From Oceanipulchritudo coccoides (GTDB taxonomy: Bacteria; Verrucomicrobiota; Verrucomicrobiia; Opitutales; Oceanipulchritudinaceae), in contig NZ_JAAGNX010000003.1 in the NCBI RefSeq assembly GCF_010500615.1, forward strand, positions 496,001-560,000: 64,000 bases of DNA, read 5' to 3'. Both the position numbers and the translations under genes were made by a program. Position 1 is the first letter of the stretch, and each line of letters starts with the position of its first letter. The notes beneath the pieces are model-generated. The model made no database searches, was not told where the DNA came from, and saw only the letters and a program-made list of their open reading frames with translations. Below are positions 1-64,000 of the stretch, piece after piece.

Positions 1-453
1 GTGTGACCCACTGCGCCCCAGGGGATTGTCCACCGGCGTCCCGTCGAGGAGAAAGCCATTGCGGATATGGTGAATATACACTTCACCCGGTTCAAGGGCC
101 TTGTTTCTGGCGTTTTCGACTGCTCGCAGGATATCGTTACGGGAAACCAAATTCTCACTGCTGCTGATACTCGTTGCTCCCGGATGCCGGAATCCCCACA
201 AATGGCTCCCGGTAAGGGATAAATAGACATGCTCAATCTGGGTTCCAGCGGATCGTTCAGCGGCAAGAATGGCGGCATGTGTACAATCGCTGACGCTCCG
301 GATATCCATGATCTGGCCCTTCTTCATCCCCACATTCGTGGATTGGCCGCGACCGATGATGTTCATCATTCTGCCTTCCGACATTTCCGCCACCAGGACG
401 ACCACCTTTGAAGTTCCTATTTCAATTGCTCCGACTATTTTTGACCGACTCAT
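1..453 (-). CDS. ftsA: Cell division protein FtsA, N-terminal part (cut by window edge)
   Basis: FtsA is the actin-like ATPase that tethers FtsZ to the membrane and recruits the late divisome. The visible protein starts MSRSKIVGAIEIGTSKVVVL, with the GxExGTSK phosphate-1 loop of the FtsA/MreB/Hsp70 fold. It continues with FtsA-like segments (NIIGRGQS, KGQIMDI, VYLSLTGSHL). The ATG at 453 lies 27 bases after the ftsQ stop, as last visible gene of the dcw operon. About 150 residues are present. The rest, and probably ftsZ, lie beyond position 1. Identification rests on motif reading and on position after ftsQ. Confidence 0.93.
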   Translation of the reverse strand, partial: MSRSKIVGAIEIGTSKVVVLVAEMSEGRMMNIIGRGQSTNVGMKKGQIMDIRSVSDCTHAAILAAERSAGTQIEHVYLSLTGSHLWGFRHPGATSISSSENLVSRNDILRAVENARNKALEPGEVYIHHIRNGFLLDGTPVDNPLGRSGSH

Positions 454-480
454 GTCCTTTATCGTTCCCGTTTCAGATAT

Positions 481-1371
481 TTATTTGTAGCGGATAATAG
501 CTTCTTCCCCGTAAGACAAGTCAATGAAGACCGGTTGTCCCATTTGGTAGCGTTGTGTATGTTCAAGAATTCCCGCCAGCCGCTCGATTTGCTCCTCGAT
601 GCCGTTTACAGAAAAGACCAATTCCTCGATGTGGGCGCTCTTGATCCTCACCAAAGATGGGCGATAACCGTCCTCCGTATTCCAATCGCCAAGGTCGACG
701 ACGCGCCAATGCCGGGAGACTGCAGGAAGCGTTTCCTTCGCGTACTCAAGCAGGCGCGCGACGGATTCAATTCCCTCTACCGGCATGTATCCGTCACCTT
801 TCCGACGAATTTTCAATCCCGTTGCACCGGGTAATCCGCGAAGGGCATCAGTCGGATATCCAAATCCACGATACAACGACCCGTCACGGGCCAGGAGAAG
901 AACGAGAGGCTCACCGTTTTCATCGCGAATGCGGATACGCAGGATGGGGTTTCGCTCGGAAACCTCCACTGTCATGGTTGATGGAAGGGCGACGGCTACC
1001 ACGGCCGAAGCAATCTGCCCAGAAGCTTCCAACTCCTCCTTGATCTGGCCCACATCAATCTGTCGGGCATCCTCCTGCAGCTCATCAGCGAATTTCTCGA
1101 TGAACCATTGCTCACTCAAAACACCATCAGACTTGAAGACGAGATCCACCGAAAGGGGCACTCCCTGAATAGTGGCAGTTTGGGAAACCGTGAAAAAATA
1201 CCGGATACCCAGAACACCGACAACGATTGCCGCCAAGAGCAGGACCGCCAAGGCGGCTCGGAAAATAATCACCAGTTGGCGCTGCCTGGAGGCCTTGGTT
1301 TTGTTGGTACGCCGGGTTCCTTGCTGGATTTTCCTCCATGAGGTGCCTTGGGGCTTTTTCTGACGGGCCAT
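481..1371 (-). CDS. ftsQ: Cell division protein FtsQ/DivIB (POTRA domain)
   Basis: FtsQ is the bitopic scaffold of the FtsQ-FtsL-FtsB complex. This 296-aa protein has a basic cytoplasmic N-terminus (residues 1-30), one transmembrane segment (about 33-55, rich in A/V/L/I), and a periplasmic part of which the first ~70 residues fit a POTRA domain. The ATG at 1371 is preferred over an in-frame TTG one codon earlier: a strong AAGGAGGAG lies just upstream and the start forms a TGATG junction with the ddl stop. Sequence is poorly conserved in this family, so the name depends partly on position between ddl and ftsA. Confidence 0.87.
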   Translation of the reverse strand: MARQKKPQGTSWRKIQQGTRRTNKTKASRQRQLVIIFRAALAVLLLAAIVVGVLGIRYFFTVSQTATIQGVPLSVDLVFKSDGVLSEQWFIEKFADELQEDARQIDVGQIKEELEASGQIASAVVAVALPSTMTVEVSERNPILRIRIRDENGEPLVLLLARDGSLYRGFGYPTDALRGLPGATGLKIRRKGDGYMPVEGIESVARLLEYAKETLPAVSRHWRVVDLGDWNTEDGYRPSLVRIKSAHIEELVFSVNGIEEQIERLAGILEHTQRYQMGQPVFIDLSYGEEAIIRYK

Positions 1372-2324
1372 CAATCGCTCCTCCTTCCCTGTTTTCGATC
1401 AAGGGCAAACCCAATCCATTCAAGAACAAGTGATTCAAAAGTGAACCCAAGACAGCTGGCTGATTTTGGTAGTAGGCTGGTCGGTGTCATTCCAGGGAGC
1501 GTATTGATTTCAAGAAAAAGGAGTTCGCCGTTTCCCCCAAGCCGGAAATCCACACGGGCAAGATCGCGGCAACCGCAGGCATGGAATAACCGTGCTGACC
1601 AATCCTCCAGGCGAACTCTCTGGGCATCCTCGATTTCTGCGGGCACCTCATAACGGCTAAGCCCGGAGGTGTATTTATGTTCGTAATCGTATAATCCCCC
1701 ATCCGGAAAAACCGCTACCACGCCAAGGGGTTTTCCATTCAGGATACCAATGGTCAGGTCGTGACCCTCAAGGAAACTTTCCGCAAGGTAATCGCGACTG
1801 GAAAGTTCATCAGCAAGGGATTCAAAACCGGATTTATCATGGACCAGATGCAATCCAACACTGCTGCCATCCAGTCGCGGCTTGATGATCATTTTTTGTC
1901 CCAGTCGGGCTGCTAGATTTTCAAATGGCACAGGTTCGCCCGGGAGGAGAAGAAAATCCTCCGCAACGGGAATTCCAATGCGGGCCGCAACAGCCTTGCA
2001 GGCAAACTTGTCAAAGCAGAGGGCGCTGGATGCCATGTCGCATCCCGCATACGCAAATCCGGCATCCTCGAGCATCGCACTCAGGCAACCGTCTTCACCG
2101 AAGGCTCCATGCACCAGGGGAAGGACCAGATGGCGAGTGGGGTCCAGTGAATCCGGAAGCGTATTGGCAGATAAATCAAACAGGTCGCAGGATAGACCAA
2201 GGCCGGTGATTGCCGCTTCAACTGATTGACCGGAAACGAGTGATACCTCACGCTCTGTTCCCGTACCACCGCAGAGCACGGCAATTCGTAATCCGGCTGT
2301 CTCGATAGAGGCCTTCCTATCCAT
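1371..2324 (-). CDS. ddl: D-alanine--D-alanine ligase
   Basis: This enzyme joins two D-alanines with ATP, giving the dipeptide MurF adds to the UDP-MurNAc-tripeptide. The protein is 317 aa, a usual length. The N-terminus has the ligase signature (VLCGGTGTEREVSLVSG). The ATP-grasp centre shows KPRLDGSSVGLHLV and the C-terminus has the metal-binding LEINTLPGMT (E and N ligands). The ATG at 2324 overlaps the murG stop by 8 bases and has AAAGGAGG upstream. It follows murG directly; murC and murB are not here. Confidence 0.96.
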   Translation of the reverse strand: MDRKASIETAGLRIAVLCGGTGTEREVSLVSGQSVEAAITGLGLSCDLFDLSANTLPDSLDPTRHLVLPLVHGAFGEDGCLSAMLEDAGFAYAGCDMASSALCFDKFACKAVAARIGIPVAEDFLLLPGEPVPFENLAARLGQKMIIKPRLDGSSVGLHLVHDKSGFESLADELSSRDYLAESFLEGHDLTIGILNGKPLGVVAVFPDGGLYDYEHKYTSGLSRYEVPAEIEDAQRVRLEDWSARLFHACGCRDLARVDFRLGGNGELLFLEINTLPGMTPTSLLPKSASCLGFTFESLVLEWIGFALDRKQGRRSD

Positions 2325-3471
2325 TCACCGCCTCCTTTGCTTCGGTGCTGTTTTCCACCGCAGTTGCCCGGAGATGACCGGGATAATAGCTTTCAATAAG
2401 TTGTTTGGTCAAATTCTCGGCGGCGTCTCCATGATTCAGCCGACGTAAATTCTGGCGCATGCGCCCAAGCAACCAATCATTGAAGATCAGGTCGAGGACC
2501 TCCCTGTAAAGATTGGAGGAATTTTTCTGGTCAATGACAATGCATCCTCCCCGGCGCTCAAGATCCTGCGCATTAGCCAGTTGATGATCATCCGCGGCAT
2601 ACGGAAAAGGGACAAGGATACTTGGTGCCAGACAGCAGACCAACTCGGCCACGGTCCCTGCTCCGGCCCGGCTGAGAACTACATCCGCACAACTGAAAAG
2701 CTCATGCAGGGAGCGATGAAAAGCAAATGTACGAATCTCCACGTCAACACCCATGTCCGATTGAAGGACCTTGAGCTCCGGCATCTGGTTCTTGCCGGGA
2801 CCCGTGACCAGTATTATCCAAATTCCGTCTGATGCGAGAGACTTGTGCGTTTCCTCAACCCAGTCGTTGAGCGCCTTGGCCCCTTGGCTGCCACCAACGA
2901 CGACGAGCACTTTCGCATGATGTGGAATGTCCATCTCTCTGCGAATCGTCTCTTTGGAAACATGCTTCACTTCCTCGCGGAGAGGCATCCCAAGCCGGCG
3001 AATTCGCCTAGCCTCAATCCCGGCAAGGCTGACTCCGTCAGGAAGAAAGACCGTGTCCGCCATTCCCGAAAGAAACCGGATCGATCGACCCACAACACGG
3101 TTTGCCTCATGCAGGACAATCGGCACCTTCAATAGCCAGGCAGCAATGACATAACTCACGCTGATGAAGCCTCCAAAGGCGAGAATCATAGCCGGTGGAT
3201 TTTTCCGCAGATATTGAAATCCCGAAATGAAACTGCGCGTGTTATGCAGGACAAAAAGAAACAGCCCCTTCGGGCTGAGCCGGAATGGCGCCCCCTTGAC
3301 CCGGCGGTAGTTGAGGTCCGGATAGGATTCCAGGAGGCGGCTGTCCACTTCCTTTTCACTGACCACCAACTCGACGGAGATTCCCGCACGAATCAAGCGC
3401 TGGGCCGTGGCGATTCCGGGGGCCAGATGCCCGCCTGTTCCACCACATACGATGTAAACCGGTAGTGCCAT
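2317..3471 (-). CDS. murG: UDP-GlcNAc:undecaprenyl-PP-MurNAc-pentapeptide GlcNAc transferase (MurG)
   Basis: MurG converts lipid I to lipid II on the inner face of the membrane. The protein (384 aa from the chosen start) begins MALPVYIVCGGTGGHLAPGI, with the GGTGGH glycine loop at residues 10-15. The second GT-B domain has GGSQGAKALN and the nucleotide-sugar site SRAGAGTVAEL. The reading frame is open further upstream, but the ATG at 3471 places the glycine loop at the normal distance and sits 5 bases after the ftsW stop. The C-terminal tail carries about 25 extra residues. Confidence 0.96.
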   Translation of the reverse strand: MALPVYIVCGGTGGHLAPGIATAQRLIRAGISVELVVSEKEVDSRLLESYPDLNYRRVKGAPFRLSPKGLFLFVLHNTRSFISGFQYLRKNPPAMILAFGGFISVSYVIAAWLLKVPIVLHEANRVVGRSIRFLSGMADTVFLPDGVSLAGIEARRIRRLGMPLREEVKHVSKETIRREMDIPHHAKVLVVVGGSQGAKALNDWVEETHKSLASDGIWIILVTGPGKNQMPELKVLQSDMGVDVEIRTFAFHRSLHELFSCADVVLSRAGAGTVAELVCCLAPSILVPFPYAADDHQLANAQDLERRGGCIVIDQKNSSNLYREVLDLIFNDWLLGRMRQNLRRLNHGDAAENLTKQLIESYYPGHLRATAVENSTEAKEAVNG

Positions 3472-3476
3472 ACCTG

Positions 3477-4628
3477 CTACCGGATCTCCCGGGGTTCGAT
3501 GCGCGGAGGATCGTTCCATCTCCAGATGCTTCGGCAAATAATGCCGAAGAGGAAGTAGGTCACGACCAGGTTGGATCCCCCGTAACTGATAAACGGGAGT
3601 GACATGCCTTTTGTCGGAAGACATCCAGTTGAGACACCCATGTTGATCATCGCTTGAAGGGTGATGAAAAGTAGCGAGCCACAGACGAGAAGAAACTGGT
3701 AGAGATTCGGGGATTTCTGCAGCTGATGCCAGGTGACCATGAAGAAAATCGAAAAAGCGAGGACCACCGACAAAGTGAAGATCAGCCCAAGCTCCTCACC
3801 GATGATTGGAAAAATAAAATCTGTGTGCGCCTCCGGCAAAAAGGCGAATTGTTGACGCCCGTTACCAAGGCCGACGCCATTCACTCCGCCAACGCCGAAT
3901 CCGATGATGCCCTGCCACAATTGGTATGCTCCTTCACTGCGGTTGCCTTCCACATCCATGAAGGAAAGGATCCGCCCAAGACGAACAGGGTCCTGCGAGA
4001 TAGCAAAGGCAAACAATCCACCACCCAGAATGGATGTTGGGATCAGGTACTTCAGTGAAACACCGGCAAGGAAAAGAAGAGCGCCTCCGACAACGGCAAA
4101 CAAAAAGGCGGTCCCGAAATCAGGCTGGGCAAGTATGAGAGCAAAAAACGCCCCAATGATCGCAAGGGGAACCAAAAAGCCCTTTAAAAGGGTGTTACGT
4201 TCACGCTGTATCAATGAGAAATATTGGGCAAGGCACAGGATGTAGCCAATTTTGGCGACATCGGATACCTGCATGTTCATCGGGCCAATATCAATCCACC
4301 GCCGTGCGCCATTGATCTTCATCCCGATGCCGGGAACAAGAACAAGCACAAGTAGCAAAACTGAACCGGCTGCCACCCACCAGGCTCCACGACGCCATTT
4401 CTCATAGTCAAAGACAAGCGCCGAGGCAAAAGCTGTCATGGCAATACCCATCCAGAGGCATTGCCGGAAAAAATAGCCACCGAGGCCGGAAGAGTCGGCC
4501 CGGCCAATACTCAACAGCACCAGCAATCCGAGGCCGTTAAGAAACAGGACGGAGAGCCCGAGAAAGACAACAGGCAGGCGGCGACCCACCGTGTAACTCC
4601 ATAGTCTCTGGCTTTCCGCGACTTGCAT
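3477..4628 (-). CDS. ftsW: Lipid II polymerase of the divisome (FtsW, SEDS family)
   Basis: FtsW is the SEDS glycosyltransferase that polymerises septal glycan together with FtsI. The protein is 383 aa with about ten hydrophobic segments. SEDS hallmarks include GARRWIDIGPMNMQVSDVAK (extracellular loop, RRWI), AHTDFIFPIIGEELG with the catalytic-type Asp, and a final SYGGSNLVVTYFLFG. The ATG at 4628 is chosen over an in-frame TTG one codon earlier because it makes a TGATG junction with the LysM gene. FtsW rather than RodA is inferred from the dcw context beside murG and ftsI. Confidence 0.94.
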   Translation of the reverse strand: MQVAESQRLWSYTVGRRLPVVFLGLSVLFLNGLGLLVLLSIGRADSSGLGGYFFRQCLWMGIAMTAFASALVFDYEKWRRGAWWVAAGSVLLLVLVLVPGIGMKINGARRWIDIGPMNMQVSDVAKIGYILCLAQYFSLIQRERNTLLKGFLVPLAIIGAFFALILAQPDFGTAFLFAVVGGALLFLAGVSLKYLIPTSILGGGLFAFAISQDPVRLGRILSFMDVEGNRSEGAYQLWQGIIGFGVGGVNGVGLGNGRQQFAFLPEAHTDFIFPIIGEELGLIFTLSVVLAFSIFFMVTWHQLQKSPNLYQFLLVCGSLLFITLQAMINMGVSTGCLPTKGMSLPFISYGGSNLVVTYFLFGIICRSIWRWNDPPRIEPREIR

Positions 4629-5743
4629 CAATTCTGTGGGTTGTCTCCCTGACCTACTTCTTCAACCTCAACAAAGGGAAGTTCTTCATTTTCCAAGGCC
4701 TCAAGAGCTGCCATCGGGTCCTCTTCAGCCGTCCGGGTTTCCAAAGGCGGCTGAGTTGTCGTGATGGAATCACTACGTGTAGGTGCCGGAGTGGGCACTG
4801 TCTGGACAGGCTGTAAGGATTGCTCAACAGGAAGCGGTTCGGGTTGGACAGAACCTTGGCTTGGAATGACCAGATTCCGCCCGACATAAAGTCTTCGCGG
4901 ATCAGTTATGTTGTTCGCGGCCATCAGCTCCTTGGAGGAAATCCCGTATTTACGGGCAATTCCGCTGGGCGTGTCACCCGCTTTCACGGTGTAGGTATTC
5001 AGGCCGCTCGTGGAGGTCCTTGTCGAGGATGTCTGAACAGGAGAACTAGTCACCGTGGAACTGCCTTGGACTGAATCGGGAACAATAAGGGTCTGGCCGA
5101 CATAAATGGTATCCCGGCTCAGATTGTTGAGGGACTTGATAATCCGGACGGATGTTCCGTGACGGGCGGCAATCGCACTCAAGGTATCACCTTTCTGCAC
5201 GCTAATTTCCTTCCCGGCATATTCCGTCTCAACAGATGCCTCGTCCTCCCCGTTTCGGCTTTCTGGAATCAGGAGGGACTGGCCGACATAGATGGTCGAG
5301 TTTTTACTCAATCCGTTGGCTGAAAGAAGCTCATTCAGGGAAATGCCTTCCTTCCGGGCGATACCACTCAGGGTGTCCCCTTTCTGCACGCTGACCTTGC
5401 GCGTGACCGGAGGAAGAGAAAAGGAATCGCTCACTGGTTCATCAACCGGCTGCAACAGACCCATGTCCGACTCAACCCGCTGGGTTGGTGTGGTGGGACG
5501 GGTTGGTTGGCTCAGCGTCCGCCCAGTTGCGCTAGCCGAGCGTTGGGCAACACCCGCATTGAAAGCCGGATCCAGCTCAGTCATGGGTTGTGGCGCTGAA
5601 TAATCCGCAGATGGAGGCATGGCGGTCATAGCTGGATCAGGTTCTTCCTGAGCCCGGCTTTGGCACCCTGGCTGGATAAAAAGCAACCCGATGATTGCTA
5701 GATGAAAGAGAATAACGAGACTGAATACGGACCAGATTTTCAT
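4628..5743 (-). CDS. Secreted triple-LysM protein inside the dcw operon
   Basis: Three LysM peptidoglycan-binding repeats are visible in the middle of the protein. Each starts with a V(S/K)xGDTxSxIA core and ends with IYVGQ/LYVGRxLxIP. They are separated by Ser/Thr/Pro-rich linkers, and an acidic tail follows. The N-terminus from the ATG at 5743 is hydrophobic and ends PGCQSRA, so it could be a lipoprotein (Cys about residue 26) although QPGC is a poor lipobox. An AGGAAA lies 7 bases before this ATG. An alternative GTG at 5773 overlaps the murD stop but has a badly placed Shine-Dalgarno. Position between murD and ftsW suggests a septal or wall-remodelling role (inference). Confidence 0.85.
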   Translation of the reverse strand: MKIWSVFSLVILFHLAIIGLLFIQPGCQSRAQEEPDPAMTAMPPSADYSAPQPMTELDPAFNAGVAQRSASATGRTLSQPTRPTTPTQRVESDMGLLQPVDEPVSDSFSLPPVTRKVSVQKGDTLSGIARKEGISLNELLSANGLSKNSTIYVGQSLLIPESRNGEDEASVETEYAGKEISVQKGDTLSAIAARHGTSVRIIKSLNNLSRDTIYVGQTLIVPDSVQGSSTVTSSPVQTSSTRTSTSGLNTYTVKAGDTPSGIARKYGISSKELMAANNITDPRRLYVGRNLVIPSQGSVQPEPLPVEQSLQPVQTVPTPAPTRSDSITTTQPPLETRTAEEDPMAALEALENEELPFVEVEEVGQGDNPQN

Positions 5744-5765
5744 AATAGTTTCCTGTATGTTGAAA

Positions 5766-7073
5766 TTAGACACTCCCCCTCTGATGCTTCAAACCTAAAA
5801 CCGCGTTTTCATAGCAGATTCCACGCTCAATTACGTTCTCATACTCCTCGCCGGCAACAAAGCCTGGACTGAAGACAATGGGCACATCGCCACCAGCCAT
5901 GTTGAAGGCCTCCTCAACTGCACTACGGAGGTCTCCCGAGCCGGATGAAGGCACGCCTTTTTCACGAAGAACAGGGAGCAACCGGGCATTTACATCGCCC
6001 GTGACCACCGCCCCACGCAAACAGGGAGCAATTGAGCTGATAAATCTTTGCAGATCCCCTCCGCGATAATGGCCCCCGCCAATCCAGACGACCGGCCCAC
6101 CAAAATTCTTCAGGGCCGCCTCCGTGGCAGCAAAATTGCCGGCATTGGAGTCATTCCAGAACTGTGTTTTCCCAATAATGGACAGCAAGTGCAGTCGATG
6201 GGCTCGCACCTCAAAACTTTCAGCCGCACTCTTCAGGAGGGAATCCGAATGTCCGTTCTCCAGCCACCATCGCCGAAATAGTGCCAATGCGGGCCGGTGG
6301 ATGTCGGTGGCAAATGCTGAACTTGAGGGAAGGTCCCAGTCGGGATAATCTTCCGGAGTGAGGGGGCGAGCCCGGGAAGGCATCTCCAGCCCGTGTTCGG
6401 CAGCAGTCTCAAATACCGAGTCCCCGAAATACAATCCTGCTTTGGGACTCAACTTTGATAGCCGAATCAGCTGCTCGAAGAGCGCTTTCCGGGTAGCTGG
6501 ATCCTCGACATGGTCCTCGTGGAAATTCGTCCAGAAAAGCGCATCAAACCGGAATTCCTTCAGCGGAACAGCATAGGAAAGCCCAATCTCACACACCGCC
6601 GTCACCCCGTCCAGCTCAGGCCTGACGGCAAGCCTCGAAAGTGGGTACTGGTTTTGCCCTGCACCAACCGCGCTGATCCCGGAACGCTTCAGGCTGAATG
6701 TGATAAACTCCTGCAGGGTGGTTTTCCCATTGGTTCCCGTGACGACAAGGGTCGGTCCGCGGCGCAACTGCTGGGCAAAGTCGATTTCACTGACCAGATG
6801 GCACCCTGCCCCCTCGGCAATGCCAATCCATGGATGGTCCAACCGGAAGGCCGGGCTGTGGATGATCAGCTTGTGACGCTTGGCCTCCTCGGGAGTGAAA
6901 GCGTGTGTCACAGCGCCTTCCTCACCGGTTCGCTCATCGTAAATCACGTAGTGCGCGCCCAGCTTCTCGAGCAGCTGTGTCACTGCCTGCCCGCTTGCCC
7001 CAACGCCAAGAATACCGACCGGCGACTTCAGCAATTTGCGATAATGATCAGGAATGGTTTCGAGGAGGCTCAT
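5766..7073 (-). CDS. murD: UDP-N-acetylmuramoylalanine--D-glutamate ligase (divergent MurD)
   Basis: Mur ligase that adds D-Glu to UDP-MurNAc-L-Ala. The protein is 435 aa. It has an N-terminal Rossmann part (GILGVGASGQAV), a P-loop VVTGTNGKTT near residues 109-118, and the NDSNAGNFAAT segment matching the family NDSKATN block. Several usually strict blocks are altered: the NxxxDHLD motif reads NFHEDHVE, and the C-terminal SPACAS block reads SPGFVAG. The position between mraY and ftsW, with a 4-base ATGA overlap with mraY, is that of murD. A divergent but functional MurD is the best reading. Confidence 0.88.
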   Translation of the reverse strand: MSLLETIPDHYRKLLKSPVGILGVGASGQAVTQLLEKLGAHYVIYDERTGEEGAVTHAFTPEEAKRHKLIIHSPAFRLDHPWIGIAEGAGCHLVSEIDFAQQLRRGPTLVVTGTNGKTTLQEFITFSLKRSGISAVGAGQNQYPLSRLAVRPELDGVTAVCEIGLSYAVPLKEFRFDALFWTNFHEDHVEDPATRKALFEQLIRLSKLSPKAGLYFGDSVFETAAEHGLEMPSRARPLTPEDYPDWDLPSSSAFATDIHRPALALFRRWWLENGHSDSLLKSAAESFEVRAHRLHLLSIIGKTQFWNDSNAGNFAATEAALKNFGGPVVWIGGGHYRGGDLQRFISSIAPCLRGAVVTGDVNARLLPVLREKGVPSSGSGDLRSAVEEAFNMAGGDVPIVFSPGFVAGEEYENVIERGICYENAVLGLKHQRGSV

Positions 7074-8170
7074 CTTAGTTTCAATGTTGCCAGCCCAATG
7101 ACGGCGAAAACGAGGGAAAGGATCCAGAAACGGATCACAACCTGCGTTTCAGCCCAACCGCCGAGCTCAAAGTGATGGTGAATCGGGGACATCCGGAAAA
7201 GGCGCTTTTGGGAAGACTTGAAGTATCCAACCTGCAGGATGACGGAGAGAGCCTCGATGACAAAAATCCCGCCAATGATGACAAGCGTTATTGGCTGGAG
7301 AATCATGAAGGCAATGATGCCAATAAGTCCGCCAAGGGCAAGGCTTCCCGTATCCCCCATGAAAATGGCGGCCGGATGGGCATTATGCCAAAGAAATGCA
7401 AGGCAGGCCCCGCATAGGACAGATGTTAAAACGGTCAATTCTCCGGTTCCGGGCATGAAGGGAACCAGGAGATAATCCGCATAAATGGCGTTTCCAGAGG
7501 CGTAAGCCATCAGGCCGTAAGCCATGGCAACCGTCACCGTGCAGCCAATGGCGAGGCCGTCCACCCCATCGGTGAGATTGATCGCATTGCTGGATCCCGC
7601 GAGGACGAAGAAGAGGAATATCACGAGAAATGGTAGCGGCATGACCGCTACAATCGGCGCCTTGTAAAACGGGAGCCAGAGCTGGCGCACAAAATCCGCA
7701 CTGTCCGGACTTGAGAGCAGCATCCCCAGCGCGAAAACGGTGAGAACGGCCTGACCGAGGAGCTTGAGTTTTCCTGGAAGGCCCTTCGTGTTGCGACGGG
7801 AAATCTTCAAATAATCATCGAGAAAGCCGATCACGGTCAAACCGGAGTAGACCGTCAGGGCAGTAAAGATGAAAATGTTCCACTTTGCCCAAAGGAGTGT
7901 GCTCGTCACGACCGCGATAAAAACAATCAACCCGCCCATTGTCGGGGTTCCCTGCTTTTTGATATGAAGGTCTGCCAGCTTGCCCACTTGGTCAGCCGTG
8001 CGCATCATCTGTTTCGCCTTGATTGCCCGCAGGCGGTTGATGATCAGTGGGGCAATCACCATACCGACGATCAAGGCGGTCCCTGCGCCACCCATTGCCC
8101 GCAGGGAAATATAGCGGAAAAGGCGAAGCGGTCCCCAAAGGCCTTCAAAATCAGCCAGGTAGCTTAACAT
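7070..8170 (-). CDS. mraY: Phospho-N-acetylmuramoyl-pentapeptide transferase
   Basis: MraY moves phospho-MurNAc-pentapeptide onto undecaprenyl phosphate to make lipid I. The 366-aa protein has about ten transmembrane segments. Diagnostic motifs include KKQGTPTMGG near residue 72, FLDDYLKISRRNTKGL (the Asp pair), NAINLTDGVDGLA, and the C-terminal MSPIHHHFELGGW. The ATG at 8170 overlaps the end of murF by 7 bases, as expected inside a tightly packed operon. No anomaly seen. Confidence 0.98.
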   Translation of the reverse strand: MLSYLADFEGLWGPLRLFRYISLRAMGGAGTALIVGMVIAPLIINRLRAIKAKQMMRTADQVGKLADLHIKKQGTPTMGGLIVFIAVVTSTLLWAKWNIFIFTALTVYSGLTVIGFLDDYLKISRRNTKGLPGKLKLLGQAVLTVFALGMLLSSPDSADFVRQLWLPFYKAPIVAVMPLPFLVIFLFFVLAGSSNAINLTDGVDGLAIGCTVTVAMAYGLMAYASGNAIYADYLLVPFMPGTGELTVLTSVLCGACLAFLWHNAHPAAIFMGDTGSLALGGLIGIIAFMILQPITLVIIGGIFVIEALSVILQVGYFKSSQKRLFRMSPIHHHFELGGWAETQVVIRFWILSLVFAVIGLATLKLR

Positions 8171-9570
8171 GGCTTTGCTCCTTCCGGCACAAGGGATTCA
8201 AGTCCGTAGCTACGGCTTCCCTTTAGGAAGACGGCCCCTGTGAAAGTGTGGATAACCCTGCGCAACTCATCAAGGTTGTCCATGATGTGGATAGCATCGT
8301 CAGGAAGGCCGGATTCCTGTAAGCCTTGGCGCATCCATTCAGCTCCATCTCCAAGGAGGTAAATATTTGAATTGGCCGGCAACCCAAGTTTCCTGGCGGT
8401 ATCACGGTGCCACTGCATTGAATCTTTCCCCAATTCATTCATGCTCCCAAGAACATACAGTTGAGGATGATCCGCAAAGAGATTCTTGAAGCGGCTCACA
8501 CTGTCGAGCATGGAGCCCGGATTTGCATTGTAGCAATCCACATACAAGCGAAGCTTGTTATGCGAAAACACCTCTCCGCGGTGGAGAAATGGCCGCCAGC
8601 TCTCAAGGCAAGCCTGCAAGGTTCCCTCCGGAACCCCGAAATACAAGGCGGTGTGCACGACGAGGGCAAGATTGGTCACCATTCCCGGGCTCCCCGCCAT
8701 GAAGGAGAATGATCCCAGCGGCATGGAGCCATCTGTTGTCAGATGGCCCATGCCGCGGGACTTCTCGTCCTCAGTCCAATTGTAGTGGTAAAGTATTACG
8801 TTGTTGAGTTCCTCGAGGCCAGCCGGGATCTCCTCGTCACCAACCGATATGGCGTGAATCTGGATTGAATCAGGAATTTCCCGGAAGGCCTGGTACTGCA
8901 GCAGGGAAACTGGAAGAATAACGCGTCCACCCGGACGGACACCCTTCGCCAGAAAGGACTTTTCCTGCGCGACTCCCTCAAGATCCCCCAAACGCTCCAG
9001 ATGAGCCGGGCCAACCGCTGTGATGATGGCCAGTTCAGGATCAATCAAGTCGGCCAATAACTCCATCTCCCCAACATCATTGATGCCCGCCTCGACAATA
9101 GCGCCAGCGTCGTGATGGGAATCAAGCTCCAGAAGGGTCAACGGCACACCCAGCGTGTTGTTGAGATTGGCGTAGGTCCGGAACCACTGTGAGCCCATGA
9201 CCGTGCCCAGCAATTCCTTAACGGTTGTCTTGCCATAGCTTCCAGTAATCCCGACCACCGGAAGGGTAAATCGCTGACGCCAGTTGCGGGCGAGGGAATG
9301 CAACGAGTGGAGTGGATCTTCCACGACCATCTGCGGCAGCTTGACGGAATGGTCAGGCTTCGAAACGATCGCACACAGGGCTCCATTATCACAGGCGTGC
9401 TGGAGAAAATCGTGCCCGTCCTGCCGGTCTGTCTTCAGGGCGACAAAGGATTGGCCAGGCTCAAGGACCCGTGTGTCGATGGCGAAGGTGGTCAGAGGCG
9501 AAGACGGGTGACCTTCCGCCCACGCACCATGGGCAATTGTCGCAGCTTCCGCTGGGTCAAGTATCGCCAT
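8164..9570 (-). CDS. murF: UDP-MurNAc-tripeptide--D-Ala-D-Ala ligase
   Basis: MurF adds the D-Ala-D-Ala made by Ddl to the nucleotide tripeptide. The protein is 468 aa. The ATP site reads GITGSYGKTTVKELL, and Mur-family blocks follow (YANLNNTLGVPLTLLEL, EAGINDVGEMELL, CYNANPGSMLDSV for the usual YNANP motif). It overlaps murE by one base (TAATG) and mraY by 7 bases. The last ~90 residues form the Rossmann-like third domain. Confidence 0.96.
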   Translation of the reverse strand: MAILDPAEAATIAHGAWAEGHPSSPLTTFAIDTRVLEPGQSFVALKTDRQDGHDFLQHACDNGALCAIVSKPDHSVKLPQMVVEDPLHSLHSLARNWRQRFTLPVVGITGSYGKTTVKELLGTVMGSQWFRTYANLNNTLGVPLTLLELDSHHDAGAIVEAGINDVGEMELLADLIDPELAIITAVGPAHLERLGDLEGVAQEKSFLAKGVRPGGRVILPVSLLQYQAFREIPDSIQIHAISVGDEEIPAGLEELNNVILYHYNWTEDEKSRGMGHLTTDGSMPLGSFSFMAGSPGMVTNLALVVHTALYFGVPEGTLQACLESWRPFLHRGEVFSHNKLRLYVDCYNANPGSMLDSVSRFKNLFADHPQLYVLGSMNELGKDSMQWHRDTARKLGLPANSNIYLLGDGAEWMRQGLQESGLPDDAIHIMDNLDELRRVIHTFTGAVFLKGSRSYGLESLVPEGAKPC

Positions 9571-11054
9571 TATTGGTTATGCCATTGCTGGTTTTTTAAT
9601 ATTTCGAGGGCGACCGCACGATCATCAAAGGGAACCACGCAATCACCAAACTCCTGGAAAGTCTCGTGTCCCTTACCGGCAATCAGTACGGTGTCTCCGG
9701 GACGAGCCTGGGCAATAGCCGCCGCAATGGCAGCCCTTCGGTCATCGATGAAGCGAAGGTTGTCATGGGATTCATTGCTCCGACGCATATCCTCAAAAAT
9801 AGCTTCGATGGTCTCATTGCGCGGATTGTCCGCAGTCGCGATTGCGATGTCGCTTTTCCGCGCGACAATATCGGTAATGACTGGCCGGGTTTTGTCGTCC
9901 CGGTTTCCGCCACATCCGAATATCGTGATCAGGCGACCCTTGGTGAGCCCGCGCAACATATCCAGCCCCTTGTCGTATGCGGCCTCCGTGTGCATGTAAT
10001 CGACGACAAGGTTGAAAGGACACTCCACATCCAGACGTTCCATGCGTCCGCGCACCGCTGGAAATGAAAGAAGGTCCGCGCCCATTTGAACCGGATCAAG
10101 GCCCTCGGCATAGCCACAGGCAATCGCCGCAAGCGTGTTTTGCAGATTGAATTCACCCAATAGCGGGCTGACCAGCTTGACCTGTCCCTCCGGCCAATTG
10201 AGGGTAAAACGCGTATCCCGTTCCGAATAAGTGATCCTCGAAGCCCGGATTGTCGCCCCCTCGCTACAACCGAAGGTCAGCGCCTTTGCTTTAAGGCTTT
10301 CCGGAGCCGTCTCAAGAATGGAATGGACCCGGCCATCATCGATACCGGCGATAAAATATTTGAGCCCTTTCGCCTGACCCTTCACATACTCGCGCTCCAG
10401 TGAAACATACTGCTCAAGGGAGCCATGATAATTGAGATGTTCCGGAGTGAGATTGGTCAGAACAAGATTACGGAACTGAAGTCCTTCCACGCGTTTCTGG
10501 TCAATGCCGTGCGCACTCACCTCCATGAGGACCCGGCGACATTCGCGTTGCTTGATTTGTGCAAAGAGGCCGAACAGTTCAATGGCCTCTGGAGTTGTCC
10601 GGTGTGCCGGCAGGGTTCGCCCACCCACCGAGTAATTGATGGTTCCCAAAACACCAAGTGGTCCGTCCTTGGACAGGAAGTGCTTCAGCAATGTGCAGGC
10701 TACGGTCTTGCCGCTCGTTCCGAGAAAGCCCGTCAACTCAAGGGCCTTTTCCGGGTGGCCATAAAAGCGTGAAGCCACGCAGGCGACAAAGGATCGCAGG
10801 TCATTTGTTTGGACAAGCGTGACGTTCGGTGGCACCCAGCAATCCTTTTCACAGACAATGACTGAGGCCCCGCGATCAATCGCTTCCGACACATAGAAAT
10901 GTCCGTCCGTGCGCAATCCCGGCAAGGCAATGAACATTGAACCGGACACAACCCGGCGACTGTCAGTCGCAAGGGCACGGACCGTCACAGTGTCCTTACC
11001 GGTAACGATCAGTCCGGAAATGCCCGATATCAGGTGCTTGAGAGTTGGTGTCAT
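9570..11054 (-). CDS. murE: UDP-MurNAc-L-Ala-D-Glu:meso-diaminopimelate ligase
   Basis: MurE adds the third stem-peptide residue. The protein is 494 aa from the ATG at 11054. That start has a perfect AAAGGAGG just upstream, gives the usual N-terminus, and leaves 112 bases after ftsI, although the frame stays open through that gap. The P-loop LGTSGKTV lies at about 111-118. DNPR at 409-412 is the known recognition motif for meso-diaminopimelate, so DAP-type peptidoglycan is expected. Other blocks: TTPEA, MEVSAHG, NLTPEHLNYHG. Confidence 0.95.
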   Translation of the reverse strand: MTPTLKHLISGISGLIVTGKDTVTVRALATDSRRVVSGSMFIALPGLRTDGHFYVSEAIDRGASVIVCEKDCWVPPNVTLVQTNDLRSFVACVASRFYGHPEKALELTGFLGTSGKTVACTLLKHFLSKDGPLGVLGTINYSVGGRTLPAHRTTPEAIELFGLFAQIKQRECRRVLMEVSAHGIDQKRVEGLQFRNLVLTNLTPEHLNYHGSLEQYVSLEREYVKGQAKGLKYFIAGIDDGRVHSILETAPESLKAKALTFGCSEGATIRASRITYSERDTRFTLNWPEGQVKLVSPLLGEFNLQNTLAAIACGYAEGLDPVQMGADLLSFPAVRGRMERLDVECPFNLVVDYMHTEAAYDKGLDMLRGLTKGRLITIFGCGGNRDDKTRPVITDIVARKSDIAIATADNPRNETIEAIFEDMRRSNESHDNLRFIDDRRAAIAAAIAQARPGDTVLIAGKGHETFQEFGDCVVPFDDRAVALEILKNQQWHNQ

Positions 11055-11166
11055 GTGCCTCCTTTGCACGGCGCGCTCGAGCAACATGGCAGAGCCTTGG
11101 GCCCGGCAATCTGCGACTGAGACGCGACGAAGCGTGTGCCGTTCTGGTTCACGTAATGAGTTTAAA

Positions 11167-12936
11167 CTAAATTCTGTCATTTGAAACAATAAAGGGTTCC
11201 AGATTGTCTGGTTTTTTGATGTCGAGGTGAGGAATGAGCTTCATCCCGATATCCTGAAAAAGAGGGGCTGCAACTGCTCCGCCATAGGCAGGTCCGTCGA
11301 CTTTTGCATCATCCACCACAACCGTGATGACGACCGCCGGGTTTTTGGCCGGAAAAAATCCACTAAAGGAGGCAACGTGGTGATTATGACTATATTGCCC
11401 GTCTATGATTTTCCGGGCCGTTCCGGTCTTTCCCGCGACAGCATAACCGGGCAGCGCTGCCCGCCGGGCTGTTCCTTCCGGGCTGACCACCTTGGTCAGC
11501 ATCTGTTTCATCTGGCGGGCGGTGTACTCGGAGATGACGCGGGTCCGCTTGTCAGGATCAAGCGCGATTGCCTGTGCGCTCGTGGGATCAAGGACTTTCT
11601 CGAGCAGCCGTGGCTGAACCCAAACTCCGTCATTGGCAATAGTGGCCATCGCGAGGTGTACCTGCATCGGGGTCGCCCCGATTGCATAGCCAGTGGGAAG
11701 CCGGCTGATCGTGTAGCCATCCCAATCCTTGACCATGGGCAGGTTTCCCTTGGAATCGCCCTCGAGGGCCCACCCCACGGGTTGCCCGAATCCGAATTGC
11801 CGGGCCCAGGCGTACATGCGCTCTTCACCGAGCATCATGCCAATCGTGGCGGCACCCCGATTGCTTGACTTGGCAACCACAGTCCTCACCGGCACGGTAC
11901 CGAGATCCCGGTGGTCCGATGGCATCGGGATGGATACGCCGTTGAACTCTTTCCGTTGGATGCTGCAATTGATCTCACTGTCCGGATGGACCAAGCCGTC
12001 CTCAAGCGCTCCTGAAACTGCAACGATTTTAAAGGTCGACCCTGGTTCATACTGATCGGAGACAGCCCGGTTCCGTTGTGAGGCAATTGGGAATTCCCAG
12101 AATTCGTTGGGGTCAAAAGTCGGATAGTTTGTCAGTCCAAGTATTTCACCCGTGCGCGGACAGGAAACAATCACCGTTGCTGCTTCCGGCTGCGTCGCCT
12201 CCACCAACTCCTTCAGTGACGATTCGATGATGGATTGAATAATCAGGTCAAGGGTCAGCTGAATGTGCATCCCGTCGCGCGGTGTCACTTCACGATCCCT
12301 GAAGGCGGCCAATTCGCGCCGTCGTCCGTCCACCTCGGTTTCCCGCCAACCGGACTGGCCGCGCAGATAATAATCAAGCGCACTCTCAACGCCCATCACG
12401 GGAGTCTGTTCCTTGTTGATAAATCCAATGAGGTGAGCCCCCAGTTCCTTTCCGGGATAATAGCGCTCGTAGCGGCGATTGCCATAGACGCCTTTTAATC
12501 CGATTTCCTGGACTGCCGCGTAAACATCCTCATCAATTTCCGCAATCGGGACCCAGCGGACAAGACGGGCCTGTCCCTTGCTGTCGATCCGTTCCCGGCG
12601 GTCCAAAAGAGCACTGAGCTCGGCAAAATCCATGTCAATGACACCGGCCAGCATGGCCAGTTTGGAGTTTTGCTCACCGTCCACGACTTGCGGATCCGCC
12701 CCGAGCAGGATTCGTGAGCGTGTCCCTGCGAGAAGATTCCCATTGCGATCGAGAATATCCCCCCGCCGGGCCTCGAGCTTCAGCAGGCGCTTGCGGACAA
12801 TTTCCACCTCCGCGGCGATTTCTTCAGCCTCTAATACCTGGAGAAAATACAACCGCCCGCATAACAGCAAAAAGCCGGCGAGGATAATCGCCGTGCATAA
12901 ATGAAACCGGGAGCTTTTGACACATACCCGCGACAT
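11167..12936 (-). CDS. ftsI: Septal peptidoglycan transpeptidase FtsI (PBP3 class)
   Basis: Monofunctional class B penicillin-binding protein, the cross-linking partner of FtsW. The 589-aa protein has one N-terminal membrane anchor (about 13-35), a pedestal domain beginning RRGDILDRNGNLLA, then the transpeptidase domain. Catalytic motifs are SxxK (STFK, Ser near 300), SSN (near 357-359) and KTGT (near 503-506). The ATG at 12936 is preferred to an in-frame TTG one codon upstream because it forms a TGATG junction with the ftsL-like gene. No PASTA domain follows. Confidence 0.96.
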   Translation of the reverse strand: MSRVCVKSSRFHLCTAIILAGFLLLCGRLYFLQVLEAEEIAAEVEIVRKRLLKLEARRGDILDRNGNLLAGTRSRILLGADPQVVDGEQNSKLAMLAGVIDMDFAELSALLDRRERIDSKGQARLVRWVPIAEIDEDVYAAVQEIGLKGVYGNRRYERYYPGKELGAHLIGFINKEQTPVMGVESALDYYLRGQSGWRETEVDGRRRELAAFRDREVTPRDGMHIQLTLDLIIQSIIESSLKELVEATQPEAATVIVSCPRTGEILGLTNYPTFDPNEFWEFPIASQRNRAVSDQYEPGSTFKIVAVSGALEDGLVHPDSEINCSIQRKEFNGVSIPMPSDHRDLGTVPVRTVVAKSSNRGAATIGMMLGEERMYAWARQFGFGQPVGWALEGDSKGNLPMVKDWDGYTISRLPTGYAIGATPMQVHLAMATIANDGVWVQPRLLEKVLDPTSAQAIALDPDKRTRVISEYTARQMKQMLTKVVSPEGTARRAALPGYAVAGKTGTARKIIDGQYSHNHHVASFSGFFPAKNPAVVITVVVDDAKVDGPAYGGAVAAPLFQDIGMKLIPHLDIKKPDNLEPFIVSNDRI

Positions 12937-13361
12937 CAATCTATGGGCACAAGGGATTCCATCACAGCCAGGTCAATTGAATGGCGAAAGGGATCCTTCT
13001 TACCGGACTTTTCAGGGGCTGTCCCCTTCGCGGCATAAGCATTTCCGCGTTCCGATGCCCAGCGAATGTAGACGACCTGGTCCGCTTTCGGAGGACCCAG
13101 GCTCAGCCCAAGACGCTTGACCTGCCGCTCAAGGTAAAGCGGCTGGTGAATTTCAGCTATCTTCGTGTCAACGTAGCGCAGGCGGCGCTCTTCCTTGGCA
13201 ATTTCTGTTTCCAGCGAACGAGTTGCCTGGGCCGTTAACTCAATCTTCTGTCGCAACCAAAGTAGGCCCAGGCAACCGCTCACCGTAACCGCTGCCAGCA
13301 ATATAAGCAGCGTCAAAATTCGTGTATAAATCCGTGTCTCTTCCTGTATCATCGCACTCAT
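12936..13361 (-). CDS. ftsL: FtsL-like bitopic division protein
   Basis: A 141-aa protein with a short cytoplasmic N-terminus, one transmembrane helix (about 14-36) and a coiled-coil-like periplasmic stretch (RQKIELTAQATRSLETEIAK and onwards) followed by VKRLGLSLGPP. That last element resembles the ERxARExLgm end of FtsL/FtsB proteins. It lies between rsmH and ftsI, the standard ftsL position, with 4-base ATGA overlaps on the upstream side. Sequence similarity in this family is always weak, so position and topology carry the call. Confidence 0.75.
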   Translation of the reverse strand: MSAMIQEETRIYTRILTLLILLAAVTVSGCLGLLWLRQKIELTAQATRSLETEIAKEERRLRYVDTKIAEIHQPLYLERQVKRLGLSLGPPKADQVVYIRWASERGNAYAAKGTAPEKSGKKDPFRHSIDLAVMESLVPID

Positions 13362-14299
13362 GCCACTTTCTTCTCCCTCTCCAGTACCCGTAACTTGGCC
13401 GATCGTGACCGTGGGTTGCGGGCACTCTCCTCTTCATCTGCCACTACCGGCTTGCGCGTCAGGATGTTGGCCTGACGGACACGGAATTGTCCGGGAGTGG
13501 AATCACGTCCATGTTCTGGACGACCCGCCATGCGGCGGAAAAAACGTTTTACAATGCGGTCTTCCAGCGAATGGAAACTGATCGCCGCCAGGCGCCCGCC
13601 ATAGGACAGCTTTTCAAAGGCAGCCGGCAGAGCGGTTTCAATCACCGCCAGCTCGCGGTTTACCGCAATGCGTACACCTTGGAAGGTGCGTGTGGCTGGA
13701 TGGATCCGGTCATTGGGGCGACGACCACCAACAGCGTTCTCAACCAATGCCGCGAAGGCCAGGGTGCGCTCAAGTTGCTCGGTCCCGCGGGCCGATTCGA
13801 TCGCCGTGACGACCCGATACCAGCGTTGCTCCTCACCATAGCCGCGCACGGCCTGGACAAGGTCATCATGGCTGGCCGTCTGCAGGAATTCGCTGGCAGG
13901 AACCCCTTCAGTCGGGTTCATCCGCATATCGAGCGGGGCATCCTCACGAAAGGAGAATCCGCGCTCGGGCTCATCGAAGTGATAGGAGCTGACCCCGAAA
14001 TCAAAGAGGATACCAAGGAAATCCTGTTCCTCCAGTGAGCCGATTTCTTCAAAGTTCTTGTGGTAAATGGAAAGTCGGCCGGGATAGGAAGCCTGCAGGC
14101 GCTTGCCGCGCGCTATCGCAGCTGGATCACAGTCCATGGCAACAACCGTGTTGCGGTCATCCGCCTCGAGCAGGGCCCGAGTGTGCCCTCCCCCGCCGAA
14201 GGTCGCATCGAGGTAATTCCCGCTGCGACCTTCGGTCAGGAAAGACACGACCGGATTGAGCAAGACCGGTTCATGCTGACTGGTATCCTTATCCTCCAT
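13358..14299 (-). CDS. rsmH: 16S rRNA (cytosine-1402-N4)-methyltransferase
   Basis: RsmH (MraW) methylates C1402 of 16S rRNA using SAM. The protein from the ATG at 14299 is 313 aa and starts MEDKDTSQHEPVLLNPVV, with the family HxPVLL block. The SAM-binding YLDATFGGGGHTRALL follows, then FDFGVSSYHFDEPERGFSF, PATRTFQGVRIAVN and AAISFHSLEDRIVKRFF. Earlier in-frame starts exist, but 14299 gives the family N-terminus, has AAAGGG 8 bases upstream, and lies 4 bases after the stop of the preceding small ORF. Confidence 0.96.
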   Translation of the reverse strand: MEDKDTSQHEPVLLNPVVSFLTEGRSGNYLDATFGGGGHTRALLEADDRNTVVAMDCDPAAIARGKRLQASYPGRLSIYHKNFEEIGSLEEQDFLGILFDFGVSSYHFDEPERGFSFREDAPLDMRMNPTEGVPASEFLQTASHDDLVQAVRGYGEEQRWYRVVTAIESARGTEQLERTLAFAALVENAVGGRRPNDRIHPATRTFQGVRIAVNRELAVIETALPAAFEKLSYGGRLAAISFHSLEDRIVKRFFRRMAGRPEHGRDSTPGQFRVRQANILTRKPVVADEEESARNPRSRSAKLRVLEREKKVA

Positions 14300-14303
14300 C
14301 CGG

Positions 14304-14519
14304 CTAGCCCTTTCGGAGTGCATGCCAGACTTGCAACCAGCCCGCCCTGCCTCTGCTGACACTCGGGGCATGGGCTTTCTGTCTCCGGTAGAGGGCTTCC
14401 CCCACAGTTCCCGAGACCACCATGTTCAGGCGGGGGATTTGCGGGGTCTCCCATGAGGAGTAATGCCGGGGTTCCCCGTTGTTCAGGATTCCACTCTGCA
14501 TCAGTCGTTCGGTTTTCAT
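14304..14519 (-). CDS. Unrecognised 71-aa protein between mraZ and rsmH
   Basis: Not recognised. The ATG at 14519 has a strong CGGAGG five bases upstream, and the ORF fills the mraZ-rsmH gap almost exactly: 26 bases after the mraZ stop and 4 bases before the rsmH start, whose Shine-Dalgarno lies inside its last codons. The product is basic and polar (MKTERLMQSGILNNGEPRHY at the start, WLQVWHALRKG at the end), with no signal peptide, membrane segment or cysteine. The ribosome site and packing argue it is translated. It may be a regulatory or coupling ORF, or a lineage-specific division factor; neither is shown. Confidence 0.6.
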   Translation of the reverse strand: MKTERLMQSGILNNGEPRHYSSWETPQIPRLNMVVSGTVGEALYRRQKAHAPSVSRGRAGWLQVWHALRKG

Positions 14520-14545
14520 GCGTCCTCCGGTTTGTAGTTTGTTGG

Positions 14546-14992
14546 TTAAATTCCCATCTCGGCCATTGCCTCGAGCAGGTTAAAGTCTTCGTCCTCAATT
14601 TCACGTTTGCTGCTATCCCAGATCTGGAAGTAGTGCCCAAGTCCCACAAGGCTCACCTTCTTTTCGATCCCTGAGTGATCCTTCAAGGTGTCCGGCAGCA
14701 GTATCCGTCCCTGTTTGTCACAGCCAAATTTGTATGCGCGTCCAAAGAGCTTCCGCAGCATGGTCTGCCCGCGGACGTCGCTCTGCTTGATGTGGCTCGC
14801 CTTCTCCAGAAGCTCCTGCTGCATATGCGGCGGATAGACGGCAATGCATCCCTCGGGATGGGGCCAGGCAAAGTAGTAGTTCCCGTCATCGCCCGTCACA
14901 CGCCAGCTTGAAGGAACAGTCACGCGATTTCGCGCATCCAGCTGATGCACGAACTCACCTACGTAAGCCGTTGTCTGTCCGTATTCGATCAT
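14546..14992 (-). CDS. mraZ: Transcriptional regulator MraZ
   Basis: MraZ is a ring-forming AbrB-like repressor of the dcw operon that binds TGGGN repeats before its own gene. Two SpoVT/AbrB-type half-domains are visible: YVGEFVHQLDARNRVTVPSSW near the N-terminus and AYKFGCDKQGRILLPDTLKD in the second half (the D(K/R)xGRxxxP signature). The frame is open to an ATG at 15031, giving 161 aa. I prefer the ATG at 14992 (148 aa) because a candidate operator covers 15016-15050 and would otherwise sit inside the coding region. Neither start has a well-spaced Shine-Dalgarno, so the start is uncertain. Confidence 0.9.
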   Translation of the reverse strand: MIEYGQTTAYVGEFVHQLDARNRVTVPSSWRVTGDDGNYYFAWPHPEGCIAVYPPHMQQELLEKASHIKQSDVRGQTMLRKLFGRAYKFGCDKQGRILLPDTLKDHSGIEKKVSLVGLGHYFQIWDSSKREIEDEDFNLLEAMAEMGI

Positions 14993-15015
14993 CGTGTGCT
15001 TTATATGCTCTTGCT

Positions 15016-15050
15016 CTCCACTTTCACCCATTTCCTGACATTCCGCCCCA
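15016..15050 (-). promoter_or_regulatory. Candidate MraZ operator: TGGGN-type boxes at 10-base period
   Basis: Read on the minus strand, TGGGG (15050-15046), TGTCA (15040-15036), TGGGT (15030-15026) and TGGAG (15020-15016) start exactly 10 bases apart. MraZ of other bacteria binds repeated TGGGN boxes separated by 5 bases, which is the same period. The second box is degenerate. The array lies directly upstream of the preferred mraZ start. A clear -35/-10 pair could not be assigned; a TACAAT lies further upstream. Confidence 0.55.
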
Positions 15051-15380
15051 TTTTCGTCAAGCCTCTTATTGTAAATAACCGAACTTTTCTTTGGCGTAAC
15101 TTTCTGAAAACAAGGGGCTTAACTGAGTTATTCGCTACTTATTCACAGCCCTTTTCACAGGATTGTTTTGAAGTGCCAGCGGCATTAGGAAATGGCTTAA
15201 GGTCGATAAGCAAAGCCATAAGATACTGGTTTATAGCACCTTAAGTAAATTTCACCAAAAACGATCACACGGTTACCAAACACCTCAGGAATCCTCCTCA
15301 ATGACGACCGGTGTCAAATTGCCCACAGGCTGGAAATCGCTTGAAACAAAGGGATGGGAAGCCACCCGCGGATGGAAAAT

Positions 15381-15410
15381 TTGACAGAGTGTGAAAATTT
15401 GCCTCATAAA
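15381..15410 (+). promoter_or_regulatory. Candidate tlyA promoter
   Basis: A perfect TTGACA (15381-15386) is followed after 18 bases by CATAAA (15405-15410, 4 of 6 matches to TATAAT). Initiation would fall at or within a few bases of the tlyA ATG at 15417, so the transcript may be nearly leaderless, which agrees with the weak ribosome-binding site there. The rest of the 385-base gap between mraZ and tlyA holds nothing else I can name. Confidence 0.35.
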
Positions 15411-15416
15411 GCGGCC

Positions 15417-16172
15417 ATGGCGAAAAGGCGCGTACGGCTGGATGAACTTCTTCTGCAAAGAGGGCTGGCGGATTCGCGCAGCCAGGCCAAGGCCCTGATT
15501 ATGAGCGGCAAAGTCCGGCAGGGAACGCAAATCCTGGACAAGGCCGGGAAGGAGTACCCGGTTGATCTGGACTTGCAGATTGAATCCCCACCGAGGTTTG
15601 TCTCACGCGGAGCAGACAAGCTGGAAGGGTTCTTTAAGACGTTCCCACTGGAAGTAAGCGGCATGCGCTTCCTGGATGTGGGTGCCTCCACGGGCGGGTT
15701 CACGGACTTTCTCCTCCAGTCAGGCGCCATTGAGGCAACTTGCGTGGATGTCGGTCATGGCCAGCTTCATTACAAGCTGCGAACGGATGACCGGGTGATC
15801 AACCTCGAGCGCGTCAATGCCCGGCACTTGAAGCCGGCCCAGCTCCCCCACCCGTCCTATCCGTTGATTGTCATGGATCTCTCGTTCATTTCCTTGAAGC
15901 TGATTTTGCCGGTGGTATGGGATTTCCTGGAACCCGGCGGGCGCCTCATTTCCCTAATCAAGCCGCAATTCGAGGCGGGCAAGGCGGAGGCAGACCGCTT
16001 CAAGGGCGTCATTACCGATCCCGTCATCCGGGAACGAATCCTCCATGAGATTCTGGACTTCGCGGCGTCGGATCTACCAAACAGCGAGCTCATCGGCTGG
16101 TGCGAATCCCCGATCAGCGGCATGAACGGTAACCTTGAGTACCTCGCGGGCTGGACGCGAAATCCCGCCTGA
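15417..16172 (+). CDS. tlyA: TlyA family rRNA 2'-O-methyltransferase (hemolysin A family)
   Basis: TlyA enzymes methylate ribose in 16S/23S rRNA with SAM. From the ATG at 15417 the product is 251 aa. It starts with an S4-like RNA-binding domain ([20 protein letters not shown]) and continues with a FtsJ/RrmJ-like methyltransferase domain. The SAM motif is [20 protein letters not shown], followed by [26 protein letters not shown] and [10 protein letters not shown]. An open frame extends 63 bases upstream, but [10 protein letters not shown] is the family start. Confidence 0.93.
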
Positions 16173-16211
16173 GGGTCTTGACTTTGCCGGTGGCGGCTCC
16201 TGAATTCAGGC

Positions 16212-17060
16212 ATGGCCCGGATGAAGCAAATCCTATTTGTCGTAAACAGCGGAAAGCAAGGTGCTGAGCAACTCGCTGGAGAGCTGAGCGGCATGGCCGT
16301 GGAAGGCGGATGCACCTCCAATATGATCACTCACTTCCCGCTTGAGGAGGGACAATTGGAGGGCGTCGACCTCTGCGTGGTTGTGGGTGGAGACGGAACC
16401 CTTCTCGGGGTTGTGGAATCCGCCTCCAAATGGCAAGTGCCGGTCCTCGGGGTCAATCTCGGGCGTCTCGGTTTCATGGCCAGTTTCTCACCGGAAAATA
16501 TCAAGGACCATTTTGCCGGTATCCTCGCGGGACAGTTTGATACGAGAATCCTCTCTGTCCTCGCCTGTAAAGGCCCATCCGGGGAGCAGATCCATGCGCT
16601 CAACGATATTGTCATCAAAGCGCGCTCTTCCCGTCTGATCCGCTTGGAAGTGCATTGCGAAGCGGAGCATGTGAATACCTATCATGCCGACGGGCTGATC
16701 TTTTCCACACCCACCGGATCGACCGCTTATAATTTATCCGCCGGTGGTCCGATTGTCCATCCCTCGGCCGATGTCATGGTCGTCACTCCGATCAATCCCC
16801 ACACCCTTTCCAACCGGGCGATTGTCCTCGATGATTCGCATATCCTGAAAATCAATGCCGCGGGCGATCCCTCCGATGTACAGATTTCGGCCGACGGGCG
16901 GGAAATATTCGGCTCTGTACCAGAATTTCCGATACAAATCCAAATCCAGCCGGAACGCTCCTTCCACCTGGTCCAGCCGGAGGATTATTCCCACTACTAT
17001 GTCCTGCGCAACAAGCTGCGCTGGACCGGCGACGCGGTCTTCTCAGCCACCAAGGGATGA
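16212..17060 (+). CDS. nadK: NAD kinase
   Basis: NadK phosphorylates NAD to NADP using ATP (or polyphosphate in some bacteria). The protein is 282 aa. The diagnostic GGDGT lies at about 59-63. The NE/D block appears as LNDIVIKARSS, and YHADGLIFSTPTGSTAYNLS is the conserved second-domain motif. It lies 39 bases after tlyA, a common pairing. The start may instead be the second ATG at 16221, which has AGG at better spacing. Confidence 0.96.
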   Translation: MARMKQILFVVNSGKQGAEQLAGELSGMAVEGGCTSNMITHFPLEEGQLEGVDLCVVVGGDGTLLGVVESASKWQVPVLGVNLGRLGFMASFSPENIKDHFAGILAGQFDTRILSVLACKGPSGEQIHALNDIVIKARSSRLIRLEVHCEAEHVNTYHADGLIFSTPTGSTAYNLSAGGPIVHPSADVMVVTPINPHTLSNRAIVLDDSHILKINAAGDPSDVQISADGREIFGSVPEFPIQIQIQPERSFHLVQPEDYSHYYVLRNKLRWTGDAVFSATKG

Positions 17061-17073
17061 CAGGCTGCCAGCC

Positions 17074-17559
17074 TCAACGGGAAGGGACATCGAGCGGAAC
17101 CGGGTTCAGCAGCATGATGGCGATCGCTGCTCCATAGAGGATAATCCCAATAAAGAGAACATACCCTCCTCGCTTGTAACAAGCTGTCTTCAGGTTACGC
17201 CGGCGAATGACCCGTAACACCGTCACTTCATTTGACGTATCAAGCCGCTGTGTGGTCCAGCGAAGCGTCATCACCGAGTGGTAAATGTAGAAGGCGCAAC
17301 CAATCACCACGGCTAGGCCAGCCACGATCAGGATTTGCGCCAGCGTGTTGGTCCCGGCAATGAGACGACCGGAAAACCCGGTAACCGTTATGACAATGCC
17401 GCAAAAGCTGAACAAGACCTGGGCACGATTGTGGAGGGTGTTGAACTGGCGCTCAAGGACGCCCATGGCGTCGATCAGGCGGCCCTCACACATTTCCAGG
17501 ATGCGGGTTGCCTCGGTCTCTCCGTCCATACAGGGAATATCGTCTAATTCGCTTTTCAT
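17074..17559 (-). CDS. Small membrane protein, family not recognised
   Basis: A 161-aa protein with three hydrophobic segments (about 46-66, 73-95 and 133-155) and charged termini. The segment RQFNTLHNRAQVLFSFCGIV lies just before the first helix. A basic loop (RRRNLKTACYKRGG) precedes the last. The gene converges with nadK (13 bases apart) and is divergent from the acyltransferase gene at 17634, so it stands alone. I cannot assign a family; a membrane effector or transporter accessory would fit the topology but is not shown. Confidence 0.75.
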   Translation of the reverse strand: MKSELDDIPCMDGETEATRILEMCEGRLIDAMGVLERQFNTLHNRAQVLFSFCGIVITVTGFSGRLIAGTNTLAQILIVAGLAVVIGCAFYIYHSVMTLRWTTQRLDTSNEVTVLRVIRRRNLKTACYKRGGYVLFIGIILYGAAIAIMLLNPVPLDVPSR

Positions 17560-17633
17560 GACTGGTTTGGGATGCTTAACTGCATCTCCATGCTTAACTC
17601 AGTAATTCCTCCCCGCAAGCCCAATCCCGATTC

Positions 17634-18365
17634 ATGAGCGAGACCGGAAAAGATGCCAGGGACCCTTTCAACACAAAGCGTCCCGAGGTGCACGAACTGA
17701 AATGGCACCAGAAAATAGTCTTTTATCCGGCTGCATGGAGCCTTCAATTGTATTTCCGCACATGGCGCGTCCGGGTCGATGATATCTCCGGTCAATTCCT
17801 CTCCGCAACAACATCACCGCGAATGATTGTCGTCTGGCACAACCGGAGCCTTCCCATGCCTGAGCTGTTCCGGCGTTGTTTTGATCCCTCAAAAATCGCC
17901 TGCCTGATCAGCCCGAGCAAAGCGGCGGCGTGGGAGGTCGCCTTTTTCAGACAATTCCGTCTACGGGCTATTCGCGGATCCACGACCCGCCGGAGCGTTC
18001 AGGCGGCGCGCGAAATGTTGCGTGAGCTCCGATCGGGCAATGATATCGGGGTGAGCCCGGATGGCCCGTCGGGTCCCTTGTACAGCTTTCAACCTGGTGC
18101 AGTGGCCATCGCCCGCAAGGCGAAGGTCCCGGTCATGCTGGCCATCCCCAACACCACAAATGCCCGGCGCCTGAAGACATGGGACCGCCATCTGGTCCCG
18201 TGGCCGTTTGCACGAATCGAACTGGCGGTGCGGGTGATTTCCCCCGATGACCCGATCTGGGATAAATCCAACGAGGAAGTGGCGGCCCATTTGCGAGAGG
18301 TTTGCCTTGAGATCACGAACGACCCGTTCCATCTTGAATCCCATGAACAAGCACGAGTTGATTGA
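17634..18365 (+). CDS. DUF374 lysophospholipid acyltransferase-like protein
   Basis: The 243-aa product resembles DUF374 proteins, a branch of the LPLAT superfamily acting on lipid A or phospholipid precursors. Visible blocks: IVVWHNRSLPMPELF (the catalytic His-containing H(x)nP region), ISPSKAAAWEVAFFRQF, RGSTTRRSVQAAREMLRELR and GVSPDGPSGPLYSFQPGAVA (the family DGPxGP block). The gene heads a run of overlapping plus-strand genes ending with the heparinase-like gene at 18603. The exact substrate is unknown. Confidence 0.82.
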   Translation: MSETGKDARDPFNTKRPEVHELKWHQKIVFYPAAWSLQLYFRTWRVRVDDISGQFLSATTSPRMIVVWHNRSLPMPELFRRCFDPSKIACLISPSKAAAWEVAFFRQFRLRAIRGSTTRRSVQAAREMLRELRSGNDIGVSPDGPSGPLYSFQPGAVAIARKAKVPVMLAIPNTTNARRLKTWDRHLVPWPFARIELAVRVISPDDPIWDKSNEEVAAHLREVCLEITNDPFHLESHEQARVD

Positions 18366-18606
18366 AAGCCTCCTCTTCGCCGGATTACGTCTCATGGCGG
18401 TGGTCTTGTTTTTGACCGGCGGGCTCCAGCTTGTCTTTCAGATTGCCGAGGCATGGTATCGCTTTGATCCGAATTACCTCGGGGAATTCCTCTTCTCGAC
18501 AATTTTCAGGCCCGTCGTCGTCATTCTTGTCGCCGCGGCCCTCTGTCTTTCCGCGGGATGGATGTCCCGTACCATGGCTAAACCATTCAGCAAAAAGGGG
18601 TCATGA
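18343..18606 (+). CDS. Small two-helix membrane protein
   Basis: From the ATG at 18343 the product is 87 aa with two hydrophobic helices (about 14-32 and 47-70) separated by a polar loop (AEAWYRFDPNYLG). The gene overlaps the acyltransferase gene by 23 bases and the heparinase-like gene by 4 (ATGA), so it is almost certainly translated from the same message. No family recognised. The open frame upstream of 18343 lies inside the acyltransferase gene and is ignored. Confidence 0.72.
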   Translation: MNKHELIESLLFAGLRLMAVVLFLTGGLQLVFQIAEAWYRFDPNYLGEFLFSTIFRPVVVILVAAALCLSAGWMSRTMAKPFSKKGS

Positions 18607-20621
18607 AAGGGCCTCAAAAGCCCGCCTTCCTCGGGCTTCTGTTTCTGATATTTCTCTTCGTCCCCCTCTTGCGCGGGCAAGTCAGCGAGGATTTCCTGCA
18701 GGTCCATGAGGAGCGGTTGGAAAAGCTGTTTTCCAAACTCGATACGAACAAGCCCGGCATTACCGAGATATTTTCCCAATGGAATTCCGGCGAGCAACTT
18801 GCCGCTGCCAGCGCCCTTTGCCGCTATTACGAGCAAAAGGATTTTTCTCTCAAGGTGTTGGATCCTCCGCTCATTCCTGCCAATGTCATCGAGCAGGCGG
18901 AGGCCGCAATCGAAAGGAAGTTTTTTCTCCTCAATGAATGGGAGGACGCCCCACTGACTTCGTCGGGAGAAATCGACTGGACAGGACGGGGAGCGCGGAA
19001 CGACAAGGAACGCGCCTGGATGCTCAACCGTCACGCCTTTCTACTCAGTCTGGCTGAGGCCGAAACACGGACGGGCGAGGAACGCTTCAGGAATGCTTTC
19101 AACTCACTCTGGGCGGATTGGATCCGAAACAACCCGTATCCAGACCGGTTGACTTTTTCAGCGCCGTGGCGCGCGCTCGAGGTGGCCCGGCGCATCCTCA
19201 ACTCATGGACGTATTGTTTTTATGGATACAACACACTTGATGACGAGACACGCCTGCTCGTCTTGTCTTCAATCCTTGATCATGCCGATGCCCTCACAGA
19301 ACACACCTCCTTCTGGGGCGGAAACCACCTCATCACCGAGAAGATGGCCCTCCTCGCCATGGCCCTCGCCTGGCCGGAGTTTGCCGACTCCTCACGATGG
19401 CGCGATGAGGCCATCGGGACAATATCCGCGGAGTTCATTTCCCAGACGTATCCGGATGGCAGCTACAAGGAACTCAGCAACCATTACCAGCGGGTTGTCC
19501 TCACCAACACAATCAAGTTCATGAAACTGCTCGAGTCGGCCGATCTCGCAGGACAAGACGTGGCCGTCGTGCAAAGGATTGAGCAGATGTGGGATTTCTT
19601 TGCCGGTGTCATGCGCCCCGACGGCTTTGGCCCCCTCAACAACGCTTCTGATACCGAAAATAATGCCGCTTTCCTGCGCGCCGTCTGGGAGCGCTTCAAT
19701 CGCCCCGATTGGCTTTACATGGCAAGCAACGGCCAGTCGGGCACCGAGCCCGGTGATGTACCATCCCGCCTCTTCGAATGGGCCGGCCAGGCCATCCTCC
19801 GAACCGGATGGGAGCGCGACGCAAGCTGGGTCTACTTCGATGCCGGACCGTACGGCACCGCTCATCAGCATGTCGATCGGCTACATGTTAGCGCAGCCCT
19901 CAATGGTCGCCAGCTCCTCGTCGACAATGGACGCTACATCTACCAGCCCGGTCCGTGGAAGGATTACTTTCAAGGTCCAGCCGGCCACAATATCCTGCTG
20001 CTCGACGGGATGCCCTCGAAACAGGCACCACGGGAAATCAGGTCCCCCTTGGAAATTGCCTTTGAGCAATCGGACACTTTTGCCTTCGCCGCCGCCTCGG
20101 CACAATTCGAGCCCGCGGCCCCCCTTGCCTTTCTCACGGGCCTTCAGTCTTCAACGCCATGGACACGCGCTGTCCTCCTCGACCAGCAAGGGCGCTTTGT
20201 CCTGATCCTTGACCATCTCCTTTCGTTCCGGAAACAGGAATGGAAAGCCCTGTGGCATTTTCATCCGGATGTCACTCAGGAGGAAGCCAGTTCAGCACTT
20301 CTCCTCGTTTCACCGACCAAAGACATCCGGAAGTCCCTGTCCGCCGGTTCCAGCGAGCCGACCATCGCCGGATTCCACAGCCCCGAATACAATCTCAAGC
20401 AGCCCGCCGTGCAGATGGAATTCTCCGGCACGCTGGATGGCCCCACCACACTTGTCTGGCTCCTTCGATCACCCCATGCGACCGATCTCCAAATTAAGAC
20501 TCTTTCCAAGCCAGCCGACCCAATCCAGCATCTGGGTATTCTCCAAAATGGAGCTAAGATTGCCGCTATCCGCCTCCAGATCCATCCCGAGCCACGGCTT
20601 ATCAGCCTCGAGCTGTTTTAA
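18603..20621 (+). CDS. Secreted heparinase II/III-like polysaccharide lyase
   Basis: A 672-aa protein with a signal peptide (about 1-26, LLFLIFLFVPLLRGQ) followed by an alpha-helical (alpha/alpha toroid-like) domain. The second half has the heparinase II/III C-terminal signature: YFDAGPYGTAHQHVDRLHV, then GRQLLVDNGRYIYQPGPW, and GPAGHNILLLDGMPS. This family cleaves uronic-acid polysaccharides such as heparin-like glycans or alginate; the substrate here cannot be told. It is last in the 17634-20621 gene run. Polysaccharide degradation is common in Verrucomicrobiota (established). Confidence 0.85.
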   Translation: MKGPQKPAFLGLLFLIFLFVPLLRGQVSEDFLQVHEERLEKLFSKLDTNKPGITEIFSQWNSGEQLAAASALCRYYEQKDFSLKVLDPPLIPANVIEQAEAAIERKFFLLNEWEDAPLTSSGEIDWTGRGARNDKERAWMLNRHAFLLSLAEAETRTGEERFRNAFNSLWADWIRNNPYPDRLTFSAPWRALEVARRILNSWTYCFYGYNTLDDETRLLVLSSILDHADALTEHTSFWGGNHLITEKMALLAMALAWPEFADSSRWRDEAIGTISAEFISQTYPDGSYKELSNHYQRVVLTNTIKFMKLLESADLAGQDVAVVQRIEQMWDFFAGVMRPDGFGPLNNASDTENNAAFLRAVWERFNRPDWLYMASNGQSGTEPGDVPSRLFEWAGQAILRTGWERDASWVYFDAGPYGTAHQHVDRLHVSAALNGRQLLVDNGRYIYQPGPWKDYFQGPAGHNILLLDGMPSKQAPREIRSPLEIAFEQSDTFAFAAASAQFEPAAPLAFLTGLQSSTPWTRAVLLDQQGRFVLILDHLLSFRKQEWKALWHFHPDVTQEEASSALLLVSPTKDIRKSLSAGSSEPTIAGFHSPEYNLKQPAVQMEFSGTLDGPTTLVWLLRSPHATDLQIKTLSKPADPIQHLGILQNGAKIAAIRLQIHPEPRLISLELF

Positions 20622-20681
20622 GCAATCCTGCATAAACAGGAATAATCTTGCCTTGGGCTTTGTTTTTAGTACATTACAAGT

Positions 20682-20879
20682 ATGATACACCACAATGCAT
20701 GGACCGCCTCCGTCGGTCGATTTCTGTCCCGGACAGGAAAAGCGACCGTCGCTTTCCTGGACCTTGACCTGACAGAAACCAAGTGGGGACATCGCGTCTT
20801 GGACCAGATTTTCCGTGAAGGTAAATTCAAAGTAGACCCGGACAGTAAGTCCAAACCTGACGGCTCCCGTCACGCCTGA
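20682..20879 (+). CDS. Possible small protein (65 aa) before a terminator
   Basis: A short ORF starting MIHHNAWTASVGRF and ending in a basic, charged tail. Nothing is recognised. There is no clear ribosome-binding site. A weak TTGCCT-N16-TACATT promoter-like pair ends only a few bases before the ATG. A strong hairpin terminator follows 34 bases after the stop. The 421-base gap between the heparinase-like gene and ychF otherwise holds only that terminator. Real expression is uncertain. Confidence 0.35.
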   Translation: MIHHNAWTASVGRFLSRTGKATVAFLDLDLTETKWGHRVLDQIFREGKFKVDPDSKSKPDGSRHA

Positions 20880-20912
20880 GCCTCGCTCAGCGGACGCATG
20901 TTTCTGAATTTC

Positions 20913-20945
20913 GCGGCCTTCCCGACTCCGGGTGGGCCGCTTTTT
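20913..20945 (+). terminator. Rho-independent terminator
   Basis: GCGGCC (20913-20918) pairs with GGCCGC (20935-20940). Inner CCCG/CGGG pairing closes a small loop, and TTTTT follows at once. It lies between the heparinase-like/small ORF transcript and ychF and would end the upstream message. Confidence 0.75.
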
Positions 20946-21042
20946 CATGTCCGTCGCACCGGTGCTGAAAGTTCTTGTTGACCCCCGGCAGGGACTGCGG
21001 CATCCCCTTGAGGTTTTAATCCATCCGGAACAGGAATCAGAT

Positions 21043-22158
21043 ATGCAGGCAGGAATAGTGGGACTTCCCAACGTTGGCAAAAGCACTCTTTTTAACGCGG
21101 TTACACGCACACGAAAGGCGGAGGCGGCCAATTATCCATTCTGCACGATTGAGCCGAATGTCGGCATTGTGCAAGTTCCGGACAGCCGCCTTGAACCGCT
21201 GGCGAAAATTGCCAAAACGGGAAAGATCATCCCGGCGGCGATTGAGTTTGTCGATATTGCGGGGCTGGTCGCCGGGGCCTCCAAGGGTGAAGGCCTTGGA
21301 AACAAGTTTCTCGCGAATATTCGCCAGGTCGACGCCATCATTGAGGTGGTCCGTTGCTTCGAGGATGAGGATATCATTCACAACATGGGCAGCGTGGACC
21401 CGGTCCGGGACATCGAGATTATTACGACTGAGTTGGTGCTGGCAGACCTGCAATCCGTTGATAACCAGATTGAGCGCCAATCCCGCAAGGCCAAGGGACA
21501 GGACAAGGAGGGAAAGGAGGCCGCCGCCAACGTGGTTCTCCTGGAAAAGGTCAGGGAGCATCTCAATGAAGGCAAGCCGGCCAATGTCATGGATTTGCCC
21601 GATGAGGATCGGGCACGCATCAAGCAGTTCTTCCTGCTCACCACCAAGCCGGTCATCTTTGCCTGCAATGTCCTTGAGGACGACGTCGCCGATCCGTCTG
21701 CCAATCCCTTTGTGAAAGCCGTCGAGGACTACGTGAAGGCGCATCACGATGCTGCCTCCTGCGTCATTTGTTCAAAGCTTGAAGAAGAGCTCAGCGAAAT
21801 GGATCAGGCGGAAGCGGATGACTTCCTCAAGGAGCTGGGCGTGGAGGATTCCGGGGCCGGCCAGCTGATCCGCGCCACCTACGACCTTCTCGGGCTGGCG
21901 AGCTACTTTACCGCCGGGGAAAAGGAAGCCCGCGCATGGACTTTCCACAAGGGCATGAAAGCGCCCGAATGTGCAGGCGTCATCCATACGGATTTTCAGG
22001 ACGGGTTTATCAAGGCGGAGGTGGTCGCTTATGCCGACCTGCTCTCCGCGGGGAGCAAGGCGGCGGCACGCGATGCCGGCAAGCTCCGGATCGAGGGGAA
22101 AGAATATGTCTTCAAGGATGGGGATGTCGTTGAGTTCCGCTTTAACAAGACAAGTTAA
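21043..22158 (+). CDS. ychF: Redox-regulated ATPase YchF (OLA1 family)
   Basis: YchF is a conserved Obg-type P-loop protein that prefers ATP to GTP and associates with ribosomes. From the ATG at 21043 the product is 371 aa with the family start [19 protein letters not shown]. The G1 P-loop, [15 protein letters not shown] (switch I), [20 protein letters not shown] (G3) and a C-terminal TGS-like domain ([27 protein letters not shown]) are all visible. An AGGA lies 8 bases upstream. The open frame back to 20932 runs into the terminator and is rejected. Confidence 0.97.
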
Positions 22159-22200
22159 CCCAGCCCTTTCATTTTCGGAAATTCTGGTTAAGTTCCCTCG

Positions 22201-22476
22201 ATGAGTCGTCAACGCAGCCCTCAACGCAAAGCCCGGGGATATTTGACCCAGTCCGCGCTGACCATTCCGGGACTGTACCTGTTGGTATTTGGCCTGTGCG
22301 GATGGCTGGTCCTGATCGCCAACTTGTTTGGCATCGCCGGGCGAAGCGGTTGGATTTTTCCCGCTGTTGAGGACATTGCAGGCCTGGGGGGAAGTACGGT
22401 TCTCCTGCTCTTAATCGGACTGACGCCACTGGCAATACGCCAGACCTTTTTCTCCAAAGGAAAGGAAGGAAAGTGA
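22201..22476 (+). CDS. Small membrane protein upstream of resB
   Basis: A 91-aa protein with a basic N-terminus (MSRQRSPQRKARG) and two hydrophobic helices (about 23-45 and 60-80). It overlaps the resB start by 4 bases (GTGA), so it belongs to the cytochrome c maturation operon. Family not recognised. It may be an accessory of the ResB/CcsA complex, an inference from context only. Confidence 0.7.
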   Translation: MSRQRSPQRKARGYLTQSALTIPGLYLLVFGLCGWLVLIANLFGIAGRSGWIFPAVEDIAGLGGSTVLLLLIGLTPLAIRQTFFSKGKEGK

Positions 22477-23687
22477 TCAAGTCCGCATACGCCTTCCTCA
22501 GCTCCATCAAGTTGACGCTCTTCCTGCTGACCTCGAGCGTCCTGTTGATCTTTTTCGGCACGCTGGATCAGGTCCATTACGGGATTTACTTCACCCAGCA
22601 GAAGTATTTCGAGCATGTATTTGTCATCTGGCAATATCCCGCACAGTGGGTGGGATCCGAATACCTGACATGGTTTCATTTGCCGATTCCCGGTGGCTAC
22701 CTGCTCGGTCCGCTCTTGATCGTCAACTTGTTCTGCGCGCATTTCCGCTACTTTCGTCCGTCGTGGAAGAAGGCGGGCATCCCGCTCATTCACGGCGGTA
22801 TCATCCTGCTGCTGCTCGGACAGCTCTGGACGCAGCTTCAACAAAAGGAATACTTTCTCTGGCTGGGTGAAGGGGAACGGGGTAATTACGTCGAGTCCTT
22901 CCATGCGGATGAGTTTGTCCTCATTGAAAAAGGCCCCGATGGAACGAATAAGATTTTCAGCTGGGACTCGCGGGAACTGAACAATCCCGGCGATACATTA
23001 AAAACTGACGGACTCCCTTTCTCAGTGGAAGTTCTCTGGTTTGCGAAAAACGCCGCCATCTTTCCACGCCCTCCAGTGGCGGGAAGCAGTTTTCCACCCA
23101 TGCCATTCAATCGAGGCCTTGGGGCCGACCGGAATCTGGTCGCAGTCGCCAAGCCTCCCTCCTATGCCGAGGGCGAAAGGAATGTCACTTCCGCCATTGT
23201 CCGTCTCATGGACGGTGAACAGGAAGTGGGTACGTGGGTCGTGGCCAACATTTTCCGCCAGACCATCCCGATGCAGGAAGTTTTCCCGTTGCAGACGTTT
23301 GAGCACGAGGGAAAGACCTGGGAAATTGCCATGCGCTTCAAGCGCAAATACCTCAATGCCAGTATCGAGCTTCTCGATTTCAAGCACGACCGGTATCCGG
23401 GCACGGACATTCCCTACAATTTCTCCAGCGATGTGCGGATTCATGAGCCCGGTACCACCCAGGGCCGCGACACGCTTATCTACATGAATCACCCGTTGCG
23501 CTACGACGGACTCACCTTCTACCAGGCTTCGTTTGCCGGCGGCGACACCATGTCCATGTTTCAGGTGGTTCGCAATCCGGCCCGCTGGGTTCCGTACGCG
23601 GCCTGTGTCCTGACCACCCTTGGCCTGACTTTGCAGTTCCTGATCAGCTTGTTTGTCCATGCCAGACGCGGGAGGAAAAACTCATGA
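22473..23687 (+). CDS. resB: Cytochrome c biogenesis protein ResB (Ccs1)
   Basis: ResB/CcsB works with CcsA in system II cytochrome c maturation, attaching haem to apocytochromes outside the membrane. The 404-aa product has N-terminal helices with SSIKLTLFLLTSSVLLIFFG (a typical ResB start), a third helix near IPLIHGGIILLLLG, a large extracytoplasmic domain and a last helix near the C-terminus (YAACVLTTLGLTLQFLISLF). YDGLTFYQASFAG is the conserved block before that helix. It starts with GTG overlapping the upstream stop and overlaps ccsA by 4 bases. Confidence 0.88.
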   Translation: MIKSAYAFLSSIKLTLFLLTSSVLLIFFGTLDQVHYGIYFTQQKYFEHVFVIWQYPAQWVGSEYLTWFHLPIPGGYLLGPLLIVNLFCAHFRYFRPSWKKAGIPLIHGGIILLLLGQLWTQLQQKEYFLWLGEGERGNYVESFHADEFVLIEKGPDGTNKIFSWDSRELNNPGDTLKTDGLPFSVEVLWFAKNAAIFPRPPVAGSSFPPMPFNRGLGADRNLVAVAKPPSYAEGERNVTSAIVRLMDGEQEVGTWVVANIFRQTIPMQEVFPLQTFEHEGKTWEIAMRFKRKYLNASIELLDFKHDRYPGTDIPYNFSSDVRIHEPGTTQGRDTLIYMNHPLRYDGLTFYQASFAGGDTMSMFQVVRNPARWVPYAACVLTTLGLTLQFLISLFVHARRGRKNS

Positions 23688-25507
23688 GCCTGCTTTCCAC
23701 CCTCAAGACAGTCCGTGGCTGGGTCATTCTTGGGATTTTCATCCTTGCCGGCCTCTTCTTCCTGAAAGACGTTCGCTCACCATCCTATCCGGACAACTGG
23801 GAACTCGGCAGATTGGCCGCCCTGCCCGTACAGGAAGGCGGACGTATCAAGCCAGTCGATACAATTGCCCGGACCAGCCTCATGATGATCGCGGGCAAGC
23901 AGACCTATCGCGACGCCAACGGGAGCAAGCACGACGCCATCGAATGGTTTGCCGAGCTGATCCTCAATCCGCAATCGGCCGCCAACCGGCAGGTCTTCCG
24001 AATCGACCATCCGGATCTGGTCGGCCTGCTCGGATTCCACAACGAGGAACGAAAATATTTCTCGCTGGCTGAGATTTCCCCGCACTTCGATTCGCTCCGG
24101 GAACAGTTTGCCAATGTGCCTGAGGAGTCGCACCAGCAGACCACTTTCGACAAGGCGCTCATCAAGTTGCAGAACAGTATCGGGCTCTACGACCGGGTGG
24201 CCTACATCTTTGTTCCTCCGCCGTTCTTTGGTAATGCCCAAGGCACCTACCAGATGATTGACCGCGTGTTCCAGGACAGGGCCAGTGCCGAACCGGGTAG
24301 CGAGCAATTCGAAACCGTCAACAACGCCCTGCGCCTCTTTGCCGGACAATTCAGCCAGCTGGCACAAGGCGCACATGTGCAGGCTATTCCGCCAGCGGTG
24401 GACAATCTTGCCGGCGAATGGGAGTCCCTCGGGGGAAGTCTCCTCACCACCATCCAATCCGGTGCCATCGATCCGGTTGTTGAAGGATGGGCCGAATTGT
24501 CAGTCGCCTTCCAGAATAGCGACCCGTTCCGCTTCAGCGCAGCCCTCGACAAGCTCGAGTCACTCTACGACAGCCGCACGGATGAGCGCGCTGCCAAAAC
24601 GGACTTTGAGACATTCTTCAATAACTTTGCTCCTTTCTACTACTCAATGGAGCTGTATGTGCTGATCTTCATCGTAGCGGCCTTTTCCTGGATGGGCTGG
24701 TCAAAGCCACTCGCGAAAACGGCCTTCTGGCTGCTCATGGCGGCATTTCTGGTCCACACGTTTGGCATGGTTGCCCGGATTTATATTCAGGCACGGCCAC
24801 CGGTCACCAACCTCTATTCCTCGGCCATATTTGTCAGTTGGGCCGCCATTCCCCTTTGCCTGTATCTGGAACGGCGTGCGCTGAACGGCATCGCGGCGGC
24901 CGCTGCAGCCCTGCTCGGGTTTTCCACGCTGATCATCGCGCACCACTTGAGCTTTTCGGGCGACACGATGGAGATGATGCGGGCGGTCCTCGATTCCAAT
25001 TTCTGGCTCGCGACACACGTCCCGACGGTCACCCTCGGTTACAGCGCCACCTTCCTCGCCGGCCTGATAGCCTTCCTTTACATCGTCCGCTCGACCCTCT
25101 TTGGCGGAGTCGACAAGGAAACAGAAAAGCTGGCCAATGGGATGGTTTACGGTTCGGTCTGTTTCGCCCTGCTCTTCAGCTTTGTCGGCACAGTTCTCGG
25201 CGGCATCTGGGCCGACCAGTCATGGGGCCGCTTCTGGGGTTGGGATCCCAAGGAGAACGGCGCCTTGATGATTGTCCTCTGGAATGCCGTTGTCCTGCAT
25301 GCACGATGGGGCAAGGCCGCCAGCACGATGGGTATCATGCAATTGGCCATTGTCGGTAACATCATCACCGCCTGGTCGTGGTTCGGCACCAATATGCTCG
25401 GTGTGGGCCTCCACTCCTACGGCTTTATGGACGCGGCCTTCCTCTGGCTGATGATCTTCATCCTCTCGCAGGTGCTTGTCATCCTTCTTGGATACAAAAA
25501 AACCTGA
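23684..25507 (+). CDS. ccsA: Cytochrome c biogenesis protein CcsA/ResC
   Basis: CcsA is the haem-handling membrane partner of ResB. The 607-aa product has one N-terminal helix, an unusually long extracytoplasmic region (about residues 35-320), then about eight helices forming the CcsA domain. The haem-binding WWD-type motif reads WGRFWGWDPKENGAL, flanked by conserved histidines (IIAHHLSF, ATHVPTV, GLHSYGF). The long N-terminal insert, rich in Q/N/F, is longer than in simple CcsA proteins. It is the last gene of the operon and converges with the gene at 25531. Confidence 0.92.
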   Translation: MSLLSTLKTVRGWVILGIFILAGLFFLKDVRSPSYPDNWELGRLAALPVQEGGRIKPVDTIARTSLMMIAGKQTYRDANGSKHDAIEWFAELILNPQSAANRQVFRIDHPDLVGLLGFHNEERKYFSLAEISPHFDSLREQFANVPEESHQQTTFDKALIKLQNSIGLYDRVAYIFVPPPFFGNAQGTYQMIDRVFQDRASAEPGSEQFETVNNALRLFAGQFSQLAQGAHVQAIPPAVDNLAGEWESLGGSLLTTIQSGAIDPVVEGWAELSVAFQNSDPFRFSAALDKLESLYDSRTDERAAKTDFETFFNNFAPFYYSMELYVLIFIVAAFSWMGWSKPLAKTAFWLLMAAFLVHTFGMVARIYIQARPPVTNLYSSAIFVSWAAIPLCLYLERRALNGIAAAAAALLGFSTLIIAHHLSFSGDTMEMMRAVLDSNFWLATHVPTVTLGYSATFLAGLIAFLYIVRSTLFGGVDKETEKLANGMVYGSVCFALLFSFVGTVLGGIWADQSWGRFWGWDPKENGALMIVLWNAVVLHARWGKAASTMGIMQLAIVGNIITAWSWFGTNMLGVGLHSYGFMDAAFLWLMIFILSQVLVILLGYKKT

Positions 25508-25530
25508 TTGGCCCCTTGGGCCGCGACAGC

Positions 25531-26292
25531 TTACCTTGGAAAGTAAAACCAACCGCCGGCTAGAGCATCAGTGGTCGGATCCGGATCAAGGAACCAGGTT
25601 CCAAGGGAATAACTCCAGACCCACGGAAGATTGCTGATATCCACCGTGCCCAGCCAATCAGCCGTATCAATCAAACCATTCTCCGAAAGAGAATATCCGT
25701 GCCAGCCGGGTGCCACAACCTCCCCGATTGAAAAGCCCGTGATATCCATTGTAATGGTGCCACCAGTACTGGAAATGGCCATGCCATTGGAAGTAATGAC
25801 CGGATGATTGCCTTCATAATTCTGCAGGTACTCGACCATTGCAACTTCTGATCCCACTTCGACGGCAAGATCAACCACAACCCAGAAAAATAATTGAGAA
25901 ACAGAAAACGGTCCGTATGTCAGCCCCGTGTCATTCTCTTGCGAGGCAACTCGAAAATCAAAGTTCGCGCCAGGCCTTACGCGGACCAGTTCGATGGGCT
26001 CGGTCTCCGCGTCCCGAAGGCTCAGGGTCCCCCCAAGGGCAGGACTCGATACAGCCGTGAAAATCTCGACACCCGCAGTGGTGTTTGTCGACCAGGCATT
26101 GCTTGCCTCACTGAAGTTCGTCGACTCCAGTCCCGCCTGGGGTGAGGGATTCAGGGAAAAGGTGATCTCAATCGTTTCACCGACTTGCGAAACGCCAGAG
26201 GGATCGAAATTCACCACTCCTTCCACAGTCACATCCAGGGCACAGGCCAGTGAACAGGAAAACAACAAACACGACAGGTATATCTTTTTCAT
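25531..26292 (-). CDS. Secreted protein with C-terminal W-rich module
   Basis: A 253-aa protein with a clear signal peptide (MKKIYLSCLLFSCSLACALD), a beta-rich middle resembling an Ig/cohesin-like fold (many T/V/S strands), and a W/F/Y-rich tail. The tail reads DWLGTVDISNLPWVWSYSLG and ends GGWFYFPR. This tail matches the modules in the genes at 29132 and 51276. Function unknown. Surface or extracellular location is inferred from the signal peptide. Confidence 0.8.
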   Translation of the reverse strand: MKKIYLSCLLFSCSLACALDVTVEGVVNFDPSGVSQVGETIEITFSLNPSPQAGLESTNFSEASNAWSTNTTAGVEIFTAVSSPALGGTLSLRDAETEPIELVRVRPGANFDFRVASQENDTGLTYGPFSVSQLFFWVVVDLAVEVGSEVAMVEYLQNYEGNHPVITSNGMAISSTGGTITMDITGFSIGEVVAPGWHGYSLSENGLIDTADWLGTVDISNLPWVWSYSLGTWFLDPDPTTDALAGGWFYFPR

Positions 26293-26439
26293 AGCGATCG
26301 CAGTCCAATAATATGGCTAATAAAGCCTATTAGCTTGTCGAATTCCCTGTAAAGAAAATTTTCCTCAACACCTCAGCCGCAGCACTCAGGATCAGGAATC
26401 TTCACCAGATCCTCCCGCCTGATCGGAGGGTGAGTTCAC

Positions 26440-26468
26440 TTGACAAGTTGTCACGAAAAGAGAATACT
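26440..26468 (+). promoter_or_regulatory. Toxin-antitoxin promoter with dyad operator
   Basis: TTGACA (26440-26445), a 17-base spacer and AATACT (26463-26468) form a good promoter just before the antitoxin ATG at 26475. The -35 box overlaps a perfect dyad, TGACAA-G-TTGTCA (26441-26453), a likely operator for the Phd-like antitoxin. Initiation would fall almost at the ATG, suggesting a leaderless message. Confidence 0.6.
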
Positions 26469-26474
26469 ACCACC

Positions 26475-26708
26475 ATGAAGAAGTCACTCACCGTGGGGGA
26501 ATTCAAGGCCCGGTTTTCGGATGTGTTGTCAATGGTTGAGGAGGGCGCGACCATCGAAGTCACATACGGCAGGAAGCGAAAGACGGTTGCCGTCCTCTCC
26601 CCTCCCCGGACAGCCAGGCCCCGCAAACTTGGCAAGCTCAAGGGTCGTGTGAAAGCGAGCTTTTCAAGGGACTGGAAGATCAGCGAGGAGGAGTTTCTCG
26701 GATCATGA
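26475..26708 (+). CDS. Phd/YefM-type antitoxin
   Basis: The 77-aa product begins MKKSLTVGEFKARFSDVLSM, the N-terminal Phd/YefM DNA-binding pattern, and has a basic C-terminal half that would wrap the toxin. It overlaps the following PIN-domain toxin gene by 4 bases. Phd-type antitoxins neutralise the toxin and repress the operon; the dyad over the promoter fits this. An in-frame ATG at 26430 lies upstream of the promoter and is rejected. Confidence 0.85.
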   Translation: MKKSLTVGEFKARFSDVLSMVEEGATIEVTYGRKRKTVAVLSPPRTARPRKLGKLKGRVKASFSRDWKISEEEFLGS

Positions 26709-27106
26709 AGATTCTTCTGGATACTCACACCCTTATCTGGGCACTCATCGATCCTCAGAAGCTCTCTAAAAAGGCCCGGGAGGCGCTTGAAAATTCTGCC
26801 AATACAGTATGCGTAAGTGCCATCAGCTTTTGGGAAATCAGCCTTAAACAAGGGCTTGGCAAGCTGAAGATAACCGGTGCCTCGGCGGAAGAGTTTCCGC
26901 AGTTTTGCGAGGAGCAGGGATGGCAGATTCTCCCGCTCGAACCACAGATTGCCGCTTTCTACGGAAAGCTCCCCATCAATGCCCTCCATCGGGATCCCTT
27001 TGACCGGATGCTTGCCCATCAGGCGGTGTCTATGGGCAGTCCTCTCGTATCAAAGGATAAAGCGCTTGAGGCATATGCGCCAAATGGCCTTGTCCGGCTC
27101 TGGTAA
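26705..27106 (+). CDS. PIN-domain ribonuclease toxin (VapC-like)
   Basis: A 133-aa PIN-domain protein starting MKILLDTHTLIWALID. The acidic metal-binding residues are D6, E44 (in SFWEISLKQ), D97/D100 (in HRDPFDRML) and D118. VapC toxins cleave tRNA or rRNA with Mg2+. The pair resembles the family annotated as VapC with Phd partners. It is intact and closed by its own stop, with no other mobile genes beside it. Confidence 0.9.
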   Translation: MKILLDTHTLIWALIDPQKLSKKAREALENSANTVCVSAISFWEISLKQGLGKLKITGASAEEFPQFCEEQGWQILPLEPQIAAFYGKLPINALHRDPFDRMLAHQAVSMGSPLVSKDKALEAYAPNGLVRLW

Positions 27107-27163
27107 ATTTTAAACAATCCAGAATTTCGGGAATAATCCTCCCGGCGAGCCGTCTTCTTTGGT

Positions 27164-27787
27164 ATGAGAGAATGCCTGACGATCCTCGCCTGCCTGTTCT
27201 GCCCCCTCGCCTACGGAGGGGTTCCGGACGATCCCGCCAAGGCCATGCCGCTGGAAACGGGCCAACCTGTCCCCAGCGTTGAGCTTCGTACAGTGGATGG
27301 GGAGACCGTTGATCTTTCGGTCCTGGCAGACGGACAACCCAGCATCTTTATTTTCTATCGCGGGAGCTGGTGCCCCTACTGCAACAAGCACCTGGCTTCC
27401 CTCGGTGATGTCCAGGATGACTTGAAGGCGCTCGGATACCAGATGCTGGCCATCAGTCCCGACAAGCCGGAAGGGCTCAAGGAGGCTGCTGAATCCAACA
27501 AGCTAAGCTACACGCTCCTTTCAGACAGCTCTGCCGAGGCGGCCAAAGCATTTGGTCTGGCGTTCAAGGTCGGCCTGGCAACCCGGACCTTGTACAGGGG
27601 CTATGGCATCAATCTCGAAGAAGCCTCGGGTGAGGACCATCACATTCTCCCAATACCCGCAGTCTATTTGACTGATGCCGAGGGAATCATCCAATACAAG
27701 TACGCCAATACGGATTACAAGGTGCGCCTCTCTGCAGAGGAGCTTCTTAAAGCGGCTGAGAAAAATGCAGCTACTGATGAAAACTAA
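27164..27787 (+). CDS. Secreted peroxiredoxin/thioredoxin-like protein (AhpC/TSA family)
   Basis: A 207-aa thioredoxin-fold protein with a short signal peptide (MRECLTILACLFCPLAYG). It has an AhpC/TSA-like core: FIFYRGSWCPYCNKHLASL with C70-P-Y-C73, then YQMLAISPDKPEGL and a proline-containing IPAVYLTDAEGIIQY. The CPYC pair suggests a disulphide-exchange or peroxide-reducing role outside the cytoplasm. First gene of a four-gene run (27164-30031) with a DUF4266-like lipoprotein, a beta-barrel and another thioredoxin-fold protein. Confidence 0.85.
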   Translation: MRECLTILACLFCPLAYGGVPDDPAKAMPLETGQPVPSVELRTVDGETVDLSVLADGQPSIFIFYRGSWCPYCNKHLASLGDVQDDLKALGYQMLAISPDKPEGLKEAAESNKLSYTLLSDSSAEAAKAFGLAFKVGLATRTLYRGYGINLEEASGEDHHILPIPAVYLTDAEGIIQYKYANTDYKVRLSAEELLKAAEKNAATDEN

Positions 27788-28007
27788 GCCGCTGAAGAGC
27801 ATTTCCGTTTTTGGAGTTGTGGCCATGCTATTGATTTCAGGCTGCGCGAGCCCGTCGATAAGCGATCAGGCACAACTCTCCCGATCGGCAATGCTCTTTT
27901 CCGACTCACCCGCTCTGGCAGGTTCGGCAGAGCTCATTTCAACGATTGAACCGGGTACCGACAGCCGCGGCGGGGCCAGCGCCTCCGGATGTACCGTTTG
28001 CCGATGA
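27777..28007 (+). CDS. DUF4266-like small lipoprotein
   Basis: A 76-aa product with a lipoprotein signal (VAMLLISGCAS, Cys at about 22). The short mature part ends GGASASGCTVCR. That resembles DUF4266 proteins, which have a glycine-rich tail with closely spaced cysteines (GGGCGCN type). It overlaps the upstream gene by 11 bases and the next by an ATGA. An ATG at 27765 is an alternative start. DUF4266 genes are known to sit beside thioredoxin-fold and beta-barrel genes, matching this context. Function unknown. Confidence 0.7.
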   Translation: MKTKPLKSISVFGVVAMLLISGCASPSISDQAQLSRSAMLFSDSPALAGSAELISTIEPGTDSRGGASASGCTVCR

Positions 28008-29113
28008 AGCGCTCCCTGCTTTCAACCACGCTGTTCTCCTGTCTTGCGCTTGCCGCACTCGCACAGGAATCGCCCTTGCTGGATGCCTCCGGCGAATGGC
28101 TTGAAAGTGATGATGTCCGTGTTCAAACGGCATGGACCTCCATCCAGGCACCGTTGGCTGTGGACCTCATGATCAGCGGGCGCGTGGACTACATGGGCCA
28201 TCGGATTGAGTATCAACCCAACGCACCGATCGATCCCTTCGGCGAAGCGGTGCAAATCGATGAGACCCAGGTCGGGCTCCAATTGGATTTAGAGAAACGA
28301 AGAAACCGGCACCAGATAACAGCTTCCTTGAACGCTTATGACGGTTTCCGTAATTTCTCTTCCATCTGGATTGACCGGTATTATCGCCAACAATACGGCC
28401 AGGGTGGAATCCCGGGAGTATCCTATGAATCCCCCGAGCCAAAGGGTTTCGGGACTAACTTTTCCTATCGCTATGAAGCCATTCCAGCCGCGGGGTATTT
28501 AACCGTTTCCATCGGATTTCTTCGGGACACAGTGGCCCCGGGATACGAGATTGAGGACCTTGGAACTTCCTTTGAACTCGTCCAGGGCGAAGACAGTTTG
28601 AACACATGGACCGGATCAATTGAATGGGAGGGTGTGGTCAATTCAAGGGCAAGAACCCGGCAGACCATTAGAATCACCAATACGACGGAAAGAGACCCGC
28701 GCTATGGATGGTCAGGTGCCCTCAATTTCCTGATCAGCGACAAATGGATCTCACGCACAAATGGTGCCTACGCGACTGAGGACCCGGACTTTGAGGCGTG
28801 GTCGCTTTCGCAGACAATTGAATGTGCGATACATCCCCGCTGGTCGCTCAGCGCGACTTTTCGATATTACAAGGATACCGGCCAAATTGAGGCCGCCAAC
28901 CTTATCTCATCCGCGGCCCCCGAGTTATCCACCCGTCAGGCCTTCATCGCCCTGCGCTACGAGTCCGAGGATCAACTTTCCAGTTACAGCTTCAGTGTGG
29001 GGCCCTACGAAACCCACTACGGGCAAACAGGCATCGGTACCGAACGTTTTTTCTACCTCTATCAGGATCGTGACTGGCTATGGGCCCGCATTTCCGGGCG
29101 CATCGTCTTTTAA
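28004..29113 (+). CDS. Outer-membrane beta-barrel-like protein
   Basis: From the ATG at 28004 the product is 369 aa with a signal peptide (MKRSLLSTTLFSCLALAALA). It has alternating hydrophobic/polar strands throughout and ends with an aromatic residue (ISGRIVF), the usual C-terminal mark of an outer-membrane barrel. In other genomes this place beside DUF4266 is often held by a DUF3570 protein. The typical DUF3570 motifs are not evident here, so I leave the family open. Confidence 0.68.
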   Translation: MKRSLLSTTLFSCLALAALAQESPLLDASGEWLESDDVRVQTAWTSIQAPLAVDLMISGRVDYMGHRIEYQPNAPIDPFGEAVQIDETQVGLQLDLEKRRNRHQITASLNAYDGFRNFSSIWIDRYYRQQYGQGGIPGVSYESPEPKGFGTNFSYRYEAIPAAGYLTVSIGFLRDTVAPGYEIEDLGTSFELVQGEDSLNTWTGSIEWEGVVNSRARTRQTIRITNTTERDPRYGWSGALNFLISDKWISRTNGAYATEDPDFEAWSLSQTIECAIHPRWSLSATFRYYKDTGQIEAANLISSAAPELSTRQAFIALRYESEDQLSSYSFSVGPYETHYGQTGIGTERFFYLYQDRDWLWARISGRIVF

Positions 29114-29131
29114 TTCAACCCCCTCATCCCT

Positions 29132-30031
29132 GTGAAAGTCATAAAATCCATTCTAATTCTCCTCCCGGTAATTCCTGCTCTTCTCATCGCCCAAACCTAT
29201 CAGGTCGGGGACATCGTGGATGACTACAGCTTCACAGATTATACGACCGGCGAAACGGTTTCCCTTTACGAATTGGGCGAGCAAGGCGGTGTCCTTGTCC
29301 TCGAATGGTTTGCCTGGTGGTGCCCGTTCTGCGCGAATGCCGCTGCGAATGTAGAAGAAGGTATTGTCGAGTACTACGCCTTGAGAGGCGGCAATCCCGC
29401 CGGCCTCCCGGTCCGCCACATTGGCCTCAATGTGCAGGGAGGAGCCCGATCCCAGAGTGATACCTTTATTGCAAGGTATGGACTTGAAACCGTCATGGAG
29501 GATTACAACCGGGACTTCTTTGATCTCTTCTCTCCCAACGGTGGACAGCCCTTGTTTGTCATCATCAATGCCGAGGCAAACTCACCGTCCGCTGAACAAT
29601 GGGAAGTCCTCTACACACGGCTGAACTACCTCGGCAATGAAGCCCCGGACATTTCGGCCCTCATGCGGCCCGTTATCGACGGCATAGAAGCGGGAGCCCC
29701 TGACGCTACTGTCGAAACCACCTTTCCCGGAATCAATAACCCCACCGGAAACTGGTACCAAAGTGAATGGTTCGGAATCTTCGAAGGCTCAAATTTCCCA
29801 TTCATCAGCCACATGGAATTTGGATACGGATACGTTGAATCGACAAGCGAACCCGAGGTATTCTATTTCTACGATACGGAATGGAAATGGCTCTTCACCA
29901 GCAAGGGAATGTACCCCTTCTTCTATTCATTTGAAACGGACAACTGGCTCATCTATTCCCTCGGCTCCATGGGCGAGTGGTTTTTTGACTACAACTCCAT
30001 GGAATGGCGTAACATGCCTCCCGGATCATAA
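29132..30031 (+). CDS. Secreted thioredoxin-fold protein with C-terminal W/Y-rich module
   Basis: A 299-aa protein in two parts. After a signal peptide (about 1-20) comes a TlpA/thioredoxin-like domain with VLEWFAWWCPFCANA (C64-P-F-C67). From about residue 200 onward there is a W/Y/F-rich module (NWYQSEWFGIFEGSNFPFIS, FYFYDTEWKWLFTSKGMYPF). The module matches those in the genes at 25531 and 51276. It starts at GTG 29132, 18 bases after the barrel gene. Likely extracytoplasmic thiol chemistry, with the module for anchoring or binding (inference). Confidence 0.8.
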   Translation: MKVIKSILILLPVIPALLIAQTYQVGDIVDDYSFTDYTTGETVSLYELGEQGGVLVLEWFAWWCPFCANAAANVEEGIVEYYALRGGNPAGLPVRHIGLNVQGGARSQSDTFIARYGLETVMEDYNRDFFDLFSPNGGQPLFVIINAEANSPSAEQWEVLYTRLNYLGNEAPDISALMRPVIDGIEAGAPDATVETTFPGINNPTGNWYQSEWFGIFEGSNFPFISHMEFGYGYVESTSEPEVFYFYDTEWKWLFTSKGMYPFFYSFETDNWLIYSLGSMGEWFFDYNSMEWRNMPPGS

Positions 30032-30268
30032 CAGGGAAATTTCCCCGGGAACCTCGATTACTTTGTTCCGGCTCTTTTCGCCGGCGACAATAGTCACTTT
30101 ACGCTTAAGACAGCCAAAGTGCTTTGCCAGCAGCTCACATAGCGCTTTGTTGGCCTTTCCGTCTTCTGGAACCGCTTGTAGTTTGATTTTCAGTACACCG
30201 TCATGGAGCCCGACCACCTGATCGCGACCGGCATTCGGAATGACCCGCACGCTGATCCGACGGGACAT
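30026..30268 (-). CDS. DUF167/YggU family protein
   Basis: An 80-aa protein with the DUF167 pattern: RVIPNAGRDQVVG, LKIKLQAVPEDGKANKALCE and LAKHFGCLKRKVTIVAGEKSRNKV (quoted in parts). Fold known, function unknown. It follows pheA by 3 bases and overlaps the 3' end of the convergent gene at 29132 by 6 bases. Confidence 0.9.
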   Translation of the reverse strand: MSRRISVRVIPNAGRDQVVGLHDGVLKIKLQAVPEDGKANKALCELLAKHFGCLKRKVTIVAGEKSRNKVIEVPGEISLL

Positions 30269-30271
30269 CTC

Positions 30272-31342
30272 CTAAAGCCCGGAATTCGGGTAACTGCCGA
30301 GTAGCTTGAGGACCGGACAGATGCCCTCCAGTTCCTCCAGTGCCTCTTTCACATGGGGTTCGTCCTGGTGGCCGATGATATCGACATAGAAATAGTAGTC
30401 CCATGCCTTGCGACGGCTCGGGCGCGATTCAATCTTGCAGAGATTAATCCCGCGTGAGCTGAAGGGAGTCAGGGCCTTGAGCAGGCTACCCGCCTCATCG
30501 TGGAGTGAAAAAGCAAGACTGGTCTTGTCGCGACCCTCGCCCAGCAGCGGTGTCGGTGTCCGGCCAATAACCAGAAAGCGGGTCACGTTATCGGTCTTGT
30601 CCATGACGTTTTCCTCGACGATGGGGACCTTGTACAGCTCGGCGGCGATCCGGCTGGCAATTGCCGCGGCCTCCGGGTTCTTGGCGGCATACTCCACCGA
30701 GGCGGCCGTGCTGGCGGAATCCACCAGCTCCACACCGGGCAGCATCCGGGCCAGCCATTGGCGGCACTGGCCGAGGGCATTGTCCTTCGAATGGACACTC
30801 TTGATCTTCTCCAGCGGTGACTGGGAGATCAGGCAATGGGAGATCTTCAGGTAGATCTGGGCGACAATGGTCAGCTCGGACTCAACCAGCATGTCGAGCG
30901 TACTGATGACGGTTCCCTGGGTGGAATTTTCCACCGGAACCACCCCGTAATCCGCATCGCCCCGACAGACCGAGGTGAAAACATCCGGGACTGAATTCAT
31001 CGGCGTAAATGGAATGCTGGAACCAAAATTCTTGAGGGCGGCCTGATGCGTGTACGTCGCCTCGGGGCCGAGGTAGGCCACCTTGAGCGGCTTCTCCAGT
31101 GAGATTGCCGCGGAAATTATTTCCCGGTAAATGGCGCGTACTGCCTCCGCGGGCAATGGGCCCTGGTTGTTGGCGGTCAGTTTGCCGAAGACCTCCTCCT
31201 CGCGGCTGGGCACGTAGACTTCCATCCCGCGCTCAAGCTTGTAATGGCCGACTTTCTGAGCCAGCTGTACACGCTTGTTGAGCCGCTCCAGCAGTTCCTG
31301 GTCAATCGAATCGATTTCTTTTCTCAGTGCGTCCAAGTCCAT
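30272..31342 (-). CDS. pheA: Bifunctional chorismate mutase / prephenate dehydratase
   Basis: P-protein of phenylalanine synthesis: chorismate to prephenate to phenylpyruvate. The 356-aa product has an AroQ-type chorismate mutase domain (about 1-85; LRKEIDSIDQELLERLNKRV, EREE-like PSREEEV). A prephenate dehydratase domain follows (KVAYLGPEATYTHQAALKNF, VPVENSTQGTV, DNVTRFLVIGR), then an ACT domain for Phe feedback (GSLLKALTPFSSRGINL, KIESRPSRRKAWDYYFYVD in part). No Shine-Dalgarno is obvious. A palindromic repeat lies directly upstream. Confidence 0.95.
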   Translation of the reverse strand: MDLDALRKEIDSIDQELLERLNKRVQLAQKVGHYKLERGMEVYVPSREEEVFGKLTANNQGPLPAEAVRAIYREIISAAISLEKPLKVAYLGPEATYTHQAALKNFGSSIPFTPMNSVPDVFTSVCRGDADYGVVPVENSTQGTVISTLDMLVESELTIVAQIYLKISHCLISQSPLEKIKSVHSKDNALGQCRQWLARMLPGVELVDSASTAASVEYAAKNPEAAAIASRIAAELYKVPIVEENVMDKTDNVTRFLVIGRTPTPLLGEGRDKTSLAFSLHDEAGSLLKALTPFSSRGINLCKIESRPSRRKAWDYYFYVDIIGHQDEPHVKEALEELEGICPVLKLLGSYPNSGL

Positions 31343-31357
31343 TGTTCAAATAAAGTT

Positions 31358-31444
31358 AACTACGAATCGCGCGAATCACCCCAATAGATAATTCTATTCT
31401 CAAAGTTTTTTGAGTGATTCGAAAGATTCGTGCGATTCGTAGTT
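31358..31444. repeat. REP-like palindromic intergenic element (ATTCGTG type)
   Basis: AACTACGAATCGC (31358-31370) is repeated inverted as GCGATTCGTAGTT (31432-31444). Inside, CGAATCAC (31372-31379) pairs with GTGATTCG (31414-31421). An inner AATAGA/TCTATT dyad fills the middle. It fills the pheA-scpB gap and could fold into a long cruciform or RNA hairpin. Similar GATTCGTG/CACGAAT palindromes occur in many bacterial genomes. Confidence 0.8.
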
Positions 31445-31450
31445 GTCATG

Positions 31451-32179
31451 TTACTCCTGTTCGACTTCGGCAAGGCCCATTTCCTTGTCGGAAATCTGCT
31501 CCTCCGGCATTGTGGCCGAACGAATCCATTCGGTAATCTGGTTCGGGGAAAGAACATCGCTTGAGGGCAGTTCCTCAAGGCTCTTCAATCCGCAGAATTC
31601 AAGAAATCCGTCCGTGGTTCCATATTGCAGAGGGCGCCCTGGCAATTCTGCCCGCCCAATCACAAAGACCAACTCCCGCTCCATTAACTTGTTCAAGGCG
31701 CTATCGGCGGATACCCCGCGAATTGCCTCAATCTCTGAACGGGTCACCGGTTGTCGGTAAGCCACAATCGCCAGGGTTTCCATGGCGGCCGGGCTGAGCC
31801 GTTGCGGGCGCGGCTCATCACGGAGCAAGCGGACCCAGTCGGCATAGCGAGGGGAAACCGCGAGCCGGTACCCATTGGGGCCCTCCCTGAGCCGGAATAC
31901 TTCGTCCGATTCCTTCAGGTCGTCAGCGATGGAGTCCATTGCGTCCCGGATCTGGGCAGAGGTCAGCAGGGAGGGAACCTGGTCCAGCAGGTCGCGCATC
32001 ACTTCCTGCCCGTCCTCATCAGCCTGTCCCGGGCCATCGGCCGATTCCTCCTGATCTTCCAAATACTGTTCAGCGCGCTCATGGTAGCGCGTGATCACAG
32101 CCTGCACATCCTTGATCGAGAGCGGCTCGTTGGTGGAGTGCAGAAGGGTCAGCAAGGTCTTTTTCAGGTCAAATTCCAT
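31451..32179 (-). CDS. scpB: Segregation and condensation protein B
   Basis: ScpB binds the kleisin ScpA in the SMC complex. The product (242 aa from the ATG at 32179) has two winged-helix domains. The key second-domain motif is RLSPAAMETLAIVAYRQPVT followed by RSEIEAIRGVSAD, and GRAELPGRPLQYGTTDGFLE near the end. An upstream in-frame ATG at 32206 is possible. It has an acidic insert near residue 50 (EDQEESADGPGQADEDGQ). No scpA neighbour is seen. Confidence 0.93.
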   Translation of the reverse strand: MEFDLKKTLLTLLHSTNEPLSIKDVQAVITRYHERAEQYLEDQEESADGPGQADEDGQEVMRDLLDQVPSLLTSAQIRDAMDSIADDLKESDEVFRLREGPNGYRLAVSPRYADWVRLLRDEPRPQRLSPAAMETLAIVAYRQPVTRSEIEAIRGVSADSALNKLMERELVFVIGRAELPGRPLQYGTTDGFLEFCGLKSLEELPSSDVLSPNQITEWIRSATMPEEQISDKEMGLAEVEQE

Positions 32180-32336
32180 ATTCCAAAAGGGACAATGTGC
32201 GATCATTCAACCCCTGCCTCAAATCATGGCAATAGTTCTTTTATGCGATCCTCGGGCAGGTTCAGGCTGACCTCCCCTGCCCTTTTCCGGTTTCTACCCT
32301 TGCCAGAAGCCCACTCGTTGGGAGAATTTCGACTGT

Positions 32337-32591
32337 GTGAATGAGCCGTCCGACACGCCCGTCCCCCAACAACAAGCCAACAATCCCCTCCACGGGATCA
32401 AACTTGAGCTGATTGTCACCGACCTTGTCGACAAGTACGGCTGGGAAGAGCTGGCCGAGCGGATCCGGATTCGCTGCTTCCAGTTCGATCCCTCAGTCAA
32501 ATCCAGCCTCAAGTTCCTTCGGCGAACCCCTTGGGCACGGGAGAAAGTGGAACAACTCTACCTCGACAGTTTCAACCAATCAAATCCATGA
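32337..32591 (+). CDS. DUF2132 / VF530 family protein
   Basis: An 84-aa protein with the complete DUF2132 pattern: [40 protein letters not shown] and [16 protein letters not shown]. The fold (VF530) is suggested to bind DNA, but the function is unknown. It starts at GTG 32337 with GGGAG about 12 bases upstream. It overlaps the next gene by 4 bases (ATGA), so the two are coupled. Confidence 0.92.
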
Positions 32592-33463
32592 GCAGCCAGG
32601 AACAGAAAATCAAAATCGGGAAAGTCAGCAGGCTTCGTGTCGTCACCGCTCTCGATTTCGGGCTCTATCTCGATGGAGGTGAGGAGCTTGGGGAGATTCT
32701 CCTTCCACTACGCTACGTCCCCGAGGGCTGCGATGTCGATGACTGGGTGGAAGTCTTCCTTTACCTCGATTCCGAGGACCGCCTCATTGCCACCACGGAG
32801 ACGCCTTACGCAATGGTCAATGAACTGGCCTGTCTGCGGGTTGTCGACACGACGCCCAGTGGGGCCTTCCTTGATTGGGGCCTTTCCAAAGACCTTCTGG
32901 TCCCCTTTCGCGAGCAACGGGAGCGCATGGTGCGCGATAGATTCTACATTGTTTACATCTATTTTGATACCGCCAGCGAACGCCTTGTCGCGACCTCAAA
33001 GGTCCACAAGTACATCAATGTAAAGGCCAGCAATTACTCCCCGGGTGACGAGGTGAAATTGATTATCGGGAATGAATTTGATCTCGGATACAATGTCATC
33101 ATCGACAAGCGCTTTGTCGGCGTTGTTTTCCGCAATGAGGTGTTCCAGACCCTCGAACCGGGACAGCACATCACCGGCTACATCAAGGCACAGCGCCCGG
33201 ACGGCAAAATTGATGTCGAGCTGCAGCGCTCGGGCAATTACGATCCGCGCGAACTCTGGGAACAGGTCATTTCCGAACTGGAAAAGAACGACGGCTTTCT
33301 GCCATTCAACGACGCCACCCCGCCCGAGGAAATCTACGAGCGCTTCAAGGTGAGCAAACGGGCCTACAAAAAGGCCATTGGCGGACTCTACAAGCGCCGC
33401 CTCATCACCATCGAGGATGGGGGAATCCGGAAAGCTGTAGTTCCGCCTTCGAGCGGTCTTTGA
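32588..33463 (+). CDS. CvfB-like S1 RNA-binding protein
   Basis: A 291-aa product starting [20 protein letters not shown]. It matches the YitL/CvfB layout: repeated S1-like domains ([39 protein letters not shown]) and a C-terminal winged helix ([27 protein letters not shown]). CvfB proteins bind RNA and affect virulence gene expression in Firmicutes; here the role is unknown. The last residues (VPPSSGL) are encoded by a copy of the REP repeat, so the repeat has supplied the stop codon. Confidence 0.88.
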
Positions 33464-33522
33464 GGCTGGAGTTCCGCCTTCAGGCGGTCTCAGGTTGCAG
33501 ACCGCCTGAAGGCGGAACTCCA
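33439..33522. repeat. REP-type perfect hairpin with a degenerate direct copy
   Basis: A 24-base arm (33467-33490, core GTTCCGCCTTCAGGCGGTCT) is perfectly inverted at 33499-33522, leaving an 8-base loop (CAGGTTGC). A near copy of one arm, AGTTCCGCCTTCGAGCGGTC, lies just before it (33439-33458) and overlaps the 3' end of the cvfB-like gene. This GTTCCGCCTTCAGGCGG palindrome looks like a dispersed REP element, and could also act as a terminator between the two genes. Confidence 0.9.
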
Positions 33523-33603
33523 ACTATATTCCAAGCGAGACTACAGCCCAACAATTACCATCTTGACCTTATTCTTCAGTCTTTTGTCTTTATCCACTTC
33601 ACC

Positions 33604-35298
33604 ATGACCGATTCAAAAAACCGCACTTATTCTTCCCAGGTTGTTGACGGATACGACCGGGCACCCAGCCGATCAATGCTCCGGGCCGTTGGCTTCGGGG
33701 ATGAGGATTTCCAAAAGCCACAGATTGGCATTGCCTCCACATGGAGCGACTTGACCCCGTGCAATATGCACATTGATGACCTCGCCCGGCATGCTGCCTC
33801 AGGAGCGGAGGCCGCCGGCGCCAAGCCGGTCTCCTTCGGGACAATCACCGTCTCCGACGGGATCAGCATGGGCACGATGGGGATGCGTTACAGCTTGGTC
33901 TCACGCGAGGTCATTGCCGACAGCGTGGAAACCGTGACCGCCGCGGAGGGCTTTGACGGGCTCGTTGCCATCGGCGGGTGCGACAAGAACATGCCGGGTT
34001 GCATGATTGCCATCGCGCGCTTGAACCGCCCCGCTGTCTTTGTCTATGGCGGGACCATCTTGCCTGGCCTGCACAAGGACAAGCCGGTCGACATTGTCTC
34101 GGTCTTTGAAGCGGTCGGTAAGCGCGCACAGGACCTCATTGACGACAAGGAACTGACAGAGGTCGAGAAATGCGCCATTCCGGGTCCGGGCTCGTGCGGT
34201 GGCATGTATACGGCCAACACCATGGCCAGCGCAATTGAAGCAATGGGGATGAGTTTGCCCAATTCCAGCGCCCAGTTGGCCATCTCAAAGGACAAGCGGG
34301 AAGATTGTGAAAATGCGGGCAAGGCGGTCTACCACATGATCCAGGCTGGCATCACGCCCAAGCAGATCATGACGCGTAAGGCCTTTGAAAATGCCATCAC
34401 GGTGACAATTGCCCTTGGCGGATCAACGAACGCGGTCCTGCACCTGCTGGCCATTGCCCACGCAGTCGATGTGGAACTCTCCCTCGATGACTTTTCCGAA
34501 ATCGGGAAGCGGGTCCCTGTCTTGTGTGACCTCAAGCCGTCCGGCAAATACAACATGAGCCACTTCAGCCGGATCGGCGGAGTGACGCCACTCATGAAGA
34601 TGCTCCTTGAAAAGGGGCTCCTCCACGGGGATTGCATGACGGTCACCGGCAGGACAATGGCCGAGAATCTCGCTGACGTTCCTCACTACGATGCGGATCA
34701 GGACATTGTCATGTCCTTCGAAAACCCGATCAAGGAGGACAGCCACCTGCGTATTCTCTACGGCAATCTCGCTCCGACGGGCGCAGTGGCCAAGATTTCC
34801 GGCAAGGAGGGACTCACCTTCTCCGGAAAGGCGATTATTTATGAATCAGAGGAAGCGGCCCAGAAGGGCATCCTCGACAAGACGGTCCAGGCCGGGCATG
34901 TCGTGGTCATTCGCAACGAAGGTCCCGTCGGCGGGCCAGGCATGCGCGAGATGTTGGGCCCCACAAGCGCCATCATGGGACGCGGGCTTGGCAAGGAAGT
35001 CGCCCTGATCACCGACGGCCGTTTTTCCGGCGGAAGCCATGGTTTTGTTATCGGGCACATCACGCCTGAGGCCGCTGTCGGTGGCCCAATCGGCATTATC
35101 AAGGATGGCGATGAGATCACCATCGATGCCAATTCAAACGAGATCAATGTGATCCTCCCGGAAGGTGAGCTGGAAAAGCGACTGGAAGCCTACAAGGCCC
35201 CCGGTTGTCCCGAAAAGCGCGGCGTTCTCGCCAAATACGCCGCAACAGTTGCCTCGGCTTCCGAGGGAGCGGTCACTGACAAGTACTTGTCCAAATAA
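33604..35298 (+). CDS. ilvD: Dihydroxy-acid dehydratase
   Basis: IlvD dehydrates 2,3-dihydroxy-acids to 2-keto acids in Ile/Val synthesis, using an Fe-S cluster. From the ATG at 33604 the product is 564 aa. Motifs: [20 protein letters not shown] (ILVD/EDD signature with cluster Cys), [43 protein letters not shown], and [20 protein letters not shown] (second signature). The open frame back to 33460 is the translated REP repeat and is not part of the protein. Confidence 0.97.
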
Positions 35299-35303
35299 AT
35301 TTT

Positions 35304-36881
35304 ATGAGCTGGAACACATTTACAGAAAACACCTACGTCAATCAGGAGCTGGATTTCAGCCTCGATTACAGTCTCATGGGCGTTGAGCCCAGCTGGTTTG
35401 AGAAGATGGAACCCAAAATGCAGGTTGCCTTTGAGGCCATGCGTGAGCTGGAGGGCGGCGCCATTGCCAATCCGGACGAGGGACGAATGGTCGGCCATTA
35501 CTGGCTACGTGCGCCGCACAAGGCACCTGATGAATCCATAGAGTCAGCCATCAAGGACTGTCTGCAGAGCATTGAGGCCTTCGCTGGCAGGGTCCACCGG
35601 GGCGAAATCACGGGTGCCGGGGGTGCGTTTGAACACCTTCTGGTCATCGGTATCGGCGGTTCCGCACTGGGGCCGCAATTCGTCGCCCAGGCACTCGGTC
35701 AACCGGGCGAGGATCGCCTCAAGCTGCACTTCTTTGACAATACCGATCCGGATGGAATGGATCTTACGCTCGCAAACCTGCGCGGCCAGCTTGACCGGAC
35801 GCTCGCCGTCGTCATTTCAAAGTCAGGCGGAACCCCTGAGACGCGCAATGGCATGCTCGAAGCGGTTCAGGCCTTTCTCACGGAAGGAATTGAGTTTGGG
35901 ACACAGGCAGTCGCCATCACGGGCGACGGCAGCAAGCTCGATCAAGTCGCCATCGAGGAAGACTGGCTGGCCCGATTCCCCATGTGGGACTGGGTCGGTG
36001 GCCGGACTTCGGAGCTTGCCGCAGTTGGGCTTTTTCCGGCCGCATTGCAAGGCCTTGATGTGCGCACCATGCTCAGTGGCGCAGCCGCCATGGACGCATT
36101 GACGATTGAACAGGAAACCCGCGAAAACCCGGCTGCCCTGCTCGCCTTGCTCTGGTACCACGCGACCAACGGCAAGGGTGAAAAGGATATGGTCATCCTC
36201 CCTTACAAGGATCGGCTGATGCTGTTTTCCAAATACCTGCAGCAGCTCATCATGGAATCCCTCGGCAAGGAAAAGGATCTGGATGGCAACACGGTCTATC
36301 AGGGAATTGCCGTATACGGGAACAAGGGATCCACCGACCAGCATGCCTACGTCCAGCAGCTCCGCGAGGGGGTGAATAATTTCTTCGCCACGTTTATCGA
36401 AGTCAAAAAGGACCGCGAAGGAGCCTCGATTGATGTCGATGAAGGCACCACTTCCGGGGATTACCTGCACGCTTTCCTTCTCGGTACGCGTGCCGCCCTT
36501 GCCGAAATGGGACGCAGCTCCCTCACCATCTCCATTGATGAGGTCAATGCCCGTACCGTCGGTATGCTCATCGCCCTCTATGAGCGCGCCGTCGGGTACT
36601 ACGCTTCCCTCGTCAATATCAATGCCTACCACCAGCCAGGCGTTGAGGCAGGTAAAAAAGCGGCTGCCGGCTTCCTGAAGCTTCAGGCGGATCTGCTCGC
36701 CTTCCTCAAGGATAACAAGGGAAAATACTTCTCCGTTCCCGAGCTAGCTTCCACTCTCAAGGCTGAGGAGCAGGCAGTCACCCTCTTCAAGTTGCTCGAG
36801 CACGCACTCCTTAATCCCGCCAAGGGAATTGAAAGAAAGCTAAGCAAAAAACCGTTTGACTCGACGTATGGAATGAGCTAA
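35304..36881 (+). CDS. pgi: Glucose-6-phosphate isomerase
   Basis: Interconverts glucose-6-P and fructose-6-P. The 525-aa product has SIS folds: [58 protein letters not shown] and [20 protein letters not shown], with the catalytic-type residues in QQL and in NIDEVN-like regions. It is the isomerase form found in cyanobacteria and several other phyla rather than the E. coli form. It starts 5 bases after the ilvD stop. Confidence 0.95.
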
Positions 36882-36892
36882 TTCCTGAGCCC

Positions 36893-37630
36893 ATGCAAAG
36901 ATGGGCCATACTGAGTATCAGCGGAGCGGGCATTTTACTGGGGCTGCTTGTTTGGCGCGAGTGGGCGCATGCGGGCAACCGAAAGGCGTGGGGGGCCGAA
37001 TCCCAACGGCTTCAGGCAAGCCTTTCGGATACCGTATCCGGGCTTGAGGAGAAAAGAGAGGCGCTGACAACCACCCGGAGGACCCTCGAGGAATTGCAAA
37101 TCAACCATGATTCCCTGCGTGACCGGGTCACTAATCTTGAAGCACAGCGCAATCACCTGCGGGCCGAGACCAATCGCCAATCAGAGCGGGCCAGGCTGGC
37201 TGATTTGGCGGTTAAGGAAATCAAGACCGAGCTGGAAAGTGCACGGCAACAAATACTGGAACTGACCGCCCTGCCCCGCGAGCTGCAGGCTAAGCTGGAC
37301 CAGGCGGAGGCCCGCCTTAAGGAAATGGAGTCTTCGCTGGATCGTCAGGCGGGACTTCAGTCCCTTTACCCGGCAAGCCTCGATGTGGAAGGAGTGGCCA
37401 CCGACGGATCAGTTTTTGCCCTGACGGGTCCGCTTCCGGAAGCAAATGCCCTGCCCCTTCCCGTCTATGTCTGCCAGAGGGATTCCATTCGCCTTGAGGG
37501 CTGGATCAACCGGCTCGAGAACGGCGTGGCCATTGGGCATGTGGAACAATGGCACTCATCCGCATCCACACTTGTCAAAGGGGAAAAAGTCTTCATCTTA
37601 CCAAGACATAGATATGAAGCGGACAACTAA
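36893..37630 (+). CDS. Membrane-anchored coiled-coil protein
   Basis: A 245-aa protein with an N-terminal membrane anchor (about 4-22) and a long heptad-rich coiled coil (about 35-160, e.g. QRLQASLSDTVSGLEEKREA, LRDRVTNLEAQRNHLRAE). The C-terminal globular part has no motif I know. It lies 11 bases after pgi and overlaps the next small lipoprotein gene by 17 bases. It could be an envelope scaffold; no function is assigned. Confidence 0.75.
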   Translation: MQRWAILSISGAGILLGLLVWREWAHAGNRKAWGAESQRLQASLSDTVSGLEEKREALTTTRRTLEELQINHDSLRDRVTNLEAQRNHLRAETNRQSERARLADLAVKEIKTELESARQQILELTALPRELQAKLDQAEARLKEMESSLDRQAGLQSLYPASLDVEGVATDGSVFALTGPLPEANALPLPVYVCQRDSIRLEGWINRLENGVAIGHVEQWHSSASTLVKGEKVFILPRHRYEADN

Positions 37631-37787
37631 GATCATTTTCCTTCTTCTCCTTTCCTTTACCGGCCTGTTCCTCATGAGTGGCTGCCGCAGCCTCGCGGAA
37701 GAGGATCCCAACGAGCAGCAAATCCCCTGGGCCACACCGGCTAACTGGGAAGGCCAGCTTCCGGGAATGCCCAGCGGCGGGTTTTAA
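37614..37787 (+). CDS. Small lipoprotein (57 aa)
   Basis: From the ATG at 37614: a basic start (MKRTTK), a hydrophobic core and a good lipobox LMSGC (Cys near 24). A short acidic/proline-rich mature part (EEDPNEQQIPWATPANWEGQ) ends PGMPSGGF. The ATG lies inside the end of the coiled-coil gene. The mature part is only about 34 residues. Small lipoproteins of this shape, with an acidic linker and conserved IPWxxPxxWEG-like segment, recur in this phylum (my impression, unverified). Confidence 0.72.
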   Translation: MKRTTKIIFLLLLSFTGLFLMSGCRSLAEEDPNEQQIPWATPANWEGQLPGMPSGGF

Positions 37788-37803
37788 TCGCAAGGAGCAT
37801 GGC

Positions 37804-38508
37804 ATGTCATCAGGTGAAGAGCTCCCTGCCGGTCTCTACCTGATCGCCACTCCGATCGGGAACCTCGGTGACGTGAGTCAACGAGCCATCAAGACGATGA
37901 GCGATGTGAACAGGCTCTATGCAGAGGATACACGCCATTCGCGAAAGTTGCTCAATCATCTCGGGATAGACCGGGGACTTCTCGCCTGCCATGAACACAA
38001 CGAGGCAGCACTCACCGAGGAGATCTGCCGCATGATCAGCAATGGGGATAGCTGTGGGCTCATCAGCGACGCGGGCACGCCGGGAATAAGCGATCCGGGA
38101 TTCCGGCTTGTGCGGGCCTGCCGGAAGGCCGGTTTGCCAGTCATCCCGATTCCGGGGGCCAGCGCGGTTGTGACGGCCTTGTCCGTGTCAGGATTGCCAA
38201 CCGACAGTTTTCTCTTTGTCGGGTTTCTCCCACCTAAGCGAGCAGCCCGGTTGCGCCACTTTGAAGAAAACAAGGAGGTGCAAACGACCTTGGTCTATTT
38301 TGAATCAACCCACCGGATCGAAAAATTCATCACGGATGCGGAGACGGTCTTTGGGCCCGACCGGGTGATCTGTATCGCCCGCGAGCTGACCAAGCATCAT
38401 GAGACAGTATTGACAGGGCCACTACAGGAAGTCGCGTCACGCTTTGCCAAGGGATCCTCCAAAGGCGAATATGTGGTCATGGTGGCAAAAGAGGGCTACA
38501 CCCTATGA
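37804..38508 (+). CDS. rsmI: 16S rRNA (cytidine-1402-2'-O)-methyltransferase
   Basis: RsmI methylates the ribose of C1402, the same nucleotide base-methylated by RsmH encoded at 13358. From the ATG at 37804 (AAGGAG 6 bases upstream) the product is 234 aa. It starts GLYLIATPIGNLGDVSQRAI after a short lead; LYAEDTRHSRKLLNHLGI, ISDAGTPGISDPGFRLVRAC and FYxSTHR-like VYFESTHRIEKF are family blocks. It overlaps the ppx gene by 4 bases. Confidence 0.95.
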   Translation: MSSGEELPAGLYLIATPIGNLGDVSQRAIKTMSDVNRLYAEDTRHSRKLLNHLGIDRGLLACHEHNEAALTEEICRMISNGDSCGLISDAGTPGISDPGFRLVRACRKAGLPVIPIPGASAVVTALSVSGLPTDSFLFVGFLPPKRAARLRHFEENKEVQTTLVYFESTHRIEKFITDAETVFGPDRVICIARELTKHHETVLTGPLQEVASRFAKGSSKGEYVVMVAKEGYTL

Positions 38509-39446
38509 AGCCACGGGTTGCGGTCATTGATATTGGCAGCAATTCCATCAAGTCCCTGGTGGCTGAGCGGGATGGAGGCACATTCGGCCTGCGGGCCCTG
38601 CATGAAAAGACCTTGGAGGTGCGGATCAGCCAGGGCATTGGCGGCAATCCACCCATGCTCCATGCCGAGCGCATTGAAGCAGGCGTGGAAGCCGTGCGCG
38701 AATTGTGGGATGATTGCCAGGACAACGGACCATTGGGCGGGTTGCGTATCGTAGCAACAAGTGCCGTCCGCTCGGCTGGCAACGGCCAACTTTTCACCGG
38801 GGCCATTGAGGCGCTCACCGGAATAAGTCCCCAGGTCCTGACCGGGGCAGAAGAAGCCGATGCCATTGCCCTTGGAGTGAGGACAGATCCTTCCATCGAA
38901 GACCACTTGAACGACTTCACGGTCTTTGATCTGGGTGGAGGGAGCCTCGAATTGATTCGCTTTGAGCATCACGGCGTCACCGACAGGACAAGCCTGCCTC
39001 TCGGGGCAGTCCGGCTGACAGAGCAGTTCTTTTCGGACCCCTCGCAACCCATTCCAAAGATTGAGCAAGTGAAACTCTATCAATTTATCCATGAGCATAT
39101 CCTGGCTTCGGGGGTTGAAGTCAGGGCCCCATTGGTTGGGTGTAGTGGCGGGCTGGCTGCGTTGCGCAATGTCGTGGCGGCCAGGGCAGAGGCTCACCAT
39201 CCTGATCCGAGCTACTTCCCCCGGAAACTGATTGAATCCATGGCCATCGAGTTTGCCGGGATGGACCTGACCAGGCGGATGGCCGTTGAGGGCTTGCCCA
39301 CCCGACGCGCAGACATCTTTCCAGCAGCCATGATCGTTTTCAAGGTGTTGCTGGAGATGGCACAGGCCGACGGTATCCGCCATTCACTACACAATCTGCG
39401 CTATGGGCTGGCGCTGATGATGCTACGCGGCATAGAGGCCGCGTGA
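38505..39446 (+). CDS. Ppx/GppA family phosphatase
   Basis: Exopolyphosphatase / pppGpp phosphohydrolase family with an actin-like ATPase fold. The 313-aa product starts MKPRVAVIDIGSNSIKSLVA. It has the catalytic-region VLTGAEEADAIALGV and the glycine-rich FDLGGGSLELIRF. Only the N-terminal two-domain core is present, with no HD C-terminal domain, as in the shorter family members. Its last 24 bases overlap the convergent ctaG gene. Confidence 0.92.
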   Translation: MKPRVAVIDIGSNSIKSLVAERDGGTFGLRALHEKTLEVRISQGIGGNPPMLHAERIEAGVEAVRELWDDCQDNGPLGGLRIVATSAVRSAGNGQLFTGAIEALTGISPQVLTGAEEADAIALGVRTDPSIEDHLNDFTVFDLGGGSLELIRFEHHGVTDRTSLPLGAVRLTEQFFSDPSQPIPKIEQVKLYQFIHEHILASGVEVRAPLVGCSGGLAALRNVVAARAEAHHPDPSYFPRKLIESMAIEFAGMDLTRRMAVEGLPTRRADIFPAAMIVFKVLLEMAQADGIRHSLHNLRYGLALMMLRGIEAA

Positions 39447-40232
39447 GGCCGAACCGTTTTCCTGTTCCCGGTTCCACATGTAAAAGGCGCGCCCGATCAG
39501 CCACAGGCTGATCACCATATTGGCCACTTTCATCAACAGGCCCCCGAGGACCTGATCCGACATGGGATCAAGAAAGCTGATGCGCGGAGCCAGCTCATAG
39601 GTCGGGTAAAGGATTTCCGTGGAGAAAGTGAGTATTCCAAAGAGCGGTATTTGCGCGACCATGAGCAAAAAGATAAAAAGGATCTGCGTGCCCCAGTTCA
39701 TTCGCGGAATCAGGGTGGACTTGTTGAGAACCGGCCAGAGCATCATCACGGAGGTCCCGAACATGGTCAGGTGCTCAACCATGTGCAGGACTTTGTCATG
39801 CAGCGCAGCTTCGTACAGGACGGGGAAATGCCACACACAGAAGGTGAAGGTAAAGGCCACTCCGGCAGTCAACGGGTGAAGGAGAAAACGGAAAAGGCGC
39901 AGGGCAGTGGCGGATTTCCCGAGCAATCCATCAATGAACCAGCCGGGAATGGACAGCACGGTCAAAACCGCTGTCACATACATGAGAATGTTGTGCTGAA
40001 CCATGTGCGCGCTGAAGAGAAAGCCTTCTCCCATCGCATCCAGCGGTGATCCAACAGCAATGTAGAAGCTGAGGACACCGGCAAGGAACCATGTCAGTTC
40101 AGCCTTCGGATAGGCTGCTTGGGGATTAATCTTGTCACGTAGCGGACCTACCAGTACAAGGTAAGCCCAGGTCACCAACAGGATACCAATCAGCAATGCC
40201 GGCTCGGTATGCCAATGTACCCACTCGACCAT
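39423..40232 (-). CDS. ctaG: Cytochrome c oxidase assembly factor CtaG (caa3_CtaG type)
   Basis: A 269-aa membrane protein with about seven helices. Blocks typical of caa3_CtaG: SPLDAMGEGFLFSAHMVQHN, FCVWHFPVLYEAALHDK, HMVEHLTMFGTSVMMLWPVL. Several conserved histidines could bind copper. Family members help assemble the CuB site of caa3 oxidases. It is the last gene of the minus-strand oxidase operon, 3 bases after ctaF. Confidence 0.88.
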   Translation of the reverse strand: MVEWVHWHTEPALLIGILLVTWAYLVLVGPLRDKINPQAAYPKAELTWFLAGVLSFYIAVGSPLDAMGEGFLFSAHMVQHNILMYVTAVLTVLSIPGWFIDGLLGKSATALRLFRFLLHPLTAGVAFTFTFCVWHFPVLYEAALHDKVLHMVEHLTMFGTSVMMLWPVLNKSTLIPRMNWGTQILFIFLLMVAQIPLFGILTFSTEILYPTYELAPRISFLDPMSDQVLGGLLMKVANMVISLWLIGRAFYMWNREQENGSASRGLYAA

Positions 40233-40235
40233 CTG

Positions 40236-40580
40236 CTAAAGCGGTGAACCAGCTGGATCCACCTCGAAGAGGAAGAGCAACGCCGTCACCGTCCCTGTGG
40301 CGATAAACAGCCCGATCATGAACAGGATGGTGCAGAGGGCGCGATCCCAGCGCAGGTGCATGAACCACCAGATCACTGCAAGGAACTTGACCAGGGATAG
40401 AATCCCAAGGGAAAAGAAAACGAGGAGCTTGTGGACCGGGAGGTAAATGATGACAATCTCAATCGCCGTGATGAGGATCATCGCCATCGCCACATTGAAG
40501 AATGTGAAGTATTTTGCGTGCTCTTCCTGGAGATGCGGATCGAAGGAGGGTTCAGGATTTTCAGTGGTTGCGTGTGACAT
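40236..40580 (-). CDS. ctaF: Cytochrome c oxidase subunit IV (prokaryotic COX4)
   Basis: A 114-aa protein with three hydrophobic helices (about 27-46, 50-72, 82-106). The WWFMHLRWDRALCTILF pattern is typical of prokaryotic COX4/CyoD-like subunits. It follows ctaE by 20 bases and precedes ctaG. The family is small and weakly conserved; position supports the call. Confidence 0.85.
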   Translation of the reverse strand: MSHATTENPEPSFDPHLQEEHAKYFTFFNVAMAMILITAIEIVIIYLPVHKLLVFFSLGILSLVKFLAVIWWFMHLRWDRALCTILFMIGLFIATGTVTALLFLFEVDPAGSPL

Positions 40581-40600
40581 GGTGTCCTGGCGTTAAAGGA

Positions 40601-41422
40601 TTAAAGGTACTCAACGAGATAAACAGCAGTGAAAATGATGATCCAGACAATGTCGACAAAGTGCCAGTACAAACCAGCTACTTCGACATCCAGCGCGTTC
40701 TCACGCTTGTAACGCCCGCGCAGAGGGGTTGTCACAACCAACAAGATCGGGAAAAGAGCGACCCACGCGGCTGCCGAGTAAAGGTATGCCGAATAGTCAT
40801 GATGCAGGAAATAAAGCGCGATCATCACAATGACCGGGGATACCCAGAAGATCGCCAACTGCTGGAAGAGATTTCTCTCCTTTGCAAAGTCACCAAAGCG
40901 CTTGGGCAGTGTAGCGAAAAACCACATACTGAGCCAGAGAACACCAAGGGCAACGTGCACACCGTGCGTTCCTGTCAGGGTGTAGAAGGTCGATCCAAAA
41001 ACCGTGCTGCTCAGGGTCAATCCCTTCTCGTGAACGAAGTGATTGAACTCATAGACCTGACCACCGAGGAAGATCATCCCGAAGAGGACGGTTCCCATCA
41101 GGAAGCCACGCATGCTGGGGATGTTTCTCTTGTGGGCCGCCGACACGGTCAGCGCCATGAGGAATGAACTCATGAGCAGGATGAAGGAACTGAACCCGGT
41201 CAGCTCGATACTGAAAATATCCGTGGGGTCTTCCACTCCCGGATAAATCTTGCGATAAATCAAATGGGTACTGATGAGCGTCCCGAAGAACATGCAATCC
41301 GAGGCGAGAAAGGCCCACATGGCCATTTTCTTGTTCTCGACCCCCGTGCTGGTCTCTTTCAGTGCTTCAAGCGGATCGGCGTGTGATGCGTGATCTGACA
41401 TAACAATATTTCCTGAATACAA
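40601..41422 (-). CDS. ctaE: Cytochrome c oxidase subunit III
   Basis: A 273-aa protein with about seven helices and the subunit III pattern (MWAFLASDCMFFGTLISTHL, LTGTHGVHVALGVLWLSMW, GLYWHFVDIVWIIIFTAVYL). Subunit III stabilises subunit I and its proton uptake path. It lies 3 bases after ctaD within the operon. No anomaly seen. Confidence 0.95.
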   Translation of the reverse strand: MYSGNIVMSDHASHADPLEALKETSTGVENKKMAMWAFLASDCMFFGTLISTHLIYRKIYPGVEDPTDIFSIELTGFSSFILLMSSFLMALTVSAAHKRNIPSMRGFLMGTVLFGMIFLGGQVYEFNHFVHEKGLTLSSTVFGSTFYTLTGTHGVHVALGVLWLSMWFFATLPKRFGDFAKERNLFQQLAIFWVSPVIVMIALYFLHHDYSAYLYSAAAWVALFPILLVVTTPLRGRYKRENALDVEVAGLYWHFVDIVWIIIFTAVYLVEYL

Positions 41423-41425
41423 TTT

Positions 41426-43402
41426 CTAGTGATGTGCCTGCTGGCCTTCCGGCTCGATAGCACCTTCCAGCTCGGCTGGATCGGGATGCAGATGATATCC
41501 GCCAGGTCCCTCGAGGGCCCAGCCGAAGATTCCGGCAAAGGTAATCAGCAATCCGGGAACGGTGAGGTGGAAGAGTGAGAAATCCACTTCCGCTGACAGG
41601 AAGGGCAACATCGTTTCAAGCGGTTGCTTGTGGAAGACCATCCCGAGACCGGCAACAAAAAGGCCAAGTCCCACGACAAGCGGCCACCATGACTGGTCGG
41701 GCATATGAATTCCGTGCGGTCCCGGAGCAACCTTGTCCATGCGCTTCTCGGGTTTGCCGTACTTGTTTTCCCATGCCTGGTCGCGTGACTTGATGACCGG
41801 ATTGTAGGCAAAGTTGTATTCTTTCGGCGGGCTGTCGGTCTCCCATTCCAGGGTGCGTGAATCCCACGGATCATTGCCGGCTTTCTCGCCCTTGAAACAG
41901 CTCCAGATGACTTGTAGGACAAACGCGGCAATCCCAAAGCCCAGAATCAAGGCGCCGATTGTCGACCAGAAATTGCCGTCGGCCCAGCCCATCTCAGCCT
42001 TGTAAGTGTGCGTCCGGCGGGGCATCCCGGTCATCCCGAGGATGTGCATTGGGAAGAAGGCAATATTGAAACCAATGAAGATGGTATAGAAAATGACTTT
42101 CCCTAAAGCCTCGTTCATGAGCTTACCGGTAACCTTCGGGAACCAGTAATAGATCCCACAGATCAAGGCAAAGATGGAACCGCCGATGAGCACATAGTGA
42201 AAGTGTGCAATGACAAAGTAGGAGTCCTGCTGCTGCGCGTCGACTGGAGGAGAACTGTGCATGATACCGGTGAAGCCGCCCATCATGAACATCCAGATAA
42301 AGCCGAGGGCAAAGAGCATCGGTGTGGTGAAGCGGATACGCCCGCCCCAGAGAGTACCAATCCAGTTGAAGATCTTCACACCGGTCGGGATCGAGATGAG
42401 CATGGTCAGGAAGGCGAAGGCCGAGGTTGCGACAATACCAAGTCCGGTCGTGAACATGTGGTGACTCCACACGGCGAAGCCAAGGAATCCGATCACCGCA
42501 CCAGAGAAGACAACCAGCGGGTAGCCAAAGAGCGGCTTGCGGGCGAAAACAGGAAGCACCTCGGAAATAATTCCCATCGCCGGAAGGATGAGAATATACA
42601 CTTCGGGGTGTCCGAAGATCCAGAAAAGGTGCTGCCAGAGGATTGGCTTACCACCACCGGCCACCTCGAAGAAATGTGTTCCGAAATGACGGTCAAACAT
42701 CAGCTCAACCAAGGCGATGGTGATCGCAGGAAAGGCCAGAATGATGAGGAAGGAGGTCACCAGGGTCATCCACGTAAAGAGCGGCAGGCGCATCATGCTC
42801 AGGCCCGGGGCGCGCATGTTGACAATAGTCGTGATGAAATTGAATGAACCCGCAAGGGAGGCGATACCCAGTATCTGCAAACCGATGATCCAGAAATCCG
42901 TACCAAGATCCGGACTGAACTGTCGGGATGTCAGTGGAGCATACCCGAACCATCCAATGGCCGGTGCGCCGCCCTGGAAAAACCAGCTCATATTGACAAT
43001 GATTCCCCCCAGCAGGAAGGCCCACAGGCCAAGCGCATTCAGGCGCGGAAAGGCCACGTCGCGCGCCCCAATCTGCAGTGGCATGATGTAGTTGAAAAAT
43101 GCGGCACTGAGGGGCATCACAGCGAGGAACACCATTGTGGTACCGTGCATTGTGAAGAGCTGATTGTAGGTTCGGGCATCGACAAGGTCGTTTTCCGGAA
43201 CCATCAGCTGCAGGCGGATGATCAGGGCTTCAACACCGCCAAGGAGAAGGAAGAAGAGCGCGCCGATGGCGTAGGCAATTCCGATCTTCTTGTGATCGAC
43301 GGTGGTCAGGAAGCCGACAATTCCGGTCTTCTTGTAGGGACGCGACCAAACGCCATTGTGGGCGGTGGCTTCAGCGTGTTCGGGGCTGGCTGTCGTGGAC
43401 AT
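41426..43402 (-). CDS. ctaD: Cytochrome c oxidase subunit I (haem-copper oxidase, A1-like)
   Basis: The catalytic subunit holding haem a, haem a3 and CuB. The 658-aa product has 12 or more helices. The active-site block reads FGHPEVYILILPAMGIISEV, with the Glu of the A1-type D-channel, then VWSHHMFTTG (CuB His pair) and IVAHFHYVLIGGS (haem ligand region). A C-terminal extension of about 100 residues adds further helices. It lies 14 bases after ctaC. Confidence 0.97.
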   Translation of the reverse strand: MSTTASPEHAEATAHNGVWSRPYKKTGIVGFLTTVDHKKIGIAYAIGALFFLLLGGVEALIIRLQLMVPENDLVDARTYNQLFTMHGTTMVFLAVMPLSAAFFNYIMPLQIGARDVAFPRLNALGLWAFLLGGIIVNMSWFFQGGAPAIGWFGYAPLTSRQFSPDLGTDFWIIGLQILGIASLAGSFNFITTIVNMRAPGLSMMRLPLFTWMTLVTSFLIILAFPAITIALVELMFDRHFGTHFFEVAGGGKPILWQHLFWIFGHPEVYILILPAMGIISEVLPVFARKPLFGYPLVVFSGAVIGFLGFAVWSHHMFTTGLGIVATSAFAFLTMLISIPTGVKIFNWIGTLWGGRIRFTTPMLFALGFIWMFMMGGFTGIMHSSPPVDAQQQDSYFVIAHFHYVLIGGSIFALICGIYYWFPKVTGKLMNEALGKVIFYTIFIGFNIAFFPMHILGMTGMPRRTHTYKAEMGWADGNFWSTIGALILGFGIAAFVLQVIWSCFKGEKAGNDPWDSRTLEWETDSPPKEYNFAYNPVIKSRDQAWENKYGKPEKRMDKVAPGPHGIHMPDQSWWPLVVGLGLFVAGLGMVFHKQPLETMLPFLSAEVDFSLFHLTVPGLLITFAGIFGWALEGPGGYHLHPDPAELEGAIEPEGQQAHH

Positions 43403-43416
43403 AAAAAATTCTCCCG

Positions 43417-44565
43417 TTACTTGAGGGTGTAAAGATAAGCGACAAGGGCATCAACGTCGCTCTTGGTCAGGTTGGCATCCTTGAGGCCTTCCATCTGGAC
43501 GGCCTTGGGATCATTGGGGTCAGGGAATCCGGCCCACATGAAATTGCCGGGCTTGACCTGATCCGGATTGAGAATCCAGTGGGCAAGGTTTTCGGCATTG
43601 TTCTCGAGCCATCCGGCAGCGATGGAGCTGCGGCTGCCGAAATGCGCCAGGTTGGGACCACTGGTCTGGATCATTGAATCTACACTGTGGCAGCGGACGC
43701 AGTTCTCGACAAAGAGTTCAGTGCCATGCTTGATGAGCTCTGTATCCAAATCTTCAGCACTTTCGGTAATGGCGACCGGCGTGTAGTCAGCCCCGCCGAC
43801 AACGGTCTTTCTCTTCTGGCTGGCAAGCCATGCCTCCCAATCCTCTTCACTGAGGGCACGGGCACGGAAGAGCATGTAGGCGTGTGAATCGCCGCAGTAC
43901 TCGGCACACTGCCCCCAAAAGTAGCCGGGTTCGTCGGCCTTGATCCACATCATGTTCTGCTGCCCGGGCATGAGGTCCGTCTTACCGGCCAGCTTGGGCA
44001 ACCAGAAACTGTGGATGACATCATTTGCCCGCAGACTCAGCCGGACAGCGCGCCCGGCGGGAAAGACCAGCTCATTTGCCGTATGAATTCCCTCTTCAGG
44101 ATACTCAAAGCCCCACCACCATTGGTAACCGGTCACGGTAACATCAATGGCGTCGGCCTCAAACTCAGCTGGGATTTTCTTCTTCAGGATAATTCCCCCA
44201 AAGGTCGGGATTGCAATGACCACCAGGAGAGCCGCTGAGGCGACAACCAGGCCGACTTCAATGAGCGGATGGCCATGGGATTGCGGGGGAATGTAATTCG
44301 GATCGTCCCCTTTCCGGACGCGGAACTTCCAGATGGCAAAGGCCAGCGCCCCGCCCACCGTGATAAAGAGGAACAGCGTCACCCAGAGCGTGATGTAGAA
44401 AATATTCGCCTGATTTTGCGCAATCGGCCCCATGGGATCGAGCGCTGACTGCTGCCCGGTCATGTTGAAGAAAGAGCCCTCCTCGCCCGTGTACAGGCAT
44501 TGGGGAATTGAAATTGCAGTGACGATCAGAAGAATTCCGATCCAGATGTATCCTAACCACTTCAT
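43417..44565 (-). CDS. ctaC: Cytochrome c oxidase subunit II with fused cytochrome c domain
   Basis: A 382-aa subunit II with two helices (about 55-80 and 100-125) and the CuA cupredoxin domain. The CuA ligands are H185, C220, E222, C224, H228 and M231 (in GQCAEYCGDSHAYM). A C-terminal class I cytochrome c domain carries C289-V-R-C-H293. The fusion marks a caa3-type oxidase. The haem c must be attached outside the membrane, which fits the ResB/CcsA genes at 22473-25507. Confidence 0.96.
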   Translation of the reverse strand: MKWLGYIWIGILLIVTAISIPQCLYTGEEGSFFNMTGQQSALDPMGPIAQNQANIFYITLWVTLFLFITVGGALAFAIWKFRVRKGDDPNYIPPQSHGHPLIEVGLVVASAALLVVIAIPTFGGIILKKKIPAEFEADAIDVTVTGYQWWWGFEYPEEGIHTANELVFPAGRAVRLSLRANDVIHSFWLPKLAGKTDLMPGQQNMMWIKADEPGYFWGQCAEYCGDSHAYMLFRARALSEEDWEAWLASQKRKTVVGGADYTPVAITESAEDLDTELIKHGTELFVENCVRCHSVDSMIQTSGPNLAHFGSRSSIAAGWLENNAENLAHWILNPDQVKPGNFMWAGFPDPNDPKAVQMEGLKDANLTKSDVDALVAYLYTLK

Positions 44566-44583
44566 GTTTCAGAAATTCAAAGT

Positions 44584-45498
44584 TTAGATGAAGAACCGGT
44601 CCACCACGAGGGCCCCAAGGTAGGCAGGCAGGTAGAGCAAGGTTGCGATAAAAAGTTTGCGGGCGTGGGCCACGTTGCCGGGGTCGCGGACAAACTGGAT
44701 GGCTGGTTTCAGGTGAGCGTATCCAAGAACTAATGACACGACAAGAAGTAGCCATCCAAACTGTGGTTCACGCAGCGGGGCAAGGCTGATCAGGCAGAGG
44801 ACAATTGTCCATGCAAGTGCCTTGATGGCCACTTGCCGGCCGGTCGCGTCAGAGACGGAAAGCATTTTAAAACCGCCTTCCTCGTAGTCGCGGCGACACA
44901 TCCACGAGATGGCCATGAAATGCGGGAGCTGCCAGGCAAAAAGAATGGCAAAGAGTATCCAGCCCATCGAGCTGAATCCGGCACCGGCAGCAACCCACCC
45001 GATCAACGGCGGAAGGGCTCCCGGAATCGCACCAATCTCGGTCGCCCAAGGCGTCACGCGCTTGAGCGGTGTGTAGGCGAGAATATAGAGGACCACGGTG
45101 GCAGCTGTCAGCAGTGCGGCTGTTATGTTCACCTTGTAGGCGAGCAGGACGACGCCGGTAAGGGCGAGAGCAATACCGTAGATGAACCCCGCCGTCGGCG
45201 AAATGCGCCCGGCGGCAATGGCGCGATCGGCTGTGCGTTCCATTTTTGCATCCACATCGCGTTCCCACCACTGGTTAAGGACACCGCACCCGAAGGCGGC
45301 AAGCGTTGTCCCCAGACAAAGGCTGAAGAAGAGGCTCAGGTCGAGAGCTGGCCCGGCGGCAAAATAGCCAAGAACGGCCGTGGCCACCGACATGAGGCTG
45401 AGCCGGGGCTTGGTCAGTTCCCACCAGTCGCTGAAGTGCGCTTCTGTCCGGTCGGTGGAAAGGGCCTTGATGGAGTTTGTTTGAGTGAGATTAGCCAT
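44584..45498 (-). CDS. ctaB: Protohaem IX farnesyltransferase (haem O synthase)
   Basis: A UbiA-type prenyltransferase of 304 aa that makes haem O for the oxidase. Visible: LTKPRLSLMSVATAVLGYFA, NQWWERDVDAKMERTADR (the NxxxDxxxD motif), YTPLKRVTPWATEIGAIPGA with LPPLIGWVAA, and a final set of helices. It lies between ctaA and ctaC, with 2 bases to ctaA. Confidence 0.95.
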   Translation of the reverse strand: MANLTQTNSIKALSTDRTEAHFSDWWELTKPRLSLMSVATAVLGYFAAGPALDLSLFFSLCLGTTLAAFGCGVLNQWWERDVDAKMERTADRAIAAGRISPTAGFIYGIALALTGVVLLAYKVNITAALLTAATVVLYILAYTPLKRVTPWATEIGAIPGALPPLIGWVAAGAGFSSMGWILFAILFAWQLPHFMAISWMCRRDYEEGGFKMLSVSDATGRQVAIKALAWTIVLCLISLAPLREPQFGWLLLVVSLVLGYAHLKPAIQFVRDPGNVAHARKLFIATLLYLPAYLGALVVDRFFI

Positions 45499-45500
45499 GA

Positions 45501-46463
45501 TTAAACGGGTCTTTCGAGAGCGGGTTTGAAAAAGCTGAAGGTGATTGCCCAGGCAATGCTGAGGAAAATGGCCCCATTTAGCACATGCAGGGTTGTCTCA
45601 ATCGGGGCACGGGCAGTCCAGATGATGCCTGCCCCAAGGGCAATTTGCACGTTGATGAGCACGAAGGCGGCAAGGGCGAATTTCTTGATTGAGGCGCTGA
45701 CGAGGTTACTCCGGATGAGTGCCACGACCCATGCGGTGAGCAGGATGAAGATTACCACGGCCACTGACCGGTGGGCAAAGTTGAGCTGGGTAGCCCAATT
45801 CCATGAGAGAGGCAAAAAGCTGCCGTCCGGTGAGCTGTGCGGAAAATATGGGATTGAGAGGCCTGCGCCGCGGTGGCGCATGATCGCTCCGAGAACAAGC
45901 TGGACCATTGTGAGGAGGCAGATTCCAAGTCCCATACGGCGGAAAAAGATCCACACGCGCCGGGCATCTTCACCATCCGGAAGCTGGAGTCGACGCCACC
46001 AGGCAGAGCTTCCAACAGCCACCGCGGTCAGTGTGCAGAGAAAGACCTGTGCGGTCACGCCGTGCAATTTGGCCAAATCGATATTCACGAGCAACACACG
46101 TGCGCCGCCGAGAAGTCCCTGGAAAATGACGAGCCCGAGGGCACCATAGCTCAGGAGCCGCAACCAGCGCCGCTCCTCCACCCGCCACATCCAGACGCAG
46201 AGGATGATACATAAAATTCCCACGGTTGCGCCAAGGAGGCGGTGCCCGTGCTCGGCCATCATGGACTGGTCGGTCGTCCATCCGGGCGGGTTCAGGGAAC
46301 CATTCGACAGTGGCCAGTCTGGAAAAACCATTCCGGCACCGATTGTCGTGGTAAAACCACCCGCATAGAGAAGAAGGAGGGTGACCACCAAGGTCAGGAA
46401 ACAATACCCCGCAAGCCAGCGCTTGTGAGCGCTTGTTGTCGAGTTCAGATGTGTCTCTGCCAT
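45501..46463 (-). CDS. ctaA: Haem A synthase (CtaA/COX15)
   Basis: Converts haem O to haem A. From the ATG at 46463 the product is 320 aa with eight helices. Typical blocks: YAGGFTTTIGAGMVFPDWPL, MMAEHGHRLLGATVGIL (His ligand), IMRHRGAGLSIPYFPHSS and NFAHRSVAVVIFIL. A GTG at 46517 is an alternative but gives a non-family extension. It is the first gene of the minus-strand oxidase operon, divergent from the SCO gene across 205 bases in which I could not find a convincing promoter. Confidence 0.93.
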   Translation of the reverse strand: MAETHLNSTTSAHKRWLAGYCFLTLVVTLLLLYAGGFTTTIGAGMVFPDWPLSNGSLNPPGWTTDQSMMAEHGHRLLGATVGILCIILCVWMWRVEERRWLRLLSYGALGLVIFQGLLGGARVLLVNIDLAKLHGVTAQVFLCTLTAVAVGSSAWWRRLQLPDGEDARRVWIFFRRMGLGICLLTMVQLVLGAIMRHRGAGLSIPYFPHSSPDGSFLPLSWNWATQLNFAHRSVAVVIFILLTAWVVALIRSNLVSASIKKFALAAFVLINVQIALGAGIIWTARAPIETTLHVLNGAIFLSIAWAITFSFFKPALERPV

Positions 46464-46668
46464 TTTGTTCGGGATATTATCAAAAGAGTGAGCCTGCTTG
46501 CGCGTTCGAACCCCCACATAGACGCGCTTCAGCAGCCAAATAGAGCTTCAAAAAGTTCCTTATTGGAGTCGGTTTGACAACCGTAGATACCCGCACAACT
46601 TTAGATAACAGGTATTGTTATTATCCTGCCGTGCCTCGTTAGTAATTCTTATAGCAATAATACATTCC

Positions 46669-47508
46669 ATGAACAAATCCTCATTTGTAATCCTCGCCAT
46701 CCTGCTGAGCGCCCTCAATGGCCTGGGCGCCCCTGTGGAGGGGGTAATCGCATCAATCGACCGTGAAGGGATGGAAGTGCAATTCCAGACAGGCGGAGCG
46801 GATGGCGGCGTGCAACCGGTCCAGGTCGGGCGCGGCGACGCAAAAATCCTGAATGCGGGAGATCTGGTCCGGGGTGACTTGGTCCGGATGGGACATGGCT
46901 ACCGTCTGCAGACCATCTGGCCAGCCGACCCGGTGACCCGCGGGACCATCTCGCGCCTGGGGGACCAACTGCGAAAGGACACCCGACAGCGCGGCTCGAA
47001 GGCCTTTCGGGGCGTCGGGGAATACATGCCTAAGTTTGCCCTCTATGATACGGACGGAAGCCTTTTCCTGAGCGAGTCACTTAAAGGAAATTACGTGATC
47101 ATGAATTTCATCTTCACGCGCTGCGCGAGCCCGACCATGTGCCCCGCCGCGACAGCCCGCATGGTCGAGCTGCAGGGAATGGTGAAGGAGGCCGGCATTG
47201 AGGACTTTCGCCAGGTTTCCGTGACCCTTGACCCGGAGTACGACACGCCCGGTATCTTCACGGCCTACGCTATGGACAAGGGGATTGACACCTCGACATT
47301 CCATTTGCTGGGCGGGCCCGAGAGGATTGTCGAGGACCTGAAGATTCAGATGGGTGTACTCGCTGAGCCGGATGAAGAGGAAATTGTCCGCCACACGATG
47401 TCGACCGCGCTCATGGACCCGACCGGCAAGATCATTTACCGGATTCCCGGAAGTATGTGGAGCCCGAAGGCCTTCCTGGACCAGATCAAGAAGGACAAGG
47501 GGAAGTAA
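46669..47508 (+). CDS. SCO1/SenC/PrrC family copper chaperone
   Basis: SCO proteins deliver copper to the CuA site of subunit II. From the ATG at 46669 the product is 279 aa with a signal sequence (about 1-20), an extra N-terminal domain of about 70 residues (GVIASIDREGMEVQF), then the SCO thioredoxin fold. The copper site is C152 and C158 in FTRCASPTMCPA, with H242 in EIVRHTMS. The spacing is CX5C rather than the classic CX3C. It faces the oxidase operon divergently. Confidence 0.9.
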   Translation: MNKSSFVILAILLSALNGLGAPVEGVIASIDREGMEVQFQTGGADGGVQPVQVGRGDAKILNAGDLVRGDLVRMGHGYRLQTIWPADPVTRGTISRLGDQLRKDTRQRGSKAFRGVGEYMPKFALYDTDGSLFLSESLKGNYVIMNFIFTRCASPTMCPAATARMVELQGMVKEAGIEDFRQVSVTLDPEYDTPGIFTAYAMDKGIDTSTFHLLGGPERIVEDLKIQMGVLAEPDEEEIVRHTMSTALMDPTGKIIYRIPGSMWSPKAFLDQIKKDKGK

Positions 47509-47536
47509 ATTTCTTTACGGAGTACGACCTGGAAAA

Positions 47537-47615
47537 AACCACGCATTACACGGATCTTCTGGATTGGAGAGGCTATGATAACTCTTTATCCCAAAACTCC
47601 GTGTAATCCGTGGTT
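47537..47615. repeat. REP-like palindromic element (CCGTGTAATCCGTGG type)
   Basis: AACCACGCATTACACGGA (47537-47554) is repeated inverted as TCCGTGTAATCCGTGGTT (47598-47615) with one mismatch in 18. An additional ACGGAGT/ACTCCGT pair flanks it. It lies in the 153-base gap between the SCO gene and the gene at 47662. It resembles the widespread CCACGAATTACACGAAT-type intergenic palindromes, and its sequence style is related to the element at 31358. Confidence 0.8.
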
Positions 47616-47661
47616 GAAAAACAGACGAGTCCAAGCAGTTTCCAGAATTACATAATCAATC

Positions 47662-48549
47662 ATGTCCCGCCCGATCCAGATCACCCTCATCACACTCGCC
47701 TGTATTGGCGTCTATTTCGGGCTGCGCTCGCTTCCCGTGGAGAAGTGTGAGTTCCTGCATTACGGCGATTTCATTAACAGCGAAGGCGTCATCGAGGGCT
47801 GCGGCTACGAGGAGACGGAATTCTTCACGATGTCGGAAATCCAGTTTCCCATCCTTCCTGTCCTCACACCCTTGACCGATCCGGTCGTCGGCCAGCCGAC
47901 CACGTTCAAGCTGACCCTCTTCACGACGACGGGCAAACCGGTTAAATGGGAGGAAATCGCTGTTTCGCACACCGAAAAGATTCACGCAATGGTCGTGGAT
48001 CCGTCACTACAGGATTACCAGCATTTGCATCCCCAGGCGGCCGGTCCGGCCGGGCATTACCTCTTTGAAATGACTCCGAAGCGCGCGGGCGACTACAAGG
48101 TCTATCTGGATTTCATTCCGCTGATCAACAGTCGCCGCACCCTGCTTGAAGCAAGCTTCACTGTTCCTGGCACACCGGAGACCCCAAGCCCGGGATCCTT
48201 GATGGAGTTCGAGGACGGTGATCTGCAATTTGCCTTCATTCCCTCGCAAGAGAAGCTGGTCACGGGGGAAGAGGTCCGGTTCAAACTGGAAGTGGAAACA
48301 AAAGACAACTCCCCTACCCGTTTCTCGCCGGTCATGGATTCATACGCCCATGTGGTGGCCTTCGACGAAAACAACACGGGCTTTGCGCATCTGCATCCGC
48401 AAAATCCGTTCATCGAGGGACAGGATCCGCTCAATCCGGAGCTTGAGTTTGCCTTTCTATTCGATCAACCGGGCTATTATCGCGTGTGGGCCCAGGTTAT
48501 TGTGAACGACCGGCAAGTATTTGCTCCTTTTGACCTGACGATTCGTTGA
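47662..48549 (+). CDS. Secreted protein with two His-motif domains, possible copper binder
   Basis: A 295-aa protein with an N-terminal signal anchor (about 5-22) and two similar beta-rich domains. Each has a matching histidine motif: HAMVVDPSLQDYQHLHPQ (H108, H121, H123) and HVVAFDENNTGFAHLHPQ (H230, H243, H245), with identical 13-residue spacing. The position between the SCO gene and DUF420, beside the oxidase operon, suggests metal handling for oxidase assembly. That is inference; the family is not one I can name. Confidence 0.75.
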   Translation: MSRPIQITLITLACIGVYFGLRSLPVEKCEFLHYGDFINSEGVIEGCGYEETEFFTMSEIQFPILPVLTPLTDPVVGQPTTFKLTLFTTTGKPVKWEEIAVSHTEKIHAMVVDPSLQDYQHLHPQAAGPAGHYLFEMTPKRAGDYKVYLDFIPLINSRRTLLEASFTVPGTPETPSPGSLMEFEDGDLQFAFIPSQEKLVTGEEVRFKLEVETKDNSPTRFSPVMDSYAHVVAFDENNTGFAHLHPQNPFIEGQDPLNPELEFAFLFDQPGYYRVWAQVIVNDRQVFAPFDLTIR

Positions 48550-48551
48550 AA

Positions 48552-49067
48552 ATGAAAAGAGCCATCGCAGGTATCCTGATTCTTAGTGCGGCCGCAATCG
48601 GCTTTCTATTCTGGATCATCTATGGTGTGGAAGCAGGCAATGACTCCAGCCAATGGGCCTTCCTTCCCGCTACCAATGCGCTTTTCAACGCAATCAGCGC
48701 GTCAGCGGTCATCACAGGACTCATTTTCATCAGCAAGGGAAACAAGCGGGCCCACGGCATCAGCATGGGCACCGCACTTCTTGCCTCGGCACTGTTCCTC
48801 GTGGGCTATATCATCCATCACACGGTACACGGTGATACCATGTTTCTCACGCAAGGCTGGTTGCGACCAACCTACTTCTTCATTCTGATCACACACATCA
48901 TTCTCTCCATCGTGGTCCTCCCACTCGTTCTCACGACGGTCTTTTTTGCCGCCACTCGTCGGTGGCCAGCCCACCGCCGCATCGCCAAATGGACTTATCC
49001 TGTCTGGCTCTATGTTTCCGTGACCGGGGTGCTCGTCTTTGTATTTCTCCGGCACTTGAACGGGTAA
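48552..49067 (+). CDS. DUF420 membrane protein (CtaM-like)
   Basis: A 171-aa protein with five hydrophobic helices and the DUF420 pattern: FLPATNALFNAISASAVITG, conserved histidines in YIIHHTVHGDTMF, then YFFILITHIILSIVVLPLVL and RRIAKWTYPVWLYVSVTGV. DUF420 members include CtaM, needed for haem-copper oxidase activity in some bacteria. ATG 48552 is chosen; a TTG two codons earlier overlaps the upstream gene. Confidence 0.88.
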   Translation: MKRAIAGILILSAAAIGFLFWIIYGVEAGNDSSQWAFLPATNALFNAISASAVITGLIFISKGNKRAHGISMGTALLASALFLVGYIIHHTVHGDTMFLTQGWLRPTYFFILITHIILSIVVLPLVLTTVFFAATRRWPAHRRIAKWTYPVWLYVSVTGVLVFVFLRHLNG

Positions 49068-49127
49068 GGAATCCCTTTCCGTAAAAGAAGAATTGGCGAA
49101 GGTACGGATCCCTGTTTGCATGATCAA

Positions 49128-50249
49128 ATGAAGCTCGGGATCAGCTTATTCTATTCGGCGCTTTGCTCTGCAAACGCCCACGCAACCATCATGCCGGTAA
49201 TTTTCGGATCAATGGGAAACGAGGGCATTTATGCTTGTGAGTTTAATCCGGACAAAGGCGAATGGAACAGTCCAGCAACCCTGGCCTTTGCATGGAAATC
49301 ACCGGGCGTTTTGATCCATCATCCCCGACTGGATGTAATCTATTCATCGGGAGCGGCTCCGGGTTCCAAGCAACCGCAAGTAGCCGCCTTGAGCACCAGG
49401 GATGATGGCAGTGATGCTTCTGCATCCCTTATTAACAGCCACCCCAGCGATGGGGTGGTGACACATATGGCCGTTCATGAGTCCGGGGATTTTTTGGTCA
49501 CCGTTCAATACGGGGCAGGCAGTGTCGCCGTTTATCCACTCGATGATCAGGGTCGGATTGGAGAGCGACAGCAGTTAATTCTTCACGAGGAGGGGTTTGG
49601 CGGAAATGACCGTCAGGAGAAGGCACACCCACACTATGTCACCTTCGATCCTTCCGGGAAATTTATCCTGATTCCGGATCTCGGAGCCAATGCGGTTTTT
49701 GTCTACAAGCTGATGCAAGAAGGCGGACAACTAGTGCTGCATGAAAAAGTAGAGGCCTGGGCTGGAGCGGGTCCACGCCATATGAAGTTCTCCCCTGATG
49801 GCCGGTTCGCATGGGTCTTGAATGAGCTGAATTCAACCGTGGATACCTACAGTTGGAAAACCGGAATGGGTGAGTTAAAATTCATTACAAGTATTGATAC
49901 GCTTCCAGCAAAGGTACTGGAGAAGGAGGCCGTTAATTCGGCCTCGGAAATCCGCGTTCATCCCTCAGGCCGGTTTCTTTTCACCGGTAATCGAGGGAAT
50001 GATTCAATCACGGTTTTCAAGATTGATCCGGAGAATGGCTCATTGGAACGGGTGGAGGTGGAGCCCGTCCGGGGGAGCTGGCCCCGCAATTTTGCCATCG
50101 ACCCATCTGGCCATTGGCTCATTTGCGCAAACCAGCATAGCTCAAATATCGGCATCTTTGAAATAGATCAGGACTCGGGTGAGCTCACCTATAAGCCATG
50201 GTCCAGCATTCAGGTCCCCGAACCCACATGGGTCCTCTTTCCCAAGTGA
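49128..50249 (+). CDS. Lactonase-like seven-bladed beta-propeller (YbhE/Pgl family), secreted
   Basis: From the ATG at 49128, a 373-aa protein with a signal-like start (MKLGISLFYSALCSANAHA). It has repeated propeller blades with the Pgl/YbhE pattern: HPHYVTFDPSGKFILIPDLG, GAGPRHMKFSPDGRFAWVLN, SEIRVHPSGRFLFTGNRGND and RNFAIDPSGHWLICANQHSS. Cytoplasmic members hydrolyse 6-phosphogluconolactone. The signal peptide suggests a different, extracytoplasmic substrate here. It converges with panE 18 bases away. Confidence 0.86.
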   Translation: MKLGISLFYSALCSANAHATIMPVIFGSMGNEGIYACEFNPDKGEWNSPATLAFAWKSPGVLIHHPRLDVIYSSGAAPGSKQPQVAALSTRDDGSDASASLINSHPSDGVVTHMAVHESGDFLVTVQYGAGSVAVYPLDDQGRIGERQQLILHEEGFGGNDRQEKAHPHYVTFDPSGKFILIPDLGANAVFVYKLMQEGGQLVLHEKVEAWAGAGPRHMKFSPDGRFAWVLNELNSTVDTYSWKTGMGELKFITSIDTLPAKVLEKEAVNSASEIRVHPSGRFLFTGNRGNDSITVFKIDPENGSLERVEVEPVRGSWPRNFAIDPSGHWLICANQHSSNIGIFEIDQDSGELTYKPWSSIQVPEPTWVLFPK

Positions 50250-50267
50250 TTTGAAGACTGGTTGGCG

Positions 50268-51197
50268 TTAGAGCTGGTCGAGTTTTTCCACCAGTTTCTT
50301 CAGCTCTGGCATATCGACCCCTACAGCCGTCCCAGCTTCGAGGGGCTTGCGAAAAATGGCCTCCACTTCAAGGCGGCGTCCGTCCAGCCAGTCCAGCACA
50401 CTCGAGGCCATGTACGATCCAAGCTGGTCCGTGAAGCCCATCAACTTGTCGGTATACGCTGGCTCAATGGGATACCCAAGGGCATTGCCCGCGAGCCGGA
50501 TTTCCTCCATCAGGGCAACCGCGGTCTGGCGCAGCTCGGGATTCCCGCACACCGCATCAGTCCCCTTCCCTCCAATGGCCACAGTGAGGCCGTTGAAGGG
50601 GACATTCCACATCAGCTTGCGCCAGAGCGCTTCGCCGAGGGAAGCGGTCTTCTTTGTCCGGATCCCCGCTGCTTCGAACGCTTCCTGGCACACATCAAGA
50701 TAGTCATTACCGCGATTACCCACCGCCGCGCCAATCTGTACAAAGCCATCACCGGGCACGAAGCTATGAATCTCCCCGGGTGCCTTGCGGTTTACACCAA
50801 TCTGGCAAAGCGCACCGATGACCGGGTTGTCCGGGAATAGCTCCATCAGCGCCTCGGCATTGCCAAGACCGTTTTGAATCGTGATGAGCAAGGTATCCGG
50901 TCCAACGACCGGAGGAAGCAGGGTCTTGAAGAGATGATTGCGCGTGGTCTTCAGGCCGACAATTACCCAATCGCGCTTGCCGAGCTGGTCCGGATCATTG
51001 GCGATGTCCGGACTGGGCAAGATCACCTCCTGGTCCCCCGCAAGCACCAGCCTCATTCCCCGTTGCTGCACCGGTTCGTAATCCGAACGAAGAAGAAAGC
51101 CAACGGAATGACCAGCCTTCGCAAGCCGGATGCCAAAATAGCTCCCCAAGGCTCCGGATCCAATGATGCCGATACTCGCTTTCCCGCCAGTCTCCAT
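50268..51197 (-). CDS. panE: 2-dehydropantoate 2-reductase family protein
   Basis: Ketopantoate reductase fold (309 aa): an NADP-binding Rossmann start SIGIIGSGALGSYFGIRLAK, VGLKTTRNHLFKTLLPPVVG, QNGLGNAEALMELFP and a C-terminal helical domain with the catalytic-type KLMWNVPFNGLTVAIGGKG. PanE makes pantoate for coenzyme A. Several paralogues share these motifs, so the exact substrate is likely but not certain. Confidence 0.87.
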   Translation of the reverse strand: METGGKASIGIIGSGALGSYFGIRLAKAGHSVGFLLRSDYEPVQQRGMRLVLAGDQEVILPSPDIANDPDQLGKRDWVIVGLKTTRNHLFKTLLPPVVGPDTLLITIQNGLGNAEALMELFPDNPVIGALCQIGVNRKAPGEIHSFVPGDGFVQIGAAVGNRGNDYLDVCQEAFEAAGIRTKKTASLGEALWRKLMWNVPFNGLTVAIGGKGTDAVCGNPELRQTAVALMEEIRLAGNALGYPIEPAYTDKLMGFTDQLGSYMASSVLDWLDGRRLEVEAIFRKPLEAGTAVGVDMPELKKLVEKLDQL

Positions 51198-51275
51198 ATC
51201 CGGATAGAATCAAAACCGCTGGCTTACTGTCAACGATGCGGAAAAGGTATGAGAATTCCCGAGAGGCTTGACCGG

Positions 51276-52397
51276 CTACATGAAGGAGTGACTGTACTCG
51301 ACGACAATGGGCGTTCCCGTGACCGGATTATCCTCAATAAAACGAATAGGTCCGATACCGGGTGCCAGCCAAATTCGTCCTTGGGATTGCTCCACAATAC
51401 CGGTTGTCGGATCTGGAACGGTCTGCGTCACGACCACCTCGACCACCCGCTGGAACGGTTGCCCCGTACTGAGAAAATAATGGTCATGCTTGGCGACAAT
51501 TTCCATGTGGAGAGTCGGCAGGGGGTCGAAGTTGAAATTGAAATAGTCTTCCACTGTCTCCTCCGGATAGCCGTCGACCTCGAATTTCACGCTGCCTGAA
51601 ACCCTGCCGGAGGGAATGACTTGATAGAAAGTGGAATGGAGCGGCTCCTCATACAAATCCCTTTGCCAAGGAAAGGCCATCAGAAGCTCTCCAAAATCAT
51701 AGGCCGTTGAATAGCCGTTGATCGTGACGGGTTGTCCATCCAAAAACAACCGCATATAGAGGCTGAAATCAGCCTCTCGCTCAAACAGGCCGAGGGCGCT
51801 GCGCTCAAGCCGTTCCTCCGTCATCAGGCGCAAATTTCCCCCGAGTGTAAACCATTCGCCTTCTATGTTGGCGACCCCTGAAATGCCCGCCTGCAGGTTG
51901 ACCTTCCGCTTCAGGTCAGACCCGCTGAAAGTCACTTTATACTCCCAGAAATTGAGGCGCATGGTAATCCCGTCAATTGTGCCATCGACCGGCTGCCCGT
52001 TGTTGACGATGTAGAACCAGGTGAAGGTTTCCCATTCGGTCGGGACCGGAAAGTAGGAATTTTGGTTTTCAATGGACTCATCGACGAGCCAATGGGCGGT
52101 CGAAATGTCCAGAAACTGGCGCGGATTATGTGTGCTGGGCTCGTACTTCACCCAGCCGGCAAGCGGCTCGTACACAAACGGATAGGCCGCCTCGTTGGTC
52201 CAAACCCAGCCCAAGCCGGTGTCCCACATCCAGGCCCCGCCACCATTGGAATCCGTGGCGTACATCCAGCCATGGTCGACATGATAAAGCCATGGATAAT
52301 GCGCATCGTTCACCCCTTCGAACCAGCCCGCAGCTGAAGCCCATGAGCCGGGAACAAATAGCAGAAGCAAATAACAGCGAAAGAAGACAGCTTTCAT
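51276..52397 (-). CDS. Secreted protein with N-terminal W-rich module
   Basis: A 373-aa protein with a signal peptide (about 1-22). Next comes a W/Y-rich module at residues 23-95: GWFEGVNDAHYPWLYHVDHG, then AWMWDTGLGWVWTNEAAYPF. It ends with a beta-rich domain of about 270 residues that I do not recognise (strands such as KVNLQAGISGVANIEGEWFT). The module is the same type found at the C-termini of the proteins at 25531 and 29132. It is the last core gene before the tRNA-Leu/island boundary. Confidence 0.78.
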   Translation of the reverse strand: MKAVFFRCYLLLLFVPGSWASAAGWFEGVNDAHYPWLYHVDHGWMYATDSNGGGAWMWDTGLGWVWTNEAAYPFVYEPLAGWVKYEPSTHNPRQFLDISTAHWLVDESIENQNSYFPVPTEWETFTWFYIVNNGQPVDGTIDGITMRLNFWEYKVTFSGSDLKRKVNLQAGISGVANIEGEWFTLGGNLRLMTEERLERSALGLFEREADFSLYMRLFLDGQPVTINGYSTAYDFGELLMAFPWQRDLYEEPLHSTFYQVIPSGRVSGSVKFEVDGYPEETVEDYFNFNFDPLPTLHMEIVAKHDHYFLSTGQPFQRVVEVVVTQTVPDPTTGIVEQSQGRIWLAPGIGPIRFIEDNPVTGTPIVVEYSHSFM

Positions 52398-52523
52398 ACC
52401 CCAGAATATGAACCTTTAGTTAATCAGAGACAATCCAATTCAATTCCCCTATATCACGCTTGACACCCCGCCAAGGTGAACCAACTTTCCTTCTCTCAGC
52501 CTTCGATCGTGAAGGCCCTTTGG

Positions 52524-52608
52524 GCTCAGGTGGTGGAATTGGTAGACACGCCGTCTTCAGGTGGCGGTGCCTTCGGGTGTGCGGGTTCAAGTCCCGCCCT
52601 GAGTACCA
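52524..52608 (+). tRNA. tRNA-Leu, anticodon CAG
   Basis: An 85-base tRNA with a long variable arm, as expected for Leu. The acceptor 5' strand GCTCAGG pairs with CCTGAGT (first pair G-U). The D-arm is GGTGGAATTGGTAGACA. The anticodon loop TTCAGGT holds CAG between stems CCGTC and GGCGG. The T-arm is GCGGG TTCAAGT CCCGC. CCA is encoded (52606-52608). An integrase gene begins 65 bases downstream, making the tRNA 3' end the likely attachment site. Confidence 0.95.
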
Positions 52609-52632
52609 ATATTTATCGACATTCACCAGATA

Positions 52633-52654
52633 TTTGCCAATATGAATTGGCAAA
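52633..52654. promoter_or_regulatory. Perfect inverted repeat upstream of the integrase
   Basis: TTTGCCAAT (52633-52641), ATGA, ATTGGCAAA (52646-52654): 9-base arms without mismatch, 18 bases before the integrase ATG. An AAATTTAAAAT repeat also occurs next to it and again inside the first integrase codons. Such dyads and repeats near attP are typical of integrase or excisionase binding sites or an operator. Which one applies cannot be told from sequence. Confidence 0.55.
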
Positions 52655-52672
52655 TTTAAAATCCAGCTGGCG

Positions 52673-53950
52673 ATGTCGAAATTTAAAATAACTCCTTTTC
52701 TAAATCCAAGTGGAGCCAAGGTATGGCGACTCTCAGGAACACTCAATGGTAAACGTTTCCGTGAAAACTATAAGACGAGAAACGAAGCTGTCGCTAAAAG
52801 GCAGAGTTATGAAGTTAAGCGACTCAATGAGACATCAGAAGGTCAGACCGTCTGGACAACCCTGACTCACAATCAAAACCGTGATGCAATTGCGGCTGTC
52901 AATCTTCTCAAATCCCATGACATGGATTGCTCTTTGAGCTTTGCGGTAAATTACCTTTTGAAAAATTATCGCCCTCCCGAGAACGAAAAATCTGTTTCTG
53001 ATGCTTCCATGGAGTACCTGCGGAAACGGGAACAGGACTTGGTGAGAGGTTTTATTCAAAAACGACAATTAATGGCAATCCGTTCAGAAATGAACTGGAT
53101 TAAACTTTGCCTAGGGGACATTCCCGTTTCATCCCTCTCCCCGGAGGATTTCCGCGAATATTTGGAAAAGCCCAAAGATGCCCCCCGAAACCGCCGTAAA
53201 GTCCCTGAAGTAGCAACCGCAAAAACATGGAATAACCGCAGAGGACTTGTTAACACATTTTGTGAGTATTGCGTGGATCAAGGATATCTCCAAGAAAATC
53301 CTGTGGCCAAAGTCGCTCAGCACAAGATCAAGCACCAAAGAGGTACGGCAAAAACTCTTTCAGCTGATCAAGTACAAGAACTGATGAACTTCCTTGAGAC
53401 ATACACTGGACCGCAATACAAACGGGAAATCTATCGGAATCAACCCGGTTTTTTGGTCCCCTTTTTTGCCCTCGCCCTCTTTGCCGGTATTCGGCCTGAC
53501 TGGAAAGACGGCGAAATGGGGAAATTAAAGCCAAAGGATGTCGATCTCAAAACAGACGTTATCCGCATCGAGCCTGGTGTTTCCAAGACCAACGAAAAAA
53601 GGATTATCAAAATCCAGCCCAATCTCAGACTCTGGTTAGAGCATTATCCTGTCGGGCAGTATCCCATCCTGCCCAAAAAGAATCCGGATCGCATACTCAG
53701 GGCATTGAGGAATCAATTCAGCTTGGGCCATGATGTACTGCGCCATACGTTCATCTCTATGACCGTGGGAACGTTTCGATCGGTCGGCGATGCGTCCCTG
53801 CAAGCAGGCAACTCAGAAGCAGTCATACGCAAACACTACCTTGATCTTAAATCGCCCGAGGAGGCAGACCAATTCTGGCGTATTGTGCCCAAGGGAGCAT
53901 CTCTACCGAAGAAGATGAAAAAGAAAGAAGGACGCTACATTCTTCCATAA
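52673..53950 (+). CDS. int: Tyrosine recombinase / integrase of the island
   Basis: A 425-aa site-specific recombinase. It has an AP2-like arm-binding N-terminus (KVWRLSGTLNGKRFRENYKT), a SAM-like core-binding domain (about 95-215), and the catalytic domain. The active-site set is Arg in FAGIRPDW, Lys in SKTNEKR, HDVLRHTF (HxxR) and the final RKHYLDL with the nucleophile Tyr. The gene lies 65 bases from tRNA-Leu and reads away from it, the usual layout of tRNA-targeting islands. It appears intact. Confidence 0.93.
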   Translation: MSKFKITPFLNPSGAKVWRLSGTLNGKRFRENYKTRNEAVAKRQSYEVKRLNETSEGQTVWTTLTHNQNRDAIAAVNLLKSHDMDCSLSFAVNYLLKNYRPPENEKSVSDASMEYLRKREQDLVRGFIQKRQLMAIRSEMNWIKLCLGDIPVSSLSPEDFREYLEKPKDAPRNRRKVPEVATAKTWNNRRGLVNTFCEYCVDQGYLQENPVAKVAQHKIKHQRGTAKTLSADQVQELMNFLETYTGPQYKREIYRNQPGFLVPFFALALFAGIRPDWKDGEMGKLKPKDVDLKTDVIRIEPGVSKTNEKRIIKIQPNLRLWLEHYPVGQYPILPKKNPDRILRALRNQFSLGHDVLRHTFISMTVGTFRSVGDASLQAGNSEAVIRKHYLDLKSPEEADQFWRIVPKGASLPKKMKKKEGRYILP

Positions 53951-53954
53951 AAGT

Positions 53955-54155
53955 CTAACGAGGTCGAACGGTACAGTTTTTCTCAAGAGCCTCCTTCACT
54001 TGATCCACATTGAACCGGACCAAGTGTCCAATTTTTACGTAGGGGATGCGTCGCTGCGCCTGCATTTGCCGAAGCCACCTGATTGAAGGCCTAGAATTCG
54101 GTTCAAACAGTTCCTCAAGTAAGGTTGGGGCATTGACTAGCTTATCTGCAGGCAT
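53955..54155 (-). CDS. Excisionase-like small HTH protein
   Basis: A 66-aa product from the ATG at 54155. The core SIRWLRQMQAQRRIPYVKIG followed by HLVRFNVDQVKEAL is the MerR/Xis-like helix-turn-helix type 17 pattern, common in excisionases and island regulators. It converges with the integrase (4 bases apart) and lies 4 bases after the E1-like gene, so it is probably the last gene of that operon. A TTG at 54194 is a possible longer start. Confidence 0.8.
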   Translation of the reverse strand: MPADKLVNAPTLLEELFEPNSRPSIRWLRQMQAQRRIPYVKIGHLVRFNVDQVKEALEKNCTVRPR

Positions 54156-54159
54156 TGCT

Positions 54160-54897
54160 TTATCCGCAAAATTTGCAGTCGGGGTTTTTGGCAACGTTCA
54201 GAGATACGTCTGGCATAAACCCCGCTGCATGGATTCGTCGGTGATTCCAGGAAACTGGACGTGTATTCATAAGGAGATGGTCCAGTGCGTATCCCGTGAG
54301 CCCTGCCGCCATAGAATTGATATCGATGGCAGCAGGGATTTCACAGGGAGCCACTCTCTCACTATCTAGATCTAAATCCATGCACCCAAAACAGGCATTC
54401 CCAGGTTCTTGGATGCTAACACTGAAGGACTCTGCAGTATAATCGACAGCAACAAATAGGACTGGCCTGTTAGCTCTCAATCCAGCCGAAAGGGCCGCCC
54501 TTCGCGCACTCTTATTGTCCACAGCACAAATCATGACATCGAAGGATGGCAATATCATGGGATTTTCCGATAATTCCTGAATCGACAACGGGGATCCGAT
54601 CAGCTGGGTGCCTCCAACACAATGGTCCTTGAGACGAACCGCGGCACATTCAGCTTTGTTTTTTCCGACATCCGAAAGACTGAACAATTGGCGGCTTAAA
54701 TTGGACACTGAGATCCTATCAGGGTCGGATAAAAGAAGTGTCCCGATTCCTTTACGGGCCAGTAGCAAGGCTATCAGACTCCCCAAGCCTCCTACCCCTA
54801 TGAGAAGAATTGTTGTATGGAACACTATCTCCTGTAGATACCCGGGAATCACGGCATGTCGTGCGTAAATCTCGTTACGATTGAAGTTTGAAGACAT
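54160..54897 (-). CDS. ThiF/MoeB/E1-like adenylyltransferase of a ubiquitin-like system
   Basis: The 245-aa product starts MSSNFNRNEIYARHAVIPGY, with AGGAGG 7 bases before its ATG. The ATP site is ILLIGVGGLGSLIALLLARK (GVGGLG at 34-39). D58/D60, R69, K81 and D127 (in CAVDNKSARR) match E1 adenylation residues. Zinc cysteines are C169/C172 and C241/C244. C185 in VAPCEIPAAIDINSMAAG is where the catalytic thioester cysteine of E1s lies. It would activate the Ubl from 56084. It overlaps the JAB gene by 23 bases. Confidence 0.9.
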   Translation of the reverse strand: MSSNFNRNEIYARHAVIPGYLQEIVFHTTILLIGVGGLGSLIALLLARKGIGTLLLSDPDRISVSNLSRQLFSLSDVGKNKAECAAVRLKDHCVGGTQLIGSPLSIQELSENPMILPSFDVMICAVDNKSARRAALSAGLRANRPVLFVAVDYTAESFSVSIQEPGNACFGCMDLDLDSERVAPCEIPAAIDINSMAAGLTGYALDHLLMNTRPVSWNHRRIHAAGFMPDVSLNVAKNPDCKFCG

Positions 54898-55465
54898 GCT
54901 CTTCCTCCTGCTTGATCCGTCGACCATAGGTAATGACATTGAATGGAACTGACTTTGTGAAAAAGCGGAAATACCCATCACGGTTCACAATTACCCCAAC
55001 AACCTGCGCTCCGCCCTCTTGTAAATCCCCAATCCAGTCCATATCAGTTTTCGATGGGAGGGTGCTACCAATGCCAAAACCAGGATGGCTATGTCCGACA
55101 AGGAAACAGTTATATCCTTCATCCCGGATCTTGACAAAGGCGCGGGAAGTGGACGCTGCATCCAGAGATGCACTTCCCACAGTTCGGTTTGTTTCATGAC
55201 ATTTCAAAAATGAGGCCGTCATTTGGATTCCTTCGACGGAGGGACCACAAATAAATGCCAGATCTTCATTCTGATCAGTTGTTAGCGCAGTCTGTAGACG
55301 TGTCGCAAATGCCGCGTCTAATCCTATCGTTAACGGCCGTTCTCTAAGCAGATCCTGAACCTCAAAAAAGAGATTATAGTACACATCGGAAAGATCTCGA
55401 TTGCCGATATCCATCTGCGTGCAGATCTTATTTTGGATGCGTTGCTGAATAAGTGTCGTTGTCAT
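54875..55465 (-). CDS. JAB/JAMM metallo-isopeptidase (deubiquitinase-like)
   Basis: A 196-aa protein. The JAMM zinc site is E78 (in GPSVEG), H125-S-H127 in VGHSHPGFG, S138 and D141 (PSKTDMDW). The H-to-S spacing is longer by three than in Rpn11-type proteins. Such enzymes cleave isopeptide bonds or trim Ubl precursors. The ATG overlaps the E2-like stop (ATGA) and has AAAGGAGG upstream. An N-terminal helical segment of about 45 residues precedes the domain. Confidence 0.9.
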   Translation of the reverse strand: MTTTLIQQRIQNKICTQMDIGNRDLSDVYYNLFFEVQDLLRERPLTIGLDAAFATRLQTALTTDQNEDLAFICGPSVEGIQMTASFLKCHETNRTVGSASLDAASTSRAFVKIRDEGYNCFLVGHSHPGFGIGSTLPSKTDMDWIGDLQEGGAQVVGVIVNRDGYFRFFTKSVPFNVITYGRRIKQEEEHVFKLQS

Positions 55466-55827
55466 AACTGTTCTGCCTCCTTTAGTATTTTCTGTAATGA
55501 AATAATCGCATTAGCCGGATGAGCTTCACTGCCGCCGATAAAATGAACCGAGTACCAGTCTCCAAGACTTGAGAAACAGAACTTGTGCTCATGACGGTTC
55601 AGGCCAGGAGGTGGTTTCTGGATAAAGAATTTGTACCCCTGTTCATCCATCTCGACCTTGGTTTTGTACACCCGTCTGGGAGTTCTGAGAAATCCATGGT
55701 ATTCAGATCGAACGGTGCTGCTCCAAAAGCCTTTGATGACAATATCTCGACGTTTAAACCCGTACCTGACCAATGGGTGGCGCTGGTCTTGTTCCAGAGC
55801 GAGATTGCCCCTCCTATTCGCAATCAT
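55462..55827 (-). CDS. E2-like (UBC-fold) conjugating protein
   Basis: A 121-aa protein whose C-terminal two thirds follow the E2 layout. Strands (YKTKVEMDEQGYKFFIQKPPP) are followed by NRHEHKFCFSSLGDWYSVHF and a helix SLQKILKEA. The single cysteine C84, preceded by H79 and H81 and followed by a tryptophan, sits where the E2 catalytic Cys follows the HPN motif. The call rests on pattern plus position between Ubl and JAB/E1 genes; structure prediction is needed to settle it. ATGA overlaps on both sides. Confidence 0.68.
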   Translation of the reverse strand: MIANRRGNLALEQDQRHPLVRYGFKRRDIVIKGFWSSTVRSEYHGFLRTPRRVYKTKVEMDEQGYKFFIQKPPPGLNRHEHKFCFSSLGDWYSVHFIGGSEAHPANAIISLQKILKEAEQL

Positions 55828-56084
55828 TTTAGCCTCCCCACCCTGGTTGGAGTTGCCGCATAGGCCTTCTCATAGGTGCCCGGAAGCAATTGATACAAAT
55901 CATCTGTGTCCTTGTACTGGGAGTGCCCATCATTTGCCACAAGCTCCCAAGATGGAGGTAAATTCATTTTTTCGATGATATCCACTGGCCGGGTCCCGGG
56001 ATTGATATCATACACTTCTGCAATCCCATCGGTTGCTCTTGTTACTTCGAGTTGCTTAGTGGCGTTCTGATTTGTGATGCTCAT
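55824..56084 (-). CDS. Ubiquitin-like (beta-grasp) protein
   Basis: An 86-aa protein. The central part (EVYDINPGTRPVDIIEKMNL, PPSWELVANDGHSQYKDTDD, LYQLLPGTYEKAY) fits a beta-grasp fold with the acidic DxDDLYxLxPG turn seen in bacterial ubiquitin-like proteins. Only one Ubl domain is present. The C-terminus is TPTRVGRLK, so the last glycine is followed by three residues. That implies processing by the JAB protease, or a non-standard terminus. The gene overlaps the upstream gene by 29 bases and the E2-like gene by 4. Confidence 0.72.
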   Translation of the reverse strand: MSITNQNATKQLEVTRATDGIAEVYDINPGTRPVDIIEKMNLPPSWELVANDGHSQYKDTDDLYQLLPGTYEKAYAATPTRVGRLK

Positions 56085-56484
56085 TTTTCTTCTTTCTTTT
56101 TGGATTACTAATGATGGTTTGAATGAAATCCTGAATGGTCAGGGCGTAGATATCCCCTGATTTAACAAGGCGCACTTTAGTCCGTTCGGTTGAGGTCAGG
56201 TGCCGGGCTATTGTTCTTGAGATCTGTTCAAAGAATCGTTCATCCCGGCTCACGACCAGAACCCCATGACAGCCGTTCTTCAAATTTCGCCTGATGTTTC
56301 GAAGGACATTTCGGGGGGTGGATTCAACTTCGATCGCCACTGTTGTCACTGTTGGGATATCCACGACAACTAGGTCCGCATTTCGGTATTCCACGTAGAC
56401 TGCGGCACGGGGATCCCTGCAGAGTGCCTCAATCCGATCCTTTTCCGCTTGATGACCTGGTGATTCGTTACGCGTCTTTTTCAT
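56056..56484 (-). CDS. Basic protein with restriction-nuclease-like core
   Basis: A 142-aa protein. NADLVVVDIPTVTTVAIEVE followed by RNIRRNLKNGCHGVLVVS follows the PD-(D/E)XK strand order (D, then ExE instead of ExK), so it may be a nuclease fold with altered or lost activity. A very basic tail ends the protein (NPKRKKKNEHHKSERH). It overlaps the ATPase gene by 17 bases and the Ubl gene by 29. Partner of the ATPase is inferred from coupling. Confidence 0.6.
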   Translation of the reverse strand: MKKTRNESPGHQAEKDRIEALCRDPRAAVYVEYRNADLVVVDIPTVTTVAIEVESTPRNVLRNIRRNLKNGCHGVLVVSRDERFFEQISRTIARHLTSTERTKVRLVKSGDIYALTIQDFIQTIISNPKRKKKNEHHKSERH

Positions 56485-58153
56485 ACTGCTCTAAGAAGCT
56501 TTCGCCCTTGGGTGTGAGTGTTAGGACTTCCTTGGGCCTACCTCCGGCACTTGGGACCACTCTTCGGGAGGCCAAGAGGTCATTGGAGAGTAATTCTGAC
56601 TTAACCCGATTACCCCTCCCAGACGACCAACCAAGGTTCCGATAATGTTGGACCACCCCATATGCAGGGTTACCGCGGCATGAACTCAGAAGTAAGAGTG
56701 TTTCTTCCAGAATAGGCTCAGGTGGACGTTTCTCCGGGGAGTTATCTTCAGACTCTTCAGGAGATGTCCGTTCGCCAAGAGTAACCCGAAAATCGAGCTT
56801 TCGGACCTTGGCTTTGATCTTTGGTGAATATGTCGCCTGGGAGTGCAACTCTTCCCAATGAGGGGTCATCAGCTGCTCGATCTCTGCCCGGCTTTTGCCA
56901 CGTCCAAGATCATGGTAAGGAATCTTGATTTTCTGAACCGGTCCAGAGCCGGTGTAGATATAGGCTTCACCTGGCGGGAGGTTGAGTAAGTCGGCTTCCT
57001 GAGAAGAATTTAGCCCCATAATTCTTGCCGTTAATTCTGCCTCTTTCGGATTGTTCATCCCCAGAGCGATCACGCTGGAGCAATTATCAACCGCGTCGGG
57101 CAGCAGCTTTTTAACGGACTGTGTACAAAGTATGTTCCCTATACCGTAGCTGCGGTCCTTTGTAATCTTTTCCCGTTGTACTAAGCCATGCTGACTCGTC
57201 TCACCAGTCGCGCCAAAAAACTTTAGCCCTTCGTCCCAGGCATGCACAGAGTGTAATGAGGAATCGTGACCCGTGGCCGTTAGGCGTTCCCATTCCTGTG
57301 TGCATGCAGAACTGATAAGAAGATTCTCCTGTCTCGCTGGAATGCTCTTTCTGGAGAAAATAATTAATTCCTTACCCAGTAACGGCGGTTCAGGAGCTAT
57401 TCTAACCCGACTGAGATCTCCAATAGATTTGCAGATATTAAAGAGCGCATTGGACAAGTTTTGGTGCTTCGCAGAATCTTCCCCTCCGATCTTGGAAACA
57501 ACCCCAGCGATATCTTGCAGGGAAGGAAGGTCATCTGGATCGTGACAATAGTCTGCCAGTATTGAGTTAAGTGTGTTTCTGGCACTTGGGTGACTTGATG
57601 CGTAATCTCCCAGACATCTCGCTACAAATGCATTTCGCGTTTGCTGATCGACAAAGCCTTTGAAAAGATTCCAACGCTCATGCCTGGGTTCCAAGAAAAG
57701 CGCATCAGGGAAAACGTTGAGGAAATTGCATCCAGTATCCTTGTGGTCGAAGAAATGGACTTTTATACCTTTCGCCAAAAGACCGATTATGATTTGGACC
57801 AGCATGTTTGTCTTCCCCTTCCCGCTGGCGGCGATGACAAGAATATGGGTCGCGAAGAACAGGAGGTTGAGAAAATAGGGTAAGCCCGAATCAATAATCT
57901 TACCAAGGAGGATGCCTGTTGCTGGATCTCCAACCGGTCCAGTATTCTCATTAGGTGAGAAGAACTGCCGTGCCACCTCCTCAGCGATTCTAGCTTTAAC
58001 GAATTGCTCGAATTTGCCGTTTCGATCCGCAGGAGTCCCGATTAGGCTCAGGTAGTGCCCATGCAACAGGTCCTTATCTAACCCTAAATCCTTGGACTGC
58101 TGAACGTACTCGATCAGCATGGCCCCTTTCGGCTGACAAGAGGTGGACTTCAT
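56468..58153 (-). CDS. HerA/VirD4-type P-loop ATPase with C-terminal winged helix
   Basis: A 561-aa ATPase. Walker A is IAASGKGKT (to T115), the strand KVHFFDHKDTG follows, and Walker B is VHAWDEGLKFF (DE at 307-308). A sensor-like ILCTQSVKKLLPDAVDNCSS and LNLPPGEAYIY are typical of HerA/FtsK/VirD4 hexamers. The last ~100 residues look like a winged helix (NRVKSELLSNDLLASRRVVP). A DNA pump or conjugative coupling protein is likely. No relaxase is visible in the window. AGGAGG precedes the ATG. Confidence 0.82.
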   Translation of the reverse strand: MKSTSCQPKGAMLIEYVQQSKDLGLDKDLLHGHYLSLIGTPADRNGKFEQFVKARIAEEVARQFFSPNENTGPVGDPATGILLGKIIDSGLPYFLNLLFFATHILVIAASGKGKTNMLVQIIIGLLAKGIKVHFFDHKDTGCNFLNVFPDALFLEPRHERWNLFKGFVDQQTRNAFVARCLGDYASSHPSARNTLNSILADYCHDPDDLPSLQDIAGVVSKIGGEDSAKHQNLSNALFNICKSIGDLSRVRIAPEPPLLGKELIIFSRKSIPARQENLLISSACTQEWERLTATGHDSSLHSVHAWDEGLKFFGATGETSQHGLVQREKITKDRSYGIGNILCTQSVKKLLPDAVDNCSSVIALGMNNPKEAELTARIMGLNSSQEADLLNLPPGEAYIYTGSGPVQKIKIPYHDLGRGKSRAEIEQLMTPHWEELHSQATYSPKIKAKVRKLDFRVTLGERTSPEESEDNSPEKRPPEPILEETLLLLSSCRGNPAYGVVQHYRNLGWSSGRGNRVKSELLSNDLLASRRVVPSAGGRPKEVLTLTPKGESFLEQYEKDA

Positions 58154-58677
58154 GACTTATTCCTCCTGTCGTGATCTTTCCAAGTATCGTGCTGGCGAAG
58201 AAGAAAATGCAATTCGTGCGGGCTCACATTCAGCTTCTCTCCCGCGGGGCTTTCATACACCCTGCGGCAGCGTTCACAAAGGGACTGCTGACTGATTGCA
58301 CTTAAAATAACTTCGCTTTCAGCGTTCCCGCAAACGGAGCAAAAGGCCTTTACCTTATCCGCCTCGATCACCTTGTTTGAACCTGTTACCACGAATGTGG
58401 ACCGGGTGTCACATTCCATGGTGTTGCCGTGACGATCAAAGTGTGAGACCTTCTGTGTAATGGATTCCCCCATCCGCAGAGGACGATACGTATGATGCTC
58501 ACGTTCCCGATGTCCGCTTTTGGGCTGTTGGCCCTGTTGAGCTTCTCGGCAGGATGGATTTCCGCGACCAGATTCATGGTAGCGGGGTTGTGGAATACGC
58601 GAAGCAAAACCGGTATTCTCTTGAGAACCAAGTATACCTTTCATCCACCTGCTGGCTTTTGTGAAAAGCGTTTTCAT
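58150..58677 (-). CDS. Zinc-ribbon protein of unknown function
   Basis: A 175-aa protein with a basic, low-complexity N-terminal half (QPRYHESGRGNPSCREAQQG) and a C-terminal zinc ribbon, FCSVCGNAESEVILSAISQ then LCERCRRVY (CxxC...CxxC). It ends with a charged tail. It overlaps the ATPase gene (ATGA) and the upstream membrane gene (TAATG), so it is translationally tied to both. It may bind nucleic acid or serve as an adaptor or target; nothing shows which. Confidence 0.7.
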   Translation of the reverse strand: MKTLFTKASRWMKGILGSQENTGFASRIPQPRYHESGRGNPSCREAQQGQQPKSGHREREHHTYRPLRMGESITQKVSHFDRHGNTMECDTRSTFVVTGSNKVIEADKVKAFCSVCGNAESEVILSAISQQSLCERCRRVYESPAGEKLNVSPHELHFLLRQHDTWKDHDRRNKS

Positions 58678-59132
58678 TATATCACCAATAGTAAAAGAGT
58701 GTTCAAACCGAATAAGACCCCTAGTCCGATCCAGATTCTATTCCTGAGCTGGAGTTGATTCGCAGCAATGGGCTCCAGATGAAAGGCAAGGACGCTAGGA
58801 GTGAACAAGAGGCCCAACACCAGAAAGGGCACTAGAATGTGCCAATAGCCATCAAGGAACTCAAACCAGCGATACGGGACACTGAGCCCGATTGCCAGGC
58901 CACCCCAGAGGGCGGCATATTGCAGTAATCTAATCCTGTTCCCATTCTGGAACATGAGGAAGCACAGGATGGATGCCGCAATAAGAACCAGGTTAGCCCG
59001 TAGCAGGAAACTAATGAATGGGGAGCCCAGAGATTGAATCCCGGCCTGATATAAATTCCAAATTTGATCGATGATGCTCATGCTGAATAATCGAGGGTTT
59101 TTGAGGCTTGTTTTCCTCATTTCCAAAATCAT
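58677..59132 (-). CDS. Small polytopic membrane protein
   Basis: A 151-aa protein with four hydrophobic segments (about 37-60, 70-88, 95-115 and 131-151). No motif is recognised. An internal start at 59081 (MSIIDQIWNLYQAG) is equally plausible. First gene of the overlapping set that runs into the ubiquitin-like genes, 42 bases after the gene at 59175. It may anchor the ATPase at the membrane, as VirB-type partners do (inference). Confidence 0.68.
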   Translation of the reverse strand: MILEMRKTSLKNPRLFSMSIIDQIWNLYQAGIQSLGSPFISFLLRANLVLIAASILCFLMFQNGNRIRLLQYAALWGGLAIGLSVPYRWFEFLDGYWHILVPFLVLGLLFTPSVLAFHLEPIAANQLQLRNRIWIGLGVLFGLNTLLLLVI

Positions 59133-59174
59133 ACAGCACTGACCGCCCTAACTCGAAGCGATCATTGAAGATTA

Positions 59175-60098
59175 TTAATAATCCTCAGTTTCAAACTGGA
59201 TTAAATCAGTTGGCAGGTACTTTCCCTGCATTTGTTCCTTGAAAATATGGAGCAAGAACCGAAAGCACTCCTCCGGAAGCAAGTGCGCCGATTCGACCAT
59301 ATCAAAAAACTCGGGCACCCCAATACAGTGAATTCTGCAAAGTTCTGCCTTTGAATGGCCGGTAGATTTGCGAAGTTGCTTCAACAGGTCTGAACGGGGC
59401 TTTATCCACCTTAGAACCAAATCGTACTCTTTCCTTCCCAAATACTTTGAGACTTTCTCAATCGTTGTTCCGGCAACGGGAACACAGGCCTTAAAATTAT
59501 TCAGTGTCTCAGAATCCAGGAAAAAGTTTCCATCCTCATCTACATCCTGTTCCAAAAATTCCTTTTTTGTCGGATATGCTTGTATTGCTTTCTGGATTAG
59601 CGGCCCATTCGGTAGTTTACTGCTCTTGGTCTTCACCGGCCAACTATAATGCATCCTTTCCAACTCGGGTGTAATCAACTTTGCCAATACTTTAGTAACG
59701 GATTCCTGAACTGCCACCCGAATCGGTCTTTCAGGATCACTGTCCTCAAGGCTCACCTTCTCAGTAACCGGATGGAAGGCTTGTACCGCTGAATTGCCTT
59801 CTCGGTACGATAAAACAGACACCCATGGAGCTTCTTCATCAATATGAAGAAATGGCTGGAGACACATCCCGACAAAACAATCTGTCCGAATTCTCTTAAG
59901 ATCCTCCCACAGAAAAAAGCAAATATCCAAGCTTCTGTAGCCTGCCAATTGCAGGTAAGTCTGCTGGATCGAAATGGGATCGGCCTTCTCAAGGAGGTGA
60001 CCTAAGTAAACGCACCCGATAAAGGGAAACCTGGCGAGATCGTTTGGGCCAAATTCCTCTATATCTTTCAGATTCGCTAAATACGTATATCCAAGCAT
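59175..60098 (-). CDS. Unrecognised soluble protein (307 aa)
   Basis: Starts MLGYTYLANLKDIEEFGPND and has mixed alpha/beta composition with no membrane segment. The C-terminal third (LRKSTGHSKAELCRIHCIGV, PEFFDMVESAHLLPEECFRF) is helical and resembles a degenerate helix-turn-helix. Its ATG follows the stop of the upstream gene by one base, so the two are coupled. Family and function unknown. Confidence 0.65.
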   Translation of the reverse strand: MLGYTYLANLKDIEEFGPNDLARFPFIGCVYLGHLLEKADPISIQQTYLQLAGYRSLDICFFLWEDLKRIRTDCFVGMCLQPFLHIDEEAPWVSVLSYREGNSAVQAFHPVTEKVSLEDSDPERPIRVAVQESVTKVLAKLITPELERMHYSWPVKTKSSKLPNGPLIQKAIQAYPTKKEFLEQDVDEDGNFFLDSETLNNFKACVPVAGTTIEKVSKYLGRKEYDLVLRWIKPRSDLLKQLRKSTGHSKAELCRIHCIGVPEFFDMVESAHLLPEECFRFLLHIFKEQMQGKYLPTDLIQFETEDY

Positions 60099-60099
60099 T

Positions 60100-61146
60100 T
60101 TAGTTCCCGTGGAGGTAGAAAAAATTTATCAGCTTCCTAAGTCGTTGATTTTGGGAATGTTTTCCCACAAAAGGCACCCAATTCTGTTTGAAGTCTTGCT
60201 CGGAGTCAGTCGCAGCGGACACCAAAAGCCTGAGTGGGCCATCATCCAGGGGATCCAATCCTGACCACTTGATTGCAAAGGTGGCAGTCGGTACCAAGAA
60301 CTGAGCAAGAATCTCAGATTCACTCAGCCCGTACACTTCTTCGAGGGCTCTTAGTTGGCTCTGAAAGCCAATCCGTAGCCACATTAGATCAGTCAGAGAA
60401 TTTTGTTTCCGCAACAGACGCTCTGGGCGAATCGAGTCCAACACTTTCCGTGCCCTGGCCCTTCCCTTGTGGTGTTCCCGCTCTTGCCCCTTAAGATCAT
60501 TCAGCAAGCCCCCATCAGCGATCCACTCCTCATGCCATTTGCCTTCTGAATCCACATAACTGGTCACAATTGCGATATGCTCATGTAGTTTATTACCGCC
60601 GTATTCAAAAAAGGGCCGGAGCGGTAGAGCAGGAGTGACCCGAGCTTTCTTCCATTTCTCCCAAATATCTTTCTCCTTAGAATGGATGACCGATCCATAT
60701 TCTGAGACAAGGTATCTTAGATTCTCAAGATCCGTCCCTTGCCCCATCCTTGACTCCAAGGCTTCAGCAATCTCCTCCTGATATTCAAGGGTTTCTTTTA
60801 AGTATATCGCTCGAGCCAGATAGTATCTCCTGACCGCCACCCTATCCTGAAATTGCAGGTGCATGAGCCTTGCCCAGAATCGCCATCCATTCAGGAGCAT
60901 CCCTGCCTTGGAAAGGACAACTGCCTCTTTGTGGACGTGCTCATGGGCCAAGACCCTGTATATCAATTTTTCTGACTGAGACTGCGGTCCACCAGCGGGT
61001 TTCTGAAAGAGTTGGGCAAAGTCATTTTGGCCGCATAAGGAGATCAAGAGATTGCGTACTTTTTCAGACCCGGAATCAAAGAACACGAGTCTACCATTGT
61101 AGATGGCTTTAATTTCATTCCCGACTCGAAACGTGTAGTATATCAC
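60100..61146 (-). CDS. Unrecognised protein with HEHVH motif
   Basis: The frame opens at a TTG (61209), but the GTG at 61146 has GGGGGAG six bases upstream and is preferred, giving 348 aa. RVLAHEHVHKEAVVLSK contains HExxH (about residues 68-72), the zinc-protease pattern. Glutamates in LEYQEEIAEALESR about 45 residues on could supply a third ligand. The rest is helical and charged. It follows the XRE regulator gene, reminiscent of regulator/protease pairs in mobile elements, but it is much larger than ImmA. Function open. Confidence 0.6.
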   Translation of the reverse strand: MIYYTFRVGNEIKAIYNGRLVFFDSGSEKVRNLLISLCGQNDFAQLFQKPAGGPQSQSEKLIYRVLAHEHVHKEAVVLSKAGMLLNGWRFWARLMHLQFQDRVAVRRYYLARAIYLKETLEYQEEIAEALESRMGQGTDLENLRYLVSEYGSVIHSKEKDIWEKWKKARVTPALPLRPFFEYGGNKLHEHIAIVTSYVDSEGKWHEEWIADGGLLNDLKGQEREHHKGRARARKVLDSIRPERLLRKQNSLTDLMWLRIGFQSQLRALEEVYGLSESEILAQFLVPTATFAIKWSGLDPLDDGPLRLLVSAATDSEQDFKQNWVPFVGKHSQNQRLRKLINFFYLHGN

Positions 61147-61297
61147 GCCGACTCCCCCATTTCCATCGCCTGAATCAACCCTGAATAAAGGGGGACAGGA
61201 GCCGAACAAACCTGAAAAAAGGGTGATTTTAGGGATGATTCAGGTAGATTCGGGCCTATTCCGGACTTTACTCCATAAGACCCAAGCATTCCCATAC

Positions 61298-61513
61298 TCA
61301 CAGGCCTGCCTCCTGTATTAGTTGGGATAAGGAAATCCCTAAACTCTTCGCAATTCGGACTAACAGTTGAAGCGATGGATTGCCAATCCCTCGCTCAATT
61401 TGCCCCATGTAGGTTCTGTGCACATCGCAGACAGCAGCAAAATCCTCTTGAGAGTATCCATTTTCCTGCCGTAACCGACGGATAACCCGGCCTAACTGTT
61501 CCGATGGTGTCAC
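61298..61513 (-). CDS. XRE-family HTH regulator
   Basis: A 71-aa single-domain repressor: QLGRVIRRLRQENGYSQEDF, AAVCDVHRTYMGQIERGIGN and PSLQLLVRIAKSLGISLSQL form the classical Cro/C1 five-helix HTH. It starts at GTG 61513, which lies inside a perfect palindrome (61503-61524) that is probably its own operator. It lies upstream of the island operon on the same strand and may control it. Confidence 0.9.
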   Translation of the reverse strand: MTPSEQLGRVIRRLRQENGYSQEDFAAVCDVHRTYMGQIERGIGNPSLQLLVRIAKSLGISLSQLIQEAGL

Positions 61514-61524
61514 TGCACACCATC
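61503..61524. promoter_or_regulatory. Palindromic operator over the XRE start codon
   Basis: GATGGTGT (61503-61510), CACTGC, ACACCATC (61517-61524): 8-base arms, no mismatch. The GTG start codon of the XRE gene (61511-61513) lies at the edge of the dyad, so binding would block its expression. Probable autoregulation. Confidence 0.65.
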
Positions 61525-61587
61525 ATACACTATTTGAGACTCATACTCTACAGCATATAATCTGCATTTGGTTCTAGCCCAAAAACC

Positions 61588-61615
61588 AAAAAAGCCCCTG
61601 GATTTCTCCAGAGGC
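61588..61615 (-). terminator. Rho-independent terminator (minus strand)
   Basis: On the minus strand GCCTCTGGA, loop GAAA, TCCAGGGGC and then TTTTTT. It ends the transcript of the HEPN-motif gene, about 150 bases after its stop. The 252-base gap between the XRE and HEPN genes holds nothing else I can support. Confidence 0.8.
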
Positions 61616-61765
61616 CGTGTAATCGGAATGAAATTTGGACTAGAAACCGTACCCCAAGGTAGGACCCAAAATTGGGATCTCCCCCAAGCACATAGGCAAA
61701 GGAGAGATTGTAGCTTAAACGTCTGGATCTGAATTCACATTGCTTTCGTAGCGGGAGTTGAGGAT

Positions 61766-62527
61766 TTAGGTTTCCCCAGGGCGTCCCAATCTGAGTGGGA
61801 ATTCAGCATTCCCACCGTAGAAACATGGAGGGTGCTCCCTTGCAGCGGCGGGATCGAGCCATCCAGGTCCGTATGACCCTGTCCAAGCCAAACAGAGTTC
61901 CTTAAAAAGAGAGGCAACAGCTGTTCTTCCTCTCTCCGAAGTACTTGGGTCTACCGGTATCTTTTTAAGGATGTGCTTGACGTTTAAAACACCCTTGACT
62001 CCGACTATTTGAGGATGAATGGCCTTATTTCTACGTCGGACAATCCGCGAGAATTCTTGCAAACACCCTTTATCGACTGAAGGCCTCCACTTTAAGTTTA
62101 ACACTCGTGGTAGAAACATCCATTTGCCAACGGGACTAAGTTTATCGAACTCCTTGATATCCGCACTGGCGAGCACAATCTGCGCGATCGAATTGATATA
62201 GGCTTCAGCAGATGAAACCAACAAAATGTCAGCGACCAAGAAATCCGAAACTACTGAACCGAAAATTTCTTCTAATCCACCAATACCCTGAATCAGATCG
62301 CAGGTTACATTTTCCCTTTCGGATGGGTCTTTGATTTTTTCACGCTTCGAAATTTCCTTCTCATGCAATTCCAGAAATTTTAACAACTCAGCGTAGGTTT
62401 TGGTTCCGCGCTCAATTCTGTTCATTGCCTCAGCATAAAAAAGCCCGGGCAAATCCAAATTTAAGTCCATTTGGTTTTCAATAAAATCTTCTACAGGATC
62501 AGATCCCTCTTGTCTGGTTGTCTTCAT
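61766..62527 (-). CDS. HEPN-motif protein, candidate ribonuclease
   Basis: A 253-aa helical protein. RIVRRRNKAIHPQ contains R166-N-K-A-I-H171, the Rx4H motif of HEPN domains with the usual polar residue after Arg. A preceding helix with LLVSSAEAYINSIAQIVLAS also fits that fold. HEPN proteins are RNases in many toxin-antitoxin and abortive-infection systems. No antitoxin-like partner is adjacent. It has its own terminator (61588-61615). The last ~50 residues (GSYGPGWLDPAAAREHPPCF) are not HEPN-like. Confidence 0.65.
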   Translation of the reverse strand: MKTTRQEGSDPVEDFIENQMDLNLDLPGLFYAEAMNRIERGTKTYAELLKFLELHEKEISKREKIKDPSERENVTCDLIQGIGGLEEIFGSVVSDFLVADILLVSSAEAYINSIAQIVLASADIKEFDKLSPVGKWMFLPRVLNLKWRPSVDKGCLQEFSRIVRRRNKAIHPQIVGVKGVLNVKHILKKIPVDPSTSERGRTAVASLFKELCLAWTGSYGPGWLDPAAAREHPPCFYGGNAEFPLRLGRPGET

Positions 62528-62604
62528 TATAAAGTATTAGAGTTTGGGTTTAAGATCAGCAATAATAACAATGGCTAGGAGAATGACCGTATATTTTTTC
62601 CTTG

Positions 62605-62635
62605 AAAAAGCCTCTGGCGCATACACACCAGAGGC
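62605..62635 (-). terminator. Rho-independent terminator (minus strand, possibly bidirectional)
   Basis: GCCTCTGG (62610-62617) pairs with CCAGAGGC (62628-62635). On the minus strand the stem is followed by TTTTT; on the plus strand by TTTGG. It closes the small-gene transcript ending with the DUF3892 gene. Confidence 0.75.
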
Positions 62636-62704
62636 TTTGGCTTTAGTCTAAACATAAAACGCCTTGGGGTTATCGGATCTCATCCATCCTTTTCCCAGGG
62701 CGTT

Positions 62705-62953
62705 TTAGCAATCTGGCAAATCGTCCAGATTGTTATTCCCCTTTCCATCAGGGTCTGTTCTGAGGTACCTATTATCCACAACGTGGATGTCGACCTCAGC
62801 TAGTCCAACCTTCACAAAGTACGAATGCACATTGCCGTTAATATCGGCGATAACATTGCCTTTGGATCGCGGTGACCACCATTCGCCCTGATTTCCCAGA
62901 TGAGTTATATCCCCATCGTTATCTTTTTTGACGCACCTAACTCTTCGTCTCAT
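62705..62953 (-). CDS. DUF3892 protein
   Basis: An 82-aa protein with the DUF3892 pattern: RCVKKDNDGDITHLGNQGEW, a central strand pair (AEVDIHVVD) and the end NRYLRTDPDGKGNNNLDDLP ending in C. Function unknown; common in defence islands and mobile elements (general impression). Its ATG follows directly after the TAA of the frameshifted small gene, so the two are on one message. Confidence 0.85.
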   Translation of the reverse strand: MRRRVRCVKKDNDGDITHLGNQGEWWSPRSKGNVIADINGNVHSYFVKVGLAEVDIHVVDNRYLRTDPDGKGNNNLDDLPDC

Positions 62954-63099
62954 TTATCTCTTCCTTCGTTTACATTTATCAGGGGATTGCGTGAGTGCAG
63001 ATCCCGCTGCTGATTTTGCATCCTTGGATGCCCTTGGGTTCCTAAGAACCCTGGATGCGGCTGATGCCGCTTTTCTCGACGTTTTTCGTTTTTAGCCAT
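62954..63099 (-). pseudogene. Small conserved protein gene interrupted by a -1 frameshift at an A-run
   Basis: The ATG at 63099 (AAAGGA 7 bases upstream) starts MAKNEK, then runs into an unconvincing frame. Moving back one base at GAAAAAC gives TSRKAASAASRVLRNPRASK and DAKSAAGSALTQ to a TAA just before the DUF3892 ATG. That second frame matches a widespread small-protein family of unknown function (KxxSxASKVLRDPxASKxxKSAAGSALSQ type). It has no start codon of its own. A lost A, an assembly error or programmed -1 slippage would each explain it. Confidence 0.7.
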
Positions 63100-63400
63100 G
63101 GAATTTTCCTTTGGTTAAGAACTTGACTTCCATTTGCTGTCTCCCGTAGACAACCGATGAAATTTCGAATTGGCGACCATGCTTAATGGATTGGATTAGG
63201 TCCCCATCGCAGCGGCGATAGCTGCATATAAAAGTTGCATTAAACACGTAGAGTTCACCGCAAATCCCATGCCAAACACGTGAACATTTGTATAACGCCT
63301 TAAGTGCCAAGAGGATGCGTGTATCACGCTCAAGAGAACCCTGGAATCGGATGTCACACTCTGTCGCACGTCGTGTCACACCGCCCCAGAGGATTGTCAC
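63092..63400 (-). CDS. Possible small basic protein (102 aa)
   Basis: The frame from a GTG at 63400 encodes a product with five cysteines (CSRVWHGICGELYVFN, CSYRRCDGD) and a basic end (MEVKFLTKGKFHG). It overlaps the next small gene by 8 bases, as coupled genes do. However, the GTG lies inside a palindrome, and no Shine-Dalgarno is clear. No family recognised. It may start later, or be only a leader region with operators. Confidence 0.4.
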   Translation of the reverse strand: MTILWGGVTRRATECDIRFQGSLERDTRILLALKALYKCSRVWHGICGELYVFNATFICSYRRCDGDLIQSIKHGRQFEISSVVYGRQQMEVKFLTKGKFHG

Positions 63401-63410
63401 AAGTGTGACA
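63352..63410. promoter_or_regulatory. Cluster of TGTCACA boxes with a perfect dyad
   Basis: TGTCACA occurs at 63352-63358, 63374-63380 and 63395-63401, with TGTCGCA at 63362-63368. The last box pairs with TGTGACA (63404-63410) to make the 16-base dyad TGTCACA-AG-TGTGACA. The cluster lies at the head of the 63400-62705 gene run. Probable binding sites of an island regulator. Confidence 0.65.
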
Positions 63411-63456
63411 CGGAACGTCCAAAGGTGAATCGGGCTACCTTCATACCAACCAATTT

Positions 63457-64000
63457 TTATCCACCCAACCAGCCACCAATTTTTTCAAGAATCAGGTCCT
63501 GGTTCTCGAAGGAATTTTCAAAGCAGTATAGGGGCGCGCCAGAAACAACTGAATAGGTGGCTGCAAGGTTCATTTGCAAAGATGTGTGCATATTCAAACT
63601 TTCAATGCCAGAAAGCGGTCTACCCTCAGACTTATCGATTATTCTCTCTGTAATAGTTTGAGAATAAGCGTATAAGCAACAGATCCGACTGAGTCTCAAC
63701 TGTTGGATAAACTCCGCGGAAAAAGGAATGATTCGAAATCCATAGTGCTCCAGTGTCACTGCATGTGAATCAATGATAACGTGACGGTAATTCCTAACGG
63801 AATCGACATCCTTTATCAACCACTGGTCAAGCTCACGGACATGGTATTCGAAAACCAGCGCACTAGATTTTTCTTTTAAGCTTTCCTGAGAAATTGACGC
63901 ACCACAGTCCTTTGATATCCTATCAGCGAGAAGATTGCCGTACTCATAAATTTTAATACCAGGAATTAAGCTCGCCAATTTATTGCAGAGTGTTGATTTA
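63457..64000 (-). CDS. P-loop NTPase/kinase-like protein, N-terminus outside window
   Basis: The open frame continues to the window end: the last bases read (minus strand) KSTLCNKLASLIPGIKIYEY, the tail of a Walker A GKST loop followed by its helix. Then HVIIDSHAVT resembles the core of archaeal-type adenylate kinases and related small NTPases. A TTG at 63978 is only an apparent start. About 181 residues are visible. The substrate is unknown. The C-terminal part (NAxTY-like LAATYSVVSGAPLYCFEN) is unassigned. Confidence 0.75.
   Translation of the reverse strand, partial: KSTLCNKLASLIPGIKIYEYGNLLADRISKDCGASISQESLKEKSSALVFEYHVRELDQWLIKDVDSVRNYRHVIIDSHAVTLEHYGFRIIPFSAEFIQQLRLSRICCLYAYSQTITERIIDKSEGRPLSGIESLNMHTSLQMNLAATYSVVSGAPLYCFENSFENQDLILEKIGGWLGG

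What the first reader, a model, noticed from the sequence alone, without database searches (positions are those of the whole stretch)
54160..56084. Complete ubiquitin-like conjugation cassette (Ubl, E2-like, JAB, E1-like) in a bacterial island
Four overlapping genes encode a single-domain beta-grasp protein, an E2-like protein with one Cys (C84) in an H-x-H-x2-C setting, a JAMM isopeptidase (H125/H127/S138/D141) and an E1-like enzyme with GVGGLG, zinc CxxC pairs and a catalytic-type C185. Every junction overlaps, so a fixed ratio of products is likely. Known bacterial relatives include Bil-type antiphage operons and other Ubl/E1/E2/JAB operons. This one differs from Bil in gene order (JAB before E1) and in having a short, one-domain Ubl. 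It may be an unstudied subtype, either defensive or tied to the element's transfer.
Basis: partly seen in the sequence, partly recalled or inferred. Interest (0 to 1): 0.92.

Follow-up and report, generated by a model that had tools for sequence, protein, structure and literature searches.

The report
Minimal bacterial ubiquitin-like tagging cassette
A mobile DNA element in this bacterium carries four overlapping genes that look like a complete, very small ubiquitin-type protein-tagging system (tag, activating enzyme, conjugating enzyme and tag-removing protease), of a rare family that fits none of the named bacterial versions tested here and is most likely an optional, perhaps defensive, cargo.

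Summary
Minus strand 56084-54160 encodes Ubl (86 aa), E2-like (121 aa), JAB/JAMM (196 aa) and MoeB/ThiF-type E1 (245 aa). All junctions overlap; E2, JAB and E1 have a Shine-Dalgarno-like sequence inside the previous gene. Four other loci (Victivallaceae MAG; two copies in a Kiritimatiellae MAG; one IMG/VR contig), only 21-41% identical to the window proteins, keep the same order and every catalytic residue. The two Kiritimatiellae copies show purifying selection (dN/dS 0.12-0.22). AlphaFold gives the Ubl a ubiquitin fold (pLDDT 83). The E2 model (pLDDT 82) is UBC/UEV-like, with moderate support. The Ubl ends in an invariant Val-Gly plus a short tail, and in one relative Ubl and E2 are one polypeptide, so the JAB probably matures the Ubl. 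The real differences are a one-domain Ubl and a minimal E1. It fails tested PRTRC criteria. Related elements without the cassette, and one carrying it without the shared backbone, argue for accessory cargo rather than transfer machinery. Defence is plausible but unproven. Verdict: new variant of a known kind.

The parts
55824..56084 (-). Ubl, 86 aa, single beta-grasp domain, C-terminus V82-G83-RLK
   Evidence: AlphaFold pLDDT 83.1, b-b-a-b-a-b topology; Foldseek hits to ubiquitin/SUMO/BilA E about 1e-4, TM about 0.65; VIA Z up to 9.2, BilA 8tyx Z 8.8; V-G invariant in 5 loci
55462..55827 (-). E2-like, 121 aa, C84 with invariant H81 and H95
   Evidence: H81, C84, H95 and P72-P73 invariant in 5 loci; AlphaFold pLDDT 81.6, four-strand meander plus C-terminal helix; VIA: UEV/UBC folds fill the top rows, Z 8.1 TSG101 UEV, 6.8 bacterial CdnG-E2, 5.2 Ubc9; Foldseek not significant
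54875..55465 (-). JAB/JAMM metallo-isopeptidase, 196 aa (E67, H125, H127, S138, D141)
   Evidence: invariant motif in 5 loci; Prok-JAB in 4 of 5 members, best 3.8e-7; profile hits RPN11 E=0.003
54160..54897 (-). E1-like, 245 aa, single MoeB/ThiF-type adenylation domain, two CxxC pairs, C185
   Evidence: ThiF Pfam 2.4e-29; profile to MoeB 1jw9 4e-23; residues invariant in 5 loci; AGGAGG before ATG 54897
53955..54194 (-). excisionase-like HTH protein, 79 aa, at the 3' end of the operon
   Evidence: TIGR01764 excise E=1e-4, HTH_17 0.011, both below cut-off
52673..53950 (+). tyrosine integrase of the element, next to tRNA-Leu
   Evidence: Phage_integrase E=8.5e-5, below Pfam cut-off; tRNA-Leu 52524-52608; GC falls from about 0.55 to 0.48 here
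56056..56484 (-). 142-aa backbone protein, perhaps PD-(D/E)xK nuclease-like (inference); shared with related elements that lack the cassette
   Evidence: found in 8 of 378 genomes of the phylum; invariant E32, D37, E52xE54
56468..58153 (-). FtsK/HerA-like ATPase of the element backbone, 561 aa
   Evidence: FtsK_SpoIIIE 1.1e-4, DUF87 8e-4, both below cut-off; found in 7 of 378 genomes
58150..58677 (-). backbone zinc-finger-like protein, 175 aa
   Evidence: conserved Cys pattern in 7 elements; weak B-box hit E=0.015 in one relative

Best explanation
A self-contained ubiquitin-like conjugation and deconjugation cassette, carried as accessory cargo between the shared operon of a family of integrative elements and their recombinase. 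Proposed cycle: the JAB enzyme trims the Ubl behind G83 (VG|RLK), the MoeB/ThiF-like E1 adenylates G83 and takes it as a thioester on C185, the E2 receives it on C84 and passes it to target lysines, and the JAB can take it off again. The most likely purpose is interference with invading phages or other elements; a maintenance or addiction role for the element is the main alternative purpose. Shown here: gene order, domains, predicted folds, residue conservation, selection and genomic context. Inferred: every biochemical step and the purpose.
For: Five loci with identical order and invariant catalytic residues at low identity. Predicted ubiquitin fold and UBC/UEV-like fold. E1 closest to MoeB, UBA6, MccB, UBA5 and UBA4-type enzymes. 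dN/dS 0.12-0.22 for the four genes between the two G372 copies. Invariant VG followed by a variable tail (RLK, RLAA, QLAA, IPGNKF), and in L014 the same VG leads directly into the E2 polypeptide, as expected if a JAB processes it. Cassette optional: L072, L073, L075, L076 have the ATPase/142-aa backbone without it and L074 has GrpE-DnaK-vWA in the slot; L017 has the cassette without the ATPase/142-aa backbone in its 15 kb, 1.1 kb from a GmrSD-type gene. Literature: Bil is an antiphage Ubl system and BilC trims BilA (PMC11354881).
Against: Ubl and E2 have no sequence match to any known family, and Foldseek gives the E2 model no significant hit; the best structural match is UEV, an inactive E2 variant, so activity rests on the invariant C84/H81/H95. 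Only one of five Ubl models was confident. No defence assay exists. G83 is not followed by the end of the chain and there is no di-glycine. The Ubl-E2 fusion comes from one MAG contig at 4.7x coverage.
Confidence: 0.6

Rival explanations
1. A PRTRC-like maintenance module: the conjugation chemistry is as above, but it serves stability or DNA processing of mobile elements rather than defence.
For: Same order Ubl-(F)-E2-JAB-E1 as PRTRC on plasmids; similar VG-type C-terminal tail in two PRTRC protein C homologues (VGTFR, VGNFN); E2 Cys with a downstream His as described for operon type 6d (PMC1779556). All five loci look element-borne.
Against: No ParB, E or F genes beside it; Ubl, E2 and JAB profiles show no significant similarity to PRTRC C, B, A (E 0.09, 0.77, 0.04); related elements live without it.
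Confidence: 0.25
2. A sulfur-carrier pathway: the Ubl is a ThiS/MoaD/QbsE-like sulfur carrier, trimmed by the JAMM protease and adenylated by the E1; the E2-like protein is a binding partner only.
For: E1 is closest to MoeB/ThiF; JAMM trimming of a C-terminal extension on a sulfur carrier has precedent (own knowledge: QbsE/QbsD, CysO/Mec).
Against: Invariant E2 Cys and His residues; no rhodanese or cofactor-synthesis gene seen in the operon.
Confidence: 0.1
3. The E2-like protein is an inactive UEV-type Ubl binder, and E1 attaches the Ubl directly.
For: Top structural matches are TSG101/Vps23 UEV domains.
Against: C84, H81 and H95 are invariant across loci at 21-24% identity, and the CBASS E2 (CdnG-E2) also aligns over 102 residues.
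Confidence: 0.1

Closest known systems
PRTRC system (operon type 6d of Iyer et al. 2006)
   Same: separate genes for one-domain Ubl, E2, JAB and ThiF-type E1 in the same relative order; E2 Cys with downstream His; Gly near the Ubl C-terminus; carried by mobile elements
   Different: no ParB/E/F genes; E1 scores 52.9 against a PRTRC_ThiF cut-off of 144.75; Ubl, E2, JAB not detectably related by profile comparison
Bil (BilABCD) antiphage system
   Same: Ubl, E2, JAB and E1 as four genes, named in the same order; DUB matures the Ubl in Bil; BilA is among the structural matches of the Ubl model
   Different: BilA has two Ubl domains, BilD has two adenylation domains and a Cys domain, BilB has a CEHH motif (PMC11354881); here one Ubl domain, one adenylation domain, H-x2-C...H
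Operon type 6e (polyUbl; related to Bub operons, relation from memory)
   Same: Ubl plus E1 and JAB on mobile clusters
   Different: 6e typically fuses JAB to E1, carries one to three Ubl repeats, and its E2 lacks the Cys (PMC1779556)
CBASS Cap2/Cap3 and types 6a-6c
   Same: E1, E2 and JAB chemistry; E1 resembles PADLOC E1-E2 models
   Different: E2 is fused to E1 in those systems (PMC1779556); no CD-NTase, MBL or nucleotidyltransferase gene recognised beside this cassette

Membership tests
PRTRC | E1 above the PRTRC_ThiF curated cut-off (144.75 bits) | tested here: not met
   52.9 bits; 51.7 bits in genome search
PRTRC | ParB, protein E and protein F in the cassette | tested here: not met
   neighbours are ATPase, 142-aa, excisionase and integrase; canonical PRTRC shown
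PRTRC | Order Ubl - E2 - JAB - E1 as separate genes | tested here: met
PRTRC | Ubl, E2 and JAB homologous to PRTRC C, B, A | tested here: inconclusive
   hhalign E 0.09, 0.77, 0.04, small alignments
Bil | Ubl with two tandem beta-grasp domains | tested here: not met
   86 aa, one domain
Bil | E1 with inactive and active adenylation domains and Cys domain | tested here: not met
   245 aa, a single ThiF domain
Bil | Phage protection by Ubl conjugation to virion proteins | not testable with these tools
   needs plaque assays and mass spectrometry
Iyer type 6e | JAB fused to E1 and E2-like domain without Cys (typical members) | tested here: not met
   separate JAB and E1 genes; C84 invariant
CBASS type II / 6a-6c | E2 fused to E1 | tested here: not met
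   separate ORFs
JAMM/JAB peptidase | E...HxH...SxxD zinc motif | tested here: met
   E67, H125, H127, S138, D141 invariant
ubiquitin-like beta-grasp protein | ubiquitin fold | tested here: met
E2/UBC fold | UBC fold with catalytic Cys | tested here: inconclusive
   fold matches Z up to 8.1, mostly UEV/UBC rows; Foldseek not significant; Cys invariant; its position on the UBC active site could not be superposed

The most novel reading that the evidence does not exclude
An undescribed lineage of complete bacterial ubiquitin-like conjugation, outside Bil, Bub, CBASS and PRTRC, built from very small parts (one-domain Ubl, 121-aa E2, MoeB-like E1, separate JAB), in which the JAB matures the Ubl and in some members releases it from a Ubl-E2 precursor, and which defends hosts of integrative elements.
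Probability: 0.3. Interest if true: 0.72.

Novelty: new variant of a known kind. Interest (0 to 1): 0.52.

Why it matters
If active, it would be an especially compact complete ubiquitin-like pathway, combining a MoeB/ThiF-type E1 with a dedicated E2 and deconjugase. That would make the step from sulfur-carrier activation to protein tagging, and the minimum needed for E2-mediated conjugation, testable in a four-gene system. The accessory slot it occupies also gives a way to look for other cargo in the same element family.

Tried and rejected
Pfam, NCBIfam and PADLOC scans of the window Ubl and E2 gave nothing significant, nor did Pfam scans of all family members. Foldseek alone did not support the E2 fold; the VIA re-alignment did, moderately. 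tblastn of JAB and E1 against plasmids found nothing. The genome-contig scan found only the three MAG loci; its patterns are strict, so rarity is a lower bound. IMG/VR E1 hits L018-L025 look like PRTRC-type or other E1/JAB cassettes of phages, not this family. An E2 scan of IMG/VR found none. The weak G280 JAB hit (E=9e-4) looks RadC-like by its sequence, not this family. No exact att repeat of the tRNA-Leu end was found up to 94000, so the far end of the element is not fixed. The Chambers 2024, Gong 2025 and Ye 2026 papers are not held, so comparison with Bil and Bub details rests on a review and on memory.

Full report
Observation. They follow, with overlaps, an FtsK/HerA-like ATPase gene and a 142-aa gene, and are followed by an excisionase-like 79-aa ORF. 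A plus-strand integrase (weak Pfam match) lies beside tRNA-Leu, where GC content falls. E2, JAB and E1 have Shine-Dalgarno-like sequences inside the preceding gene, and the E1 ATG is at 54897, giving 245 aa.

Relatives. A protein search of 388 genomes of the phylum found the JAB in the window genome and two other genomes, one with two copies; a further weak hit is RadC-like. Their neighbourhoods show Ubl, E2, JAB and E1 in the same order. Through the genome-contig scan these are a Victivallaceae MAG (L014) and a Kiritimatiellae MAG (L015, L016). IMG/VR adds one contig, L017, with all four genes. An independent search with the E2 profile found the same genomes. Identities to the window are 23-31% (Ubl), 21-24% (E2), 26-31% (JAB) and 33-41% (E1), yet the catalytic residues are invariant. 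Between the two Kiritimatiellae copies dN/dS is 0.12 (Ubl), 0.22 (E2), 0.15 (JAB) and 0.13 (E1). This is well beyond chance and shows selection on all four products.

Folds. The Ubl model (pLDDT 83; only one of five models is confident) is a ubiquitin fold. The E2 model (pLDDT 82, all five models 76-82) has a four-stranded meander, the Cys loop and a C-terminal helix. Foldseek alone finds nothing significant. On re-alignment UEV and UBC domains fill the top of the list: TSG101 UEV Z 8.1 over 94 residues, bacterial CdnG-E2 Z 6.8 over 102, Ubc9 about Z 5. E1 is a single MoeB/ThiF-type domain and JAB a JAMM enzyme.

How it may work. The Ubl tail is always Val-Gly plus a variable extension: RLK, RLAA, QLAA, IPGNKF. 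In L014 the Gly leads straight into the E2 polypeptide; no stop or frame break lies at the junction, though the contig has low coverage. The simplest reading is that the JAB cuts behind the Gly to expose it, E1 activates it, E2 conjugates it, and the JAB reverses the reaction. These steps are inference from established chemistry of the families; BilC is reported to trim BilA in this way.

Context. The ATPase and 142-aa genes occur in related elements of other genomes. Upstream gene order is shared (most fully in L072), but the slot behind the 142-aa gene differs: this cassette in the window and G372, a D12 methylase in L072, GrpE-DnaK-vWA in L074, a 203-aa gene and a serine recombinase in L076, and only a 105-aa ORF before Xis/Int in L075. 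L014 has the cassette with related upstream genes but no 142-aa gene. L017 carries the cassette without the ATPase/142-aa backbone in its 15 kb, 1.1 kb from a GmrSD-type gene and with an integrase nearby. One G372 copy lies beside a large predicted ATPase with HEAT repeats. The cassette is therefore optional and portable. This favours cargo over transfer machinery, and defence is a reasonable but unproven purpose.

Comparison. The order is not unusual: Bil is named Ubl-E2-DUB-E1, and PRTRC is C-F-B-A-ThiF. PRTRC membership fails on the E1 cut-off and on missing ParB, E and F; profile comparison of Ubl, E2 and JAB is not significant. Bil membership fails on the Ubl and E1 architecture. Types 6a-6c and 6e fail on fusions or on the E2 Cys. 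The cassette works like these systems but belongs to none that was tested. I rate it a new variant of a known kind; literature access was limited.

Noticed in passing
window 56056-56484: The 142-aa protein family keeps E32, D37 and E52-x-E54, a pattern that looks like a PD-(D/E)xK nuclease; in the elements seen it sits behind the HerA/FtsK-like ATPase.
   Followed up: partly
window 58150-58677; L016 5052-5681; L074 5554-6174: Zinc-finger-like protein upstream of the ATPase, in some relatives with a B-box-like Cys/His pattern; its role is unknown, and it also occurs without the Ubl cassette.
   Followed up: partly
L074 316-3868: A related element carries GrpE, DnaK and a vWA-domain protein in the slot where the window has the Ubl cassette (names by eye).
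   Followed up: no
L019, L021, L022, L025: IMG/VR virus contigs carry PRTRC-like cassettes with E2-like, JAB (HSHNTMDAFFSGTDD-type) and E1 genes; L019 and L021 also have a small Ubl-like gene.
   Followed up: no
L040, L041: Small E1-like and JAB-like genes with Zn-ribbon proteins and a reverse transcriptase lie beside repeat arrays that look like CRISPR in two genomes.
   Followed up: no
L042 5224-7547: A different Ubl (89 aa), E1 (396 aa) and JAB (282 aa, with a likely transmembrane segment) operon in another genome of the phylum.
   Followed up: no
beyond the window, coordinate 65821-66378 (L012 5821-6378): Just beyond the window the island encodes an IrrE-like protease matching CapP (3.4e-32), a BpsA_C-type protein similar to mad2, and further on a second HerA-like ATPase.
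   Followed up: partly
L009 2077-5787: A 1236-aa predicted ATPase with HEAT repeats (NACHT-like by eye) is encoded next to one Kiritimatiellae copy.
   Followed up: partly
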